Below are positions 1 through 64,000 of a DNA stretch of 64,000 nt, in pieces. This DNA is from Clostridiales bacterium (GTDB lineage: Bacteria > Bacillota > Clostridia > Peptostreptococcales > Anaerovoracaceae). The notes beneath the pieces were generated by a model. The model did not search any database. It saw only the letters and a list, made by a program, of their open reading frames with translations, and had not been told where the DNA came from. Made by a program: the position numbers and the translations under genes. Position 1 is the stretch's first letter, and the number at the start of each line of letters is the position of its first letter. The stretch covers positions 3,577 through 67,576 of the forward strand of contig SVCS01000001.1 of NCBI GenBank assembly GCA_015058205.1. The letters run 5' to 3'.

Positions 1-73
1 TTGTATCGGCGTCGACGACGATTGCCGGTACCAGTCCTCTGTCGTCAAATTTTATGTCTTCAATCTTTACCAT
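1..73 (-). CDS. hisI: Phosphoribosyl-AMP cyclohydrolase HisI/HisIE, N-terminal fragment (truncated by window edge)
   Basis: Reverse complement from ATG at 73..71 reads MVKIEDIKFDDRGLVPAIVVDADT, the HisI N-terminus (LVPAIVxDADT), directly downstream of hisF. Confidence 0.85.
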   Translation of the reverse strand, partial: MVKIEDIKFDDRGLVPAIVVDADT

Positions 74-109
74 GTCTTTCTCCTTGGCGTCTGATTCTTC
101 TCCTCTGCA

Positions 110-868
110 TCAGATTCTCGCCGGTATTCCTGCCTTTGCCATTGCGTCTTTGAGGTCTGCGATCTCAACTTCACGGAAGTGGAAGATACTCGCTGCAAGT
201 CCGGCGTCGATATCCGGAATTTCTGTGAACAGGTCGATGAAGTCCTGGATGCATCCGGCTCCTCCTGATGCAATGACAGGCACGTTAACTGCCTCGCAGA
301 CTTTCTTGAGCAGTGGAATATCGAATCCATTCTTCACGCCGTCTGTGTCGATGGAGTTCACGACGACTTCGCCGGCTCCCATATCGACGCATCTTTTGAT
401 CCAGTCGATGGCTTCCATGCCCGTGTTCTCTCTCGCACCCTTCGCAAAGACTCTGTACACGCCGTCGATCAGAGCAACGTCTGCAGAAATCACAACACAC
501 TGATCGCCGTAGAGCCGCGCCGCTTCACTGATGATGGACGGATTCCGAATGGCGCCCGAGTTAACGCTGACTTTATCCGCGCCGCATTTGAGCACTCTGT
601 CAAAATCTTCGATGGAGCTGATGCCGCCGCCCACTGTCAGCGGGATGAATACGTTGGACGCGGTCTCTGTCAGAATCTCTGTAAACAGCTTGCGTCCGTC
701 GCTCGATGCAGTAATATCGTAAAACACAAGCTCATCCGCTCCCGCCTCCGTATAGAACTTCGCCAGCTCCACCGGAGAGGAGACATCGTTCAAATCTTTG
801 AACTTTGTGCCTTTTACCACCCTGCCGTCCTTTACGTCCAGGCATGGGATAATTCTTTTGGTTATCAT
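110..868 (-). CDS. hisF: Imidazole glycerol phosphate synthase subunit HisF
   Basis: [26 protein letters not shown]...[16 protein letters not shown]...GSGAG-type (beta/alpha)8 motifs; his operon context. Confidence 0.97.
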
Positions 869-1578
869 TTCGCTACCTCTATTGCTTCCTTCAGGTCGAT
901 TGCGCCTGTGTAATATGCTTTGCCGATGATGGCTCCGTAGATACCGCGGGCAGCCAACCGCTTCACATCGTCTATCGTCGATACACCGCCTGATGCAACC
1001 AGCTGCATGCCGAACTGCCCGGACAGTGTTTCGTAGAGTTCGTGGTTCGTCCCCTTCATAGCACCGTCCTTGGAAATATCAGTCACAATGATCGTCTTCA
1101 CGCCCAGCTCCTGCATCTGCCTGCAGAATGCTTCTGCGGTGATTTGTGTCTTCTCAGTCCATCCCTTGATGGCAACGCAGCCGTCCTTCAAGTCGATGCC
1201 GACGGCAATCTTTTCGCCGTAAGCTGCGACCGCTTCCTCCAGAAAGGCCCTGTCTGTTACGGCAGCCGTTCCCAGAATCACTCTGTCAATGCCGGCGTCC
1301 ATGTATTTCCGGATCACATCCATGTTTCTAATGCCGCCGCCGATTTCGCAAAAGCAACCGCTGGCTTCTTTGATCCGGCACACGGTCTCAAAGTTCGGCG
1401 TCGTTCCTTCCTTCGCCCCTTCCAGGTCGACGATATGTATGAACTCGGCGCCTGCCGCTGCAAAGTCCCGTCCAATCTGCGGCGGATCCTCGCTGTAAAT
1501 TGTCATATCCTCATACTTGCCGCGCAAAAGCCGTACGGCTTTGCCGTCGAACAAGTCAATTGCGGGAAAAATCTTCAT
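865..1578 (-). CDS. hisA: ProFAR isomerase HisA
   Basis: [40 protein letters not shown]; between hisF and hisH. Confidence 0.97.
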
Positions 1579-1608
1579 GCTTCAAACTCCTGTCCATTCA
1601 TCCGATTC

Positions 1609-2232
1609 CTACAATTCGCAGAACGCGCGCAGTATATTCAGTCCGACTTTGCCGCTCTTCTCCGGATGAAACTGGCATCCGTAGATTTTGCCATCCGCAA
1701 CAGCGGCGGTCAGTTCCGCGCCGTATTCCGTCGACGCAATGGTACTGTCTGCACAGTCTGTAGCATAAAAAGAATGGACGAAGTAAACGTGGTCGCCTTC
1801 TTTTGTGTATTTGAAGAGGGGCTCCTGTCCTTCAGCCGCTCTGCCTTTGAACCTGAGCGCATTCCAACCGATATGCGGAATCTTGTACTCTTCTGATACA
1901 ACATCCCGGATCGACACAACGCTTCCCTTGATGAGTCCGAGACCTTCGTGCTCACCATACTCAAAGCTTTTTTCGAACAGCAGCTGCATACCGAGGCAAA
2001 TCCCCATGAGCGGCTTTCCTGCCTTTGCCTGTTCCATCACCAGGTCAGCCATCCCGCTCTCACGGAGTTTCCGCGCTGCGTCTTCATAGGCGCCCACGCC
2101 CGGCAGGATGATCCTGTCCGCCGCCTCGATCTTCTTCGGATCTGAAGTGATTTCCACTTCCTGCCCAATGTATTTCAATGAGCTCTGCAGGGAAAAGAGA
2201 TTCCCCACGCCGTAATCAATAATCGCTATCAC
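1609..2232 (-). CDS. hisH: Imidazole glycerol phosphate synthase glutamine amidotransferase subunit HisH
   Basis: MIAIIDYGVGNLFSL..., GICLGMQLLF nucleophile elbow, HPEKS. Confidence 0.97.
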   Translation of the reverse strand: MIAIIDYGVGNLFSLQSSLKYIGQEVEITSDPKKIEAADRIILPGVGAYEDAARKLRESGMADLVMEQAKAGKPLMGICLGMQLLFEKSFEYGEHEGLGLIKGSVVSIRDVVSEEYKIPHIGWNALRFKGRAAEGQEPLFKYTKEGDHVYFVHSFYATDCADSTIASTEYGAELTAAVADGKIYGCQFHPEKSGKVGLNILRAFCEL

Positions 2233-2819
2233 TAGAGAACTCCTTTCGTCGATGGGATTTCATCTGCAAAGGCAGCATCGACGCTGACTGCTGCGCGCAT
2301 GGTTTTTGCTGCTGATTTGAATGCCCCTTCGATAATGTGGTGGGAATTCGTTCCTGCCATCTGATGAATGTGGAGCGTACATTTCGCATTCCTCGTGAAG
2401 GCCATCCAGAATTCCTCTACCAGTTCCGTGTCAAAGGTGCCGACTGCCGGTGTCGGAATCTTCAGTCCGTAGGCAAGGAAACTGCGGCCGGAAAAATCCA
2501 CTGCAGTCAGTACCAGGGCCTCATCCATCGGCAAAACTTCTCTGCCGTATCGTCTGATGCCCTTCTTGTCTCCAAGTGCTTCTGCAAAAGCCTGACCGAG
2601 GGCGATTCCGATATCTTCGACCGTGTGATGATCATCCACATAAGTGTCGCCTGTGCACTGAACGGTCAGATCGAATCTGCCGTGCTTCGCAAACAAGGTC
2701 AGCATGTGATCGAGAAATCCCACGCCGGTATCGATCTGCGATTCTCCTCTGCCGTCAAGATCCAGCTTCAGGGCGATGTCCGTTTCGGCTGTTTTTCTGT
2801 TGATTTCCGCTGCTCTCAT
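2232..2819 (-). CDS. hisB: Imidazoleglycerol-phosphate dehydratase HisB
   Basis: GVGFLDHMLTLFAKHGRFDL, DDHHTVEDIGIALG motifs. Confidence 0.97.
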   Translation of the reverse strand: MRAAEINRKTAETDIALKLDLDGRGESQIDTGVGFLDHMLTLFAKHGRFDLTVQCTGDTYVDDHHTVEDIGIALGQAFAEALGDKKGIRRYGREVLPMDEALVLTAVDFSGRSFLAYGLKIPTPAVGTFDTELVEEFWMAFTRNAKCTLHIHQMAGTNSHHIIEGAFKSAAKTMRAAVSVDAAFADEIPSTKGVL

Positions 2820-3919
2820 TTCAGTTCCTCTATAACCTCTCCGAGAACCTTCAGGAAGATATCCATCTGTTCTCTGCTACCAATTGTGACTCTGTTGTAC
2901 TGTGCCATCCGCGGCTTGGTAAAGTGGCGAATCAGCACGCCGCGGCGCTTCATTGCTTCGTATATTTTAGCTCCATCCACCTCGGGATGCTTCATAAAAA
3001 TGAAGTTCGCCGAGGACTCCGTCAGCTCGAAACCCTTGGCCTTGAGCTGTTCCTCTGTATATCGCCTATTAACGATGATTTGTTCACAGTTCTTTTTTGT
3101 ATATGCATCGTTTTCCAGAACACCGACTCCTGCCGCCATGGTCATGGAGTTGATATTATATGGATTCGTGGAGTTCCGGATGGTGTTCAAGTCGCTGATG
3201 ATCTCCTTGGATGAAACACCGAACCCCAGCCTCGCCCCTGCCAGGGAGCGGGATTTTGAGAAGGTCTGCACAATCATCAGGTTATCGTACTTGCCAAGCA
3301 AAGGCAAACTGCTCTCTGCTCCGAAATCCACATAAGCTTCATCAACAACCACCAGATCGTCCGGATTGCCGGCGACGATTTCTTCCACTTCATCACGACT
3401 GAGCGCAACGCCTGTGTGCGCATTCGGATTGGCGATGAAGAGCGTTCCATTGGCGCCAGTGTAATCCGCCGGAACAATTTTCAGACTCTCATCGAGGGGA
3501 ATCTCCTTATAAGGGACGCCGTTCATATCTGCGAAAACCGGATAGAACCCATAGGTGATATCCGGGAATACCGCCGGTTTCTCCCCGCTGCAAAAGGCCA
3601 TGAATGCGAAGTTAAGCACTTCGTCAGATCCATTTGTAATGATTACATTTTCTCTGGTGAGATCCAGTCCGTTCTCACTGCTCAGATGCTTTGCCAGTTT
3701 CTCCGACAGCACTCTGCAGTCAGGGTCGGAGTAAAGCTGAAGTCGCTGCGCGGCCTCGGCTGCTTTTGCAACTGCATCCTGCGCCGGTGGGAATGGAGAT
3801 TCATTTGTATTCAGTTTTATATACTTCTGATCCTGAGGTTGTTCTCCCGGAACATAGGGCTCAAGATCTTCGTACTTGCTGCTTAAAAATCTGCTCATGT
3901 ATTTTACTCTGTCATTCAA
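2816..3919 (-). CDS. hisC: Histidinol-phosphate aminotransferase HisC
   Basis: PLP aminotransferase class I/II; NTNESPFPP, QTFSKSRSLAGARLGFG Lys motif; his operon. Confidence 0.95.
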   Translation of the reverse strand: MNDRVKYMSRFLSSKYEDLEPYVPGEQPQDQKYIKLNTNESPFPPAQDAVAKAAEAAQRLQLYSDPDCRVLSEKLAKHLSSENGLDLTRENVIITNGSDEVLNFAFMAFCSGEKPAVFPDITYGFYPVFADMNGVPYKEIPLDESLKIVPADYTGANGTLFIANPNAHTGVALSRDEVEEIVAGNPDDLVVVDEAYVDFGAESSLPLLGKYDNLMIVQTFSKSRSLAGARLGFGVSSKEIISDLNTIRNSTNPYNINSMTMAAGVGVLENDAYTKKNCEQIIVNRRYTEEQLKAKGFELTESSANFIFMKHPEVDGAKIYEAMKRRGVLIRHFTKPRMAQYNRVTIGSREQMDIFLKVLGEVIEELK

Positions 3920-4541
3920 TGACGTCTTCCAGCTTTTGCACTATGTTTTCGATTTGATTTGTCTTGAATTTGAAGCTCGCTTTATTCGCGATAAGCCGTG
4001 CGCTGATCTGTGCGATTTCCTCGATGACTTGCAGGTTGTTTTCACGGAGTGTTGTCCCTGTTTCAACCAGGTCGACAATCACGTCTGAAAGACCGAGAAT
4101 CGGCGCCAGTTCGATGGATCCGTTCAGGTGGATGATATCGATATCCGTTCCTGAGGAAGCATAGAACTCTCTTGCCACATTGACGAATTTCGTCGCGACT
4201 CTCAGCTCATTATCTCGGTCGTAGGCAAATCCCTTCGGTCCGGCAACTGCCATGCGGCACTTTCCAACGCCCAGGTCCAGCAGTTCATAGACATTCGTCT
4301 TGTCTTCCATGAGGATATCCTTGCCGACGACCCCGATATCAGCCGCACCTCTTTCGACGTAGATTGCTACATCGGAAGGTTTGACCCAGAAGTAGCGGAC
4401 ACCTGCTTCAGGATTCTCAAAGACGAGCTTTCTGTTCTTCTCTTTGATGGACGGACATTCGAAACCGGCCTTTTCAAACATCTCATAGACGGTGTCTCCC
4501 AGCCTGCCCTTAGGAAGTGCTACATTGATCATGTTATCCAT
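3912..4541 (-). CDS. hisG: ATP phosphoribosyltransferase, short form HisG
   Basis: MDNMINVALPKGRLGD...; short form with adjacent hisZ. Start chosen at internal Met 8 of the 216-aa ORF. Confidence 0.94.
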   Translation of the reverse strand: MDNMINVALPKGRLGDTVYEMFEKAGFECPSIKEKNRKLVFENPEAGVRYFWVKPSDVAIYVERGAADIGVVGKDILMEDKTNVYELLDLGVGKCRMAVAGPKGFAYDRDNELRVATKFVNVAREFYASSGTDIDIIHLNGSIELAPILGLSDVIVDLVETGTTLRENNLQVIEEIAQISARLIANKASFKFKTNQIENIVQKLEDVIE

Positions 4542-5520
4542 CGATCTCCACCTCCTCGTCATCGAACTTTGAGAGCTTGCCGAGATTGTCCATGTAGACG
4601 CCGAAACCGATGGCTCTTGACGTCCGCTTCATGCTCTTCATAAGCTTGTCGTATTGCCCTCCGGAAAGGATTCCGTCTGGTACGCCAGCAGAAAATCCTT
4701 TGAATATGATTCCGTTGTAATACTTCAAGTCGCTCACTACTGAGAAATCGATGTTCAGAATATCTTCCAGTCCTGCTTCTTTGAAGGCATCTACGATCTT
4801 CTTCAAGGCTCCTATGCTCTCCGCATAGGCCTCCTTTTCTTCAAAGGAGAAGATGCTGTTATTCAGGAAGGCGTCTTCCAGCTTCGGGATGACCTCCTCC
4901 GGCTTGCCGTATGTGTTCACTAAAAGCTTCAGCAGTTCCGCCTTCGCCGGTCCCAGGTCCGCACTTCGGCAGATTCTCTCCAGGCTGTGTGCGTTCTTAC
5001 CGCTGATACATGCGGTAATCTGCTCTTCTGTTTCCTTCGGAAATCCGCAGCTCGCGAAGAGCTGGGTGAGAATGTCCAGATTGGAGACATCAAGCTTCGC
5101 CTCATCGCTTAAAACCTTCAGGCTTTCGGCGGCCAGCAGCAGTACTTCACTGATGCACTTATCATCTACCTTGCCCAGGCACTCCAGCCCCACCTGCATG
5201 ATTTCCTTAAAATAATGTGTCTTTGGGGAAACTCTGTAGATGTTCTCGTTATAGTAGAGTTTGATGATGCGGTTTCCGATGTGCCTGTTGTTCTTCACGA
5301 TGGAAAGAGTGACGTCCGGCTTCAGTGCCATGAGCATCCCATCTGTGTCGGTGAATGTGATGATCTGACTGGAATCCAGAAAGTCTCTGTTGGCTGCGTA
5401 GAGTTCAAACCCTTCGAACTTGCTCATTCTGTACATAGAAAAACCATGACTTGCGTACAGCTGTCTGAGAGCAAACATGGCTTTTTCTTTGTTACTGAAT
5501 ATATCTTCGTTGATTTTCAT
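4534..5520 (-). CDS. hisZ: ATP phosphoribosyltransferase regulatory subunit HisZ
   Basis: HisRS-like class II fold without anticodon domain (DTDGMLMALKPDVTLSIVK...GGQYDKLM), adjacent to short-form hisG. Confidence 0.92.
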   Translation of the reverse strand: MKINEDIFSNKEKAMFALRQLYASHGFSMYRMSKFEGFELYAANRDFLDSSQIITFTDTDGMLMALKPDVTLSIVKNNRHIGNRIIKLYYNENIYRVSPKTHYFKEIMQVGLECLGKVDDKCISEVLLLAAESLKVLSDEAKLDVSNLDILTQLFASCGFPKETEEQITACISGKNAHSLERICRSADLGPAKAELLKLLVNTYGKPEEVIPKLEDAFLNNSIFSFEEKEAYAESIGALKKIVDAFKEAGLEDILNIDFSVVSDLKYYNGIIFKGFSAGVPDGILSGGQYDKLMKSMKRTSRAIGFGVYMDNLGKLSKFDDEEVEIDG

Positions 5521-5567
5521 TGCTTGGTTCCTGTTTTATGGGGCGGGGTTGCCGCCCCACTTCTTAT

Positions 5568-6836
5568 TTATTCAAATCTGCTTAGTATCGATCTGGCGTG
5601 TCCTTCCAGACCTTCCTGTCTTGCCAGCAGCGCTACCTTATCCTTCGCGTATTCGAGCGCTTCCGGTTCATAATATGTCAGTGACATGGTCTTGACGAAG
5701 TCATCTACTGTCAGAGGACTTGCGAATCTTGCGGTGCCGGATGTCGGCAGCGTATGGTTCGGTCCTGCGAAGTAATCGCCAAGTGCTTCAGGGCAGTTCT
5801 TCCCTACAAATACCGATCCCGCATTGCGAATCTTATCAGCATATGCCTCTGCGTCATCAAGGAACAGCTCCAGATGCTCAGGCGCAAGTTCATTCGCCAG
5901 GTCAATTGCTTCATCGATGGAATCAACAATGATGATCTTGCCGTTTACATCGATAGACTCTCTTGCGATTTCTTCTCTTGGAAGAGTTGCCAGCTGAACC
6001 TCCAGCTGCTCCGCCGTTCTTTCTGCTACGAATTGATCCGTCGTAATCAGAACAGCCGTAGCCATCTTGTCATGCTCTGCCTGTGACAGCATGTCTGCAG
6101 CAACGATGCGTGCATCTGCGCCCTTATCTGCAATGACAAGGACTTCACTCGGTCCCGCGATGAGATCGATTCCCACCTGACCAAATACCTGCTTTTTCGC
6201 TTCTGCTACGTATGCGTTGCCTGGGCCAACGATTTTGTCCACCTTAGGAACACTCTTCGTTCCATAGGCAAGGGCAGCGATTGCCTGCGCGCCGCCGATT
6301 CTGAACACTCTGTCTACGCCAGCGATTTGGGCTGCCGCCAGAATGACCGGCGCAATGGTGCCGTTGGCTGTCGGAGGCGATACCATGATGATTTCCTCAA
6401 CTCCCGCAATCTTGGCAGGAACGGCGTTCATGAGAACCGTTGACGGATACGCCGCCGTGCCGCCCGGAATGTAGATTCCTACTTTCTTAAGAGGCACTAC
6501 CTTCTGACGAAGCGTCACACCGTCTTCCTTGAGTGTGTATCCCTCTCTAAGCTGTGCTTTATGATAAAAGGCGATCCTGTCAGCTGCTTCCTGAAGGGTC
6601 TCCATAACCTCTTCCGGTACCTCAGCAACGGCAGCATCAATTTCCTCCTTTGTGAGCTCAAGGGCTCCGTCAATCGGACCATCAAAAGTCTGGCTGTAGT
6701 TGATGAGTGTTGGATCTCCTCCCATCTTAACGCCAAAAATGATGTCTGCTACGACCTGGCTCACATCTCTGCCTGATCTGTCTCTGATAAGAACATCGTC
6801 CAGTGCATAATCGCCTTTCTTTAATACCTTAATCAT
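5568..6836 (-). CDS. hisD: Histidinol dehydrogenase HisD
   Basis: IYIPGGTAAYPSTVLMNAVPAKIAGV, GPSEVLVIAD, AEHDKMATAVLIT, GPNHTLPTSGTARF. Confidence 0.97.
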   Translation of the reverse strand: MIKVLKKGDYALDDVLIRDRSGRDVSQVVADIIFGVKMGGDPTLINYSQTFDGPIDGALELTKEEIDAAVAEVPEEVMETLQEAADRIAFYHKAQLREGYTLKEDGVTLRQKVVPLKKVGIYIPGGTAAYPSTVLMNAVPAKIAGVEEIIMVSPPTANGTIAPVILAAAQIAGVDRVFRIGGAQAIAALAYGTKSVPKVDKIVGPGNAYVAEAKKQVFGQVGIDLIAGPSEVLVIADKGADARIVAADMLSQAEHDKMATAVLITTDQFVAERTAEQLEVQLATLPREEIARESIDVNGKIIIVDSIDEAIDLANELAPEHLELFLDDAEAYADKIRNAGSVFVGKNCPEALGDYFAGPNHTLPTSGTARFASPLTVDDFVKTMSLTYYEPEALEYAKDKVALLARQEGLEGHARSILSRFE

Positions 6837-6894
6837 CCTCTTCTCCTTCGGTGCTTTATTGCTTTATCTGAATAAATAATGAAATCATAGGGTT

Positions 6895-6923
6895 ACTATA
6901 ACAAGTCAGCCCAGTTGTGTCAA
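6895..6923 (-). promoter_or_regulatory. Sigma-A-type promoter of the hisD operon
   Basis: Minus strand TTGACA (6923..6918) - 17 nt - TATAGT (6900..6895), about 60 nt upstream of hisD. Confidence 0.8.
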
Positions 6924-6959
6924 GGGGAAGGCACGTTTAAATACCGTTTGAATACAATT

Positions 6960-6990
6960 AAAACACCCGGCGCAATTTCTGCGCCGGGCA
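6960..6990 (-). terminator. Intrinsic terminator downstream of gntR/hut operon
   Basis: 9-bp perfect stem CCCGGCGCA/TGCGCCGGG with ATTTC/GAAAT loop; minus strand followed by GTTTTAATT. Confidence 0.8.
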
Positions 6991-7010
6991 TTTGTTCACG
7001 TTTCGGTTTT

Positions 7011-7667
7011 TTACAGCCATCTGTCTGCCGCTCTCTGAGCTGATTGTTTGAGATGATAACCGATTGCTATCTTTCCTCTCTCCACATCTCCACTCTCGAT
7101 TGCTGTGCAGATGTCCTTATGCTCTTCGAGAATATCCTGCAGACTTTCGCGCTTGGTCATCATGCCTTGTCTTGCCAGCAGGATATATTCCTGATAAGAC
7201 TTGAGTGCCTGAACAATAAATCTGCTTCCCGTCATCTTGTAGAAGATATTGCTGATCTCTTCCGTCGCCAAAATGAACTTATCGACCATTCCGTTGGCAT
7301 TATAATGATCCATCAGTTCGAGCTGTTCTTTGAGCCTGGCAATGTCCTCATCCGTTTTGTTTTTTATCGCCCACTCAACTGCCAGTTGTTCGACAGCGTT
7401 TCTTACGGCATAGATATCGTTGAGGTCATTCTGATCAAAGCCCTTAGCAAAGCACCCTTTGTTCGGCACGTATTCAATCAGATTTTCTTTTGTCAACTGC
7501 TTGAACGCTTCCCTTACCGGTGTTCTGCTGACTTTGAGCTCTTCCGCTATTTTGTTTTCTACGAGCTTTTCTCCAATGGAATACTCTCCGTTAATAATCC
7601 TGCTTCTCAGGATATGAACGATTTCTTCCGCCAGAGATGATTCTCCCTTTAATACCTGATCAGTCAT
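7011..7667 (-). CDS. GntR-family transcriptional regulator, FCD/FadR-type
   Basis: N-terminal wHTH (GEKLVENKIAEELKVSRTPVREAFKQLTKENLIEYVPNKGCF) plus FCD-like helical domain; last gene of hut operon. Start at internal Met (MTDQVLKG). Confidence 0.9.
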   Translation of the reverse strand: MTDQVLKGESSLAEEIVHILRSRIINGEYSIGEKLVENKIAEELKVSRTPVREAFKQLTKENLIEYVPNKGCFAKGFDQNDLNDIYAVRNAVEQLAVEWAIKNKTDEDIARLKEQLELMDHYNANGMVDKFILATEEISNIFYKMTGSRFIVQALKSYQEYILLARQGMMTKRESLQDILEEHKDICTAIESGDVERGKIAIGYHLKQSAQRAADRWL

Positions 7668-7747
7668 GCACCCTTCCTCCTGCCAATTTATTTTAGCCAA
7701 TTTGCATTGTCTGTCGTGAAAGCTATCGTTACGGCAACGATGCAGGA

Positions 7748-8644
7748 TTACAGCAGATGGTTTTCAATAACCTGTACGTCAGGATCAAAGTCTTCAATCT
7801 GCAAATAATATTCAGCTGCATCGAAGAACGCCTTCATAGGAGCAAGTCCGATGACTTCTGTTCCGATTACATTGACTCCATATCTTGCCGCTTCTCTTCT
7901 TACGAGTTCGAGAACTCTGTGGAGCGGTGTGATGTTGAAGTTTGTCATGTTGATGGAAACCTGCGCAACATTCCTCTCTTCGAGAAGCAGACCCATAGCC
8001 TTTACGCACTTGAAGCCACCCTTGACTTCTCTGATGATGTTCGCAATGTTCTTTGCGATTTCAACGTTGTCTGTTGCGAGATTGATGTTGAATGCGATGA
8101 GCGGAGGTCTTGCGCCTACTGCTACTACGCCGCCTGTCGGATGGATTCTGGCTCCGCCGAAGTCAGGGCACCACTTTTCTTCCTTGACTTTTTCGGCCAT
8201 TCCTTCGAACTGACCTTTTCTGATCTTCGCCAGGTTCTTTCTGTGCTTCGCTGTTGCGGAATCTTCATAGAGGAATACCGGCAGATCTGCTTCTGCAGCG
8301 ATTCTTTCTCCGACTTTCTTGGACAGCTCGATGCAGTCTTCTGTAGTAGCTTCCTTGATTGGAACAAACGGTATGACATCGACGCATCCCATTCTTGGGT
8401 GTCCGCCTTCATGCTTTGTGAGGTCGATGAGTTCTACTGCCTTCTTAGCCAGTTTTACACTTGCCTCTTCGCATGCTTCCGGGCTTCCCATATAAGTGAT
8501 AACCGATCTGTTGTGTGTTTCGTCTGATGAATAGTCAAGAAGTGTGCATCCAGGTGTGTTTCTGATCTGATCTACACATGCCTCGATAACTTCCTTGTTT
8601 CTTCCTTCACTGATGTTAGGAATGCTCTCAATAATTTTAGCCAT
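7748..8644 (-). CDS. ftcD: Glutamate formimidoyltransferase
   Basis: IESIPNISEGRNKEVIE...DYSSDETHNRSVITYMG...HPRMGCVDVIPFVPI. Confidence 0.95.
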   Translation of the reverse strand: MAKIIESIPNISEGRNKEVIEACVDQIRNTPGCTLLDYSSDETHNRSVITYMGSPEACEEASVKLAKKAVELIDLTKHEGGHPRMGCVDVIPFVPIKEATTEDCIELSKKVGERIAAEADLPVFLYEDSATAKHRKNLAKIRKGQFEGMAEKVKEEKWCPDFGGARIHPTGGVVAVGARPPLIAFNINLATDNVEIAKNIANIIREVKGGFKCVKAMGLLLEERNVAQVSINMTNFNITPLHRVLELVRREAARYGVNVIGTEVIGLAPMKAFFDAAEYYLQIEDFDPDVQVIENHLL

Positions 8645-9270
8645 TAAAGTTCCTCCTCTATTGCCTTATATAATCTGTCTGCAATCTCCTCTGCGTCTGC
8701 AAGAATCTTCCTTCCTTCTGCCTCTGCCTCTGCTGCAAAAGCTTCATCTTTGACTCCCGGCAGGTTGATTTTCACGTTCATCCAAGCGCCGCGGATGCCT
8801 GTCAGCAGGTTGATAACGCCTACTCCGAGATCGCTAGCGCAGTTCTTGTTGAAATGTCCGTAGAGTCTGTCAGCCAGCTTTATGGTTTCCATACCCATCT
8901 GCATAACGCTAAGCGGAACCTTTGTTGCTTCTAATGTTCCGTCTGCAATCGCTTTTTTTCTTGCAGCTTTTTCTTCGTCAGTTTCTTTTGGCATCTTGAA
9001 GGCTGCGGCAACCAGATTGTATGCATCTGTGTCTTTGTCGATTGCTGCTTTGAGGTCGCCATAGAGTTTTACCGCTTCTTCCTTGATCTGTCTGCACAGT
9101 TCATGGTCATCCGCATATTTCTTCTTGGCTGTCGTAAGGTCGCATACCATGGAAATGAGGGCTGCTCCCTGTGCACAGGCAAGTGCGCTTACACTTCCGC
9201 CGCCCGGAGCAGGCTCATCAGAAATAAGGATGTCCAGATACTCGTCCAGTTTCAGGTCGATTAACTTCAT
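8644..9270 (-). CDS. fchA: Formimidoyltetrahydrofolate cyclodeaminase (FTCD_C domain, FchA-like)
   Basis: APGGGSVSALACAQGAALISMVCDLT; adjacent to ftcD. Confidence 0.92.
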   Translation of the reverse strand: MKLIDLKLDEYLDILISDEPAPGGGSVSALACAQGAALISMVCDLTTAKKKYADDHELCRQIKEEAVKLYGDLKAAIDKDTDAYNLVAAAFKMPKETDEEKAARKKAIADGTLEATKVPLSVMQMGMETIKLADRLYGHFNKNCASDLGVGVINLLTGIRGAWMNVKINLPGVKDEAFAAEAEAEGRKILADAEEIADRLYKAIEEEL

Positions 9271-9317
9271 TTCTTATGTTCTCCTTTTATGATCTACTAC
9301 GCAATAACTTCTATCTT

Positions 9318-10550
9318 CTATTTGACAAGGGTTCCTTTTTTGATGACCCTGTCTGTCATGTTTGATCCGAATCTGTAGCACACCATTTCGAAATCCGGTG
9401 CATTCCAGATTATCAAGTCTGCCTGCTTTCCAGGTTCAAGGGTTCCGACCTTTTCTCCAAGGCCTATTGCGCAGGCCGGATTGATCGTTACTGCAGTAAG
9501 CACTTCCTCTGGCGTTAGCTTGTACTTAAGGCATCCCAGGTTGATGACGAACTGCAGGTTCAGTGACGGGCATGATCCCGGATTGAAATCGCTGGCCATT
9601 GCCACAGGAATACCCTTTTCGATCATGGTTCTTGCCGGAGCATACGTCTTGTCGAGGTAGAAAGATGTCGCCGGCAGGCACATTGCTGTGACACCGCCTG
9701 CTGCCATAGCGTCCATACCTGACTCCGTAATGGCAATCAGGTGCTCGGCTGATGCTGCGCCCAGTTCGCCCGCCAGTTCTGTTCCGCCGATTGCTTCGAT
9801 TTCATCAGCGTGAATCTTCAGTCCGAAGCCCATGTCTCTGGCGCACTTCAAATATGTCCTGCTCTGCTCCGCATTGAACACGGAATCTTCGCAGAATACA
9901 TCACAGTAATCAGCCAGATTTCTCTTTCTGATTTCCGGCAGGATTTCTTTGCAGGTCATTTCGATATATTCATCGCCTCTTCCCTCATATTCAGGTGGAA
10001 CGGCGTGCGGTCCGAGGAATGTCGGGACAACATCCATCGGGTGTTTTTCGCCAAGATCTTTGATGACTTCCAGCATCTTGATTTCTGTTTCTTTATCAAG
10101 ACCGTAGCCGCTCTTCGCCTCGCATGAGGTTACGCCCAAGCTCATCATTTCGTCGAGGAATCCTGCTGTTTTATCATAGAGTTCCTCTTTTGATGCTTGT
10201 CTGGTTTTGCCGACTGTGTCCAGAATGCCGCCGCCTGCTCTGAGGATGTCGAGATATCCTGCTCCAGCCAGCTTCATTGCGATTTCATGCTGTCTGTAGC
10301 CACCGAAAACCAGATGTGTATGTCCGTCTACAAGTCCAGGTGTAACGAGCTTTCCTTCTGCATCAATTTCTTCATCAAAAATGCCTGCCGGAATTCTTCC
10401 TCCGGAAAGAATCTCTGTGATGATTCCGTCTTCTACAGCGATTGCTGCGTTGATGTACTTCTTGTTTGCTCCCTGCTTGCTGCCTTTGTGGCTGTAGCTG
10501 CCTACAGGTGTCTGCAGGCAGCCTATGTTTTTAATCAGTACTTTTCCCAT
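9318..10550 (-). CDS. hutI: Imidazolonepropionase HutI
   Basis: VTPGLVDGHTHLVFGGYR, KIHADEIEAIGGTELA, MASDFNPGSCPSLNLQFVINLGC. Confidence 0.96.
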   Translation of the reverse strand: MGKVLIKNIGCLQTPVGSYSHKGSKQGANKKYINAAIAVEDGIITEILSGGRIPAGIFDEEIDAEGKLVTPGLVDGHTHLVFGGYRQHEIAMKLAGAGYLDILRAGGGILDTVGKTRQASKEELYDKTAGFLDEMMSLGVTSCEAKSGYGLDKETEIKMLEVIKDLGEKHPMDVVPTFLGPHAVPPEYEGRGDEYIEMTCKEILPEIRKRNLADYCDVFCEDSVFNAEQSRTYLKCARDMGFGLKIHADEIEAIGGTELAGELGAASAEHLIAITESGMDAMAAGGVTAMCLPATSFYLDKTYAPARTMIEKGIPVAMASDFNPGSCPSLNLQFVINLGCLKYKLTPEEVLTAVTINPACAIGLGEKVGTLEPGKQADLIIWNAPDFEMVCYRFGSNMTDRVIKKGTLVK

Positions 10551-10588
10551 TCTGTATTTAATACCTTCTTTTATTGTCTTTGCTTATT

Positions 10589-12613
10589 CTACTTTACAAA
10601 CTTATCGACTGTCTCATCGATGATGCTGTCTTCAACCAGATAAGGAATGGTGATATGACCCTTACCTGCATAGTTCTTGTTGTATTCAACAGATGTTTCG
10701 ATGGCGTGTTCGTTTCTCGCCCAGTTTCTTCTGGCTACACCGCCCATTACGTCCCACATCATTGCGGAGTGGAGAATCTTATCAACTCTTTCACTTCCGT
10801 CGAGCAGCAATCCGAATCCGCCGTTGATCGCTTTACCGATGCCTACGCCGCCGCCATTGTGCAGAGCGCAAAGGCTCATGCCTCTGGCTGCGTTTCCTGC
10901 ATAGCACTGTACTGCCATATCTGCCATTACGTTGGATCCATCCTTAATATTTGATGTCTCTCTGAACGGTGAGTCTGTTCCGGAAACGTCGTGGTGGTCT
11001 CTTCCCATCATGACAGGGCCGATCTTGCCTTCTCTTACGAGCTTGTTGAATGCCAGACCGATATCTCTTCTTCCTTCCGCATCCTGATAGAGGATTCTTG
11101 CCTGGGTTCCTACGACCAGCTTATTCTTCTCAGCATCTCTGATCCAGATCCAGTTGTCTCTGTCCTGACCGCGTCTGTTCGGATCGATAACTTCCATGGC
11201 AGCCTGGTCTGTCGCCCTCAAGTCTTCCGGCTTGCCGGAGAGGCATACCCATCTGAATGGTCCATAACCATAGTCGAAGAGAATTGGTCCCATGATGTCT
11301 TCAACGTAGGAAGGCCAGATGAATCCGTCTTTATCATCTACGCCGTTCTTTGAAAGTTCCTTAACGCCGGCATCATACATTGCCTTCATGAAGGAGTTGC
11401 CGTAGTCGAAGAAATATGTTCCTTTCTCTGTAAGTGCCTTGATGGCTGCATAATGTCTGTGGAGAGTCTTGTCAACTTCCTTGCAGAACTTGTCTCTGTC
11501 TTCGTGGAGCATCTGAGTTCTCTCCTCAAATGTATATCCAACCGGGCAGTATCCGCCGTCATATACATTGTGGCATGACGTCTGGTCTGAAAGCAGGTCG
11601 ATGTGGAAGTTTCTGTCTACTGCTGCTTCAAGCAAATCTACGATATTTCCATGATATGCAATTGAAATGCTTTCTTTTGCATCGATTTTTTCCTGTGCGA
11701 GCTTAAATACTTCGTCCAGATCCTGGCATACTACATCGACCCATCCCTGATCGTGTCTTGTGTCGATTCTTGACTGGTCGACTTCCGCGAAGATACCGAC
11801 TGCATTTGCAATATTTGCTGCCTTAGGCTGCGCACCGCTCATTCCGCCCAGACCAGATGATACAAATGTCTTTCCGGCCAGATCGCCGTCTTCCGGAACG
11901 CCCAGTTCCTTACGTCCTGCATTGAGGATCGTGTTGAATGTTCCGTGAACAATTCCCTGCGGTCCGATGTACATCCATCCGCCTGCAGTCATCTGTCCAT
12001 AGTTGGCTACGCCCATTTCTTCTGCGACTTCCCAGTCTTCCAGATTGTCGTACATACCAATCATCATGGAGTTTGTGATGATGACTCTTGGTGCTTCCGG
12101 CTTTGAAGGGAACAGTCCCAGAGGATGTCCTGATTCAACGACCAGTGTCTGTTCTTCTGTCATTTCTTCCAGGTATCTCTTAATGAGATTGTACTGGAGC
12201 CAGTTCTGGCATACGGAACCTGTCTCTCCGTATGTAACGAGTTCATATGGATACAGCGCTACTTCAAAATCCAGATTGTTGTCAATCATAACCTGGAATG
12301 CCTTACCTGCGAGGCAGTTGCCTTTGTACTCATCGATTGGCTTTCCGTAGATTCTGCCTGCCGGTCTGTATCTGTAAGCGTATACTCTTCCGTATGTCTT
12401 CAGTTCTTCCATAAATTCCGGCGCAAGTTTTTCATGAAGTTCTTCCGGAACATAACGAAGCGCGTTTCTGAGTGCAATCTTCGTCTGTGCTTTCGAAAGT
12501 CTGAATCCTCTGTCTGGTGCTCTTCTGATTCCCTCCTGGAACTCAGGCATTTCCGGATATCCCAGATCCAGTTTGATTGTCATTGCATTTGCGATTGCTT
12601 TGTTTTCTAACAT
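10589..12613 (-). CDS. hutU: Urocanate hydratase HutU
   Basis: 674 aa; urocanase motifs such as GGMSGAQPKAANIA and GRDHHDVSGTDSPFRET; hut operon. Confidence 0.95.
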   Translation of the reverse strand: MLENKAIANAMTIKLDLGYPEMPEFQEGIRRAPDRGFRLSKAQTKIALRNALRYVPEELHEKLAPEFMEELKTYGRVYAYRYRPAGRIYGKPIDEYKGNCLAGKAFQVMIDNNLDFEVALYPYELVTYGETGSVCQNWLQYNLIKRYLEEMTEEQTLVVESGHPLGLFPSKPEAPRVIITNSMMIGMYDNLEDWEVAEEMGVANYGQMTAGGWMYIGPQGIVHGTFNTILNAGRKELGVPEDGDLAGKTFVSSGLGGMSGAQPKAANIANAVGIFAEVDQSRIDTRHDQGWVDVVCQDLDEVFKLAQEKIDAKESISIAYHGNIVDLLEAAVDRNFHIDLLSDQTSCHNVYDGGYCPVGYTFEERTQMLHEDRDKFCKEVDKTLHRHYAAIKALTEKGTYFFDYGNSFMKAMYDAGVKELSKNGVDDKDGFIWPSYVEDIMGPILFDYGYGPFRWVCLSGKPEDLRATDQAAMEVIDPNRRGQDRDNWIWIRDAEKNKLVVGTQARILYQDAEGRRDIGLAFNKLVREGKIGPVMMGRDHHDVSGTDSPFRETSNIKDGSNVMADMAVQCYAGNAARGMSLCALHNGGGVGIGKAINGGFGLLLDGSERVDKILHSAMMWDVMGGVARRNWARNEHAIETSVEYNKNYAGKGHITIPYLVEDSIIDETVDKFVK

Positions 12614-12638
12614 TGGGGTTCCTCCTTCTCTTCGGAAT

Positions 12639-14180
12639 CTATTTCAGATTGATTACTTTGTCTACTGCTTCGTTCAACGAGAAGTCCTTGACCATCTCGT
12701 CAAACTTCTTCAGCTCGTCGATCATGATGATATCTTCTTCGATTGGATCAGCCTTTGTCCTGATGAAATCATAAGCGACCTTTGTTGCAGGCGCCAGATT
12801 GTCGATACCCTTTTCGCCCTGTTCCTGTCTGAGCCAGATTGCCTGTGCTGCAGCAGAGAGCTCAATGCCAAGAACCTTCTGCGCATTGTCGAGAACCATC
12901 GCTGCTGTTCTGGCAGATGTTGTTCCCATGGATACATGGTCTTCCTGATTTGCAGACGTTGGGATTGAGTCGACGCATGCAGGATGGTCATATACCTTAT
13001 TCTCAGAAACCATGGAAGCTGCCGCGTACTGCGCGATCATGTAACCCGAGTTGAGACCGCCATTCTTAACGAGGAATGCAGGCAGACCTTCTGAAAGCTG
13101 TGAGTTTACAAGACGCTCAATTCTTCTCTCTGAAACATTTGCCAGTTCTGAAATCGCGATTTTCAGGAAGTCAAAGGCAAGTGCCATCGGCTGTCCATGG
13201 AAGTTTCCGCCGGAAATTACCTCATCCTCTTCTGCAAAGACCAGAGGATTGTCTGTTACTGCGTTGATTTCGATGGTAACCTTATCGTAAACATACTGTA
13301 TGGCATCTCTGGATGCGCCATGAATCTGCGGCAGACATCTCTGTGAATACGGATCCTGCACCTTCGTCTCATGCAGCCATCTGGCATTGTATGATCCATC
13401 GAGAAGCCTTCTCATATTTTCTGCTTCGATCATCTGTCCTTCGTGACCTCTAATGGCATGCACTTTAGGGTCATACGCTTTACGGATTGCGTGCATTGCT
13501 TCGCCTGTCAGTGCACCGGCTATGTCTGCCGTTTTGAGAAGCTGCATTGCATCGTAGAGAACGTTTACGCCTACAGCTGTCATCATCTGTGTACCGTTGT
13601 TCAGAGCAAGTCCTTCTTTGGCTGCCAGTTCTACCGGCGTAAGGCCTTCTGCTTCAAAGGCTTCTTTGGCTTCAACGACCTTGCCTTTGTATTCGACCAT
13701 TCCCATTCCGATAAGTCCTAACGCGATACAGGAAAGCGGTGCCAGGTCGCCTGATGAACCTACTGATCCTTTCTCAGGAACGATAGGAATAATATCTGCA
13801 TTCAGCATGTCTATCATTGTCTGAATAGTCGAAAGACGGATGCCTGAGAATCCTCTTGTCAAATTGTTGCATCTCAGAAGCATCGCTGCTCTGACATAGT
13901 GCTTCGGATAAGGATTGCCCATCGCGCAAGTATGACTCATGATGAGGTTTTTCTGTAACTGGGCAGTGTCTTCAAATGAAATTTTAACGTTTGCAAATCT
14001 TCCGAAACCTGTTGTCAATCCGTAGATAACTGCATCGTTTTCAAGTTTCTCTCTGACGTAGTCTCTGGATCTGTTCACCGTGACCTTAGCATCTTCGGTG
14101 ATTTCGACTTTCTCGTAATGTCTGCAGACATTGATTACGTCTTCAATAGTAAGACTCTTTCCATCGATTCTGACTGTCAT
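12639..14180 (-). CDS. hutH: Histidine ammonia-lyase HutH
   Basis: MIO signature GSVGSSGDLAPLS; TSANQEDHVSMG. Confidence 0.97.
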   Translation of the reverse strand: MTVRIDGKSLTIEDVINVCRHYEKVEITEDAKVTVNRSRDYVREKLENDAVIYGLTTGFGRFANVKISFEDTAQLQKNLIMSHTCAMGNPYPKHYVRAAMLLRCNNLTRGFSGIRLSTIQTMIDMLNADIIPIVPEKGSVGSSGDLAPLSCIALGLIGMGMVEYKGKVVEAKEAFEAEGLTPVELAAKEGLALNNGTQMMTAVGVNVLYDAMQLLKTADIAGALTGEAMHAIRKAYDPKVHAIRGHEGQMIEAENMRRLLDGSYNARWLHETKVQDPYSQRCLPQIHGASRDAIQYVYDKVTIEINAVTDNPLVFAEEDEVISGGNFHGQPMALAFDFLKIAISELANVSERRIERLVNSQLSEGLPAFLVKNGGLNSGYMIAQYAAASMVSENKVYDHPACVDSIPTSANQEDHVSMGTTSARTAAMVLDNAQKVLGIELSAAAQAIWLRQEQGEKGIDNLAPATKVAYDFIRTKADPIEEDIIMIDELKKFDEMVKDFSLNEAVDKVINLK

Positions 14181-14343
14181 AGCTTCTCTCCTTTGTATGT
14201 TATTTTTAATTAGCTACATATATATTTAGTGCTGTAGAATGATTATACCTAAGAATTGTACAAAAAACTATACTTTTGGCAAAAATTGGCACTCCGTTAG
14301 AGAGATAGCGCTTTATTGTAATAAAGCGGTCTTTGCATAAAAA

Positions 14344-14362
14344 GGAGGCCTCTGAGGCCTCC
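14344..14362 (-). terminator. Intrinsic terminator downstream of CofE-like gene
   Basis: GGAGGCCT-CTG-AGGCCTCC perfect stem followed on minus strand by TTTTTATGC. Confidence 0.85.
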
Positions 14363-14377
14363 CTCATCATCATATGA

Positions 14378-15607
14378 TTAGTCTGTCGTATAGTTGTCGA
14401 AATAGCCCTGGATGAATACGATTGGTGTTCCCTTGTCGCCGGAGCCTGACGTCAGATCGCAAAGTGAACCGATCAGGTCTGTCAACTGACGAGGTGTTGT
14501 GCCTTCTGATTCCATCTTACCGACGAGGCTTCCGTCCTTTTCTGTGATTCTTCCTTTGATTGCATCCTTCAGAGCGTCTCCCGAAAGATCTGCAAAATCA
14601 TTGTCGGCCAGATATTTGAGCTTGAGTTCGTTTGGTGTTCCCTCAAGGCCCTTTGTGTAGGCGACGCCTACTCTCGGGTCTGCAAGCTCCCAAATCTTTC
14701 CGACAGGATCCTTGAATGCTCCGTCGCCATAGATCATAACTTCTACATTCTTGCCCGTCTTTTCCTTGAAATCTGCCTGAATCGCTTCAACCAGCTCCTG
14801 ACTTTCTGCAGCTCTTGGGAAGAGCTTGACGGTATCTTCTGTAGCCTTGTTGGATCCGAGCAGTCCGAAGTTCTCGTTGTAGCCGCTGCCATCAACAGGA
14901 GCAGTCAGGATATCGTCCAGTCCGCAAACTCTCTCTGCGCCCGCGGCTTTAAGAAGTCTCTTGCTTCTTTCTCTTGTATGAATATCGCAGGTAAGGACAT
15001 TCTTTGTGTAGTTCAGGATCTCCTCAGCGTGATTTGCGAATACAACTTCTACTTCCGCGCCGCATTCCTTGATCAGATCGCTGTAGTACTGAACGTAGTC
15101 AACGCCTGTGAACTGGTGCTTGTTCTCTCCGAAGAGTTCTCTGTATTTAGCCAGATCCAGTACATCACTGTAAGGATTGATGCCGGCTTCGTCAACCTGG
15201 TCCATTGTGATCAGCGCATTGCCGACTTCATCACTTGGATAGCTGAGCATGAGAACGATTTTCTCTGCGCCCTTGGCGATTCCTCTTAAGCAGATTGCAA
15301 ATCTGTTCCTTGAAAGAATCGGGAAAATGACACCGATGGTTCCTCCGCCAAGTTTCGCCTTGACGTCTGCTGCAATCGCATCAACGCTGGCATAATTTCC
15401 CTGCGCCCTTGCTACAACTGACTCTGTAACACATACGATGTCTCTGTCTCTGAGTGCAAAGCCGTCTGTTTCCCCTGCTTTGAGCACACTTTCAACAACG
15501 ATTTCTCCGATGTTGTCACCCTCACGGATGATCGGGCACCGGATTCCCCTTGAAACTGTTCCAACGTTTCTTTCCATAGTTAACCTTCTTTCTATATTAA
15601 CTTCCAT
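14378..15607 (-). CDS. Coenzyme F420-0:L-glutamate ligase (CofE/F420_ligase) domain protein, ~400 aa Firmicutes-type paralog of unknown function
   Basis: N-terminal IREGDNIGEIVVESVLKAGETDGFALRDRDIVCVTESVVARAQGNYASVDAIAADVKAKLGGGTIGVIFPILSRNRFAICLRGIA resembles F420_ligase family; later YGDGAFKDPVGKIWELADP. Confidence 0.65.
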   Translation of the reverse strand: MEVNIERRLTMERNVGTVSRGIRCPIIREGDNIGEIVVESVLKAGETDGFALRDRDIVCVTESVVARAQGNYASVDAIAADVKAKLGGGTIGVIFPILSRNRFAICLRGIAKGAEKIVLMLSYPSDEVGNALITMDQVDEAGINPYSDVLDLAKYRELFGENKHQFTGVDYVQYYSDLIKECGAEVEVVFANHAEEILNYTKNVLTCDIHTRERSKRLLKAAGAERVCGLDDILTAPVDGSGYNENFGLLGSNKATEDTVKLFPRAAESQELVEAIQADFKEKTGKNVEVMIYGDGAFKDPVGKIWELADPRVGVAYTKGLEGTPNELKLKYLADNDFADLSGDALKDAIKGRITEKDGSLVGKMESEGTTPRQLTDLIGSLCDLTSGSGDKGTPIVFIQGYFDNYTTD

Positions 15608-15624
15608 TATTTACCAGTTAAGAT

Positions 15625-15640
15625 TGTTTCACGTGAAACC
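15625..15640. promoter_or_regulatory. parS-like ParB binding site (15/16 match)
   Basis: TGTTTCACGTGAAACC versus consensus TGTTTCACGTGAAACA; between parB stop and CofE-like start. Confidence 0.88.
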
Positions 15641-16564
15641 TTATCCAAGTGTCTTGAGAAGATCTATCAGTCTCTCCAATTCTTCTGTACTGTAAAACTC
15701 GATTTCGATCTTTCCCTTTTTCCCTTTTCTGTTCAATCTGACTCTTGTTCCAAGAGCGTTCTTAAGGTCTTCCTCTACTCTCTTCTCATCTGCTGTCTTA
15801 GGCGTTCTTGCGGCTGGCTTCTTCGGCGGCTCTTTTGCTGCCTTCACCAGATTCTCTATCTGCCTTACAGAAAGGTCCTCTTTCGCTGCTCTCATTGCCA
15901 GATCCACCTGGAGCTGCCTGCTCTTAATGCCCGCAAGCGCGCGTGCATGACCGGTAGTGATTTCCCCTTCCGCAGTCAGTTCCTGCACTTGGCGCGGAAG
16001 CTTCAACAGCCGCAGACTGTTACTGATATATGGCCTGCTTTTGCCGACACTGTAGGAAACCTGCTCCTGTGTCAATCCGTAAGTATCGATCATCTGTCTG
16101 ATACCTTCTGCTTCTTCAATCGGATTAAGGTCTTCCCTCTGCATATTCTCGATGATTGCAAGAAGCATGTTCTCTTCATCAGTCAGCTCTTTGACAATGC
16201 ATGGAACTTCTTTGAGCCCTGCGATTCTGGCGGCTCTCCACCGTCTTTCACCTGCGACAATCTCATATCCCTTGCCCAGCTTGCGGAGAACCAGTGGCTG
16301 AATCACACCGTGTCTTTCGATTGATGTGGCCAGCTCTTCCAGCTTCTCCTCATCAAAATTCTTTCTAGGCTGTGTCGTATTTGGTTTTATGTCATCAATA
16401 CTAACATAAAGAACCCCTCTCTCTTCTGAAGGGGATTCTTCTGTTTTTACCTCTGTTTGCTTTTTCCTTGATGTAGGTTTCTTTGCTGCCGGGGCGACTT
16501 CCGCATCTCCAAACAATGCGTCTAAACCCTTCCCCAGCCCTTTGGCTTTGGTCTTTGTTGCCAT
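15641..16564 (-). CDS. parB: Chromosome partitioning protein ParB/Spo0J
   Basis: KGLGKGLDALFGD, QPRKNFDEEKLEELATSIERHGVIQPLVLR, GERRWRAARIAGL, HTH QVSYSVGKSRPYISNSLRLLKLP. Confidence 0.97.
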   Translation of the reverse strand: MATKTKAKGLGKGLDALFGDAEVAPAAKKPTSRKKQTEVKTEESPSEERGVLYVSIDDIKPNTTQPRKNFDEEKLEELATSIERHGVIQPLVLRKLGKGYEIVAGERRWRAARIAGLKEVPCIVKELTDEENMLLAIIENMQREDLNPIEEAEGIRQMIDTYGLTQEQVSYSVGKSRPYISNSLRLLKLPRQVQELTAEGEITTGHARALAGIKSRQLQVDLAMRAAKEDLSVRQIENLVKAAKEPPKKPAARTPKTADEKRVEEDLKNALGTRVRLNRKGKKGKIEIEFYSTEELERLIDLLKTLG

Positions 16565-17338
16565 TTATCTCTCCTTTTCGTTTTCGAGAAATTCTTCGGC
16601 AAATTCCATGTAAGCCTGTGCCCCTGTTGATCTAGGGTCATATTGAATGACCGGCATTCCATGGCTCGGAGCTTCTGCTAGCCTTACGTTTCTTGGTATT
16701 ACCGTTGTGTAGACCTTCTCTTTGAAGTACTTCTTGACTTCCTCAACGACCTGAGCAGACAGGTTTGTTCTGCCGTCAAACATGCTCAGAATAACACCTT
16801 CTATCTCAAGTCCCGGATTCATATGCGTTCTTACGATATCTATTGTGCTCATAAGCTGGCTTACGCCTTCAAGAGCATAGAACTCGCACTGAATCGGAAT
16901 CAGGACGGAATCTACCGCTGTCAGAGAGTTGATTGTCAGTATTCCCAATGATGGCGGACAATCTATAAATATATAGTCATAATCCGGCTTCAGCACATCT
17001 ATAGCCATCTTAAGCCGCTTCTCTCTTCCCGCCATATTGATAAGCTCAACCTCAGCGCCTGCCAGCTGTACGCTTGCCGGCATGATGTCAAGATTAGGGA
17101 CGCCTGTCGGGATTACTGCTTCGGCTGGATGATGATCATCCTCAATGAGGATCTCATGGGTCGTCAGTTCAAGACCCTTCTTTGAAACTCCAACGCCGCT
17201 TGTAGTGTTTCCCTGTGGGTCGATGTCCAGAATCAGAACCTTCTTGCCTTTTAGTGCCAGACATGCAGCCAGGTTGATATTAGTGGTCGTTTTGCCAACG
17301 CCACCCTTCTGATTAAATATCGCTATCGCCTTACCCAC
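16565..17338 (-). CDS. parA: Chromosome partitioning ATPase ParA/Soj
   Basis: AIFNQKGGVGKTTTNINLAACLA deviant Walker A; DIDPQGNTTSG. Confidence 0.97.
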   Translation of the reverse strand: MGKAIAIFNQKGGVGKTTTNINLAACLALKGKKVLILDIDPQGNTTSGVGVSKKGLELTTHEILIEDDHHPAEAVIPTGVPNLDIMPASVQLAGAEVELINMAGREKRLKMAIDVLKPDYDYIFIDCPPSLGILTINSLTAVDSVLIPIQCEFYALEGVSQLMSTIDIVRTHMNPGLEIEGVILSMFDGRTNLSAQVVEEVKKYFKEKVYTTVIPRNVRLAEAPSHGMPVIQYDPRSTGAQAYMEFAEEFLENEKER

Positions 17339-17413
17339 TTTTACCTCCTATTTTATCTTCAAGTCATTTTGATTATATACCATACTTCGTTTTCTTTCTA
17401 TAGCAAAAGCAGC

Positions 17414-17490
17414 AAAAAAATGAGAAACCCCGAAATATTTCTTCAATGTTTCACGTGAAACATTTTCGAAAGTTCGGGTTTCCATTTATT
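17414..17490 (-). terminator. Terminator-like structure after rsmG, with parS in its loop
   Basis: Minus strand ATGGAAACCCGAA ... TTTCGGGGTTTCTCATTTTTTT: interrupted stem followed by a T7 tract; arms enclose the parS palindrome. Confidence 0.5.
17447..17462. promoter_or_regulatory. parS site, perfect 16-bp consensus
   Basis: TGTTTCACGTGAAACA; embedded in a 20-bp perfect palindrome AATGTTTCACGTGAAACATT, upstream of parA. Confidence 0.97.
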
Positions 17491-17516
17491 TCCATTTCAT
17501 CAATGCGTTTATTTTT

Positions 17517-18227
17517 TTACAAAGGCTTTTTCGCCGGTGTTCCTGCTTTTCGAGGATAAGCTGGCGGCGTATTTGACACCTTACTAATCAGTACAAGGCT
17601 GTGATCCAAATGTGAGAGAGCTCTGATTTCCGGTTCACCTCCGCCAAGAATCTGTATTGCTCTTCTCGCGTCATCGATTTCCGACTGGCAGTCCGGTCCT
17701 TTATATGCGATGAAACATCCGCCTGCTTTTACAAAAGGCAGACAGTATTCACTGAGCACGCGCATATTTGCAACGGCTCTGGAAACACAAAGATCAAACT
17801 GCTCTCTGTAGTCTTTCTGTTTGGCCAGCTCCTCTGCGCGGCCATGAACAACCTGCACATTTTCGACGCCGATCTCATCACAAAGCTGTCTTACGATCTT
17901 TAATCTCTTCTCCAGAGAATCCATCAGGGTGAACTGTTTGTTTGGATAGCAAATAGCGAGAGGAACACCTGGGAATCCACCCCCTGTTCCAATATCGCAA
18001 ATAGACGATGAATCAGTAAACTCAAGGGTTTCCGCGCATAAAAGAGAATCTATAAAGTGCTTCTGTATGAACTCATCTCGATCTGTAATGGCAGTGAGAT
18101 TGACCTTTTCATTCCATTCCAGAATGCCTTCCATGTACTTGATCAGCTGTTTTTCTTTCTCTTCCGGGTTTGCAATATGCAGTTGTTCAATAAAGTTTCT
18201 TAATTCGTTCATTCGTTCTTCTGACAC
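17517..18227 (-). CDS. rsmG: 16S rRNA (guanine527-N7)-methyltransferase RsmG
   Basis: EKVNLTAITDRDEFIQKHFIDSLL, CDIGTGGGFPGVPLAI, between mnmG and parA. Confidence 0.96.
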   Translation of the reverse strand: MSEERMNELRNFIEQLHIANPEEKEKQLIKYMEGILEWNEKVNLTAITDRDEFIQKHFIDSLLCAETLEFTDSSSICDIGTGGGFPGVPLAICYPNKQFTLMDSLEKRLKIVRQLCDEIGVENVQVVHGRAEELAKQKDYREQFDLCVSRAVANMRVLSEYCLPFVKAGGCFIAYKGPDCQSEIDDARRAIQILGGGEPEIRALSHLDHSLVLISKVSNTPPAYPRKAGTPAKKPL

Positions 18228-18233
18228 CGATCA

Positions 18234-20108
18234 TTATGATCTGCGTTCTTTCTCCAGATAGATCAGCAGCACATTGATATCAGCAGGAGAGACCCCTGAT
18301 ATTCTGGATGCCTGCCCAAGAGAAAGGGGCTTCATATTATTCAGCTTCTGCTGGGCCTCGATCCTGAGACCTTTGATGCTCTCATAATCTATATCGCTGC
18401 TGAGCTTTCTGTTTTCGAGTCTCTTGAATTTCTCAATCTGTGCAAGCTGCTTTTGTATGTATCCGCCGTATTTGATTTCAACTTCCATCGTTGTCTTCTG
18501 GTGGCGGGATAGTTCTGGTCTCTCCGGATCCAGAGATGCTGTGTTATCATAGGTCACTTCAGGTCTGCGCATGAGCTCATGCAGTGACTGTGCGGATTTC
18601 AGCGGCGCAGTTCCAAGTTCTTCAAGAAGCGGATTAGCAGCTTCTGGACTTATGATCTTGCGTTTTAGCCGCTGTGTTTCTTGTTCCACAGCAGCCTTCT
18701 TCTCAAGAAATCTTTCATAGCGATCTTGCTTCACCAGCCCAACCTGATACCCGAGTTCCGTCAGTCTCAGGTCAGCGTTGTCCTGCCGGAGCATCAGTCT
18801 GTACTCGGCGCGGCTTGTCATGATCCTATAAGGTTCATTGGTGCCTTTGGTCACCAGATCATCAAGGAGCACCCCTATATACGCCTGACTTCTGTCAAGG
18901 ACAAAAGGTTCCTTTCCATCAAGCTTCAGAACCGCATTGATGCCTGCCATCAGTCCCTGCGCGGCTGCTTCTTCATATCCTGAACTTCCGTTGAACTGTC
19001 CGCTGCAGAATAGATTTTCTATGGTTCTGTTTTCCAGATTCATCTTCAAATCCAGCGGATCGATGCAGTCGTATTCAATCGCGTATGCAGGTCTTACAAT
19101 TTTTAAGTGCTCGAGACCTTCAATGGTTTCATAAAACGCCTGCTGCACATCTTCAGGAAGGGAAGAGGACATTCCCTGTATATACATCTCATCAGTATCC
19201 AATCCTTCCGGTTCAATGAATAGTTGATGGCGTGCCCTGTCCGGGAATCGGTTGATTTTGTCCTCAATAGAAGGGCAGTAACGCGGACCAACCCCTTCGA
19301 TCTTTCCACCAAGCATTGCGGATCTGTGGATGTTCTCTCTAATCACCTCATGTGTTTTTTCATTTGTATAAGTAAGCCAGCATTTTATCTGGTCCTTTTC
19401 AAGCTCGTCGTTCATGAAAGAGAAGGGCACGATTTCACTGTCCCCGTCCTGTGGAATCATCTTGTCGTAATCAAGGCTGTCCGCAAGGGCTCTTGCAGGT
19501 GTGCCTGTTTTGAACCGTCTCATCGGCAGTCCGTACTCTCTGAGTTTTCCCGCCAACTCCATGGAAGGAGCCAGGCCGTTCGGACCACTGTCAAACACAC
19601 TGTCTCCAATGAAAATCTTACCGGCGAGAAATGTTCCTGTCGCCAGTATGACAGCCTTACTTTTGTAGATTGCACCGGTGCGAAGAACAACACCGCAGGC
19701 TCTGTCTTCTTCGATGACCAGATCGATGACTTCTCCCTGCTTCATATCCAGCAGTGGTTCTTTCTCGATGGTCTTCTTCATCTCAAGGTGATATCGGTTC
19801 TTATCTGCCTGGGCTCTCAGGGAATGAACGGCAGGGCCCTTGGCTGTATTCAGCATTCTGCTCTGAATAAAGGTCTTATCGATGTTAAGACCCATCTCTC
19901 CTCCAAGGGCATCGATTTCTCTGACGAGATGGCCTTTGCCTGTTCCTCCGATGGATGGGTTGCATGGCATCATGGCCACTGCTTCAAGATTGATGGAAAG
20001 CATCAATGTCTTCTTGCCCATTCTGGCTGCAGCAAGACCGGCCTCGCATCCTGCGTGACCTGCTCCAACCACAATTATGTCGTATTCTCCCATCAGGAAT
20101 TTTTCCAT
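18234..20108 (-). CDS. mnmG: tRNA uridine-5-carboxymethylaminomethyl modification enzyme MnmG (GidA)
   Basis: [34 protein letters not shown]; the start may be the internal Met at MGEYDI. Confidence 0.97.
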
Positions 20109-20137
20109 GTTTCACTCCTGCTTATCCAACTATAGTT

Positions 20138-21502
20138 CTATTTGCCCAGGCAGAATCTTGAGAACACTTCATCAATGACTTCATCTGAAACCGTTTCTCC
20201 GATGATTTCTCCAAGTCTGTCATAGGCTTCTCTGATATCTATTTCTATAATATCCAACGCTTCCTGTGTCTTTGTGATCGCTGCTGCGTCACGGACGGCT
20301 TGCTCAGCCTTTCTCAAAAGCTCCTCATGGCGAACATCATTGACCATGACGCTGTCCTTTTGTGCCAGCTGTCCGCCGTACACAAGCGCTTCAATTTTAT
20401 CTTCTATTTCATCAATGCCTTTTTCTTTGATCAGGCATGTTTCAATTATATCGCTATTAGGCGATTTGTCGGCTATATCCCTTGGGGTTACTGCGTTTCC
20501 GAGATCTGTCTTGTTCAGCAATACAAGGGATTTTCTGTTTTCCAGACGCGTCAGAATATCCTCATCTTCTTCCGTCAAAGGCTGGCTGGCGTCTACAATG
20601 AGCACAATCAGATCAGCTTGATTGAAGGCTTCCTTCGTCCGCTCAATGCCAATCTTCTCAACAACATCTTCCGTCTCACGGATACCTGCTGTATCAATCA
20701 GATAAACTGGAATATTTCTGATGCTGACTGCTTCTTCGATTGTGTCTCTGGTGGTTCCCGGGATTTCTGTGACAATCGCTCTGGACTGTCTGAGCAGACA
20801 GTTCATCAGAGAAGATTTTCCTACGTTCGGTCTTCCGACAATTGCAACTCTGATGCCTTCTTTGATCATGCGTCCAGTGTCCGCTGTTGCAAGCAGTTTT
20901 CTGATTTCATCTCCGACCGTTTCCAGTCCGGCGAGAAGCTTGTCATATGTAAGTTGCTCGATGTCTTCATCCGGATAGTCAATGTTGACCGTTGTCTCAA
21001 CCAGAATATCAAGCACGGAAGTCCTGATCTCTCTCACTTTTCTGGATAAGCTTCCTTCCATCTGGGAGAGGGCAGCTTCATAAGATGCATCTGCCTTCGC
21101 CTTGATCACATCAATAACCGCCTCTGCCTGTGAAAGATCCAGCCGCCCATTCAGAAATGCTCTTTTCGTGAACTCTCCGGGTTCTGCCATACGTGCTCCC
21201 TCGCGGAGCACAAGAGCAAGTGTCTTCCTGAGAGATACCATGCTTCCGTGGCAGTTGATTTCCACCACATCCTCCCCTGTATAAGTGGAAGGCGCTTTCA
21301 TGTAAACAGCAAGCACCTCATCGATGATGTTGTCATTTTCCGGATCGACGATTTTACCATACGTCATTCTGCGACTCTTGATGTTGCTTTTGCAATCAAA
21401 TATCCTGCGGAGAATACTGAGAGATTCCGGTCCGCTGATTCTTATGATTCCTATTCCGCCTTCACCGTAGGCGGTTGAGATTGCTGCAATTGTTTCACAC
21501 AT
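20138..21502 (-). CDS. mnmE: tRNA modification GTPase MnmE (TrmE)
   Basis: IAAISTAYGEGGIGIIRISG; GRPNVGKSSLMN, DTAGIRET, C-terminal CLGK. Confidence 0.97.
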   Translation of the reverse strand: MCETIAAISTAYGEGGIGIIRISGPESLSILRRIFDCKSNIKSRRMTYGKIVDPENDNIIDEVLAVYMKAPSTYTGEDVVEINCHGSMVSLRKTLALVLREGARMAEPGEFTKRAFLNGRLDLSQAEAVIDVIKAKADASYEAALSQMEGSLSRKVREIRTSVLDILVETTVNIDYPDEDIEQLTYDKLLAGLETVGDEIRKLLATADTGRMIKEGIRVAIVGRPNVGKSSLMNCLLRQSRAIVTEIPGTTRDTIEEAVSIRNIPVYLIDTAGIRETEDVVEKIGIERTKEAFNQADLIVLIVDASQPLTEEDEDILTRLENRKSLVLLNKTDLGNAVTPRDIADKSPNSDIIETCLIKEKGIDEIEDKIEALVYGGQLAQKDSVMVNDVRHEELLRKAEQAVRDAAAITKTQEALDIIEIDIREAYDRLGEIIGETVSDEVIDEVFSRFCLGK

Positions 21503-21544
21503 AACACTAAATACAAAGGCCCGCAGAAAGCGGGCCTCATCAAG

Positions 21545-22351
21545 CTATTTCTTCAGTTCGATAACAACTCTTCTGTAAGGCTCTTCGCCCTCGCTTCTTG
21601 TTGTTATGTTAGGATTCTTCTGCAAGGTTGCATGAATAACCTTTCTTTCGTAAGGATTCATTGGCTCAAGACGGATATGCTTCCTTGTCTTGACAACCTT
21701 TGCGGCAAGTCTGTTTGCAAGCTGCTCCAGAGTTCTTTCTCTTTTGGCTCTGTAGTTTTCTGCATCAACGACTACCTTGGTGTACTTTTCCTTTTCTTTG
21801 TTTACAACAAGACTTGTAAGATACTGTATTGCATCGAGAGTCTGTCCTCTTTTGCCGATTACAGTTCTTGAGTCTTTACCGCTCATTTCAACATAAACGA
21901 GATCTTCACCAACCCTTGCGTTGAAATCAAGATCCAGACCCATCTTTCCTGTTATGTCTTTCAGGAAGGTGAGTGCTTCGTGTTCTTCAACGACTTTCAG
22001 ATCGTTTATATCTACATCATCCAGGACGATGTTCTTTTTCTTTTCTTCAGGTTTTTTCTCCTGAGACTTCTTGTCGTTTGTCTTCTTTTCTTTTGGTTTT
22101 GAAGATTTCTTCGGCTGCTCCTTTTTCTCCGGGGCTTTCTTTTCCGGCTCTTTCTTCTCCGGTTTCTCCGGCTTTTGCGGAGCTTTCTTTTCTACTCTTA
22201 CCTTGGCCAGTTTCGCACCAATGCCGAGAAAACCTTTTGTTGGTTCTTCAAGAACCGTCACTTCTACTTCGTCTCTGGAAACCTTCAGATCAATCAGGGC
22301 AAGCTCTACCGCTTCATTGATATCTTTGCCCCATTTTTCTGTGTAATCCAT
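21545..22351 (-). CDS. jag: RNA-binding protein KhpB/Jag (Jag_N, KH, R3H)
   Basis: GFLGIGAKLAKVRVE Jag_N motif; KH IGKRGQTLDAIQYLTSLVVN; R3H PMNPYERKVIHATLQ; Lys/Glu/Pro-rich linker. Confidence 0.93.
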   Translation of the reverse strand: MDYTEKWGKDINEAVELALIDLKVSRDEVEVTVLEEPTKGFLGIGAKLAKVRVEKKAPQKPEKPEKKEPEKKAPEKKEQPKKSSKPKEKKTNDKKSQEKKPEEKKKNIVLDDVDINDLKVVEEHEALTFLKDITGKMGLDLDFNARVGEDLVYVEMSGKDSRTVIGKRGQTLDAIQYLTSLVVNKEKEKYTKVVVDAENYRAKRERTLEQLANRLAAKVVKTRKHIRLEPMNPYERKVIHATLQKNPNITTRSEGEEPYRRVVIELKK

Positions 22352-22375
22352 TATATCTCCTCCGTATATCGAGAC

Positions 22376-23116
22376 TTACATATTTCTGTTTTTCTTTTCC
22401 AGTTTCTCTCTGATCTGTCTTTCCTTCTGCTCTCTCTTGATCTTCTTTCTGAGCGTCTGCAGGTGGATATTGAATCCAATCTGAATGATCTGGCTGACTG
22501 CCCAGTAAAGTGCGAGTCCGGCAGGGAATGATCTGGCCATCCAAAGAATCATGATAGGGAAGATGTACTGCATCATCTTCATCATAGCAGCTGACTGATT
22601 CGCTGCGTCTGATCCTGTATCCTGAAGCATTCTGTTCATTGTAAACGCGATGAACGTAGCAACACCTGCGATGATTGGCAGAATCCATGGGTCCGGCTGG
22701 CTCAGGTCTTTGATCCACAGGAATGGTTCATGGAATGCGAAAATCATGGAATCCTTTGTGATGTATCTCATCGGATTTCTGAGAAGGGCAAACAGCCCCA
22801 TGATGATTGGCATCTGAATGAGCATAGGAAGACATCCGCCCATTGGGTTGAACTTCTCTTCCTTATAGAGCTCTTGCATTTTGATATTCAGTGTTTCCTG
22901 GTCGTTTCCGTATTTGTTCTGAAGAGCCTTGATCTTAGGCTGCATTTCAGACATCATCGCTGTTGACTTCGTCTGCTTGATGTAGAGCGGATAGAGACAC
23001 AGCTTTACAAACACTGTAAATATGATAATGGAGATACCGTAATTTCCTATGAATCCATACAGAAGGTCAAGCAAAAGCCCCATTGGCTTTGCTATTACGC
23101 CTAGTATAGTATACAT
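22376..23116 (-). CDS. yidC: Membrane protein insertase YidC/OxaA
   Basis: Oxa1 family: GISIIIFTVFVKLCLYPLYIKQTKST, NPMGGCLPMLIQMPIIMGLFALL. Confidence 0.95.
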   Translation of the reverse strand: MYTILGVIAKPMGLLLDLLYGFIGNYGISIIIFTVFVKLCLYPLYIKQTKSTAMMSEMQPKIKALQNKYGNDQETLNIKMQELYKEEKFNPMGGCLPMLIQMPIIMGLFALLRNPMRYITKDSMIFAFHEPFLWIKDLSQPDPWILPIIAGVATFIAFTMNRMLQDTGSDAANQSAAMMKMMQYIFPIMILWMARSFPAGLALYWAVSQIIQIGFNIHLQTLRKKIKREQKERQIREKLEKKNRNM

Positions 23117-23130
23117 TAATTATTTTCCTC

Positions 23131-23340
23131 CTATTTTAAAGGATCGTATCCTCCTTCGTGGAACGGATGACATTTCATCAGTCTCCTGATTCCAAGATAA
23201 CTTCCCTTAAAAAACCCGTATTTTTCCAGAGCCTGAATACAGTAGGTCGAACATGTAGGATAAAACCTGCATCTAGGTGGAAAAAGAGGGGATATAAACT
23301 TTTGATAGAATCGTATCAAAGCGATAAAAACATGTTTCAT
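23131..23340 (-). CDS. yidD: Membrane protein insertion efficiency factor YidD
   Basis: [42 protein letters not shown]; start chosen at MKHVF just after rnpA stop. Confidence 0.94.
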
Positions 23341-23344
23341 GATA

Positions 23345-23683
23345 TTATCTTCCCGTAACTTTTCCTCTTTTTGCCGCATTCAGAAGTGATTTTTGTACGT
23401 CTTTCTGCTTTTTCCCGTTGATCGTATTTCTGGCGATGAAAATGAGATCATATCCATCAAGAAATCTATCTGCGTTCAGTCTGTAACTTTCCTTCATCAG
23501 ACGTTTGGCTCTGTTTCTCTGAATGCTGTTTCCGACCTTTTTGCTTGCTAAAAAGGCTGTCCTGCTATATGGGAGATCATTCTTTCTATAAAAAAGAACT
23601 ACATACCTCTCCGGAACTGACTTTCCGGCTTTGTATATCGCCTGAAAATCGTCCTTTTTTCTCAGTATTTCCTTTTTTCGCAT
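23345..23683 (-). CDS. rnpA: Ribonuclease P protein component RnpA
   Basis: [12 protein letters not shown]...[17 protein letters not shown] signature. Confidence 0.95.
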
Positions 23684-23732
23684 TGTCTTTCAGTAATATC
23701 AATAACAAAAAGACCACTCTAGTTTGCGGTCT

Positions 23733-23867
23733 CTATGCTGATAAAACTTTTCTTCCTCTTTTTCTTCTTCTCTTCAGTACATTTCTACCATTCTTTGTCT
23801 TCATTCTTTTTCTGAAGCCGTGCTCCTTTTTGCGCTGCCTCTTCTTTGGCTGATATGTCATTTTCAT
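23733..23867 (-). CDS. rpmH: 50S ribosomal protein L34 (44 aa; below ORF-track length cut-off)
   Basis: Reverse complement translates to [44 protein letters not shown], the L34 family sequence, between rnpA and oriC. Confidence 0.97.
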
Positions 23868-24073
23868 GGGCTTTTCCTCCTTCTTTCTTATTTACCTGCA
23901 CAAATCTAAATTTCAACTTATGCACATATGCTCAAGTATTATACAACCCCAAAAAAACCATGTCAATTTATTTAAGCCTCTATGCTTTGAAAATAGGCCC
24001 TTTTACAATTTTAAAATTCCATTATTATACATTTTTTTGAAAGTAACACAATATATTGTTGTTTCTGTTGAAA

Positions 24074-24160
24074 CTATGCACAACTTTATCCACTTGTTGT
24101 GGATAAGTCCTCCTATCATTGAAAATAGGACATTAAAATTTAACTATTGCCTGTGGATAA
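24074..24160. other. oriC sub-region upstream of dnaA with DnaA-box cluster
   Basis: TTATCCACT (24086-24094), TTATCCACA on minus strand (24098-24106 and 24152-24160), imperfect CTATGCACA (24074-24082), in an AT-rich intergenic segment. Confidence 0.85.
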
Positions 24161-24232
24161 CTATTTTTGTATCATAGTATTTGTTCTATGATATGATAGA
24201 TATCAAAGATAGTGAAAGGTTATTGTCACGTG

Positions 24233-25618
24233 ATGGATAAGATCAACACTCTGAAATGGAAAGATGTGCTTGCTCTCGCAAGTAAGGAACTGACTGATGT
24301 CAGCTACAGAACCTGGTTTCTTCCTCTGGTACCCCTCGAGATGGACGAAGAGAAAGGAACCATGTCTTTTGCTGTAACAGAAAGCTTCAAAGCCAATATG
24401 TTCTCAAGAAATCCGAGATACATCGATATTCTTGAAAATGCCATCAAAGAAGTATTTCATAAAACTTACCATATTCTCATTACGCATAAATCTGAAGATG
24501 AAATCAAAGAAATCCTGGAAGGAAAGAAGGGCAGAACCGCTGCTCCTTCTATAGATTCTTCCAATCCTTACAAAGAAGAATACTATCTGAATCCAAAATT
24601 CAATTTCGATAATTTCATCGTCGGACCGAACAATGAATATGCCCATGCGGTTTCCCTTGCTGTTGCAGACAATCCTTCCACAGCGTATAACCCTCTTTTT
24701 ATTTACGGAGGATCAGGCCTTGGTAAAACCCATCTGATGCACGCAATCGGACAGCATATTATGAGAACGAATCCGTCTCTGAAAGTTCTCTATGTTTCAT
24801 CAGAGATGTTTACATCCGAGCTTGTTCAAGCTCTTCAGGATCCTGTCAATAAAAACAGTAAATTAAATGCGTTTAAATCGAAGTATAGAAATGTCGATGT
24901 TCTTCTGATCGATGATATTCAGTTTATTGAGGGCAAAGAATCCACGCAGATGGAATTCTTCCATACATTTAATACTCTATATGGTTTGAACAGACAAATC
25001 GTAATCTCCAGTGACAGACATCCAAATAAACTGAGAGACCTGGACGAAAGACTGACTTCAAGATTTAAATCAAATATCATGGCTGATATCCAGCCTCCTG
25101 ATTTTGAAACAAGAGTAGCAATTCTCAGAAAAAAAGCAGAAGAAGAAGGTCTTGTGATTGATGAGAATACACTTGAAGTCATTGATCTGATTGCAGAAAA
25201 AATCAAATTCAATATCAGAGAACTGGATAGTGCACTGCTTAGAGTCATTTCCTTCTCAAAATTCAAGAACCAGCCACTTACAGCAAAGTTTGCGAAAGAA
25301 TACCTGACTGATATATTCTCAGTAAGAGATATCGATATCTCCTGTGAATCTATCAAAAAAGCTGTATGTAAGAAATATAATATCAAAATTGCAGATATTG
25401 AATCTAAAAAAAGAAATAGAGAGTTTTCACATCCTAGACAGATTGCGATGTATCTGTGCCGGGAACTGACAGATCTTTCCCTTCCTAAAATAGGAGAATC
25501 CTTCGGAGGAAGAGATCACACTACAGTTCTCCATGCGTGCGATAAAATCGGAAAACAGGTGAAACTGGATCCGACTCTTTTTGAAGATATCAGAAATCTA
25601 AAAGATGATCTTCAGTAA
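24233..25618 (+). CDS. dnaA: Chromosomal replication initiator DnaA
   Basis: YNPLFIYGGSGLGKTHLMHAIG Walker A; C-terminal GGRDHTTVLHACDKI signature. Start at MDKINTLKW. Confidence 0.98.
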   Translation: MDKINTLKWKDVLALASKELTDVSYRTWFLPLVPLEMDEEKGTMSFAVTESFKANMFSRNPRYIDILENAIKEVFHKTYHILITHKSEDEIKEILEGKKGRTAAPSIDSSNPYKEEYYLNPKFNFDNFIVGPNNEYAHAVSLAVADNPSTAYNPLFIYGGSGLGKTHLMHAIGQHIMRTNPSLKVLYVSSEMFTSELVQALQDPVNKNSKLNAFKSKYRNVDVLLIDDIQFIEGKESTQMEFFHTFNTLYGLNRQIVISSDRHPNKLRDLDERLTSRFKSNIMADIQPPDFETRVAILRKKAEEEGLVIDENTLEVIDLIAEKIKFNIRELDSALLRVISFSKFKNQPLTAKFAKEYLTDIFSVRDIDISCESIKKAVCKKYNIKIADIESKKRNREFSHPRQIAMYLCRELTDLSLPKIGESFGGRDHTTVLHACDKIGKQVKLDPTLFEDIRNLKDDLQ

Positions 25619-25657
25619 ATAGATTTATAAACAGTAACTGTTTATGAAAAAAACAAG

Positions 25658-25775
25658 TTTTCCACAGGGTTTAAACAATAAATAGTGGCTGATTTTCAAC
25701 GCTTACAGAGCATATCAACAAATTCACAGCCTCTACTACTACTATTACTAAATATATAATATAATAATAAGGGAT
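25658..25775. other. oriC sub-region with DnaA box, DnaA-trio-like repeats and AT-rich unwinding element
   Basis: TTTTCCACA (25658-25666); CTACTACTACTATTACTA (25733-25750) immediately followed by AATATATAATATAATAATAA. Confidence 0.78.
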
Positions 25776-25792
25776 TTTTTTCGGAGGAAGTC

Positions 25793-26908
25793 ATGAAATT
25801 CACATGTAATCAGCAGATTCTTGCAAAGGCATTAAATACTGTATCGAAGGCAGTATCAAATAGAACAACAATTCCTATTCTCAAGGGAATTATGATAAAA
25901 GCAACAGAAGAGGGAAGTCTCATTCTTACTGCATCTGATTTAGAAATCAGCATCAAAAAAGAAATCAATGCTGATGTACAGGAACCAGGTGCAATTGTAG
26001 TCATGGCAAAACTCTTTGGTGATATTATCAGAAAACTTCCAAATGAAGATATTCTGATCAGCTGTGACGAATCCGGAACCGTTCTGATCAAAACAAGTTT
26101 TTCTGAATTCAATGTTGTAAGTTTCCCAACCGATGAATTTCCTGAAATCGGTAATAAAGAAGAAGGAAGTGAAAGCATCACTCTTGACAGAGACATTTTC
26201 AGAGAGATGATCAGAAAAACTGCTTTTGCAGCAAGTGTTGATGAATCAAAGGGCGTTCTTACAGGAATATTGACAGAAATAGATGAAGAATATATTAAGA
26301 TGGTTTCTCTTGATGGATTCAGACTTGCTCTTGTAAAAGAAAATATGAAGAGTGCTTCACCGAATAAATTCATCATTGCAGCGAAAGTCATGAATGAAAT
26401 CAGTAAGATTATATCTGAAGATGAAGATGATTCAGATATCAACATCATGCTCGGTGAAAAGAGAGAAGTTATCAATGTAGGAAGTAATGAAATCATCATC
26501 AGAAGAATGGAAGGAGAATTCATCAAATACAATGATATTCTTCCAACAGAAAATACAACAAAGGTAACTGTCAGCAAGGAAATGCTTCTTGAAAGTATTG
26601 AAAGAGCATCACTTCTTTCAAGAGAAGGAAAGAACAATCTGATCAAGATGATCATCAAGAATGATCTTATGACGATTACTTCAAGGTCAGAAGAAGGAAA
26701 TGTAAAGGAAGAAATAATAGTAGAAAAGACCGGAAATGATCTTGAAATTGGATTCAATTCTAAATTTGTGCTTGATGTTCTGAAAGTTATTGATGATGAG
26801 CAGATATCATTGAATTTCAAGACCGGTGTTTCTCCATGTGTTGTAAAACCAGTTGATGGAGATCAATATGAGTATCTGATTCTTCCTGTAAGAATTCCTT
26901 CTATGTAA
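25793..26908 (+). CDS. dnaN: DNA polymerase III beta sliding clamp
   Basis: KALNTVSKAVSNRTTIPILKGIMIKA...; C-terminal YLILPVRI; follows dnaA. Confidence 0.97.
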   Translation: MKFTCNQQILAKALNTVSKAVSNRTTIPILKGIMIKATEEGSLILTASDLEISIKKEINADVQEPGAIVVMAKLFGDIIRKLPNEDILISCDESGTVLIKTSFSEFNVVSFPTDEFPEIGNKEEGSESITLDRDIFREMIRKTAFAASVDESKGVLTGILTEIDEEYIKMVSLDGFRLALVKENMKSASPNKFIIAAKVMNEISKIISEDEDDSDINIMLGEKREVINVGSNEIIIRRMEGEFIKYNDILPTENTTKVTVSKEMLLESIERASLLSREGKNNLIKMIIKNDLMTITSRSEEGNVKEEIIVEKTGNDLEIGFNSKFVLDVLKVIDDEQISLNFKTGVSPCVVKPVDGDQYEYLILPVRIPSM

Positions 26909-26915
26909 TTCGTAT

Positions 26916-28007
26916 ATGTATATCAAAGACATAGAACTTTATAATTTCAGAAATTACAAAGAACAAAAAGTATCCTTCAGCAAAGGCGTGAATATTTTCA
27001 TTGGCAAAAACGCCCAGGGAAAAACAAATCTGCTGGAGGGTATTTATTTAAATGCCTTTGGAAAATCTTTTAAAAGTGTAAAAGATAAAGAACTCATCAA
27101 GTTTGGAGAAGAATACTGCAGAATCAAATCTACAGCAGAAGATGACGAAGGTGAAAAAACAACAGAAATCGTCATAAAAAAAGATGGAAAAAAAGGTATC
27201 AAAAGAGACGGAATTAAAGTAAGAAGAACTTCTGAACTTCTTGATAGAATCTATATCATTATTTTTTCACCGGAAGATCTGAAAATCGTAAAAGATGAAC
27301 CGGAAAAAAGAAGAAAATTCATCAACAGAGAGTTGTGTCAAATCAGGGCGGGTTATCTTTCTGATTTAAATGATTACAATAAGATACTGAAACAAAGAAA
27401 TATCTATCTGAAAGAAAAACAAATTGATACAGATCTTCTGGATATTTGGGACAGGCAGCTTGCCGCCAGCGGAACAAGAATCATCAGAAAGAGAAAGCAA
27501 TTCATAGAAAGAATCGATGAAATCAGCAGAAAGATTCACTTCGGTATTACCGGAGATAAAGAAAGACTTGCACTGCGATACGAATCGAATATTCCTGCTT
27601 CCGCGAATACAGAAGAAGATTTTTATGAAATTCTTGCGGCAACCAGAGAAGATGATATCAGAAACGGGACCACAAGCAGAGGACCGCACAGAGATGACTT
27701 CAGCATCAATGCTGATGCCATTGATCTTAGAAGATTCGGCTCTCAAGGTCAGCAGAGAACAGCAGCGCTATCACTGAAGCTGTCTGAAATAAAAATTATT
27801 GAAGAAGAAAAAGGTGAAAAACCGATCCTGCTTTTGGATGATGTTCTTTCAGAGTTGGATAACGAGCGGCAGATACTGCTGATACAGTCTCTGGGAGAAA
27901 ATCAGATGTTCATCACAACAACAGATATAATAGAAAGCGTTGCAGAAAATCTGCCAAAAGGAAAATATTTCAAAATAATGGATGGGCAGGTCGCTTCAGA
28001 AATATAA
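26916..28007 (+). CDS. recF: DNA replication and repair protein RecF
   Basis: NFRNYKEQKVSFSKGVNIFIGKNAQGKTNLLEGIYL; RFGSQGQQRTAALSLKLSE; LLLDDVLSELD. Confidence 0.97.
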   Translation: MYIKDIELYNFRNYKEQKVSFSKGVNIFIGKNAQGKTNLLEGIYLNAFGKSFKSVKDKELIKFGEEYCRIKSTAEDDEGEKTTEIVIKKDGKKGIKRDGIKVRRTSELLDRIYIIIFSPEDLKIVKDEPEKRRKFINRELCQIRAGYLSDLNDYNKILKQRNIYLKEKQIDTDLLDIWDRQLAASGTRIIRKRKQFIERIDEISRKIHFGITGDKERLALRYESNIPASANTEEDFYEILAATREDDIRNGTTSRGPHRDDFSINADAIDLRRFGSQGQQRTAALSLKLSEIKIIEEEKGEKPILLLDDVLSELDNERQILLIQSLGENQMFITTTDIIESVAENLPKGKYFKIMDGQVASEI

Positions 28008-28021
28008 ATATAAAGCAAAAA

Positions 28022-28066
28022 ATGCACGGTCTGGGAAGATTTTAATACCCAAGCCGTGTTTTTTAT
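28022..28066 (+). terminator. Probable intrinsic terminator after recF
   Basis: GCACGGTCTGGG ... CCCAAGCCGTG followed by TTTTTTATT; imperfect stem. Confidence 0.6.
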
Positions 28067-28084
28067 TAAAATAAACACAAAATG

Positions 28085-28113
28085 TTGTAAAATGGGCGAT
28101 TTCATGCTACAAT
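28085..28113 (+). promoter_or_regulatory. Promoter of gyrB
   Basis: TTGTAA (28085-28090) - 17 nt - TACAAT (28108-28113), upstream of gyrB RBS aaggag. Confidence 0.7.
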
Positions 28114-28154
28114 ATAGTGTGTTTTGTGGCAATTTATAGTAAGGAGAAAATTGA

Positions 28155-30059
28155 ATGGCAAAAAACGATAAAATACAGCAATACGATGCCGAACAAATAC
28201 AGGTATTAGAAGGATTAGAGGCAGTAAGAAAAAGGCCCGGTATGTACATCGGAAGTACAGGTTCACCGGGATTGCACCATCTCGTTTATGAGATCGTGGA
28301 CAACAGTGTTGATGAAGCATTAGCCGGATTCTGCACAGAAATTAAAGTTACAATCAATAAAGATAACTCCATCACAGTGGAAGATGACGGAAGAGGAATG
28401 CCGGTAGATATGCATCCTAAGATGAAACTTCCTGCTGTAGAAGTTATCCACACCGTTCTTCACGCCGGCGGTAAATTCGGCGGCGGCGGATACAAAGTGT
28501 CCGGCGGACTCCACGGCGTAGGTGCATCAGTTGTAAATGCACTTTCCACCCGCATGGAAGTTGAAGTAAGAAGAAATGGCAAAGTCTACACACAGGCTTA
28601 CGAAAGAGGTAAGACTGTGACCCCACTTGAGGAACAAGGCAACACAAGAAAAACAGGATCGAAGACCACCTTTTGGCCGGACCCTGCGATTTTCGATGAT
28701 GTCGTTTACGATTATGATACGCTGTCCAGAAGATTCCGTGAGATGGCCTTCCTGAACAAGGGTGTCAAAATCAGTATCAAAGATGAGCGCTACAAGAATG
28801 AAGATGTTTTCTACTATGAAGGCGGAATCAAACAGTATGTAGAGTATCTCAATAGAACGAAAAACCTGGTTCATAAGGATATTATCTACTTTGAAGTCAG
28901 CGAAGAAAACAGAGAAGCGGAAGTAGCGATCCAGTATACGGACAGCTACAAGGAAAACGTTGCTTCTTATGCCAACAACATCAAGACCACAGAAGGCGGT
29001 TTCCACTTACAGGGATTCAGAGCAGCTCTGACCAGAACCATTAATGCATATGCAAGAAAGAGCAATATTCTCAAAGAAAAAGATGAGCCATTTGAAAGCG
29101 ATGATGTCAGAGAAGGTATCACCGCCATCGTATCCGTCAAACTGACAGAGCCGCAGTTTGAGGGTCAGACCAAGGCAAAGCTCGGAAACTCAGATATGAG
29201 AGGATTTGTAGAAAAAGCAACAGCAGATTATCTGTCCGCATTCCTCGAAGAGAATCCGAAACAGGCTAAACTCATCATGGAGAAATGCCTGGATGCAGCC
29301 AGAGCAAGAATGGCAGCACAAAAGGCAAAGAAATCCGTCAGAAAATCATTCCTGGAAGGCAATTCTATGCCAGGCAAACTGGCGGATTGTTCCGAGAAGA
29401 ATCCTGAGATTTCAGAAATCTTCCTGGTCGAGGGTGACTCGGCGGGCGGAAGCGCCAAGGACGGCAGAGATAGAAAACGTCAGGCGATATTGCCTTTGCG
29501 CGGTAAGATTCTGAATGTTGAGAAGGCAAGAATCGATAAGGTTCTCAGCTCCGAGGAAATCAAGAATATGATCACAGCCTTCGGCTGCGGAATCGGTCAG
29601 GAGTTCGATATTACGAAACTCAGATATCATAAGATCATCATCATGACCGATGCAGACGTAGACGGCGCTCATATCAGAACACTGCTGCTCACTTTCTTCT
29701 ATAGATATATGACGCCGCTCATCGAGAACGGTTATGTCTATGCGGCGCAGCCGCCGCTCTTCAGAGTCAAGAAGGGAAAGGAAATCTACTACACCTATTC
29801 GGATAGAGAACAGGAAGAGCTTCTGGAGAAACTCAAAGGCAGCAAATATGATATCCAGCGCTACAAGGGTCTTGGTGAAATGGATCCGGAACAGCTCTGG
29901 GATACAACCATGGATTACAGCAAGCGTACACTCATACAGATCACGGTAGATGACGCCAACGCGGCAGATGAAATGTTCACAACACTCATGGGCGATAAAG
30001 TTCCGCCGCGCAAGAAGTTCATTGAAGACCATGCTGTATATGCAACGATTGACGTGTAA
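28155..30059 (+). CDS. gyrB: DNA gyrase subunit B
   Basis: [42 protein letters not shown]. Confidence 0.98.
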
Positions 30060-30078
30060 GGAAAGGGGGACATCTTAA

Positions 30079-32670
30079 GTGACGAAGACAAGCTTACTGG
30101 AAGATCAGAGAATGATACAGCATGAGATCCACGATGAGATGAAGAACTCCTACATCGACTACGCCATGAGCGTCATCGTTGGAAGAGCGCTTCCGGACGT
30201 CAGAGACGGACTCAAACCTGTACACAGAAGAATTCTGTTCGGAATGAACGGTCTGGGCATTACCCCGGACAAACCACATAGAAAATCCGCCCGTATCGTA
30301 GGCGATGTTATGGGTAAATACCACCCGCATGGAGACAGTTCTATCTATGAAGCAATGGTAAAACTGGCGCAGCCTTTTGCGACTAGATATCCGCTCATCG
30401 ACGGACATGGAAACTTCGGCTCCATCGACGGGGACGGCGCAGCAGCCATGCGTTATACGGAAGCGCGTATGACACCGTTCGCGCTGCAGATGATCCGTGA
30501 CATTGATAAGAACACAGTCGACATGATTCCAAACTTCGATGAAGAAGAACTGGAACCGGTCGTTCTTCCTTCACGCGTGCCGAACCTTCTGATCAACGGA
30601 AGCAACGGTATCGCCGTTGGTATGGCAACCTCCATTCCGCCGCACAACCTGACAGAGACCATAGACGCCTGCGTCAAAATGATTGAATGCGGAATCGATG
30701 ATGAAGAATGCACCGTTGATGACCTTCTTAAGATCGTCAAGGGGCCGGACTTCCCGACAGGCGCTCAGATTATGGGCAAGAAGGGTTTTCAGGAAGCGTA
30801 CAGAACAGGGCAGGGCAAATGTGTTGTCAGATCCGTATGTGAAATAGAAGAAACAAGCCGCGGAAAATCCCAGATCATCGTCACCGAAATTCCGTATCAG
30901 GTCAACAAGGCCAGAATGCTGGAAAGAATCGGTGAAATGGTAAGGGACAAGAAGCTGGATGGTATATCGGCAATACGCGATGAGTCAAACAGACAGGGCA
31001 TCCGCATCGTCATCGAACTCAAAGCGTCAGCTCATCCGCAGGTCATGCTGAACAAACTGTACAAGCACACATCGCTGCAGGAAAACTACAGTATGATCAT
31101 GCTGGCCATCGTAGATGGCAGACCGAAGATCCTCAATCTCAAGCAGATCCTGGAAGAGTATCTGAAGCACCAGAAAGATGTGGTGACAAGAAGAACACAG
31201 TTCGACCTGGATAAAGCAGAGGCAAGGGCACACATCGTAGAAGGTCTGCGTATCGCCCTCGATAATATCGATGAAGTGATCAAGACCATCAGAGAAAGCT
31301 ACAACGACGCCAAAGAAAAACTCATGGATCGGTTCGGGCTTTCCGAGAAACAGGCGCAGGCCATCCTTGATATGAGGCTGGCTCGTCTGCAGGGACTGGA
31401 ACGTGAGAAGCTGGAAGAAGAATACAAAGAGCTCTGTGAAAGAATCGCATACTACAAGAGCCTTCTGGCAGATGAAAAACTTCTCATGGGCGTCATCAGA
31501 GATGAACTGCTCGAGATCAAGAAGAAGTGGGGAGATAAGAGAAGGACCAAGATTCTTGCCGCTGTCGATGAGATGGATGAAGAAGATTTCATCGAAGAGA
31601 AGCAGGTTGCGATTACACTGACCCACAGAGGATACCTGAAGAGAGTCGCAGCAGATACATACAAGACACAGAGAAGGGGAGGCAAAGGCATCACCGGACT
31701 TGTGACAAGAGATGATGATTTCGTCAGAGACCTTATTATGACATCATCCCACGACCACCTCATGTTCTTCACCAACATGGGCAAGGTTCACAAGATCAGG
31801 GCATACGACATTCCGGAAGCAAACAGAACTGCTAAAGGTACCAATGCAGCGAACTTCCTGAACCTGATGCAGAGAGAACGCATCTCCGCCATCATTCCAT
31901 TCAGAGATTTCAGCGATGACAAGTTCCTCATCTGTGTAACGAAGCATGGTACAATCAAGAAAACTGCGATTTCCGCGTTTGACACCAACCGCAAGAGCGG
32001 ACTCATCGCAATTTCTCTCAAGGACGGAGATGAGCTCGTTGAAATCAAGCAGACTTCCGGAACAGATAATGTGATCATTATCACCAAGAACGGCAAGTGC
32101 ATCTGCTTCAGTGAGAAGGACGTCAGACCGATGGGCAGAAATGCAGGCGGTGTCAGAGCGATCAACCTTGATGCAGATGATGAAGTCGTTGCAATGCAGC
32201 TTGTACAGCCGGAAGAAGAACTGCTTGTCGTAACAAGCAAAGGCTACGGCAAGAGAACACCGGTAGAGGAGTACAAGATTCAGGCAAGAGGCGGCAAGGG
32301 ACTTCTGACTTATGATAAGAACAAATTCAAGAAGACCGGTCACCTCATCGGCGCTATCGTTGTCGATGACAATGATGAAGTCATGCTGATCAACTCCAAG
32401 GGTACGATCATCAGAATTGCAGCCAAGGATATCTCACGTCTGGGACGCGCAACCCAGGGCGTCAAGATCATGAGAGTCGGAAGCGATATTGAAATTATCT
32501 CAATGTCCAAGGTGATCAACGAAGAGGAGAGAGCCCACCTGGCTGAGCAGGCGCAGAAGCAGAGAGAAAAGAAAAAAGCCGAGAAGAGAGCTGCGCAGGC
32601 ACAGGCGGAAAAAGAAAAAGAAAAAGCCAGAAAAGATGACGGAACGGAACAGACCGAATTCAATATATAA
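30079..32670 (+). CDS. gyrA: DNA gyrase subunit A
   Basis: [48 protein letters not shown] GyrA box. Confidence 0.98.
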
Positions 32671-32685
32671 GGAGAAAAACATCAG

Positions 32686-33669
32686 ATGAAGAGAGTATTT
32701 TCCGGCGTCCAGCCGACAGGAAACATTCATATCGGTAATTATCTCGGTGCGCTGAAGCAGTTTGTTGAACTGCAGGAAGACCACGATTGCATCTACTGCA
32801 TCGTTGATGAACACGCGATTACTGTACCGCAGGATCCAAAAGAACTCAGAGAGCATATTCTGGATGTAGCTGCACTGTACATGGCCATCGGAGTAGATCC
32901 TAAGAAGTCGATTATCTTCGTTCAGTCGCAGGTCAGTGAGCATGCTGAACTCGGCTGGGTTCTCTGCTGCAACAGCTACACAGGAGAACTTTCCAGAATG
33001 ACACAGTTCAAAGCGAAGAGCGGTGGAAACGAATCCGTAGGAACTGGACTTCTCACCTATCCGGTGCTCATGGCAGCAGACATCCTGCTCTACGATACTG
33101 ACGTTGTCCCGGTCGGAAATGACCAGAAACAGCATATTGAGCTCACCAGGGATATCGCAATCAGAGTGAACAATAAATATGGCAAGACCTTCGTTGTTCC
33201 TGAGGGAAGATTCATGAAGGAAGGCGCCCGCATCATGGCCCTGGACGATCCGGAGGCGAAGATGAGCAAGAGTGCAGAGAACATCCACTCGAGAATATCC
33301 CTCCTTGATGAAGACAGCAAAATTAAGAAATCCATCATGAGAGCAACGACAGACTCAGACGGTGAATTCAGATATGATCCTGTCAATAAACCAGGAGTCA
33401 GCAATCTGCTGAACATCTACAGTGCCTTCAGCGGCACATCCGTGGAAGAGATTTTGGCAGGACAGAGCTGGAGAGGGTACGGCGATCTGAAAAAAGAGCT
33501 GGTCGCAGTTACTCAGGAAGCCCTTGCTCCAATCAGAAAGAATTTTGAAGAAATCCGCCACTCCGATGAGCTGATCAGAGTGCTCAATGACGGAGCGGAG
33601 AGGGCATCCGCCATTGCAGAGCCTGTCATGAAGAGAGTAAGAGATAAGTTCGGACTAGGTCTGGGCTGA
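32686..33669 (+). CDS. trpS: Tryptophanyl-tRNA synthetase
   Basis: VFSGVQPTGNIHIGNYLGAL; KMSKS motif as AKMSKSA. Confidence 0.97.
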   Translation: MKRVFSGVQPTGNIHIGNYLGALKQFVELQEDHDCIYCIVDEHAITVPQDPKELREHILDVAALYMAIGVDPKKSIIFVQSQVSEHAELGWVLCCNSYTGELSRMTQFKAKSGGNESVGTGLLTYPVLMAADILLYDTDVVPVGNDQKQHIELTRDIAIRVNNKYGKTFVVPEGRFMKEGARIMALDDPEAKMSKSAENIHSRISLLDEDSKIKKSIMRATTDSDGEFRYDPVNKPGVSNLLNIYSAFSGTSVEEILAGQSWRGYGDLKKELVAVTQEALAPIRKNFEEIRHSDELIRVLNDGAERASAIAEPVMKRVRDKFGLGLG

Positions 33670-33675
33670 TAGTGT

Positions 33676-34878
33676 ATGATAAACAAAAATGAAGTTCTCG
33701 TTCCCCAGCCTAGACTGGGGACAACACTTTATATTACAACGTTAATCATTATGATGACTGTCCAGTGGATGACACTGGACATGTATCTTCCTGCGCTTCC
33801 GGTGCTCAAAGTCGAATTTGGGGCATCGGAGGCTCTTCTTAATATTAGCCTGAACAGCGATCTATTTGCCTGCGCCATTGGAACGCTGATCGGGGGAACG
33901 ATCAGCGACAAATACGGGCGCAATCCTATCATGATTATCGGGTTGCTGCTGGCGGGATTGCCTCTTCTGGTTGCAGCCTTCGCGCAGGGGGTCTGGCTAC
34001 TGACCTTCATGAGAGGGCTGTCCGGCCTTGGCGGCGGATTTGCGCTGACCGTCGCATCTGCCATCGTAAGAGACAGTTTCAAAGGCAGAACGTTCCAGAC
34101 AGTCACAACCCTCACGCAGGCGGCAGCGGTCATAGGACCGTTGTTTGCTCCGGCCATCGGTGCGTTCATGATAGAGTTTCTTTCATGGAGATGGATCTTC
34201 CTCGTTGAAGGAGGAGCGATCCTAATTACGTTGATACCATTCCTGATCAGTGAAGAAACATGGCCGGAGGAAAAGAGAAAAGTCAATAATGTTCTGCAGG
34301 CAACGCTGCAGGCGTTCGGCATCATCAGAAATCGGAAACTCCTCGCTTTCATTGGAGCAGCAATGCTGATTACGGTACCATTGTGGGGCTATATTGGAGT
34401 ATGCTCTTATGTATACTATGATTTCTTTGGGGTGAGCAATCTGGAATATGCTGTGCTGTATGCCATCGGTTCACTGGTTTCTTTTACAGCACCATTCATG
34501 TATATGTTTCTCTCCAGGATTACAGACGCGAAAAAAACCGCAGCTACGGCAATGGTCATGCTCGCTGCTGCGGCTGTATTGTTCGGAACTGTCGGGCCGA
34601 AGGCCCCGATTCTGTTTCTGATTGCGATGATCCCGGTCTTTCTGGCAGAGGGAATCATCAGGACCCTCGGTACAGTGGAAGTGCTGAACCGGTATCATGA
34701 TGAGGCTGGCTCTGCCAGCGCCGTATTCGGATTTGCCATGCTGATTATCAGCGTGCCTGCAACAGCTGTTGCGACAATCGGCTGGGGATCCTTTATCATC
34801 GGCCTCACAGTAATCACAGGAGGATGCACGTTTGCGGCAGCGCTCCTGTGGATCTACGGACGAAAATTCTTAGACTGA
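33676..34878 (+). CDS. MFS transporter, Bcr/CflA-like drug exporter
   Basis: 12-TM pattern; LDMYLPALPVL, GGTISDKYGRNPIMIIG, MRGLSGLGGG. Confidence 0.85.
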   Translation: MINKNEVLVPQPRLGTTLYITTLIIMMTVQWMTLDMYLPALPVLKVEFGASEALLNISLNSDLFACAIGTLIGGTISDKYGRNPIMIIGLLLAGLPLLVAAFAQGVWLLTFMRGLSGLGGGFALTVASAIVRDSFKGRTFQTVTTLTQAAAVIGPLFAPAIGAFMIEFLSWRWIFLVEGGAILITLIPFLISEETWPEEKRKVNNVLQATLQAFGIIRNRKLLAFIGAAMLITVPLWGYIGVCSYVYYDFFGVSNLEYAVLYAIGSLVSFTAPFMYMFLSRITDAKKTAATAMVMLAAAAVLFGTVGPKAPILFLIAMIPVFLAEGIIRTLGTVEVLNRYHDEAGSASAVFGFAMLIISVPATAVATIGWGSFIIGLTVITGGCTFAAALLWIYGRKFLD

Positions 34879-35622
34879 TTCTGACTGCAGCGCATGCAGT
34901 TCTTCAACACCGGTTCGGATTGTAGTTTCAATCTGATCGATAAGTTCCTTTTCTTCTTTGCGGGAGATTCCTGCTGTCGGGATAGCAGGGTATATTTTCA
35001 CATCTACACGGGCGGGACTTACAACGCCTGTCTCCTCAAACATATGATAGGTTCCGTTCAGCGCAACCGGGATGATTGGCACACCGGGTTTGGTAGCGAG
35101 TTTGAACGCGCCTTTCATGAATGGGCCGACGGTAGGGCCTTTGCTCCTTGTCCCCTCCGGGCAGATCGCGAGGGAAAACCCTTCATTGATATATTCAATT
35201 CCCTTGTTGATTGCCTTGAGAGAATCACGCGGGTCGTCACCTCCGATGAAAACACTGCGGATGCGAGGCATCCACTGACCAAGAATCGGAGCTTTCGCCA
35301 GATACTGTTTGGCAATGAAACCGAACTGGAACTTCCGGAACACGGCAAACATGACAGGAATGTCCGCATAGCTCTGGTGATTGAGCATGATTACAACAGG
35401 TCCATTCTCCGGAATATTCCCTTCTCCGTAGACATGAAGATCACAACCGAACTGTTCCATGATCTTAGGACCGAAGGTAGAAGTTGCTTCGAGAATCAGA
35501 CGGCGCTCTTCTTCCTTGTCCCCTGATGCCTTTGCATTGTCTATCAACGATTTATATTTGTTATAGCGAACCACATCCACCAGCACTTTCGACGCTGCGG
35601 GGATATTTCTAATTATTTTCAT
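34870..35622 (-). CDS. 1-acyl-sn-glycerol-3-phosphate acyltransferase (PlsC family)
   Basis: VIMLNHQSYADIPVMFA (NHxxxxD) and ICPEGTRSKGPTVGPFMKGAFKLA. Confidence 0.92.
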   Translation of the reverse strand: MKIIRNIPAASKVLVDVVRYNKYKSLIDNAKASGDKEEERRLILEATSTFGPKIMEQFGCDLHVYGEGNIPENGPVVIMLNHQSYADIPVMFAVFRKFQFGFIAKQYLAKAPILGQWMPRIRSVFIGGDDPRDSLKAINKGIEYINEGFSLAICPEGTRSKGPTVGPFMKGAFKLATKPGVPIIPVALNGTYHMFEETGVVSPARVDVKIYPAIPTAGISRKEEKELIDQIETTIRTGVEELHALQSESV

Positions 35623-35633
35623 ATGGGTTCTCC

Positions 35634-36182
35634 TTAGAATTTCACGTCTCCCGGACCGCGGTCGAAGAACACGCTCTTGGAGGCAACCGAAAGCGGGATG
35701 CCGTAGCAGACCTTAACTTCCTCACCGAAAATGCCCATGCGGGCAGCGCCTTTGCCGGCGGAGAAAAGGACGCGGTTGTCCATTCTGTTGTCTGCCGCCA
35801 GTGATACGGCAGAGCCGACCGCGATACCCAGATCGGTAACATTAAATGCGCAGACAGCACCTGCTTTGCGGGCAGCACCGCAGTTCTTGAAACCGCAGAG
35901 TCCGCAGTGCGTCAGTTTGAGTGGAGCGTTCTCTGCCCAGAGCAGTACAACACATACACTGTTGTCCACATTGCCTGCATCACGGGCGTAGAAATCTTCC
36001 CCTGTTTCATCAGCGATATCGCGCATGTGCGCAGCCAAAATGTCTTTGTCCTCTCCTGTCAGGAGAACGCCTTTCACATCATCGACGCCATTGCCCTTTG
36101 GGGCGGTAACTGCAGCGGCGATCATAGCCTGTCCTGTTCTGATGGCAGCTTCCGTTGAAGCCGCGATTCTGTCCTGTATCAT
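35634..36182 (-). CDS. DUF2148 ferredoxin-like domain protein
   Basis: LTHCGLCGFKNCGAARKAGAVCAFNVTDLGIAVGSAVSLAADNRMDNRVLFSAGKGA. Confidence 0.8.
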   Translation of the reverse strand: MIQDRIAASTEAAIRTGQAMIAAAVTAPKGNGVDDVKGVLLTGEDKDILAAHMRDIADETGEDFYARDAGNVDNSVCVVLLWAENAPLKLTHCGLCGFKNCGAARKAGAVCAFNVTDLGIAVGSAVSLAADNRMDNRVLFSAGKGAARMGIFGEEVKVCYGIPLSVASKSVFFDRGPGDVKF

Positions 36183-36643
36183 TTTACAACTCCTTCAAAT
36201 AACAAACGCTGTCTTCTGATCAGATCAGCGAAAGCTTTTCGTTTTTCCTCCTCTGTGCCGAAACTCATAAATGCATGATAAGAATCCCGGCAGGAGGATG
36301 CGTTTTCCCACAGCTCCTCTTCACTTAAGTCCGCACCGGCAATCACCAGTTCGTTTTCGCAGATGATGCTGCGTGAATCATCGTCATAGAGTACACCGTC
36401 GCCGCAGGCGATAACGCAGGGCTGGCCTTTCTCAGCCAGTTCCTGCAGGAGTTCGAACTCAGCGTTCCGGTATCCGTGTTCACCGTTCATCATAACAAGA
36501 CGGCGGATGCTGCGGCCGTCACGTTGTTCGATTTCCTTATCAAGCTCCACGAGAGGAAGTTCACGTTCGCGGGAAAGCTCATTTGCTTTTTCTAAGACAG
36601 GTGCTCCAAAGCAGCCTGTTACTACAATCAGATTTGCGTTCAT
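36179..36643 (-). CDS. Shikimate-kinase-like protein with degenerate P-loop
   Basis: TGCFGAPVLEKANELSRERELPLVELDKEIEQRDGRSIRRLVMMNGEHGYRNAEFELLQEL...CVIACGDGVLYD aligns with shikimate kinase motifs, but GxxGxGK[ST] is lost. Confidence 0.6.
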   Translation of the reverse strand: MNANLIVVTGCFGAPVLEKANELSRERELPLVELDKEIEQRDGRSIRRLVMMNGEHGYRNAEFELLQELAEKGQPCVIACGDGVLYDDDSRSIICENELVIAGADLSEEELWENASSCRDSYHAFMSFGTEEEKRKAFADLIRRQRLLFEGVVK

Positions 36644-36725
36644 CTTGTTTCCTTGTTAATATATATACTATACTGATTATACATCATTTGAAGAGAAAAA
36701 ATAACCAGAAGGGAACAGACATATC

Positions 36726-37646
36726 ATGAAAAAACCAACATTGATCATAATGGCTGCAGGCATGGGATCCAGATACGGCGGCCTGAAGCAAGTGGATAAA
36801 ATTACGGAAGCAGGCGAAATCATACTGGACTTTTCTCTGTATGATGCCATGATGGCAGGTTTCGACAAGGCCATTTTCGTCATCAGAAAGGAACACAGAG
36901 ACATCTTCAAAGAGCTGGTCGACGAGAGAGCCGGCCGGTTCATGGAGGTCGAGTATGCATATCAGGACCTCAATGATATTCCTGAGGGATATGAAGTGCC
37001 GGAAGGCAGAGAGAAACCATGGGGGACGTCCCATGCGATTCTCGCATGCAGAGATCTCATCGATGGACCATTCGCAGTCATCAATGCAGATGACTACTAT
37101 GGCCCGGGCGGATTTGTAAGTGTCTATGAATATCTTTCAGAGCATGAGGATACGGATCAGCTCCAGTTCTGCATGGCCGGATACATTCTTTCGAATACCA
37201 TCACCGAAAACGGGCATGTTGCCAGAGGTGTCTGCGAGATGGATGAAGACGGATATCTGAAAGAGATCACGGAACGGACCAAGATTCAGAGACAGCCGGA
37301 AGGCATCTGTTACACAGAAGATGACGGCGCAAGCTGGCACGTCCTGAAAGACGACACACTTGTCTCCATGAACTTCTGGGGATTTACAGAGAGCATGATT
37401 GCGGAGCTCAAGGCAGGTATCAATGAGTTCTTCGAAGAGGAAGTGCCGAAGAATCCTATGAAGAGTGAATACCTTCTGCCGCGCACAGTAGACAAGCTGA
37501 TCAAAAGCGGGAAAGCCCGCGTGAAAGTGCTTCCATGCCACGATAAGTGGTGCGGCGTTACCTATAAGGAAGACTGGCAGACGGTACACGATGAACTCCA
37601 GTCAAAGAAGGATAAGGGCGAATATCCGGAGAAGCTCTGGAAGTAA
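36726..37646 (+). CDS. Nucleotidyltransferase family protein (sugar-nucleotide pyrophosphorylase-like)
   Basis: LIIMAAGMGSRYGGLKQVDKI; PFAVINADDYYGPG. Confidence 0.85.
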   Translation: MKKPTLIIMAAGMGSRYGGLKQVDKITEAGEIILDFSLYDAMMAGFDKAIFVIRKEHRDIFKELVDERAGRFMEVEYAYQDLNDIPEGYEVPEGREKPWGTSHAILACRDLIDGPFAVINADDYYGPGGFVSVYEYLSEHEDTDQLQFCMAGYILSNTITENGHVARGVCEMDEDGYLKEITERTKIQRQPEGICYTEDDGASWHVLKDDTLVSMNFWGFTESMIAELKAGINEFFEEEVPKNPMKSEYLLPRTVDKLIKSGKARVKVLPCHDKWCGVTYKEDWQTVHDELQSKKDKGEYPEKLWK

Positions 37647-37673
37647 CGTCCCAAGAAACGACGGCAAGTAATT

Positions 37674-38264
37674 ATGGGCGGACTGTTTAAGATCATTACA
37701 TCATTGCTCATAGCGCTCGGCATCTCAGGGGGCGCGGCATCCATGTCTGAAGTTACGCCGCAGGAAGCGACAGATGCTTTCCTAAAGGACTTATCCGGAG
37801 GCAATCAGCAGACGGCCATGGAATATATGGACAACAGGTATGTCAACTTCCTGGAGAACGTGAAAGGCACGGACGAGGAAATGGATCGACTTGAAGATGC
37901 TCTCTTCAAGAACTTTTCCTATGAGATCGAAGAGACTGCCACGAAGAATGATGTTGCCGTTGCAAAAGTCCTCATAAAGAACTGTGACTTCAGCGGTATT
38001 ATGGACAGCTACGAAAAAGAGTCCTACACATACGTCACAGAGAATCTCTACAGTGATGATGTCATCGACAAAGAAAAGCTGAATAAGAAGTGTCTCGATA
38101 TTTACCTCGATCAGATAGAAAAAACAGCAAAAGCAGAACCATCCTTTGAATCGGAAGTGTTCATTCCGATGCATGAAGACGGATACGGCGGCTGGAGGAT
38201 CATCTTAAGCGATGAAATCATGAAGACGATTCTGGGAGAACTGGAGATTCCGACCAATGAATGA
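37674..38264 (+). CDS. Hypothetical exported protein
   Basis: N-terminal hydrophobic segment (IITSLLIALGISGGAASM) then acidic soluble domain; no lipobox; overlaps next ORF start. Confidence 0.6.
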   Translation: MGGLFKIITSLLIALGISGGAASMSEVTPQEATDAFLKDLSGGNQQTAMEYMDNRYVNFLENVKGTDEEMDRLEDALFKNFSYEIEETATKNDVAVAKVLIKNCDFSGIMDSYEKESYTYVTENLYSDDVIDKEKLNKKCLDIYLDQIEKTAKAEPSFESEVFIPMHEDGYGGWRIILSDEIMKTILGELEIPTNE

Positions 38265-38982
38265 GCAGTACCATTACTCTGATTTACAAGTGAATGGTCC
38301 GAGATGGAGCCGGACGACGCTTCTTTTGATCGCAGTCGGAACCATACTGTCGATTATGCTTTTACTCGTTGCCCTATGGCTTGGCGTCGGACGTCTGCAG
38401 TCTGAATCGCAGGAGGCGGCGGCAGCCATTGCCAATGAGAAAAACGCATCGGCGCAGGAGATCGATCTGGCGAACAGCCTGCGGGAGAAAACCGTGGACT
38501 ACGTGTTAGAGCAGGAAGAGATTCCCGCCTATTCCTACGCCCAGGTCCAGGCCATGGACATGAGCGTCCCAAGCGGCGTTTCCGTTGAAGATCTCAAGCT
38601 GGTGACAAAGTATAAACTCGTCGGAACAGAGGAAACGCTCTATCAGCTTGAACAGGATTACAATCTGAACTGTCTGTTCCTGCTTGCAATCGCATCTCAT
38701 GAAAGCGCATACGGAACAGCCCAGTTCCGTCCGAACAATGTGTGCGGCTACGGCGGCAAAGGGTTCTCTTCTGTCAATGAGTGCCTGGAAACAGTAGGGC
38801 GTGCATTGGCGAACAGTTACCTCAGCCCGAGCGGCTCCTATTACAAAGGCAACACGATCGCGGCGGTGAACAGGACGTATGCAGCAGATGGCTCCTGGAA
38901 CGTCAAAGTCGCGAAGAAGGTCGCTCACTTCTATCAGGTCATCAGCGAGAATCACAATGCGCAGCTTGAAAAGCTGAAATAA
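38257..38982 (+). CDS. Membrane-anchored glucosaminidase-domain peptidoglycan hydrolase
   Basis: TM LLLIAVGTILSIMLLLVALWLGV; LAIASHESAYGTAQFRPNNVCGYGGKGFSSVNECLETVGRALANSYL glucosaminidase signature. Confidence 0.82.
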   Translation: MNEQYHYSDLQVNGPRWSRTTLLLIAVGTILSIMLLLVALWLGVGRLQSESQEAAAAIANEKNASAQEIDLANSLREKTVDYVLEQEEIPAYSYAQVQAMDMSVPSGVSVEDLKLVTKYKLVGTEETLYQLEQDYNLNCLFLLAIASHESAYGTAQFRPNNVCGYGGKGFSSVNECLETVGRALANSYLSPSGSYYKGNTIAAVNRTYAADGSWNVKVAKKVAHFYQVISENHNAQLEKLK

Positions 38983-39009
38983 TAAGACCTGCTACTCTGA
39001 AATAAACTC

Positions 39010-39037
39010 TTGATTTCATCGGAGTTTGATGTATAAT
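39010..39037 (+). promoter_or_regulatory. Promoter of rpsF-ssb-rpsR operon
   Basis: TTGATT (39010-39015) - 16 nt - TATAAT (39032-39037), about 80 nt upstream of rpsF. Confidence 0.7.
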
Positions 39038-39116
39038 ATACGAGCGCGTAATTTCACGCGCGTTTCCTTGCAATGCCCGGGAGGCATTGCCACTAAGTCC
39101 ACAAGGAGGTGAAAAA

Positions 39117-39404
39117 ATGACTAATTATGAGGTATTATTCATCATCGATCCTGCACTGGAAGACGAGAAGAAAGAAGCCACAATCGAAGCAGTTAAGGAA
39201 ATCATAGCTGCAGAAGGCGAAGTCGGAAATGTAGACGTATGGGGAATGAGAAAGCTCGCATATCCTATCCAGAAGAAGTCTGAAGGATATTATGTTGTCA
39301 TTGAATTCAAGGCTGAGCCAACACTGCCGAAGGAACTCGACAGAAGACTCAAGATTTCAGACAACGTAATGAGACACCTTATTGACAATAAGGATCAGAA
39401 ATAA
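39117..39404 (+). CDS. rpsF: 30S ribosomal protein S6
   Basis: MTNYEVLFIIDPALEDEKKEATIEAVKEII...MRKLAYPIQKKSEGYYVVIEF; RBS aaggaggtg. Confidence 0.96.
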   Translation: MTNYEVLFIIDPALEDEKKEATIEAVKEIIAAEGEVGNVDVWGMRKLAYPIQKKSEGYYVVIEFKAEPTLPKELDRRLKISDNVMRHLIDNKDQK

Positions 39405-39417
39405 GAGGGGGAGTATT

Positions 39418-39888
39418 ATGAACAGTGTTTGTTTGATTGGGAATCTGACAAGAGATCCGGAACTGAGATATTCCACAGGCGCCAACCAGACAGCGATCTG
39501 CAGATTTACACTTGCAGTAAATGATGGTTACGGCGAAAAACAGAGGACAAATTTCATTCCGATCGTAGTATTCGGCAAGCAGGCTGAAAACTGCGACAGA
39601 TATCTGGCGAAAGGCCGCAAGGCAGCTGTTGCTGGAAGAATCCAGACAGGCAGCTACGAGAAAGACGGCAGAACTGTTTACACGACGGAAGTCATTGCAA
39701 ACAATGTCGAATTCCTCAGCAGCGGTCAGCAAGGTCAGGGGCAGAGCCAGGGAGGCTATGGCCAGCAGACCGGATTTGGTCAGCAGGGCGGCTTCAGCCA
39801 GCAGGCACCGGCTCAGGATGCGCCACAGCCGGACATTGACGTACCGGGCGGATTCACATCCCTGCAGGATGATGACATCCCGTTCTAA
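39418..39888 (+). CDS. ssb: Single-stranded DNA-binding protein
   Basis: MNSVCLIGNLTRDPELRYSTG...; Gln/Gly-rich linker; acidic C-terminal tip DDDIPF. Confidence 0.97.
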   Translation: MNSVCLIGNLTRDPELRYSTGANQTAICRFTLAVNDGYGEKQRTNFIPIVVFGKQAENCDRYLAKGRKAAVAGRIQTGSYEKDGRTVYTTEVIANNVEFLSSGQQGQGQSQGGYGQQTGFGQQGGFSQQAPAQDAPQPDIDVPGGFTSLQDDDIPF

Positions 39889-39918
39889 AAGAACAATCCT
39901 GAAAGAAAGGAGAAAATC

Positions 39919-40158
39919 ATGGCATTTGATAACAAAAGACGCGGCGGCATGAGAAGAAAGAAAGTATGCCAGTTCTGCGCTGATAAGAACAAGAGCATAG
40001 ATTACAAAGACGTTGATACTCTGAAGAAGTATGTTACCGAGAGAGGTAAGATCCTTCCTAGAAGAATCACAGGTACTTGTTCCATTCATCAGAGAGAAGT
40101 CACAAAGGCCATCAAGAAGGCAAGAGTTGTTGCCCTGATGCCTTACATCGCTGAGTAA
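39919..40158 (+). CDS. rpsR: 30S ribosomal protein S18
   Basis: [61 protein letters not shown]. Confidence 0.97.
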
Positions 40159-40183
40159 TCTCAGGTAAGAACACCAGTAACGA

Positions 40184-40206
40184 GGAGCGGGAAACCGCTC
40201 CTTTTT
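40184..40206 (+). terminator. Intrinsic terminator after rpsR
   Basis: GGAGCGG-GAAA-CCGCTCC-TTTTT. Confidence 0.92.
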
Positions 40207-40213
40207 CATGCTT

Positions 40214-40242
40214 TTGCAATGTGTTGATGCTTTTGCTATAAT
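40214..40242 (+). promoter_or_regulatory. Promoter of gdpP-like gene
   Basis: TTGCAA - 17 nt - TATAAT. Confidence 0.75.
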
Positions 40243-40291
40243 ATACGTTACGATAATATGCCTTATTGTGCGCATTTTTTAGGAGAAGTAA

Positions 40292-42082
40292 ATGTACGTA
40301 GGACGAATCGAGAGACTGTTGGCCTACTATTCACCACTGCCCATGTGCATCGTGAACGCCCAGGGCAAGGTGACGAGAGCCAGCAGGAAGATTGCAGAAG
40401 TATTCAAATATGACGGGATCATCGACTACGATGTGTTCGCACTTACAGGGATTAAGATGCCCGAATTTGTGAAGGCAGCAGAAGAAGATGAACCTCTTTA
40501 CATCCAGAGAAATGAAAAGACATTCCGCATCGGTTGCGGTTTTCTGGGCGGCGGTACGGAAGAAGACGGAGAGGAAGGCCACTCGAATTCTTCTGTCATT
40601 CTCCACTTCACGGATGTGACGGAATACGAAGAGCTTAAGAAACGTTACAACGATGAAAAAGTCTACATGATGCTCGTCAATGTCGACAACTTCGATGAGC
40701 TTACATCCAGTGCAGATGAAATAGAGAGTACGATTACAGCAAACATCGATAAGCTTTTGAGAAACTGGGCTGCTGAGATGAACGCTATGATCGTCAGATA
40801 CAAAGACAATCTGTACGAGCTGGTGATTACGAATAAAAATTATGAGGCCCTTGTGGAAGACAAGTTCGCCATTCTGGATAAAGCCAGAAACATTGAGACG
40901 AACGCAGATTTTCCGGTTACGCTGAGCATCGGCTTGGGCATTGGCGGAAGCAGCCTTGTTGAACTGGATGACTTCGCGCAGGAAGCGCTGGACATGGCGC
41001 TGGGACGAGGCGGCGACCAGGCGGTCGTAAAGGATGGCAGCAGTTTTGAATACTACGGCGGAAGCACCCAAAGCGTTGAGAAGAGCAATAAGGGAAAATC
41101 CAGAATCATCGGACACGCCCTGGCAACACTGATGGAACAATCCTCGAGAATTTTCGTCATGGGACACAAGAATCCGGATATGGACAGCTTTGCGGCAGCA
41201 ATTGGTATTTCAAGACTTGCAAAGACCGTCGGTAAGGATGCGTATATTATCCTTGGGGAATACAATGAGACCATGATCGACATGGTTGCAGATGCGAAGA
41301 AAACCGGCGACTATGAGTTCGTAACCGGCGAGCGTGCTCTCGGTCTGGTAGAAGAGAACTCACTGGTCGTTGTTGTGGATACACACAGACGGATGCTGGT
41401 CGAGTCCATTGAACTGGTCGACCAGGTGGAGCGCCTTGCAATCATCGACCACCACAGGAAGGCAGAGGATGTTTTGACGAACCCGACACTTTCCTATCTG
41501 GAGTCCTATGCTTCATCAGCTTCTGAACTGGTGACGGAAATTCTCCAGTACAGATTAGATAAGAAAGTTCTTTCAAGGTATGAAGCGGATGTACTCATGG
41601 CAGGCATCATGCTCGATACGAACAGATTCGCCGTTAAAGCCGGCGTCAGGACCTTCGAAGCGGCGTCATGGCTGAGAAGAGCGGGCGCGGATCTCTCAAG
41701 AGTCAGACGTTACTTCCAGGAATCACCGGACAGCTTTATCAACAGAGCGAACGGTATTGTGAACGCAAGAATTCTGGAAGATGGAATCGCTATGTCCATC
41801 TGCGAAGGACATTCCATCAACACACAGATCATCAACTCCCAGGTTGCAGATGAACTGCTCACCATTAAGGGCACAACAGCAAGCTTCGTTGCAGGCAGGA
41901 ACGAAGAAGGGCAGACTGTGGTCAGCGCCAGATCTCTTGGCAACATGAATGTGCAGACCATTATGGAACATTTCGGAGGCGGCGGGCACATGAACACCGC
42001 GGGAACGAAGACAGATCTTTCGCCGGAGGAAATCCTGGCGGAAATAGAAGAATACATCAAAACCACAGAATCAACACAATAG
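40292..42082 (+). CDS. gdpP: GdpP/YybT-like DHH-DHHA1 cyclic-di-AMP phosphodiesterase, without N-terminal TM region
   Basis: PAS-like N-terminus, degenerate GGDEF-like region, FVMGHKNPDMDSFAAAIG, VVVDTHRRMLVES, IIDHHRKAED, GGGGHMNTAGT; next to rplI and dnaB. Confidence 0.88.
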   Translation: MYVGRIERLLAYYSPLPMCIVNAQGKVTRASRKIAEVFKYDGIIDYDVFALTGIKMPEFVKAAEEDEPLYIQRNEKTFRIGCGFLGGGTEEDGEEGHSNSSVILHFTDVTEYEELKKRYNDEKVYMMLVNVDNFDELTSSADEIESTITANIDKLLRNWAAEMNAMIVRYKDNLYELVITNKNYEALVEDKFAILDKARNIETNADFPVTLSIGLGIGGSSLVELDDFAQEALDMALGRGGDQAVVKDGSSFEYYGGSTQSVEKSNKGKSRIIGHALATLMEQSSRIFVMGHKNPDMDSFAAAIGISRLAKTVGKDAYIILGEYNETMIDMVADAKKTGDYEFVTGERALGLVEENSLVVVVDTHRRMLVESIELVDQVERLAIIDHHRKAEDVLTNPTLSYLESYASSASELVTEILQYRLDKKVLSRYEADVLMAGIMLDTNRFAVKAGVRTFEAASWLRRAGADLSRVRRYFQESPDSFINRANGIVNARILEDGIAMSICEGHSINTQIINSQVADELLTIKGTTASFVAGRNEEGQTVVSARSLGNMNVQTIMEHFGGGGHMNTAGTKTDLSPEEILAEIEEYIKTTESTQ

Positions 42083-42121
42083 AAGACTATAATAATATGA
42101 TGACCAGGCAGGAGGTTACAA

Positions 42122-42565
42122 ATGGTTGTTATCCTTTTAAAAGATGTTAAAGGAACAGGAAAAGCGGGCGATGTTGTGAAAGTCAGCGACGGCTACGCAC
42201 GCAACATGCTCATCCCGAAGGGACTGGCCAAAGAAGCGACACAGGGCAATGTGAGAAATCTCGAAAAACAGAAAGCGATTGCGGAAGAGAAAAGAGCCAT
42301 AGAAAAAGCAGCTGCACAGAAGAAGGCAGAAGAGCTCGAGAAGATCACACTGATCGTTAAGTCCAAAGGCGGCGAAAACGGCAAACTCTTCGGATCAGTT
42401 ACTTCCATGGATATTGCGAAAGCCCTGCAGGAACAGGAAGGAATCACGATCGACAAGAAAAAGATTGAGATACCGGGGCCGATCAAGCAGGCAGGAAAGA
42501 GCCATGCTGTGATCAAGTTGTATCAGGACGTTTCAGCAAAGATCACTGTTGAGGTGACAGTTTAA
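42122..42565 (+). CDS. rplI: 50S ribosomal protein L9
   Basis: [40 protein letters not shown]. Confidence 0.97.
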
Positions 42566-42586
42566 TTAATATAGAGGTAAGGAATT

Positions 42587-43927
42587 ATGGAAGAGAGAAT
42601 ACCTCCCCACAATCCTGACGCGGAGCGATCCGTATTAGGCGCGGCACTCTTATCTGAGGACGCGCTCTTTGACGTTGTAGAAGTCGTAAAACCTGAGGAT
42701 TTTTATGATCCGAACCACAAAGAGATTTTCAGCGTCATCTATGAACTGAATAAAAAGAACGCGCCGGTCGATGCGCTGACAGTATCAGAGGAACTGGACA
42801 AACGCGGCAGCCTCGAAATGGTCGGCGGAAGAGCATATGTGGCCGGACTGTCATCATCGACGCCAACGACAGCAAATGCTGGAGAATACGCCAAGATCGT
42901 TGCAGAGAAAGCATCCATCAGGCGGTTGATTGCAAAAGCAGACGACATTGTTGTCAAAGGTTACGACAAGAGCATGGATGCCGGTCAGCTGTTGGATTAT
43001 GCCGAGAATGGAATCTTCGAAATCTCGCAGGAACGGCAGAAGGGCGCGTTTGTACCGCTTAAGGATGTGCTCATCAGCAACATCGATGCAATCGACAAAG
43101 CGTCAAAGCTGAAAGATGGACTGACTGGCGTGACAACGGGATTCAGAGATCTGGATGCGAAGACATCAGGTCTGCAGAAGTCAGAGTTGATCATTCTGGC
43201 AGCAAGACCTGCCATGGGTAAGACTGCATTCGCGCTTTCTCTTGCGTTGAATGCAGCAGTGAAAGGCGGCGCATCCGTCATGGTCTTCAGCATGGAAATG
43301 TCAAAGGAAGCTCTGGGACAGAGACTGTTGGCAATGGAGTCAAAAGTTGAGATGCAGAAGCTCAAGACAGGAAGACTGGAACGGCGCGACTGGGATGATG
43401 TGAACATCGCGTTGGAAGTGCTGTCCGGAGCGAACATCTTTATCGATGATACCGCCGGCATCAGCATCATGGAAATGAAGAGCAAGTGCAGAAGACTCAA
43501 GGCAGAGAAAAAACTGGATCTCGTCGTGATCGACTATCTCCAGCTCATGAATCCGGAAGGAAGATCCCTTGAATCACGTACGCAGGAAATTTCCGTCATC
43601 TCGCGTAATCTGAAACTGCTGGCGAGAGAGCTGGACTGTCCTGTCTTGGTACTTTCACAGCTTTCCAGAAATCCAGAGCAGAGAACAGACCACAGACCGA
43701 TGCTTTCAGACCTGAGAGATTCCGGATCCATTGAACAGGATGCAGATATTGTTCTCTTCCTTTACAGAGACGAGTATTACAACGAAGACACTGACGCCCC
43801 TGGCGAATGTGAAGTCATCATCGCCAAGCAGAGAAGCGGTCCGACAGGTACCGTTAAGGTCGCATGGCTCGATAAGATCACTAAGTTTGTAGACAGCGCT
43901 GGAAGCGGAAACTTCAGCGGATTCTAA
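42587..43927 (+). CDS. dnaB: Replicative DNA helicase DnaB (B. subtilis DnaC)
   Basis: PPHNPDAERSVLGAALL; ILAARPAMGKTAFALSLALNAA; DLRDSGSIEQDADIVLFLYRD. Confidence 0.97.
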   Translation: MEERIPPHNPDAERSVLGAALLSEDALFDVVEVVKPEDFYDPNHKEIFSVIYELNKKNAPVDALTVSEELDKRGSLEMVGGRAYVAGLSSSTPTTANAGEYAKIVAEKASIRRLIAKADDIVVKGYDKSMDAGQLLDYAENGIFEISQERQKGAFVPLKDVLISNIDAIDKASKLKDGLTGVTTGFRDLDAKTSGLQKSELIILAARPAMGKTAFALSLALNAAVKGGASVMVFSMEMSKEALGQRLLAMESKVEMQKLKTGRLERRDWDDVNIALEVLSGANIFIDDTAGISIMEMKSKCRRLKAEKKLDLVVIDYLQLMNPEGRSLESRTQEISVISRNLKLLARELDCPVLVLSQLSRNPEQRTDHRPMLSDLRDSGSIEQDADIVLFLYRDEYYNEDTDAPGECEVIIAKQRSGPTGTVKVAWLDKITKFVDSAGSGNFSGF

Positions 43928-43929
43928 AG

Positions 43930-45189
43930 ATGAGTTTTTACAGAGACAAGACAAAAGATTATTTTCTCCTTGATACCAAGGTAGAGAATATGTTCATAAA
44001 TGAATACATGGTGTCCGCTCCGGGAGAATACGTCAAAGTGTATCTCTTCGCACTCATGTATGCAGAGCTGGAAGTGGACTTCAGCAATGAAGACATCGCG
44101 AAACAGCTGTCCATGGATATCGAAGATGTCCTTAAGGCGTGGACCTACTGGGAGAAGATGGGCATCATTAAGAAAGTAAGAAAATCCGCGGACAATCCGC
44201 TGGATTATGATGTTGTATTTGTTCTGCTGAAAGACATGCTCTATGGAAGTCATGAAGAGACGCGCATCGTCTCCTCCGATCATGGAATCAACGCGCAGAT
44301 GGCGAATCAGGAATACAGAGCCATGTTTGACCGGATCGAGAAATCTTTTGGACGCGTCATAAGCGGAACAGAAATGAGCGAAGTACTCTCCTGGATCAAC
44401 GATTTCGAAATCGAACCGGAATTTGTTGCCTTTGCAGTAGAGTACTGCGCCAGGAAAAAGAAAAAGACAGTCAAATACGTTGAGGCCGTGATCAGAAACT
44501 GGATCAGCGAGGGGCACAGAACTGTCGAGGACATCCAGCAGCACATCGGTCATATGGAGGAGCGTTCCGCAGATTACAGAAGAATATTCAGAGCACTCGG
44601 ATGGAGCAGAAACTGGACCGAAGAAGAAAAACGCATTATGGATGCGTGGTTCGACAAAATGGGATTCAGCATTGATGCAATCCTGGATGCATGCAGCAAA
44701 ACGACCGGAATATCGAATCCGAACATCAACTACATAAACAAGGTACTCACAAGCTGGTTTGAAGAAGGCGGAAAGAAAGCTGCTGCCGGCGAAGTGAGTG
44801 GTGCTGACATCAACCGATACTATGAACTTCTTAGAGCAAAGGAAGAACGGGAAGCAGCTCAGCGCCGTGAGGAAGTATACAGCAGACTGCCTCAGATTAA
44901 GGAAATAGATGAAGAAGAAAGCAGACTCGGGGCCAGCCTTTCCAGAATACTGGTGTCCGACCGCGTAGATAAAAAAGAAGCAATCGAACAAATCAGAGAA
45001 CAGATAGACGAAATGAGCGCACAGAGGGCGTTCCTGATGACGGACAACGGATTTGAACTGGACTATATGGACATCAAATACGAATGCCCGGACTGCAAAG
45101 ATACAGGAAAGCTTGAAACAGGAGAAAGGTGCCCATGCCACAGGGAAATCACCCAGCAGAAAATAGAAGCACTGCAGAAAACAGAATAG
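43930..45189 (+). CDS. DnaD-domain replication protein with C-terminal DnaC/DnaI-type N-terminal zinc module
   Basis: DnaD-like wHTH/helical domains (two repeats: FGRVISGTEMSEVLSWINDFE.., WTEEEKRIMDAWFDKMGF..SIDAILDACSKTTG) plus C-terminal FLMTDNGFELDYMDIKYECPDCKDTGKLETGERCPCHREI. Confidence 0.8.
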   Translation: MSFYRDKTKDYFLLDTKVENMFINEYMVSAPGEYVKVYLFALMYAELEVDFSNEDIAKQLSMDIEDVLKAWTYWEKMGIIKKVRKSADNPLDYDVVFVLLKDMLYGSHEETRIVSSDHGINAQMANQEYRAMFDRIEKSFGRVISGTEMSEVLSWINDFEIEPEFVAFAVEYCARKKKKTVKYVEAVIRNWISEGHRTVEDIQQHIGHMEERSADYRRIFRALGWSRNWTEEEKRIMDAWFDKMGFSIDAILDACSKTTGISNPNINYINKVLTSWFEEGGKKAAAGEVSGADINRYYELLRAKEEREAAQRREEVYSRLPQIKEIDEEESRLGASLSRILVSDRVDKKEAIEQIREQIDEMSAQRAFLMTDNGFELDYMDIKYECPDCKDTGKLETGERCPCHREITQQKIEALQKTE

Positions 45190-47600
45190 ATAAAGAAAAC
45201 GCCGGCCAGAAAGATACCGTCAAAAAAGCCTATAATGACGTGCAGACTTTGAAGGAGCAGATCGAGAAGCTCAAGGCACAGGCAGACAAATTGATCAGCA
45301 CCCCTGCAGCACCTGCCGATCAGGCAGAAGAGGTAAGGGTTTCTTCTGATGCCAAAACTGCAATTGATTTTGAAGCGGCAAAAGCAGCAGAAGAAGTTGT
45401 TCGGAAGCAGGCCGAAAAGGACCTTTCCGAGACTGCAGAGAGCATGCGCCGCAAAAGAGAAGAGCGTCAAGCGAAGATCCAGGAAGCAATCGAGAAAGAA
45501 AAACAAGCCAAACAGAGACTGGAACAAAAACGCGCGGAAGCCCTCGAAAAGCAGAAGCAGCTTCTTGAAGCGGAGAAAAGAGCCGCCAGAATGAGCAGCA
45601 ATCTGCGCAAAGCCGAGATTCAGTCAGAGCTCAACAAGACCCTTCATACGCAGGAAGAGAAACGGGCACAGCTCCGCAAGAAAAAAGAACTGGAGCGGCA
45701 GGAGAAACTCGAAGCGGCCATGGAAAGGGAGAAAGCAGAGCTCCAGAGAAAAGAAGAACTCAGGCTGGAAAGAGAGCAGGAAAAACTGATTCGTGCGCAG
45801 TTGGCTGAAAAGAGAAAGAACGAAGCCATCAGGCTCAGGAATGAAGAGCAGAAAGCCAAGAAAGAAATCGTAAGGCTGCAGGCAGAACAGCGTGAGAACC
45901 TCAGAAAACAGAAGGAAGAGCGCGCTGAAATCAGAAGACAGAGAAGACTTGCGAAGAAATCCGCCGAGTTGGGCGGAGGAATCGTTAACGTTCACGGAAC
46001 AACGATACAGACAGAAGTAAGACCGGTTCCGGCTTATTCCCTGAGAGAACTGTTAGGACTTTCAAAGCGAAAAGAAATCAATGAAGCCCGGACAGAGGAA
46101 GAAAGACAGCAGCTCTTTGAAGAAAATGAGCGGATCAGAAATGAAGCGTTAGCTACCGCGGCACAGCTCAGAGAGATCAGAAGGAAGAAGAGAAAAAACA
46201 GCAGAGTCTATAAGAAGCTAGAAGATATTTCCGCATTTTGCGACAGAAAGAAGAAACCGCTCCTGGTTGCCTTTGCTCTTATGCTGGTCGTTGCTGTCGG
46301 AACAGCAGGGCTGATCAATTACTTTACCGCATACGAATATTCCTACGGCGACAAGAAACTGGGATACGTCAAGAACAAGGATGATGTTCTGCAGATTACA
46401 GAGATGGTGCGGCATGCGCTGACGGAAGAGAAGGATATGTCTGTCGCCCTGGATCCGCGGAACGATATCAACTTTAAACGTGTCTTTACAGGAAACAAGG
46501 ACATCGTCATCGACTCACAGGATGGTGTGCTGCAGAGACTTTCTTATCTGGGAGATGTGAATGTCAAGGCTTATGGCATGTATATTGACGGCAAGAAAGT
46601 AGGAGCAGTGAAGGACAAGGATACTGCGGCACAGGTACTGCAGAGCATCCAGGACAAATACGCCAATCACGATGAAGGAACGGAACTCAATGAAGCGGTA
46701 ATCGTTGAAAATGTGGAATTCAGACAGAGTAATACGCCGATGAGCGATATTCTTACTACTGATGCTTTGGTGGAGAAACTCTGTACAGATACAGTCAAGG
46801 AAACAGTGCATACCGTTGAACGCGGCGAGACGCTGGACAGCATCGCAGAGGCACGGAATGTTTCCAAGGAAGAAATCATTGCGGACAATAACATTCTAAA
46901 CGACGAACAGCTTAAGGTAGGAAGCACCATTATCCTGAAAGAGACGGCTCCGTTGCTGACTGTCAGAATCACGGAGACGAGATCCTTCGAGGAGAAGACG
47001 GCATATAAGACCATCAAGAAAAAAGATGATGAGATGTATGAAGGCGACATTGAAGTTTCCCGCAAAGGAAAGAAGGGCTGCAGCCTCATCGTGAACAAGA
47101 CGGTTTCCATCAACGGCGAAGTCGTAGAAACTGATAATTTGAAAAATGAAGTCGAAAAAGAACCTGTTGATAAGATTGTTCTGGTTGGTGTTAAGGAAAG
47201 ACCACCGACAACGGGAACAGGAACATTCATCTGGCCGGCATATGATGGAACCTATACTGTGACATCAGAATTCAAATGGAGATGGGGCCGCCAGCATGAA
47301 GGAATCGACATGGGCTGCAGAACCGGAAACGATGTTCTTGCTTCCGATGGTGGAACGGTTATCCACGCAGGCCCGATGGGCGGTTACGGAAATCTGGTCA
47401 TCATAGACCACGAGAATGGAATAGAAACCTACTATGCACATAATAGCTCGCTTCTGGTCAGTCGCGGTGACAAGGTCTTCCAGGGACAGCACATTGCAGA
47501 AGCCGGAAACACAGGACACAGCTTCGGCAGTCACATACACTTCGGCGTAAAAGACAATGGAACATTCCGGAATCCGAGAAATTATCTTCCGGAAAAATAA
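45135..47600 (+). CDS. Cytoplasmic coiled-coil / single-TM / LysM / G5 / M23 metallopeptidase protein
   Basis: ~370-aa Lys/Glu/Arg/Gln-rich coiled coil, TM KKPLLVAFALMLVVAVGTAGLINYFTA, LysM HTVERGETLDSIAEARNVSKEEIIADNNILNDEQLKVGSTIILK, G5-like region, M23 HEGIDMG...SFGSHIHFGV. ATG 45135 chosen with RBS AGGAGAAAG. Confidence 0.88.
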   Translation: MPQGNHPAENRSTAENRIDKENAGQKDTVKKAYNDVQTLKEQIEKLKAQADKLISTPAAPADQAEEVRVSSDAKTAIDFEAAKAAEEVVRKQAEKDLSETAESMRRKREERQAKIQEAIEKEKQAKQRLEQKRAEALEKQKQLLEAEKRAARMSSNLRKAEIQSELNKTLHTQEEKRAQLRKKKELERQEKLEAAMEREKAELQRKEELRLEREQEKLIRAQLAEKRKNEAIRLRNEEQKAKKEIVRLQAEQRENLRKQKEERAEIRRQRRLAKKSAELGGGIVNVHGTTIQTEVRPVPAYSLRELLGLSKRKEINEARTEEERQQLFEENERIRNEALATAAQLREIRRKKRKNSRVYKKLEDISAFCDRKKKPLLVAFALMLVVAVGTAGLINYFTAYEYSYGDKKLGYVKNKDDVLQITEMVRHALTEEKDMSVALDPRNDINFKRVFTGNKDIVIDSQDGVLQRLSYLGDVNVKAYGMYIDGKKVGAVKDKDTAAQVLQSIQDKYANHDEGTELNEAVIVENVEFRQSNTPMSDILTTDALVEKLCTDTVKETVHTVERGETLDSIAEARNVSKEEIIADNNILNDEQLKVGSTIILKETAPLLTVRITETRSFEEKTAYKTIKKKDDEMYEGDIEVSRKGKKGCSLIVNKTVSINGEVVETDNLKNEVEKEPVDKIVLVGVKERPPTTGTGTFIWPAYDGTYTVTSEFKWRWGRQHEGIDMGCRTGNDVLASDGGTVIHAGPMGGYGNLVIIDHENGIETYYAHNSSLLVSRGDKVFQGQHIAEAGNTGHSFGSHIHFGVKDNGTFRNPRNYLPEK

Positions 47601-47631
47601 GCCCATAGATAAAGTGTAAGGGAAAGAGATA

Positions 47632-48072
47632 ATGGCAAAAAAAAGAAGAAGCAGACAGTTCAAAAAAAGCAGCCGCGTCATCGATATGGATGAAGCGAGA
47701 AAAGAACGTCAGGAAAAAAGGGAACAGATCCAGGCGGAAGAACTGCGTGAAAAAACAGCGAGCGACGAGCGGCGGCTCAAACGCAAGCGTGCGCTCAGAA
47801 GAAAACAGAGCAGGCACAGATTAATCGTCATCGGCGTTACCATTGCTCTTGTCGTGATGCTGGCGTTTTCTATCATCAACATCATCCAGCTGAAAGGAGA
47901 AGAGCGGGAAGCGCTGAAGAAGCAGGAACAGCTCAAAGCAAAACAGGAGCAAATGCAGGAAGAGATCAAAGACGTTGGAAATGAAGAGAACGTTGAAGAC
48001 CTCGCCCGTGAGAAGCTCAAGCTGACAAAACCTGGAGAAACCATATATATCCCTGATTCGGAGGAGCAGTAA
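47632..48072 (+). CDS. FtsB/DivIC-family septum formation initiator protein
   Basis: Basic N-terminus, single TM (LIVIGVTIALVVMLAFSIINII), coiled coil, ENVEDLAREKLKLTKPGETIYIPDSEE. Confidence 0.85.
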   Translation: MAKKRRSRQFKKSSRVIDMDEARKERQEKREQIQAEELREKTASDERRLKRKRALRRKQSRHRLIVIGVTIALVVMLAFSIINIIQLKGEEREALKKQEQLKAKQEQMQEEIKDVGNEENVEDLAREKLKLTKPGETIYIPDSEEQ

Positions 48073-48938
48073 TGGACCTGTCATCACCGGGAACAGTAAA
48101 ATCGATCCGGGAGAAGTACGGGCTGCAGCTTTCGAAAAGTCTCGGACAGAATTTCATAACAGACCGCAATATCCTGGATAAGATCATCGAGGGCGCAGGT
48201 GTTGAAGATGGTGATATGGTCATCGAGATCGGACCGGGTATCGGCGTCCTCACAGCAGAGCTTGCGGAGAGAGCGTCCTTTGTGACTGCCATTGAAATAG
48301 ATGGAAGGCTCATTCCGATATTGGAAGAGACTCTCTCTGAGTATAACAACATCAAAATCATCAATCAGGACATCCTCAAGACGGATCTTGGCGGAATCAT
48401 CGAAGAGAGCCGGCAGGCCGGGCGGTTCACAGGCAAGGTGCATATAATAGGAAACCTGCCGTACTACATTACGACGCCGATTATCATGAAACTGCTGGAA
48501 GAACAGGTCCCGGCAGACAGCATTACCGTTATGATGCAGAAGGAAGTTGCCGACCGTATCAGATCCGCGCCGGGGAGCAGAACCTACGGGGCGATATCCG
48601 TGGCAGTACAGTATTACTGCCGCGTCACAAAAGTCGCCGATGTGCCGAAGGAAGCTTTTGTTCCAAGGCCGAAGGTGGAATCCACAGTTCTCAATCTTGA
48701 GCCGCTTGATGCAAAGGCAATCGAACTGAAGGATGAGAAATTGTTTATGCGATGCATAAAAGCAGGATTTGCCCAGAGGAGAAAAACCCTGCTCAACTCT
48801 CTCGCCTCTGCGGGAGGGATGGATAAAGACAAAGTAAAAAAGATCCTCGCCTCTGCAGGTATCGATCCGGGCAGAAGAGCGGAGACATTGACAGTAGAGG
48901 AGTTCGGGAGAATCGCGAACGAGACAGCAGATGAGTAA
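48072..48938 (+). CDS. rsmA: 16S rRNA (adenine1518/1519-N6)-dimethyltransferase RsmA (KsgA)
   Basis: SLGQNFITDRNILDKII; VIEIGPGIGVLTAEL; IGNLPYYITTPIIMKLLE. Confidence 0.96.
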   Translation: MDLSSPGTVKSIREKYGLQLSKSLGQNFITDRNILDKIIEGAGVEDGDMVIEIGPGIGVLTAELAERASFVTAIEIDGRLIPILEETLSEYNNIKIINQDILKTDLGGIIEESRQAGRFTGKVHIIGNLPYYITTPIIMKLLEEQVPADSITVMMQKEVADRIRSAPGSRTYGAISVAVQYYCRVTKVADVPKEAFVPRPKVESTVLNLEPLDAKAIELKDEKLFMRCIKAGFAQRRKTLLNSLASAGGMDKDKVKKILASAGIDPGRRAETLTVEEFGRIANETADE

Positions 48939-50916
48939 AATAAAAAATGTCTATAAAAAAATAAAGAAGAACCATGTACTGGCGCTGTTCATTCTGGCGG
49001 TAGTCATCGATTATATCATTGAAGCGCTTGGGAGACTGTCTCCTATCGCAGCGCTGCAGTTCTTTGGAGAGCATCCGCTTATAACCTTCTGCAACGTCAT
49101 GCTGATTATGGCAGTGATTTCACTGTCGCTGCTGTTCAAGCGGCGGGTGTTCGCTGCCTGCATGCTGTCACTTCTGTGGCTTTCCATTGGAATTATCAAC
49201 GGCATCATACTCACAAACAGAATGACACCGTTTAATGTTAAGGACCTGTCCACACTAAGTGAAGCACAGTCGATCCTCACCAATTATTTTTCCGTCAAGA
49301 GTCTGATCATCATCGGCGCCGGCGCAGCGCTGTTTGTGCTGCTGGTCATTCTCCTGTTCCGGAAGACGCCGAGAAGCAAAGGCAAAATCGATTACAGAAA
49401 GTCCATCGCATCTGTTCTGATCATCATCTTTGTGGCCTTCGGATCGATTACCGGCGGAATGCAGCTGGGCGTGCTGGACACCTTTTTCCCGAGTTTGCCG
49501 TACGCTTACAGAGATAACGGCGTACCGTATTCCTTCATGATCACCTGGGTCAAGACAGGAATCGACAGACCAAAGGGCTATTCCGAGGATATGATGAAGG
49601 ACATTTTTACAGGCGGGGAAATCGGAGCAGACAGTATCTACACCCCGGGAAAAGATGATACAGAAAAACCGAAGAAGACTCCGAACATCATCTTCCTCCA
49701 GCTGGAATCCTTTATCGATCCGACAATCGCGAAAAACATAGAATATTCAAAGGATCCGATACCATATTACAGGCAGCTGCTCAAGAAGTATTCCTCTGGA
49801 TATCTGACGGTTCCCGCTGTTGGAGCAGGCACCGCCAATGTTGAGTTTGAAGCAATCACCGGCATCAGCGCGAGATTCTTCGGCCCGGGAGAATACCCTT
49901 ACAAGAGCATCTTGACGAAGACGACCTGCGAAAGCGCACCATATGATCTGAGACAGGTCGGTTACACATCTCATGCGATTCATAACCACAGAGGCGCCTT
50001 CTATAACAGAAACACTGTATTCGCCAATCTGGGCTTCGATACATTCACTTGTCTTGAATACATGAACAACGTGGTCAAGACGCCGAAGAACTGGGCCAAG
50101 GACACTGTTCTGACTGAGAATATCATCGATGCGCTGAACAGTTCCGAAGGGCCGGATTACATCTACACCATCTCTGTTCAGGGTCACGGCAAGTATCCGG
50201 AGGAGCAGGTCATAGAAGATCCGGTGATCGAAGTGACCAAAGCGCCGGATGAAAACTCGAAGTGGAGCTATGAATACTACGCCAATCAGGTATATGAAAT
50301 GGATCTCTTCGTCAAGGAGCTGACCGATGTCCTCGAAGACTACGATGAAGATGTCGTTCTCGTTATGTACGGCGACCATCTGCCGGCCCTTGACATGACA
50401 GAGGAGAACCTTACGACAGGAGATCTCTATAAAACCCAGTACGTAATCTGGAGCAACTTCGGTCTTGAGAAGAAGGATGAAGATGTCTGCGCATATGAGA
50501 TCACATCCCATCTGCTCAAACGGTTTGGCATCTCAGCAGGACTGCTGAACAAGTACCATCAGAATTACGAAGGAACGAAGAATTATCTGAGCAATCTGGA
50601 AGCCCTGTCACACGATATGCTCTACGGCAAAAACTATATATACGGCGGCAAGAAACCGTTCGAGCCGACGGAACTCAAGATGGGCATCAGGGATATCAAA
50701 ATCGAAAACATCGTCAAAATCGGCGACAAGTATTATATAAAAGGACAGAACTTCACAGAGTACAGCAAGATTTCCCTCGATGGTGAAGTGCTGAAGACCG
50801 TATATCTGGGTCCGACCATCCTCGCTCTTAACGAAGAGGTTGACCCTGCCAGAGCGTCGGAGATGAAGGTAAGCCAGGTGGAGAAGAACAAGGAAATCTT
50901 AAGTACGACCGAATAG
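48931..50916 (+). CDS. LTA synthase family sulfatase-fold membrane protein with C-terminal Ig/IPT-like extension
   Basis: Multi-TM N-terminus, PNIIFLQLESFIDPT, VPAVGAGTANVEFEAITG, VVLVMYGDHLPALD; C-terminal beta-rich IKGQNFTEYSKISLDGE. Confidence 0.85.
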   Translation: MSKIKNVYKKIKKNHVLALFILAVVIDYIIEALGRLSPIAALQFFGEHPLITFCNVMLIMAVISLSLLFKRRVFAACMLSLLWLSIGIINGIILTNRMTPFNVKDLSTLSEAQSILTNYFSVKSLIIIGAGAALFVLLVILLFRKTPRSKGKIDYRKSIASVLIIIFVAFGSITGGMQLGVLDTFFPSLPYAYRDNGVPYSFMITWVKTGIDRPKGYSEDMMKDIFTGGEIGADSIYTPGKDDTEKPKKTPNIIFLQLESFIDPTIAKNIEYSKDPIPYYRQLLKKYSSGYLTVPAVGAGTANVEFEAITGISARFFGPGEYPYKSILTKTTCESAPYDLRQVGYTSHAIHNHRGAFYNRNTVFANLGFDTFTCLEYMNNVVKTPKNWAKDTVLTENIIDALNSSEGPDYIYTISVQGHGKYPEEQVIEDPVIEVTKAPDENSKWSYEYYANQVYEMDLFVKELTDVLEDYDEDVVLVMYGDHLPALDMTEENLTTGDLYKTQYVIWSNFGLEKKDEDVCAYEITSHLLKRFGISAGLLNKYHQNYEGTKNYLSNLEALSHDMLYGKNYIYGGKKPFEPTELKMGIRDIKIENIVKIGDKYYIKGQNFTEYSKISLDGEVLKTVYLGPTILALNEEVDPARASEMKVSQVEKNKEILSTTE

Positions 50917-50940
50917 GACTTAAGACAGAGAGGTTCGAAG

Positions 50941-51501
50941 ATGAACAGGATCGTAAGAGTACCGCAAATAGAAACAGACAGACTGATTCTCAGAATGTGG
51001 TCAAAGAGGGACGCGGAAGCGCTGTATGACTATGCCAGGGATCCTGATGTTGGCCCGAATGCCGGATGGAAACCACATGCTAACGTAGGAGAATCCCGCA
51101 TGATCATCGACCAGCTGTTCCGGCGCAATATGACCTGGGCTATTGTGGAGAAGGCAACCGGAACAGTCGTCGGCAGCATTGGATTCGAGCCGGATAAATA
51201 CAGACCGGAAATCAACAGCAGGGAGATGGGTTACTCCCTCGCGAAGAGCCGCTGGGGAAGAGGCTATATGACAGAGGCGGCAAAGAGCCTCATACAGTAT
51301 GCTTTCAGGGAACTCAAACTGGACGTTCTGATGATTCGCACCAGTGAGACGAACATCAGAAGCCAGCGTGTGATTGAGAAGTGCGGCTTCCAATATGAAG
51401 GGACGCTCAGAAGGGCATACAGGACGTATGACAGAGGCATGCGAGAGGTAAGATGTTACTCCATGTTGCGCGAGGAATACGAGAACCTTTATCTTGAATG
51501 A
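50941..51501 (+). CDS. GNAT N-acetyltransferase (RimJ/RimL-like)
   Basis: IETDRLILRMWSKRDAEALYDYARDPDVGPNAGWKPH; MGYSLAKSRWGRGYMTEAAKSLI; N..SQRVIEKCGFQYEG. Confidence 0.92.
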   Translation: MNRIVRVPQIETDRLILRMWSKRDAEALYDYARDPDVGPNAGWKPHANVGESRMIIDQLFRRNMTWAIVEKATGTVVGSIGFEPDKYRPEINSREMGYSLAKSRWGRGYMTEAAKSLIQYAFRELKLDVLMIRTSETNIRSQRVIEKCGFQYEGTLRRAYRTYDRGMREVRCYSMLREEYENLYLE

Positions 51502-51532
51502 CCTTTGAAAGTGTGATAACATTACAAGGCGT

Positions 51533-51988
51533 ATGGAAAAATTCATGGAAGAGGCCTTGCAGGAGGCCAGGAAAGCAGCCGCGGAAGGAGAAGTTCCCAT
51601 CGGGGCTGTGATTGTTCGTGAAGGCGAAATCATCGCCAGAGCGCATAATAAGACAGAACAGGATAAAGACCCGACGGCCCATGCCGAGATGCTTGCCATC
51701 AGGAAAGCAGCGGAATATCTCGGAGGGTGGCGGCTCACAGGATGCAGCATGTTTGTGACGACAGAGCCATGCAGCATGTGTGCCGGTGCGATTGTCTGGT
51801 CAAGGATAGAGAAGCTGTACATTGGGACGATGGATCCGAAGGCAGGCGCCTGCGGTTCCCTGATGAACATCCCGCAGGACAGCAGACTCAATCACTATGT
51901 GGAAATTGAAACAGGACTGATGCGTGAAGAATGCGCCGGCCTGATGAAAGATTTTTTCAGGAAACTGAGATCGGAGGAAAGACGATAA
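51533..51988 (+). CDS. tadA: tRNA-specific adenosine deaminase TadA
   Basis: AHAEMLAIRKAAEYLGGWRLTGCSMFVTTEPCSMCAGAIVWSRI. Confidence 0.95.
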   Translation: MEKFMEEALQEARKAAAEGEVPIGAVIVREGEIIARAHNKTEQDKDPTAHAEMLAIRKAAEYLGGWRLTGCSMFVTTEPCSMCAGAIVWSRIEKLYIGTMDPKAGACGSLMNIPQDSRLNHYVEIETGLMREECAGLMKDFFRKLRSEERR

Positions 51989-52947
51989 TGAAAAGAATAA
52001 GCGCAATCATATGCGTGATAATGATGGCAGTGGCACTGATGGCGCCGGCGGCTTTTGCAGCTGAGGATACCAATGATGCAGCAGCAACAGCAAAAACTGA
52101 TCTGGAGCTTGTAAACTCTTCACCTGAAGACGGAGCGACCGGTGTAGCAGTGGACAATCTGAGTGTCAAGATGCGCTTCAACAAGGATGTCAAGCCGGCA
52201 AGTGACAAAATCAAAAAGGCCAACGCCAAGCAGTTCAAGCTTGTTGACTCCGAAGGAAAGAATATTCCAATCAAAATATACTACAGTGAGAAGGAAGAAG
52301 GACTGATCCTCGTTGCAGCCGATGTTTATTCAGGCGGTACAAAGAACGCAATCAAAGGCGATGAGGAGTACACACTTACAGTAGGAAGGAACTTTCAGGC
52401 GACCGATGGATCCACAACAGGACAGAAGGTCACAGTAACAATGAAGACCATCAACCAGGGAAGATCCACAGCGATCTACATGGTACTCATGGTTCTGATG
52501 ATGGTCGGAATGGTATTCTTCACACTGAGAAGCACCAAGAAGGCAGAGAAGAAAAAGCAGGAAGAGCGTGAGTTCAAGGAAGGCGTAAACCCTTATAAGG
52601 AAGCCAAGAAATCAGGCAAATCCGTTGCGGAAGTCGTTGCTAAGGAGAACAAGAAGAAGGCTAAGAAGGAAGAAGCCATCCGCAAGCAGAAGGAGGCAGA
52701 AGCCGCGATCGAGGCCGAGATCATCGAGAAGATCAGAAGAGAATCCAACAAGAGAGTTTCCTTACCTCGTCCAATCAGCGCCAAGGGAAGTGACCTGAAG
52801 CTGAAGGTCGTGACAGATGCCGGCCACAAGGTGGAGGCTGCAGAGCAGAGAGAGATCAAGAGCAACAAGGGAACGACGAATCCTAAGAATCAGAGCGGCA
52901 AAAGCAGAAACAAGAAGAACAAAGGCAAGGGCAAGAAGAAAAAGTAA
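51988..52947 (+). CDS. Exported Ig-like (Big_5-type) domain protein with TM and basic cytoplasmic coiled-coil tail
   Basis: Signal peptide MKRISAIICVIMMAVALMAPAAFAAE; SSPEDGATGVAVDNLSVKMRFNKDV; TM IYMVLMVLMMVGMVFFTL; Lys-rich tail. Start overlaps tadA stop (TAATG). Confidence 0.75.
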   Translation: MKRISAIICVIMMAVALMAPAAFAAEDTNDAAATAKTDLELVNSSPEDGATGVAVDNLSVKMRFNKDVKPASDKIKKANAKQFKLVDSEGKNIPIKIYYSEKEEGLILVAADVYSGGTKNAIKGDEEYTLTVGRNFQATDGSTTGQKVTVTMKTINQGRSTAIYMVLMVLMMVGMVFFTLRSTKKAEKKKQEEREFKEGVNPYKEAKKSGKSVAEVVAKENKKKAKKEEAIRKQKEAEAAIEAEIIEKIRRESNKRVSLPRPISAKGSDLKLKVVTDAGHKVEAAEQREIKSNKGTTNPKNQSGKSRNKKNKGKGKKKK

Positions 52948-52972
52948 ATAACGCCGCACCTACAAAGAACAG

Positions 52973-53018
52973 AAACCCGGAGAACCAGTCCGACGACGCG
53001 GACAGCTCCGGGTTTTTT
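52973..53018 (+). terminator. Intrinsic terminator
   Basis: AACCCGGAG ... CTCCGGGTT followed by TTTTAT. Confidence 0.82.
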
Positions 53019-53055
53019 ATGATATAATTTTATGGTAAGCGGAGGGAAAAAGGAA

Positions 53056-53985
53056 ATGGAATTGAGACTCAAATCATATGCGAAAATCAATCTGACGCTG
53101 GATATCAAGGGCGTTACAGAGGACGGCATGCATCTAGTGGAAATGGTCATGCAGCAGATTCTTCTGTGCGATGATATTGATATGAAGTGGACCGCCGATG
53201 CGGAAACCTTTGAAATCAACCTAAAGACAAACAGGAAGTATCTGCCGACAGATGAGAGAAATCTGGCATACAAGGCGGCCCTCGTAATGAAAAAAATTGC
53301 AGGGGACCGTGATATGCGCGGGAAGTTGGACATCAATATCAAGAAGCGGATTCCTGTGGCAGCAGGTCTTGCAGGAGGAAGCGGCAACGGTGCAGCAGTT
53401 CTTCACGGATTGAATGTCCTTTGGGGTATGGATCTGAGTCTTGCGGAACTTTGCAGGGCAGGAGCGGAGCTTGGATCCGACGTTCCATTCTGCGTTATGG
53501 GACAGGCCGCGGAAAACGAGACGCTCAAAGAGAGATTTGCTGGAGATTCCCTTGCCTGCCACTGCGCACTGGCGACAGGTACCGGGACAGACCTTGAGCC
53601 GCTCAAAGGTCTGGAAAGCCACCTTGTCCTGTCGAAACCGCCGGTTAGTGTTTCTACGGCGAAAGCCTATCAGGGCATTGATAGTATTGAGATTCCCGCG
53701 CGGCCGAACACAGCGGAGATGATAGAAGGTTTAAAAACAAAAGACTATTCCCTAATAGAAAAAAACATGGTCAACGTACTTGAAAATTACACGTTAAAGG
53801 AGTATCCTACAGTTGTGTATACAAAGAACAAGATGCAGGAGTTGTGCTTCGGACATGCTGTTTTGATGAGTGGAAGCGGACCATCCGTTTACGGCCTTGC
53901 TGACAGCATCAAACAATCCCGATTGATTTGTGAAGAGATGAAAAAAATCAACCGGGAGAGCTTCTGGACAAGAACGACATACTGA
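53056..53985 (+). CDS. ispE: 4-diphosphocytidyl-2-C-methyl-D-erythritol kinase IspE
   Basis: LKSYAKINLTLDIKG; IPVAAGLAGGSGNGAAVLHGLN; VLMSGSGPSVYGL. Confidence 0.94.
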   Translation: MELRLKSYAKINLTLDIKGVTEDGMHLVEMVMQQILLCDDIDMKWTADAETFEINLKTNRKYLPTDERNLAYKAALVMKKIAGDRDMRGKLDINIKKRIPVAAGLAGGSGNGAAVLHGLNVLWGMDLSLAELCRAGAELGSDVPFCVMGQAAENETLKERFAGDSLACHCALATGTGTDLEPLKGLESHLVLSKPPVSVSTAKAYQGIDSIEIPARPNTAEMIEGLKTKDYSLIEKNMVNVLENYTLKEYPTVVYTKNKMQELCFGHAVLMSGSGPSVYGLADSIKQSRLICEEMKKINRESFWTRTTY

Positions 53986-54021
53986 GAATTGTGAAGGATA
54001 TAAGGAATTAGGGGAAAGATA

Positions 54022-54693
54022 ATGTTAAACTTTGATATTCAGAATCACAAACCGCTTAGAGAGATGGTTTATGAGGAGTTGAAGATGCAGATCCTCAAGG
54101 GTTCCATTATTCCTGGAACCAGGATGATGGAAGTAGAACTTGCTGAGGAGATGGGCGTCAGCAGAACTCCAATCAGAGAAGCCATCAGAAAGCTTGAAAA
54201 AGAAGGGCTGGTTACCATTGAGCCTAGAAGAGGCGCCTACGCCTCGATGATTTCCACGGAAGATATGGTGGAGATTCTTGAAGTGAGACAGGATCTGGAA
54301 GGACTCGCAGCATACTTTGCCGCTAACAGAATGACAGAGGAGCAGATGGCAGAGCTCAAGGAAGTATCCAACAACTATAATGAAGCTGTAAAACGCGGGA
54401 AAATGGAAGACATGATCAAATATGATACGAGATTCCATCATATTATAGTAGAATCCTGCCGCAACAAGATTCTCGTTCAGATGATCGAGCAGCTGCAGGA
54501 GCTGGTCCTCAGATTCAGATACATATATTATGATAATTTCAGACGTGCGGAAAATATGCCGGAGGAACACGAGGCGATCGTGGCAGCCATTTCAGAAGGC
54601 AATGCCGACAAGGCCCGCGCTGCGGCAGATATACACATTGACAGGCTCAAAGAACTTGTTGTGAAAGAAGGCGTACAGCAGAGACACGTGTAA
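54022..54693 (+). CDS. GntR-family regulator, FCD subfamily
   Basis: ELAEEMGVSRTPIREAIRKLEKEGLVTIEPRRGAYAS wHTH; FCD metal motif candidates DTRFHH, EEH, DIHIDRL. Confidence 0.92.
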   Translation: MLNFDIQNHKPLREMVYEELKMQILKGSIIPGTRMMEVELAEEMGVSRTPIREAIRKLEKEGLVTIEPRRGAYASMISTEDMVEILEVRQDLEGLAAYFAANRMTEEQMAELKEVSNNYNEAVKRGKMEDMIKYDTRFHHIIVESCRNKILVQMIEQLQELVLRFRYIYYDNFRRAENMPEEHEAIVAAISEGNADKARAAADIHIDRLKELVVKEGVQQRHV

Positions 54694-54720
54694 GGATCCG
54701 CGAAAAAAGATGCATTCAGA

Positions 54721-54746
54721 AGGTGTCAGAAATGACACCTTTTATC
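54721..54746 (+). terminator. Intrinsic terminator after gntR
   Basis: AGGTGTCA-GAAA-TGACACCT-TTTTAT, perfect 8-bp stem with GAAA tetraloop. Confidence 0.88.
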
Positions 54747-54775
54747 GTATTCAGCCACTTAAGCGAGGAGAAGAC

Positions 54776-56329
54776 ATGAGAGAGAAATACTTAAAACTAC
54801 AGAATGGCAGTGATATAAGAGGCGTTTCCTTGACAGGCGTACCAGGTGAGAACCTGAGTCTCAGGGAAGGGGAGGCAAAAGAAATCGCCATCGGCTTCAT
54901 TGCCTGGCTTTCCGAGAAGAAAGGCATCAAACCGGAGGACATGACGCTGGCAATCGGAAGAGATCCGAGAACATCCGGACCGAGACTTCTTGACGGATTG
55001 ATGGACGGCTTCGGCGAGTATGGATGCAGAGTCTATGACTTTGGTTATGCTTCTACACCGGCAATGTTCATGGCAACGGTCTTCGAGGACTTCGCCTGCG
55101 ACGGAACAGTGATGATCACAGCAAGTCATCTGCCATACAATAGAAACGGGTTCAAGTTCTTCACAAGAGAAGGCGGACTCAATAAAAAGGATATTACAGC
55201 AATACTGGAATATGCTGCCGACAAGGATGCGCAGATTGCAAAACTTGGGAACCCCCCGAAAGCAGGACAGCAGACCCATAGACTTGGCAAGCTGGTGTTT
55301 GAAGCGGAGAAGAACGACATCATGACACCGTACTGCGAGTTCCTGAAGAAGCTCATCGTTGATGGAGTCGGTGCCGGCGAGAAGCCGCTGGAAGGAATGA
55401 AGATTGTTGTAGACGCAGGAAACGGCGGCGGCGGCTTCTACGCAACAAGGGTGCTGAAACCGCTTGGCGCGGACACCAGCGCCAGCCAGTTCCTGGAGCC
55501 GGACGGCATGTTCGAAAACCATGCGCCAAATCCTGAAGACAAGGAGGCCATCAATGCCATCTCTCTTCAGACAGTAGCAAGCGGTGCGGACCTTGGGCTC
55601 ATTTTCGATACAGACGTTGACCGCTCTGCTGCCGTTGACAGCTGCGGAAGGGAGATTGCAAGAAACGGCATCATCGCGATGGCAGCAGCCCTCGTTGCGG
55701 AAGAGCATCCGGGGACAACCGTTGTAACAGACAGTATCACAAGCCGCCAGCTTACAGAGTATATCGAAAACAAGCTGGGACTGAAACACTTCAGATACAG
55801 GAGGGGTTACAGAAACGTCATCAACAAAGCCATTGAGCTTAATGAACAGGGAATCGACTCCCAGCTTGCAATCGAAACATCCGGACACGCAGCTCTGAAA
55901 GAGAACTTCTTCTTGGATGACGGCGCTTATCTGGCGACAAAGATCGTCATCAAGGCAGCGAAGCTCTTCAGGCAAGGTGAGAAAATCGACAGTGTTATTG
56001 CAGAACTGCAGGACCCGGCCGATGAGAAGGAGATCAGGATTCCGATTCTCTGTGAGGAGTTTGCGGAGTATGGGGATAAAGTCCTTTCAGACCTTGCAGA
56101 ATATGCAAAAGCAACAGCGGGGCTTTCCCTTGAAGAACCGAATTATGAAGGTGTCAGAATCAACTTCGATCCGGAAGGATGCGGCGCGCAAGGCTGGTGT
56201 CTGCTTCGCAAGTCCCTGCACGATCCGCTTCTGCCGATGAATATGGCGTCAGACGAAAAGGGCGGATGCAGAGAGATACAGAACATCATGATGGATTTCC
56301 TGTCTGGCTACGACCAGCTGAAATTGTAA
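54776..56329 (+). CDS. Phosphoglucomutase/phosphomannomutase family protein
   Basis: GRDPRTSGPRLLDGL; TASHLPYNRNGFKFFT catalytic Ser; FDTDVDRSAAVD metal loop. Confidence 0.92.
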   Translation: MREKYLKLQNGSDIRGVSLTGVPGENLSLREGEAKEIAIGFIAWLSEKKGIKPEDMTLAIGRDPRTSGPRLLDGLMDGFGEYGCRVYDFGYASTPAMFMATVFEDFACDGTVMITASHLPYNRNGFKFFTREGGLNKKDITAILEYAADKDAQIAKLGNPPKAGQQTHRLGKLVFEAEKNDIMTPYCEFLKKLIVDGVGAGEKPLEGMKIVVDAGNGGGGFYATRVLKPLGADTSASQFLEPDGMFENHAPNPEDKEAINAISLQTVASGADLGLIFDTDVDRSAAVDSCGREIARNGIIAMAAALVAEEHPGTTVVTDSITSRQLTEYIENKLGLKHFRYRRGYRNVINKAIELNEQGIDSQLAIETSGHAALKENFFLDDGAYLATKIVIKAAKLFRQGEKIDSVIAELQDPADEKEIRIPILCEEFAEYGDKVLSDLAEYAKATAGLSLEEPNYEGVRINFDPEGCGAQGWCLLRKSLHDPLLPMNMASDEKGGCREIQNIMMDFLSGYDQLKL

Positions 56330-56347
56330 TACAGGAGTAAAGTAGAG

Positions 56348-57226
56348 ATGTCTAATGGGACGGATATAATGGACACCTCCCTTGAGGAGAAGTTAAAAAA
56401 ACTTGAGGAAATTATCTTAGGATATGGGCAGATGATCGTCGCGTTCTCAGGCGGTGTGGACAGCACCTTCCTTCTGGCTTTTGCGCTGAAGGCGTTTAGG
56501 GAGGCGGGTTGCCCCGACAATGTAGCGGCCATGACAGCTACGGGACCGCAGTTTGCAGCAGATGAAACCGGATTTGCGGAACGTTTCTGTGACAGCCTGT
56601 CCATCAGCCATAAGAAGATGGACGTATCCTATGTGCTCGATGTCATCAGAGAGAATCCCCAGGACAGATGCTATTACTGCAAGAAGGCGATTTTCGGAAC
56701 GCTCAAAGAGCGGGCAGAGATGGTCGGAAGTGTCCTGGCCGACGGAACAAATCTGGACGATATGGATGATTACCGCCCTGGACACAGGGCCATCCAGGAG
56801 CTGGGTGTTGCAAGTCCGTTGAAGGAAGCAGGGCTGACGAAGGCAGAAATCAGGAAAGCGCTCGCACAAGTCGGTATCGATACAGCAGCAGATAAAGCGG
56901 ATATGCCTGCTTTTGCATGTCTTGTCACAAGAATTCCCTACGGCGAGAAAATCACCGAAGAGAAGCTGGAGATGATTTATGCAGCAGAGAGATATTTCAA
57001 AGATCACGGATTCACCCAGGTCAGGGTGAGATGTCATGAAATATCTGAAGGACTGATGGCAAGAATCGAACTGGAACAGGAAGAAATGGAGATGCTCATT
57101 GGCAGGAAAAAAGACAGCACTCCGGCAGACTATGAAGCGGTTTTAAAAGAACTCGGGTTCCATTATGCAGCGCTTGATTTAGGCGGATATGAAAAAGGCA
57201 AAATGAACAAGAGCGTTGTTGCATAA
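56348..57226 (+). CDS. larE: ATP-dependent sacrificial sulfur transferase LarE
   Basis: IVAFSGGVDSTFLLAFA PP-loop; NPQDRCYYCKKAIF; MPAFACLVTRIPYGEKITEEKL. Confidence 0.9.
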   Translation: MSNGTDIMDTSLEEKLKKLEEIILGYGQMIVAFSGGVDSTFLLAFALKAFREAGCPDNVAAMTATGPQFAADETGFAERFCDSLSISHKKMDVSYVLDVIRENPQDRCYYCKKAIFGTLKERAEMVGSVLADGTNLDDMDDYRPGHRAIQELGVASPLKEAGLTKAEIRKALAQVGIDTAADKADMPAFACLVTRIPYGEKITEEKLEMIYAAERYFKDHGFTQVRVRCHEISEGLMARIELEQEEMEMLIGRKKDSTPADYEAVLKELGFHYAALDLGGYEKGKMNKSVVA

Positions 57227-57247
57227 CGGTTTGCGCTATGCTATAAT
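57219..57247 (+). promoter_or_regulatory. Promoter of hup
   Basis: TTGCAT - 17 nt - TATAAT upstream of the HU gene. Confidence 0.72.
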
Positions 57248-57315
57248 AACGTTGCAGCAGGGGCTGCATTTACAATGTCAGTAAACCAATTACATTAATA
57301 GTGGAGGAAAAAAGA

Positions 57316-57588
57316 ATGAATAAAACTGAATTAATCGAAGCAGTAGCAAAAGAAGCTAATCTGTCAAAGAAAGATGCCGGCGCAGCAGTTGCAGCAGTAT
57401 TCGGCGAAATGACAAAAGCTCTGAAAAAGGGTGACAAGGTTCAGATGATTGGATTCGGAACTTTCGAGACTAGAAATAGAGCAGCAAGAAAGGCTAGAAA
57501 TCCTCAGACAGGCGAAGAGATTAAGATCAAGGCCACTAAGGTTCCTGCATTCAAGGCTGGAAAAGCTCTGAAGGACGCTGTAAAATAA
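57316..57588 (+). CDS. hup: HU family DNA-binding protein
   Basis: [71 protein letters not shown]. Confidence 0.97.
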
Positions 57589-57602
57589 TTGGCTTACATA
57601 AG

Positions 57603-57635
57603 ATGCGGTACGCCTTGCGGCGCACCGCATTTTTC
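57603..57635 (+). terminator. Intrinsic terminator after hup
   Basis: ATGCGGTACGCC-TTGC-GGCGCACCGCAT-TTTTC; 12-bp stem with one mismatch. Confidence 0.88.
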
Positions 57636-57654
57636 GTATTGGAGGAGAAGCACA

Positions 57655-57885
57655 ATGTTGAATTTTCAGTCACTATTAACATTTAACTCAGCAAAGAATA
57701 AGTTTCTGTCAAATCATCCGACAGTACAGCCGTTTATCGACAACCTGAACAGCAGAGAGCCCGAACCGGGCCAGGAAGTTGCCATAGCGGTCAGATATCC
57801 GGATGGCACTGAGTACAAGACAGGAGTGAAAGTAACGGAAGACGATCTGCAGCTGCTCGGTTTGCTCAGAGAGCTGCTCAAATAG
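57655..57885 (+). CDS. Small hypothetical protein (76 aa)
   Basis: ATG 57655 with RBS ggaggag; MLNFQSLLTFNSAKNKFLSNHPTVQPFIDNL...; no recognised family. Confidence 0.6.
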   Translation: MLNFQSLLTFNSAKNKFLSNHPTVQPFIDNLNSREPEPGQEVAIAVRYPDGTEYKTGVKVTEDDLQLLGLLRELLK

Positions 57886-57914
57886 AATCCGTATCTGAAA
57901 AAGAGGAAAAAGAG

Positions 57915-58394
57915 ATGAGTTTTTTAGATGTATTCAAAGAAAAAGCAGGTCTGGCGAAAGAGAAGGCTGCTTCTATGGAAGTGACCGCAGTGGCGAAAGA
58001 CAAAGCGACAGAAGCAATAGACAAAGCAGCAGAGGTCAAGGACAAAGCGACAGAAGTGAAGGATAAGTTCGCGCCTGCAATCAAGGATCTAACAGCGGAA
58101 GCCGGTATTTTGGCGAAGGAGGCCGAGTCAGAGCTGAAGATGCTCGCAGACCAGGGCAAAAGCAAGGCGAAGGAACAGGCAGAGAGAGCCAAAGGCATAA
58201 GCAAAAGCGGCGGCATCATGGCGCTCATGAAGAAGCCTGATGAAGATGACATTATCGCCCTCAGCAAGAAGGCCAGAAAGAAAGCAAACAAGCTTGAGAA
58301 AAAAGCAGCCAAACTCGAGAAAAAGCTTAAGAAGATTGAGAAGAAACAGATCAAGCACCTTAAGAAACTGGAGAAGGCGAACAAAGGAGAATAA
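57915..58394 (+). CDS. LEA-like / amphipathic-repeat hypothetical protein
   Basis: Repeats such as VAKDKATEAIDKAAEVKDKATEVKDKFAPAIKD and Lys-rich KKARKKANKLEKKAAKLEKKLKKIEKK; RBS agagg upstream. Confidence 0.65.
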   Translation: MSFLDVFKEKAGLAKEKAASMEVTAVAKDKATEAIDKAAEVKDKATEVKDKFAPAIKDLTAEAGILAKEAESELKMLADQGKSKAKEQAERAKGISKSGGIMALMKKPDEDDIIALSKKARKKANKLEKKAAKLEKKLKKIEKKQIKHLKKLEKANKGE

Positions 58395-58410
58395 GGAGCA
58401 AGGGTAACGG

Positions 58411-59178
58411 ATGGACGTTGAACACTTAAAGAGAAAGCTCGAAAAGGAAATACGCGGCGCCGTTGAACAGTTCCAGGAGAGAGAGGATATCACATGCCGG
58501 TTCGGCGAACCGGTCATAGGCTACGTCAGTGTCGATGACGTGCGTTTTGATATGCTTTTCGCCAGAGGATTCAATGGTCACCCGAGAGAAATATACCGTC
58601 CCGGCAGAACTATCATTTTGTACTACCTTCCTTTTGAAGAGGACATCGTAAAGGCGAATGAAGAGAGTGAGGCGCCGACAGAAGAATGGGTGCGCAGCTA
58701 TTATGAATCTCTTTGGCTTGCCATGGCGGTCAATCAGACCATAAGGCAGGTCATCGTCGGCCAGGGAAGACTCATTTCAAACCTGAGCAACATGGTTGCT
58801 TGGGATGATGAACATTGCCGTGAAGACTGGTCATATAAATTCGCAGCGGCAATTGCCGGAATGGGAGAAATGGGTCCGGCCGGTTCATTTCATATGAATG
58901 GGAAATACGGCGGGCGTGTCGGGGGAATGATCACCGACGGCATGTATGCAGATAAACCGCTGATGATGGAAGGTGAAGAACTGCAGAAGGCACTCGAACA
59001 GCTCATCGAACCATGCCTGCATGAAGGCCCTTGCAGTGAAGAAATGATTGCGGTTTGCCCGGGCGGGGCAATCACCGCAGAAGGCATTGACAGAATAAAG
59101 TGCAGCGCATACTGCAGAACATTGAATGAAACGACGCCTGTTCCGGAAGTATGCGGCAAATGCTTTAGATTCAAATAA
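58411..59178 (+). CDS. Epoxyqueuosine reductase (QueG/COG1600)-like 4Fe-4S protein
   Basis: WSYKFAAAIAGMGEMGPAGSFHMNGKYGGRVGGMITDG resembles the QueG core; C-terminal CLHEGPC...CPGGAIT...CSAYC...CGKC cysteine motifs. Confidence 0.6.
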   Translation: MDVEHLKRKLEKEIRGAVEQFQEREDITCRFGEPVIGYVSVDDVRFDMLFARGFNGHPREIYRPGRTIILYYLPFEEDIVKANEESEAPTEEWVRSYYESLWLAMAVNQTIRQVIVGQGRLISNLSNMVAWDDEHCREDWSYKFAAAIAGMGEMGPAGSFHMNGKYGGRVGGMITDGMYADKPLMMEGEELQKALEQLIEPCLHEGPCSEEMIAVCPGGAITAEGIDRIKCSAYCRTLNETTPVPEVCGKCFRFK

Positions 59179-59187
59179 CAGACAATC

Positions 59188-60354
59188 ATGAACGCAGCAG
59201 AACTGAACGAAATCATCAAATCCATAAAGCCTGCCGACAGGCAGGCTATTATAAACGCAAAAGCAAGACAGGACACGCTAGCGAAGCCACCGGGATCCCT
59301 GGGCGGTCTAGAGGAGATTTCCATTAGAATCGCCGGTATGACAGGGAAAGAAATCAACAGGATCGGCAAAGGCTGCGTGGCTGTCTTTTGTGCGGACAAC
59401 GGTGTTGTAAGGGAAGGCGTTGCTTCTGCACCACAGTCGGTCACAAGAGCGCAGACAATGAACTTCACAAGAAGGCTGACGGGTGTCGGGGCCCTTGCCA
59501 GAAGCTATGACAGTGAGATTCTGATTGTCGACGTAGGTGTGAAAGATCCGATTCCGAAGGAACTGTATTCTCAGGTTCCCCTTGAAGACACACATAAGAT
59601 CATCAATAGACGGCTGAGGAAGGCCGGGGAAACGGACAACATTGCCGAAGGCCCGGCCATGACAAAAGAAGAAGCACTGGAAGCCATCGCAGCAGGACTT
59701 GAAATGGCTGACGCCGTATCCGGAGAAGGATTCAGTATTATGGGCGTCGGAGAAATGGGTATCGGGAACACCACCACCAGCGCGGCAGTTCTGTCCGCGA
59801 TTACTGGCAAGCCGGCAGAATACACCGTCGGAAGAGGCGGCGGCGTCAATGATGCCGGATTCGCAAGAAAAAAGGAGATCGTTGATCAAGTATCTGCGAA
59901 ATACCGGACGGCAGGCGGTGTTTTGAGCGCCCCGGAGGATGTAAGAACAGATCAAATGATAGAAGTCCTTGCCGGCATGAGCGGTTTTGATATCTGCGCC
60001 ATGACAGGAGCCTTCCTGGGAGCAGCAGCTAACAGGATGCCGGTTGTGATAGATGGATATATTTCCGCAGTGGCAGCATTGGCAGCCTTTACGCTTGCGC
60101 CTGCTGCCGCAGATTATATGATCGCTTCACATAAATCTTTTGAGAAAGGATACACCTTGGCCATAGAAACACTGGGACTCAAACCGTTCCTTTCTCTGGA
60201 CATGAGACTCGGGGAGGGAAGCGGCTGTCCGATCGCATTCAGTATCATAAGAGGAGCTTGTGATGTGATGGCGGACATGGCAACTTTTGATGAGGCCGAA
60301 ATCAACGATGAGTATCTCGAAGAAATAAGACAGGAAGAAAAGTTTCAGAAATAA
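59188..60354 (+). CDS. cobT: Nicotinate-nucleotide-dimethylbenzimidazole phosphoribosyltransferase CobT
   Basis: LAKPPGSLGGLEEISIRIAGMTG; GEMGIGNTTTSAAVLSAITG; LRLGEGSG-type MRLGEGSGCPIAF. Confidence 0.95.
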   Translation: MNAAELNEIIKSIKPADRQAIINAKARQDTLAKPPGSLGGLEEISIRIAGMTGKEINRIGKGCVAVFCADNGVVREGVASAPQSVTRAQTMNFTRRLTGVGALARSYDSEILIVDVGVKDPIPKELYSQVPLEDTHKIINRRLRKAGETDNIAEGPAMTKEEALEAIAAGLEMADAVSGEGFSIMGVGEMGIGNTTTSAAVLSAITGKPAEYTVGRGGGVNDAGFARKKEIVDQVSAKYRTAGGVLSAPEDVRTDQMIEVLAGMSGFDICAMTGAFLGAAANRMPVVIDGYISAVAALAAFTLAPAAADYMIASHKSFEKGYTLAIETLGLKPFLSLDMRLGEGSGCPIAFSIIRGACDVMADMATFDEAEINDEYLEEIRQEEKFQK

Positions 60355-60381
60355 GAAAAGAATATTCGATAGATAACAGGG

Positions 60382-61173
60382 ATGAAATACGTTAGAGGAT
60401 TTTTAATGGCATGGGGAATGTTCTGTTGGATACCATGCCCTTATAAAGAGTGGAGGATGGAAGACCGCAAGGCGCAGGTAGTCATGCTGCCTCTTGTTGG
60501 CGCGCTCATCGGCATTGTTCTTTGCCTTTGCTGGTGGCTGCTCAGAATCATCGGCTGCGGCAGTTTCCTGAGCGGCGCCCTCCTAACCGGTGCTTATTTC
60601 CTTCTGACAGGATTCATCCATGTGGATGGGTTCATGGATTGCAGTGATGCCATCATGCCAAGACATCCGCAGATGGAAGAACGGCGCAGAATTCTGAAGG
60701 ACCCTCATACGGGAGCGTTTGCAGTGATTTGCCTTTGCATTATGCTTCTTGTGTTTACAGGAGCGATGGCTGAGATTGTGCCGCACTTCAGTCTCAAAAG
60801 CTGCAGCCTCCTCGTCGTGATCTTCACAGCGTCCAGAACCGTAAGCGCGTTGGAAGTCATCATGAGAACGCCGATGGAGACAAGTCAGTACAGTCAGCTG
60901 GGCGTACCGGGCAAAGCCTCGGAAACGATTCCGGCAATTGTCATTCTGATTGTTTTCCTAGGAGCCAGCGAACTGATTATGGCAGACTTCAGATGGTGGG
61001 CGCTGATTGCAGAACTGCGCAGCAACATTATCGTACTTACTGTTATGGTGGCGGCTTTTATCACCTGCAGCTATGACTGCCGGAAACTCGGCGGAATGAA
61101 CGGAGATATTTCGGGGCATATGATCACCATATCTGAATTATTCGGCGTTTTGGTGATGGCGCTGATTATATAG
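60382..61173 (+). CDS. cobS: Adenosylcobinamide-GDP ribazoletransferase CobS
   Basis: GFIHVDGFMDCSDAIMP...RRRILKDPHTGAFAVI; multi-TM; between cobT and cobU. Confidence 0.93.
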   Translation: MKYVRGFLMAWGMFCWIPCPYKEWRMEDRKAQVVMLPLVGALIGIVLCLCWWLLRIIGCGSFLSGALLTGAYFLLTGFIHVDGFMDCSDAIMPRHPQMEERRRILKDPHTGAFAVICLCIMLLVFTGAMAEIVPHFSLKSCSLLVVIFTASRTVSALEVIMRTPMETSQYSQLGVPGKASETIPAIVILIVFLGASELIMADFRWWALIAELRSNIIVLTVMVAAFITCSYDCRKLGGMNGDISGHMITISELFGVLVMALII

Positions 61174-61182
61174 GAAGAAGAA

Positions 61183-61749
61183 ATGAATGTATTGATAAGT
61201 GGTGGATGTAAAAACGGGAAATCCATGTATGCCCAGCAGATCGCGTCAGAACTTGCGACCTGCGGGCCGCTTTATTATATCGCCACCATGATTCCTCACG
61301 ATGAAGAGGACAGGGCGAGGATCCGGCGGCATCTCAAAGAGAGAGAAGGATGGGGATTTGAGACCCTTGAACAGGGGAGAAATATTGCGGCGCTCATAGA
61401 CAAAGCGGATGTAGACCTTAAGGGGAGTTTCCTTTTGGACAGCGTTACTGCCGTCCTTGAAAACGAGATGTTCCCGGTTGCGCTGAAAAATGGACACATT
61501 GAATTTCTCGGAGAAGATGAAGATGCACCTGAACGGGTCAGAAGAGACCTTGTTGCCTTTGCATCTGCTGTGAAGGAGGCCGGTGGCTCAGTGGTGTTCG
61601 TCTCAGACGGCATATATGGCGACAAAGGCGGCTACAGTTCATCGACAGAGCATTACAGGCGTGCGCTGGCGGACGCAGACAGGGCTTTGGCCAGGGTGTG
61701 CGACAGAGTCATAGAAGTCACTTACAGAATCACAGAGGAGTGGAAATGA
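61183..61749 (+). CDS. cobU: Adenosylcobinamide kinase/guanylyltransferase CobU
   Basis: MNVLISGGCKNGKSMYAQQIA P-loop; IATM...RARIRRHLKEREGWGFETLE with candidate guanylylation His. Confidence 0.85.
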   Translation: MNVLISGGCKNGKSMYAQQIASELATCGPLYYIATMIPHDEEDRARIRRHLKEREGWGFETLEQGRNIAALIDKADVDLKGSFLLDSVTAVLENEMFPVALKNGHIEFLGEDEDAPERVRRDLVAFASAVKEAGGSVVFVSDGIYGDKGGYSSSTEHYRRALADADRALARVCDRVIEVTYRITEEWK

Positions 61750-62117
61750 TATTAGTATTTGGCGGAGCCTATCAGGGGAAGACAGATTATGCGCTGCAGG
61801 AGTTTGGAGCGGAAACAGTCTGCGATATATCCGAGGCGGGGGAACCGGATTTCAGCAAGGATATCGTAACAGGCATAGAAGGCTTCGTGTTAAGATGCAT
61901 CGAGCAGGGCATTGAGCCTGCGGAATACTTCGCGTCCCGGCAGAGCAAGTGGAAGGACAGCATCCTAATCGTTACGGATGTATCACAGGGCGTGGTCCCG
62001 ATAGACAGCAAAGTCAGAGCAGCGAGAGAAGCCAACGGAAGGCTCATGATTTATCTGGCAAAGGAGGCAGATCAGGTTCACAGAGTTTTCTGCGGCATAG
62101 GAAAGAGGATCAAATGA
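61746..62117 (+). CDS. CobU-like short paralog (123 aa)
   Basis: MILVFGGAYQGKTDYALQEFG P-loop; C-terminal LIVTDVSQGVVPIDSKVRAAREANGRLMIYLAKEADQVHRVFCGIGKRIK matches CobU C-terminus; lacks the central His segment. Confidence 0.78.
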   Translation: MILVFGGAYQGKTDYALQEFGAETVCDISEAGEPDFSKDIVTGIEGFVLRCIEQGIEPAEYFASRQSKWKDSILIVTDVSQGVVPIDSKVRAAREANGRLMIYLAKEADQVHRVFCGIGKRIK

Positions 62118-62734
62118 AGTCAAAGATAGTGCTGATCAGGCACGGTATTACAGAAGGAAATGAGATGCATATGTACTACGGCAGCACAGATGTATCTCTG
62201 TCTGAGCGGGGGAAGCATCTGCTTGAGAAGCAGAGAGACGAGGGGCTTTATCCGATTTCAGAGACTGCACAGTTTTTTACGACGGGCATGTTGAGAACAG
62301 AACAGACGCTGCGCATTGTTTACGGCGACAGGGAACATGGCGTCATTGAAGACCTTAAGGAACTGGACTTCGGTGAATTTGAGATGCGCACATATGAAGA
62401 GCTCAACAGTGTTCCCGAGTATCAGAAGTGGATCACGGCAGAGGATACCGGGAAGGCGCCTCCGGGAGGAGAGAGCATAGATGGTTTTACACAGAGGATC
62501 AGGAGAGGCTTTGACGAGCTAACGATCAGGAACGAACTGTATATGCTGAAGCTCAGAAACCACAGAAAAGAAGCCATGACCATATGTATCTGCCATGGCG
62601 GAGTCATCTCCGGAATCATGGATTACATATGGCCGGGGGAATATAAAAATTTCTTCGAGTGGATCCCGGATCCGGGGCATGGATACGTACTCCTTGTAGA
62701 AGATGGCTCGTTCAAAGGGTATGAACAATTCTAA
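62114..62734 (+). CDS. Histidine phosphatase family protein, probable alpha-ribazole phosphatase (CobC-like)
   Basis: MKSKIVLIRHGITEGNEMHMYYG RHG motif; LDFGEFEMRTYEEL; CICHGGVISGIM; ATGA overlap with the CobU-like gene. Confidence 0.82.
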   Translation: MKSKIVLIRHGITEGNEMHMYYGSTDVSLSERGKHLLEKQRDEGLYPISETAQFFTTGMLRTEQTLRIVYGDREHGVIEDLKELDFGEFEMRTYEELNSVPEYQKWITAEDTGKAPPGGESIDGFTQRIRRGFDELTIRNELYMLKLRNHRKEAMTICICHGGVISGIMDYIWPGEYKNFFEWIPDPGHGYVLLVEDGSFKGYEQF

Positions 62735-62751
62735 TGATAGGAGAATGATAG

Positions 62752-62778
62752 AATCCAGCAGTTCTGCTGGATTTTTTA
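62752..62778 (+). terminator. Intrinsic terminator after cobalamin cluster
   Basis: AATCCAGCAG-TT-CTGCTGGATT-TTTTATT, 10-bp stem. Confidence 0.9.
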
Positions 62779-62902
62779 TTGCTGTCGTGAAGTCTGAAAA
62801 GGGCTTGATATGCCTGTTACCTTAGCATATTTTAAGAAAATACGGGCGCTATCTATGATAGAATGCTTACAAGATATGGAAATATGATAGGAGAAAACTA
62901 CC

Positions 62903-63559
62903 ATGAATAACGAAAACAAGAAAAAAGTAATCACAATCAGCCGTGAATACGGAAGCGGCGGAAGACTTATCGGCAAACGTCTTGCGGAGAAACTCGGGAT
63001 TCCATATTACGACAGAGACACTATCAACGAGAGAATCTCCCAGGAATCCGGCTATGATAAGGAGATGTTTGCGGGACAGGAGAAGAAGGCGAAGAACAGC
63101 TTCCTTTACAGCCTTGCGTCCGCTATGGGCACAGGTGAAGCAGGTCCGGAATCCCTCAGCTTGAACGAGAGACTCTTCCTGGCACAGTTTGACACCATCC
63201 GCAAGATTGCGGAGGAAGGTTCCTGTGTTATCGTCGGAAGATGCGCAGACTATATTCTGAGAGGACTTCCGTATGCAACCAATATCTTCATCTATGCAGA
63301 AGAAGCTGACAAGATCAAGAGAGCTGTTGAAGAGTACGGTGATGACCCTGATCAGGTGAGAAAAATCATGAGAAGCGCTGACAAGGCAAGAGCGAACTAC
63401 TATGCGTACCATACAGGACGCAAGTGGGGAGACCATGTCAACTTCAACCTTTCGCTGGACAGCGGATATCTTGAACTGGAAGATGCAGTGGATTTGATTA
63501 TTGCCTATACAGAGAAGCAGATCTGGAGAGAGTCAACGTTAGATGATGAACAGTATTAA
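62903..63559 (+). CDS. Cytidylate kinase-like family protein
   Basis: KKVITISREYGSGGRLIGKRLAEKLGIPYYDRDTINERIS; CVIVGRCADYIL. Confidence 0.88.
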   Translation: MNNENKKKVITISREYGSGGRLIGKRLAEKLGIPYYDRDTINERISQESGYDKEMFAGQEKKAKNSFLYSLASAMGTGEAGPESLSLNERLFLAQFDTIRKIAEEGSCVIVGRCADYILRGLPYATNIFIYAEEADKIKRAVEEYGDDPDQVRKIMRSADKARANYYAYHTGRKWGDHVNFNLSLDSGYLELEDAVDLIIAYTEKQIWRESTLDDEQY

Positions 63560-64000
63560 AATTCTCAGCATAGCAATTTCATTAATGGTGGCAGTAACCT
63601 TTATGCCGATAACAGGGCAGATCGCTTTTGCCGATGAGCAAGAGGTTTCTTTTAGTGCTTCCGGTCAGGTAACAGGGCTCAAGCAGTCCGCCGCCGCATA
63701 CAAAAGCGTAACGATCAAATGGAACGCATATCAGGGTGCGCAAGGTTATGAAGTATACCGAGCGGACAAGAAGTCCGGCAAGTATAAGAGGATCAAGACG
63801 CTGACAGGATGTACCTTCAAGGATAGCGGTAATAAGAAACTGGGCAAGAAGAAGTACTACAAGGTACGCGCATTCGCTACGGTCGATTCTGTTAAGGTCT
63901 ATTCCAGAAACAGCGGCATTCTGAGTGCTGCACCTAGGTTGGGGACACCTGTTGGGCTGACTTCAAAAGGAGGCACCGGAAGGGTTGTCATCAAGTGGAA
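63543..64000 (+). CDS. Exported fibronectin type III-like domain protein, N-terminal part (runs off window)
   Basis: Open frame from ATG 63543: MMNSIKILSIAISLMVAVTFMPITGQIAFADEQEVSFSASGQVTGLKQSAAAYKSVTIKWNAYQGAQGYEVYRADKKSGKYKRIKTLTG...; not in ORF track because it has no stop. Confidence 0.75.
   Translation, partial: MMNSIKILSIAISLMVAVTFMPITGQIAFADEQEVSFSASGQVTGLKQSAAAYKSVTIKWNAYQGAQGYEVYRADKKSGKYKRIKTLTGCTFKDSGNKKLGKKKYYKVRAFATVDSVKVYSRNSGILSAAPRLGTPVGLTSKGGTGRVVIKW

Follow-up and report, generated by a model that had tools for sequence, protein, structure and literature searches.

A DnaD protein joined to the N-terminal module of a DnaC/DnaI-type loader: a probable ATPase-free helicase loader in Clostridia

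Introduction

How is the replicative helicase loaded in a genome in which the gene following dnaB encodes a DnaD-like protein that ends with the N-terminal part of a helicase loader, the ATPase part of that loader being absent from the locus? This question is raised by a locus within a 64,000-nucleotide stretch of DNA from a Clostridiales bacterium (contig SVCS01000001.1; the whole stretch is referred to below as the window). Bacterial helicase loaders are classed either as AAA+ proteins (DnaC/DnaI) or as ATP-independent (DciA), and the role of the DnaC/DnaI ATPase has so far been argued from mutants and truncations of Escherichia coli DnaC. A sequence-only reading of the locus saw in it either a two-in-one, ATPase-free loader for the adjacent DnaB or the outcome of an operon fusion in which the ATPase was deleted. 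The results presented below favor both descriptions, with a biochemical function that is presumptive.

Domain architecture of the fusion protein

The locus and the domain map of the fusion protein are as follows (positions in the window).

42587..43927, + strand: replicative helicase DnaB, 446 aa (Pfam DnaB_C, E 2e-109, and a DnaB N-terminal domain)
43930..45189, + strand: fusion of DnaD with a loader N-terminal module; ATG start, TAG stop, 419 aa, without an AAA+ domain
43987..44229, + strand: DDBH1-like winged-helix N-terminal region, residues ~20-100 (AlphaFold2 helices and strands; Foldseek match to 2v79)
44326..44544, + strand: first DDBH2 (DnaD/DnaB_2) domain, residues 133-205 (PF07261, E 9e-31; PDB 2zc2, E 2e-6)
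44575..44769, + strand: second DDBH2 domain, residues ~216-280, limits approximate (second PF07261 stretch; helices 231-242, 248-257 and 266-278)
44773..44802, + strand: flexible linker, residues 282-291 (pLDDT below 50 at 282-287)
44803..45147, + strand: loader N-terminal module, residues 292-406 (NF005304 positions 7-120 of 330, E 9.3e-27)
45085..45138, + strand: CxxC-x11-CxC zinc motif (invariant in alignments)
45085-45087, 45094-45096, 45130-45132 and 45136-45138, + strand: codons of C386, C389, C401 and C403, respectively

Only 2 bases separate the stop codon of dnaB from the ATG of the fusion gene, and this DnaB is presumably the client of the fusion protein. The two stretches matched by PF07261 (DnaB_2/DnaD) score 105.8 against a Pfam cut-off of 22 bits, and the N-terminal region is similar to the N-domain of Bacillus subtilis DnaD (2v79; Foldseek probability 0.93, TM 0.52 on the target, with a weak E-value); taken as a whole, residues 1-280 resemble 2v79 plus 2zc2. 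The linker that follows occupies the place of the C-terminal tail in separate DnaD proteins. The remainder of the protein aligns with the beginning of the NCBIfam model NF005304 (PRK06835, “ATP-binding protein”), which represents the Clostridial DnaC/DnaI-type loader and, in intact loaders, continues into the AAA+ domain; the E-value places this match far beyond chance. The identification of a DnaD-like protein that carries the CxxC-CxC zinc domain of a Clostridial loader, made earlier from the sequence alone, is thus borne out by both profiles, and the absence of a loader match in the C-terminal segment, which that reading had named as evidence against itself, is not what was found.

The protein terminates 16 residues past the last zinc-type cysteine. 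A profile search detected no AAA+ ATPase domain (Walker A plus Walker B) in the open reading frame, and the next gene encodes an M23 peptidase with G5 and LysM domains, in agreement with the earlier claim that no AAA+ loader follows. The overlap of the two genes depends on the start codon of the latter (GTG at 45129, ATG at 45135, or later). In the AlphaFold2 model (21 homologues, mean pLDDT 81.5), the module consists of three long helices (291-319, 321-342 and 348-372), a cysteine-bearing loop and a final helix (403-418), the relative placement of the domains being uninterpretable at a pTM of 0.36.

The four cysteines, together with the motif DTG, are invariant in an alignment of 21 family members, and the cysteines are likewise invariant in 23 modules from four lineages and two other replication-type proteins. 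Among 112 distinct fusions, 110 keep the pattern CxxCx[DE]xG...CxC, and the remaining two retain all four cysteines.

Distribution of the fusion and the missing loader

The family of the window genome (f1, presumably the Anaerovoracaceae of GTDB, i.e., Family XIII) was searched in 149 genomes from 92 genera. The fusion was matched in 143 of these gut and rumen Clostridia, mostly over its full length, and in all 85 genomes with completeness of at least 90% and contamination of at most 5%; the carriers include Anaerovorax odorimutans SL.3.17, Emergencia timonensis, Sinanaerobacter chloroacetimidivorans, Clostridium aminobutyricum and Bacilliculturomica massiliensis. All of the named loci are fused (80/80), and an AAA+ loader ORF is present in the flanks of none (0/80). 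What could be taken for a local oddity is instead a family-wide feature that, as discussed below, evolved repeatedly.

A full loader above the model cut-off was found in none of the 149 f1 genomes, compared with 137 of the 144 genomes sampled from the rest of the order (completeness of at least 90%). Three of the seven exceptions belong to the sister family f9 and carry the same fusion; among the other four, three yielded no DnaD locus and one has a 79-aa DnaD frame, as at a contig end. By its own terms, the sequence-only reading would be contradicted if relatives normally had this architecture and encoded a complete DnaC at another locus: the first part holds throughout the family, but the second does not.

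The PF01695 (IstB/DnaC AAA+) profile was also run against 20 good f1 genomes. In 10 of them, all well assembled and including the single-contig G088 and G095, no IstB/DnaC-like AAA+ protein was found beyond DnaA (frames of ~450-490 aa) and weakly matched frames of ~320-370 or 500-850 aa, which we read as PhoH and as Clp or other P-loop proteins; one such match (L003) was read as PhoH adjoining YbeY. The remaining genomes contain sporadic loader-type proteins of 260-290 aa or IS21 helpers. The genome-wide search for another loader, suggested by the sequence-only reading, yielded nothing of the kind in G088 and G095, which rules out an assembly gap as the cause of the missing loader. In the genome of the window, the AAA+ matches are DnaA, PhoH-type proteins and a single mobile-element loader, namely a phage-type DnaC-like protein of 274-279 aa on contig C108; its gene and that of a phage DnaD-like protein (together L001:1390-2857) adjoin a tyrosine integrase gene. 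DciA (PF05258) was detected in none of 24 genomes, that of the window included, with positive controls matched in 7. A highly diverged AAA+ loader could have been missed by the profiles. Nothing unusual was seen in the DnaB linker-helix region of f1, although the Ser/Gly determinant described in PMC9912922 was not confidently mapped.

Origin by fusion of adjacent genes

Every outgroup locus examined but one has an unfused dnaD and, directly after it, a loader gene that encodes the N-module and the AAA+ domain; in the exception (L249), the 4 kb of retrieved sequence showed no loader. The gene order in several outgroups is M23 peptidase (-), dnaD (+), dnaC (+), ..., dnaB (-), and in the sister family f9 it is M23 (-), fusion (+), ..., dnaB (-) (L113 compared with L114-L118), so that the f9 fusion (44% identity) occupies precisely the position of dnaD-dnaC. 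The comparison of synteny in relatives, also suggested earlier, shows that an ancestral dnaD-dnaC pair became one gene with loss of the AAA+ part of dnaC. This part was replaced neither by a second recognizable resident loader nor by DciA.

A full-length DnaD-DnaC fusion suggested by a 686-aa open frame in G278 was rejected, there being two stop codons between the genes in the DNA. Each of the other merged dnaD-dnaC frames retrieved also resolves into two ORFs, and a DnaD-module-AAA+ protein was not seen among the loci inspected.

In the window, gdpP, rplI, dnaB, the fusion gene and the M23 peptidase gene (40292-47600) are all encoded on one strand, and dnaA lies ~19 kb upstream of this block; unlike in the window, the dnaD-dnaC block (or the f9 fusion) is divergent from dnaB in the sister family and several outgroups. 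We interpret the single-strand order as a rearrangement near the origin.

Repeated origin of the fused state

To look for convergence, the class was scanned with the fusion profile, selected genomes were scanned for loaders, and the DNA was inspected. Beyond f1 and f9, the fused state without AAA+ was found in three groups. In f44, it is present in all 4 genomes, which represent 3 genera (~401-411 aa, ~25% identical to the window protein). In f71, it is found in five genomes (~560-573 aa), and a scan of the f71 genome G496 for a full loader found none. In f15, the fusions of 609-613 aa encoded by G389 and G527 belong to genus g171, the other members of which (G309, G342, G448 and G554) have a separate DnaD of ~480 aa and an AAA+ loader of 301-304 aa with Walker A; no full loader was detected in G389. 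The module is matched by NF005304 in each of these groups (3e-18 in f44, 3e-9 in f71 and 1e-7 in f15).

On quick single-gene DnaD trees of ~280 columns, the fused state requires 4-5 changes (4 in one tree and 5 in another). Monophyly of all fusions was rejected (AU p 9e-46), as was a single origin of f1, f9 and f44 (AU p 1e-5; the underlying tree had wrong ORFs in some f71 and f15 rows, none of them in the constrained group), and a single origin of f71 and f15 was rejected more weakly (AU p 0.012). Furthermore, the modules of G389 and G527 are nearest, after each other, to the loaders of their own congeners (45-47% identity to the closest), as expected of a local fusion. Judging from these sequence comparisons, the AAA+-less DnaD-module architecture evidently arose at least four times (f1 with f9, f44, f71 and f15).

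Two observations from these scans stand apart. The f71 genome G464 encodes a 472-aa DnaD (L275:6693-8123) with neither the module nor a detectable loader; the sequence RERSLEILKKLYDESDGD at its C terminus possibly represents a truncated module, and the genome may be without any known loader. The f47 genomes (G354, G377 and others) gave no DnaD match in the class scan, and the two that were checked have only a weak loader-like match of 322-325 aa, such that the set of initiation proteins may differ in this family.

The module on other proteins

Two f71 genomes, in which DnaD is fused as well, encode a second copy of the module on another replication-type protein, again without AAA+. In G569, the zinc module forms the C terminus of a DUF6291 protein (L278:2274-3296), and in G625, that of an HTH_36/phage replication-initiator-like protein (L279:3091-4233); the families of these two proteins suggest that they reside on mobile elements. 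In the f1 genomes scanned for extra modules, no match other than the DnaD fusion has the zinc motif, and the one additional weak match each in G088 and G140, which lacks the zinc part, is taken for chance. No relatives of the module were found in the viral contigs searched.

The tail of DnaD is lost with the motor

Separate Clostridial DnaDs (e.g., L076 and L119) have a recognizable tail within the last 20-50 residues, (K)FHNFxQ....Y[ST]xEELExIL, in the order to which f1 belongs typically KFHNFxQxxxxYSxEELExIL. The tail is too short for a profile HMM and was scored by a simple pattern in the last 35 residues with a shuffle control: the pattern is present in 33 of 52 separate DnaDs, 0 of 112 fusions and 0.9% of shuffles. 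A relic of a tail is seen in the fused f15 proteins, where a DnaD-tail-like peptide follows the zinc module (L235:6098-7939 in G389 and L277:4205-6055 in G527): G389 ends with IQSIDEVQL, and the separate DnaDs of its relatives with IQSIDEIEL or IQSIDEVEL, a pattern suggestive of an insertion of the module ahead of the final DnaD residues.

The conserved tail is a candidate short linear motif for docking to the AAA+ domain of the loader. In B. subtilis, the C-terminal tail of DnaB, a DnaD-related protein, binds the AAA+ domain of DnaI, the N-domain of which binds the helicase (PMC13326638). By analogy with this docking, we propose that a covalent joint replaced the docking pair; such a replacement would account for the joint loss of the tail and the AAA+ domain.

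Proposed mechanism and alternatives

We propose that the fusion is very probably the chromosomal helicase loader of its family, ATPase-free and tethered to DnaD, from which the AAA+ motor has been removed; helicase binding and loading would be its presumptive activities. The DnaD part would be recruited to the origin via DnaA and single-stranded DNA, both of which are known to be bound by B. subtilis DnaD (PMC10201434, PMC13326638), and a DnaD oligomer would present several N-modules, which might bind the DnaB ring and either open it or keep it in place for assembly, allowing DNA to enter. Loading at the DnaA-melted oriC would then proceed without ATP hydrolysis by the fusion, with ATP use confined to DnaA and the helicase itself. 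The oligomer could provide the multivalency that in DnaC is given by the AAA+ spiral, and the covalent joint would stand in for the docking of a DnaD/DnaB-type tail on the loader AAA+ domain.

The occurrence of at least four separate origins suggests that the AAA+ motor is dispensable, and an ATPase-free loader is made plausible by the isolated helicase-binding domain (HBD) of E. coli DnaC, which loads DnaB on circular single-stranded DNA at about half the wild-type efficiency, stimulates unwinding nearly like full DnaC and has been termed an independent helicase-activating element; in vivo, the ATPase is required for full function of DnaC (PMC8213410). Walker A mutants of the Clostridioides difficile loader CD3654 bind the helicase and appear to load it, and fail to restrain it (PMC5204125). 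A search of solved structures, the DnaC/DnaI N-domains in PDB included, gave chance matches only and detected no sequence relative of the Clostridial N-module; the intact C. difficile-type loader, in turn, is similar to DnaC/DnaI in the AAA+ domain only. Helicase binding is therefore assigned to the module presumptively, from the position of this domain and from work on the complete C. difficile loader.

The alternative that survives best, unlikely as we consider it, is that the fusion only recruits the helicase to DnaA and oriC, and that ATP-using ring opening falls to another protein acting in trans, either an ATPase that is diverged or non-homologous or DnaA through its own AAA+ domain. Such a division of labor would be compatible with the halved loading by the isolated HBD, with the repeated matching in our searches of DnaA, an initiator-clade AAA+ protein, and with the proposal, as cited in PMC10201434, that the AAA+ domain of Aquifex DnaC contacts DnaA. 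However, no candidate AAA+ protein is present in the single-contig genomes, and each of the four lineages with the loss would require the same hidden partner.

We give very little credence to the module being a regulatory remnant, e.g., a helicase brake, with DnaB loading spontaneously or assembling as monomers round DNA, loader-free. DnaI-type systems have been described as ring-makers (PMC9912922), and the C. difficile loader does inhibit its helicase in vitro (PMC5204125), but the module has been repeatedly fused to DnaD rather than lost and is also joined to the two other replication-type proteins of f71, which argues for a positive recruiting element, and the zinc motif is kept as strictly as described above. 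Just as improbable is that phage-type AAA+ loaders such as that on C108, which some f1 genomes do have, serve the chromosome and leave the fusion an accessory, given that they are sporadic (absent from G095 and G136 and present in their respective congeners G011 and G083), that the one in the window genome adjoins an integrase and a phage DnaD-like protein, and that the ten well-assembled f1 genomes have none.

Extending the reading of the fusion as an ATPase-free, DnaD-tethered loader, we consider it likely that natural ATPase-free loaders were derived from DnaC/DnaI at least four times by joining of the N-module to DnaD, that the module acts as a portable tag for helicase recruitment, acquired also by initiators of apparent mobile elements, and that the AAA+ domain serves mainly in docking or licensing and becomes superfluous once the module is tethered. 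Evolution thus appears to have repeated the motor-removal experiment on essential chromosomal loaders, even within one genus, g171, where the split makes near-identical separate and fused proteins directly comparable. The fusion offers a minimal loader for reconstitution, and would account for the replication of a large Clostridial family with neither a complete DnaC/DnaI nor DciA.

Comparison with known systems

A small number of species without both dciA and dnaC/I has been reported by Brezellec et al. (PMC5109545). In the open-access papers searched, no description of a DnaD-loader fusion or of a natural AAA+-less DnaC/DnaI loader was found.

The fusion shares with the Clostridial loader (PRK06835/NF005304; C. 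difficile CD3654) the N-module, the CxxC..CxC motif and the location beside dnaD (PMC5204125); it differs in that the entire AAA+ domain is missing and the module, which in loaders is N-terminal, forms the C-terminal end of a DnaD protein. Its residues 1-280, with two DDBH2 domains, correspond to Clostridial DnaD (C. difficile CD3653; DDBH1-DDBH2-DDBH2), in which the place of the loader module is taken by a C-terminal tail of the FHNF...Y[ST]xEELE type. With DciA, also an ATPase-free helicase loader (PMC8213410, PMC5109545), the fusion would share the mode of loading; it has no sequence relation to DciA, derives from DnaC/DnaI and DnaD, and occurs where the DciA domain is absent (the 24 genomes above). 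A further parallel is the isolated HBD of E. coli DnaC, likewise a loader half without AAA+ that loads DnaB (PMC8213410), although the HBD is an artificial truncation made in the laboratory and its N-domain is unrelated in sequence, whereas the fusion is natural, chromosomal and tethered to DnaD. The domains themselves are known; their combination would represent a natural loader type outside the division into AAA+ loaders and DciA.
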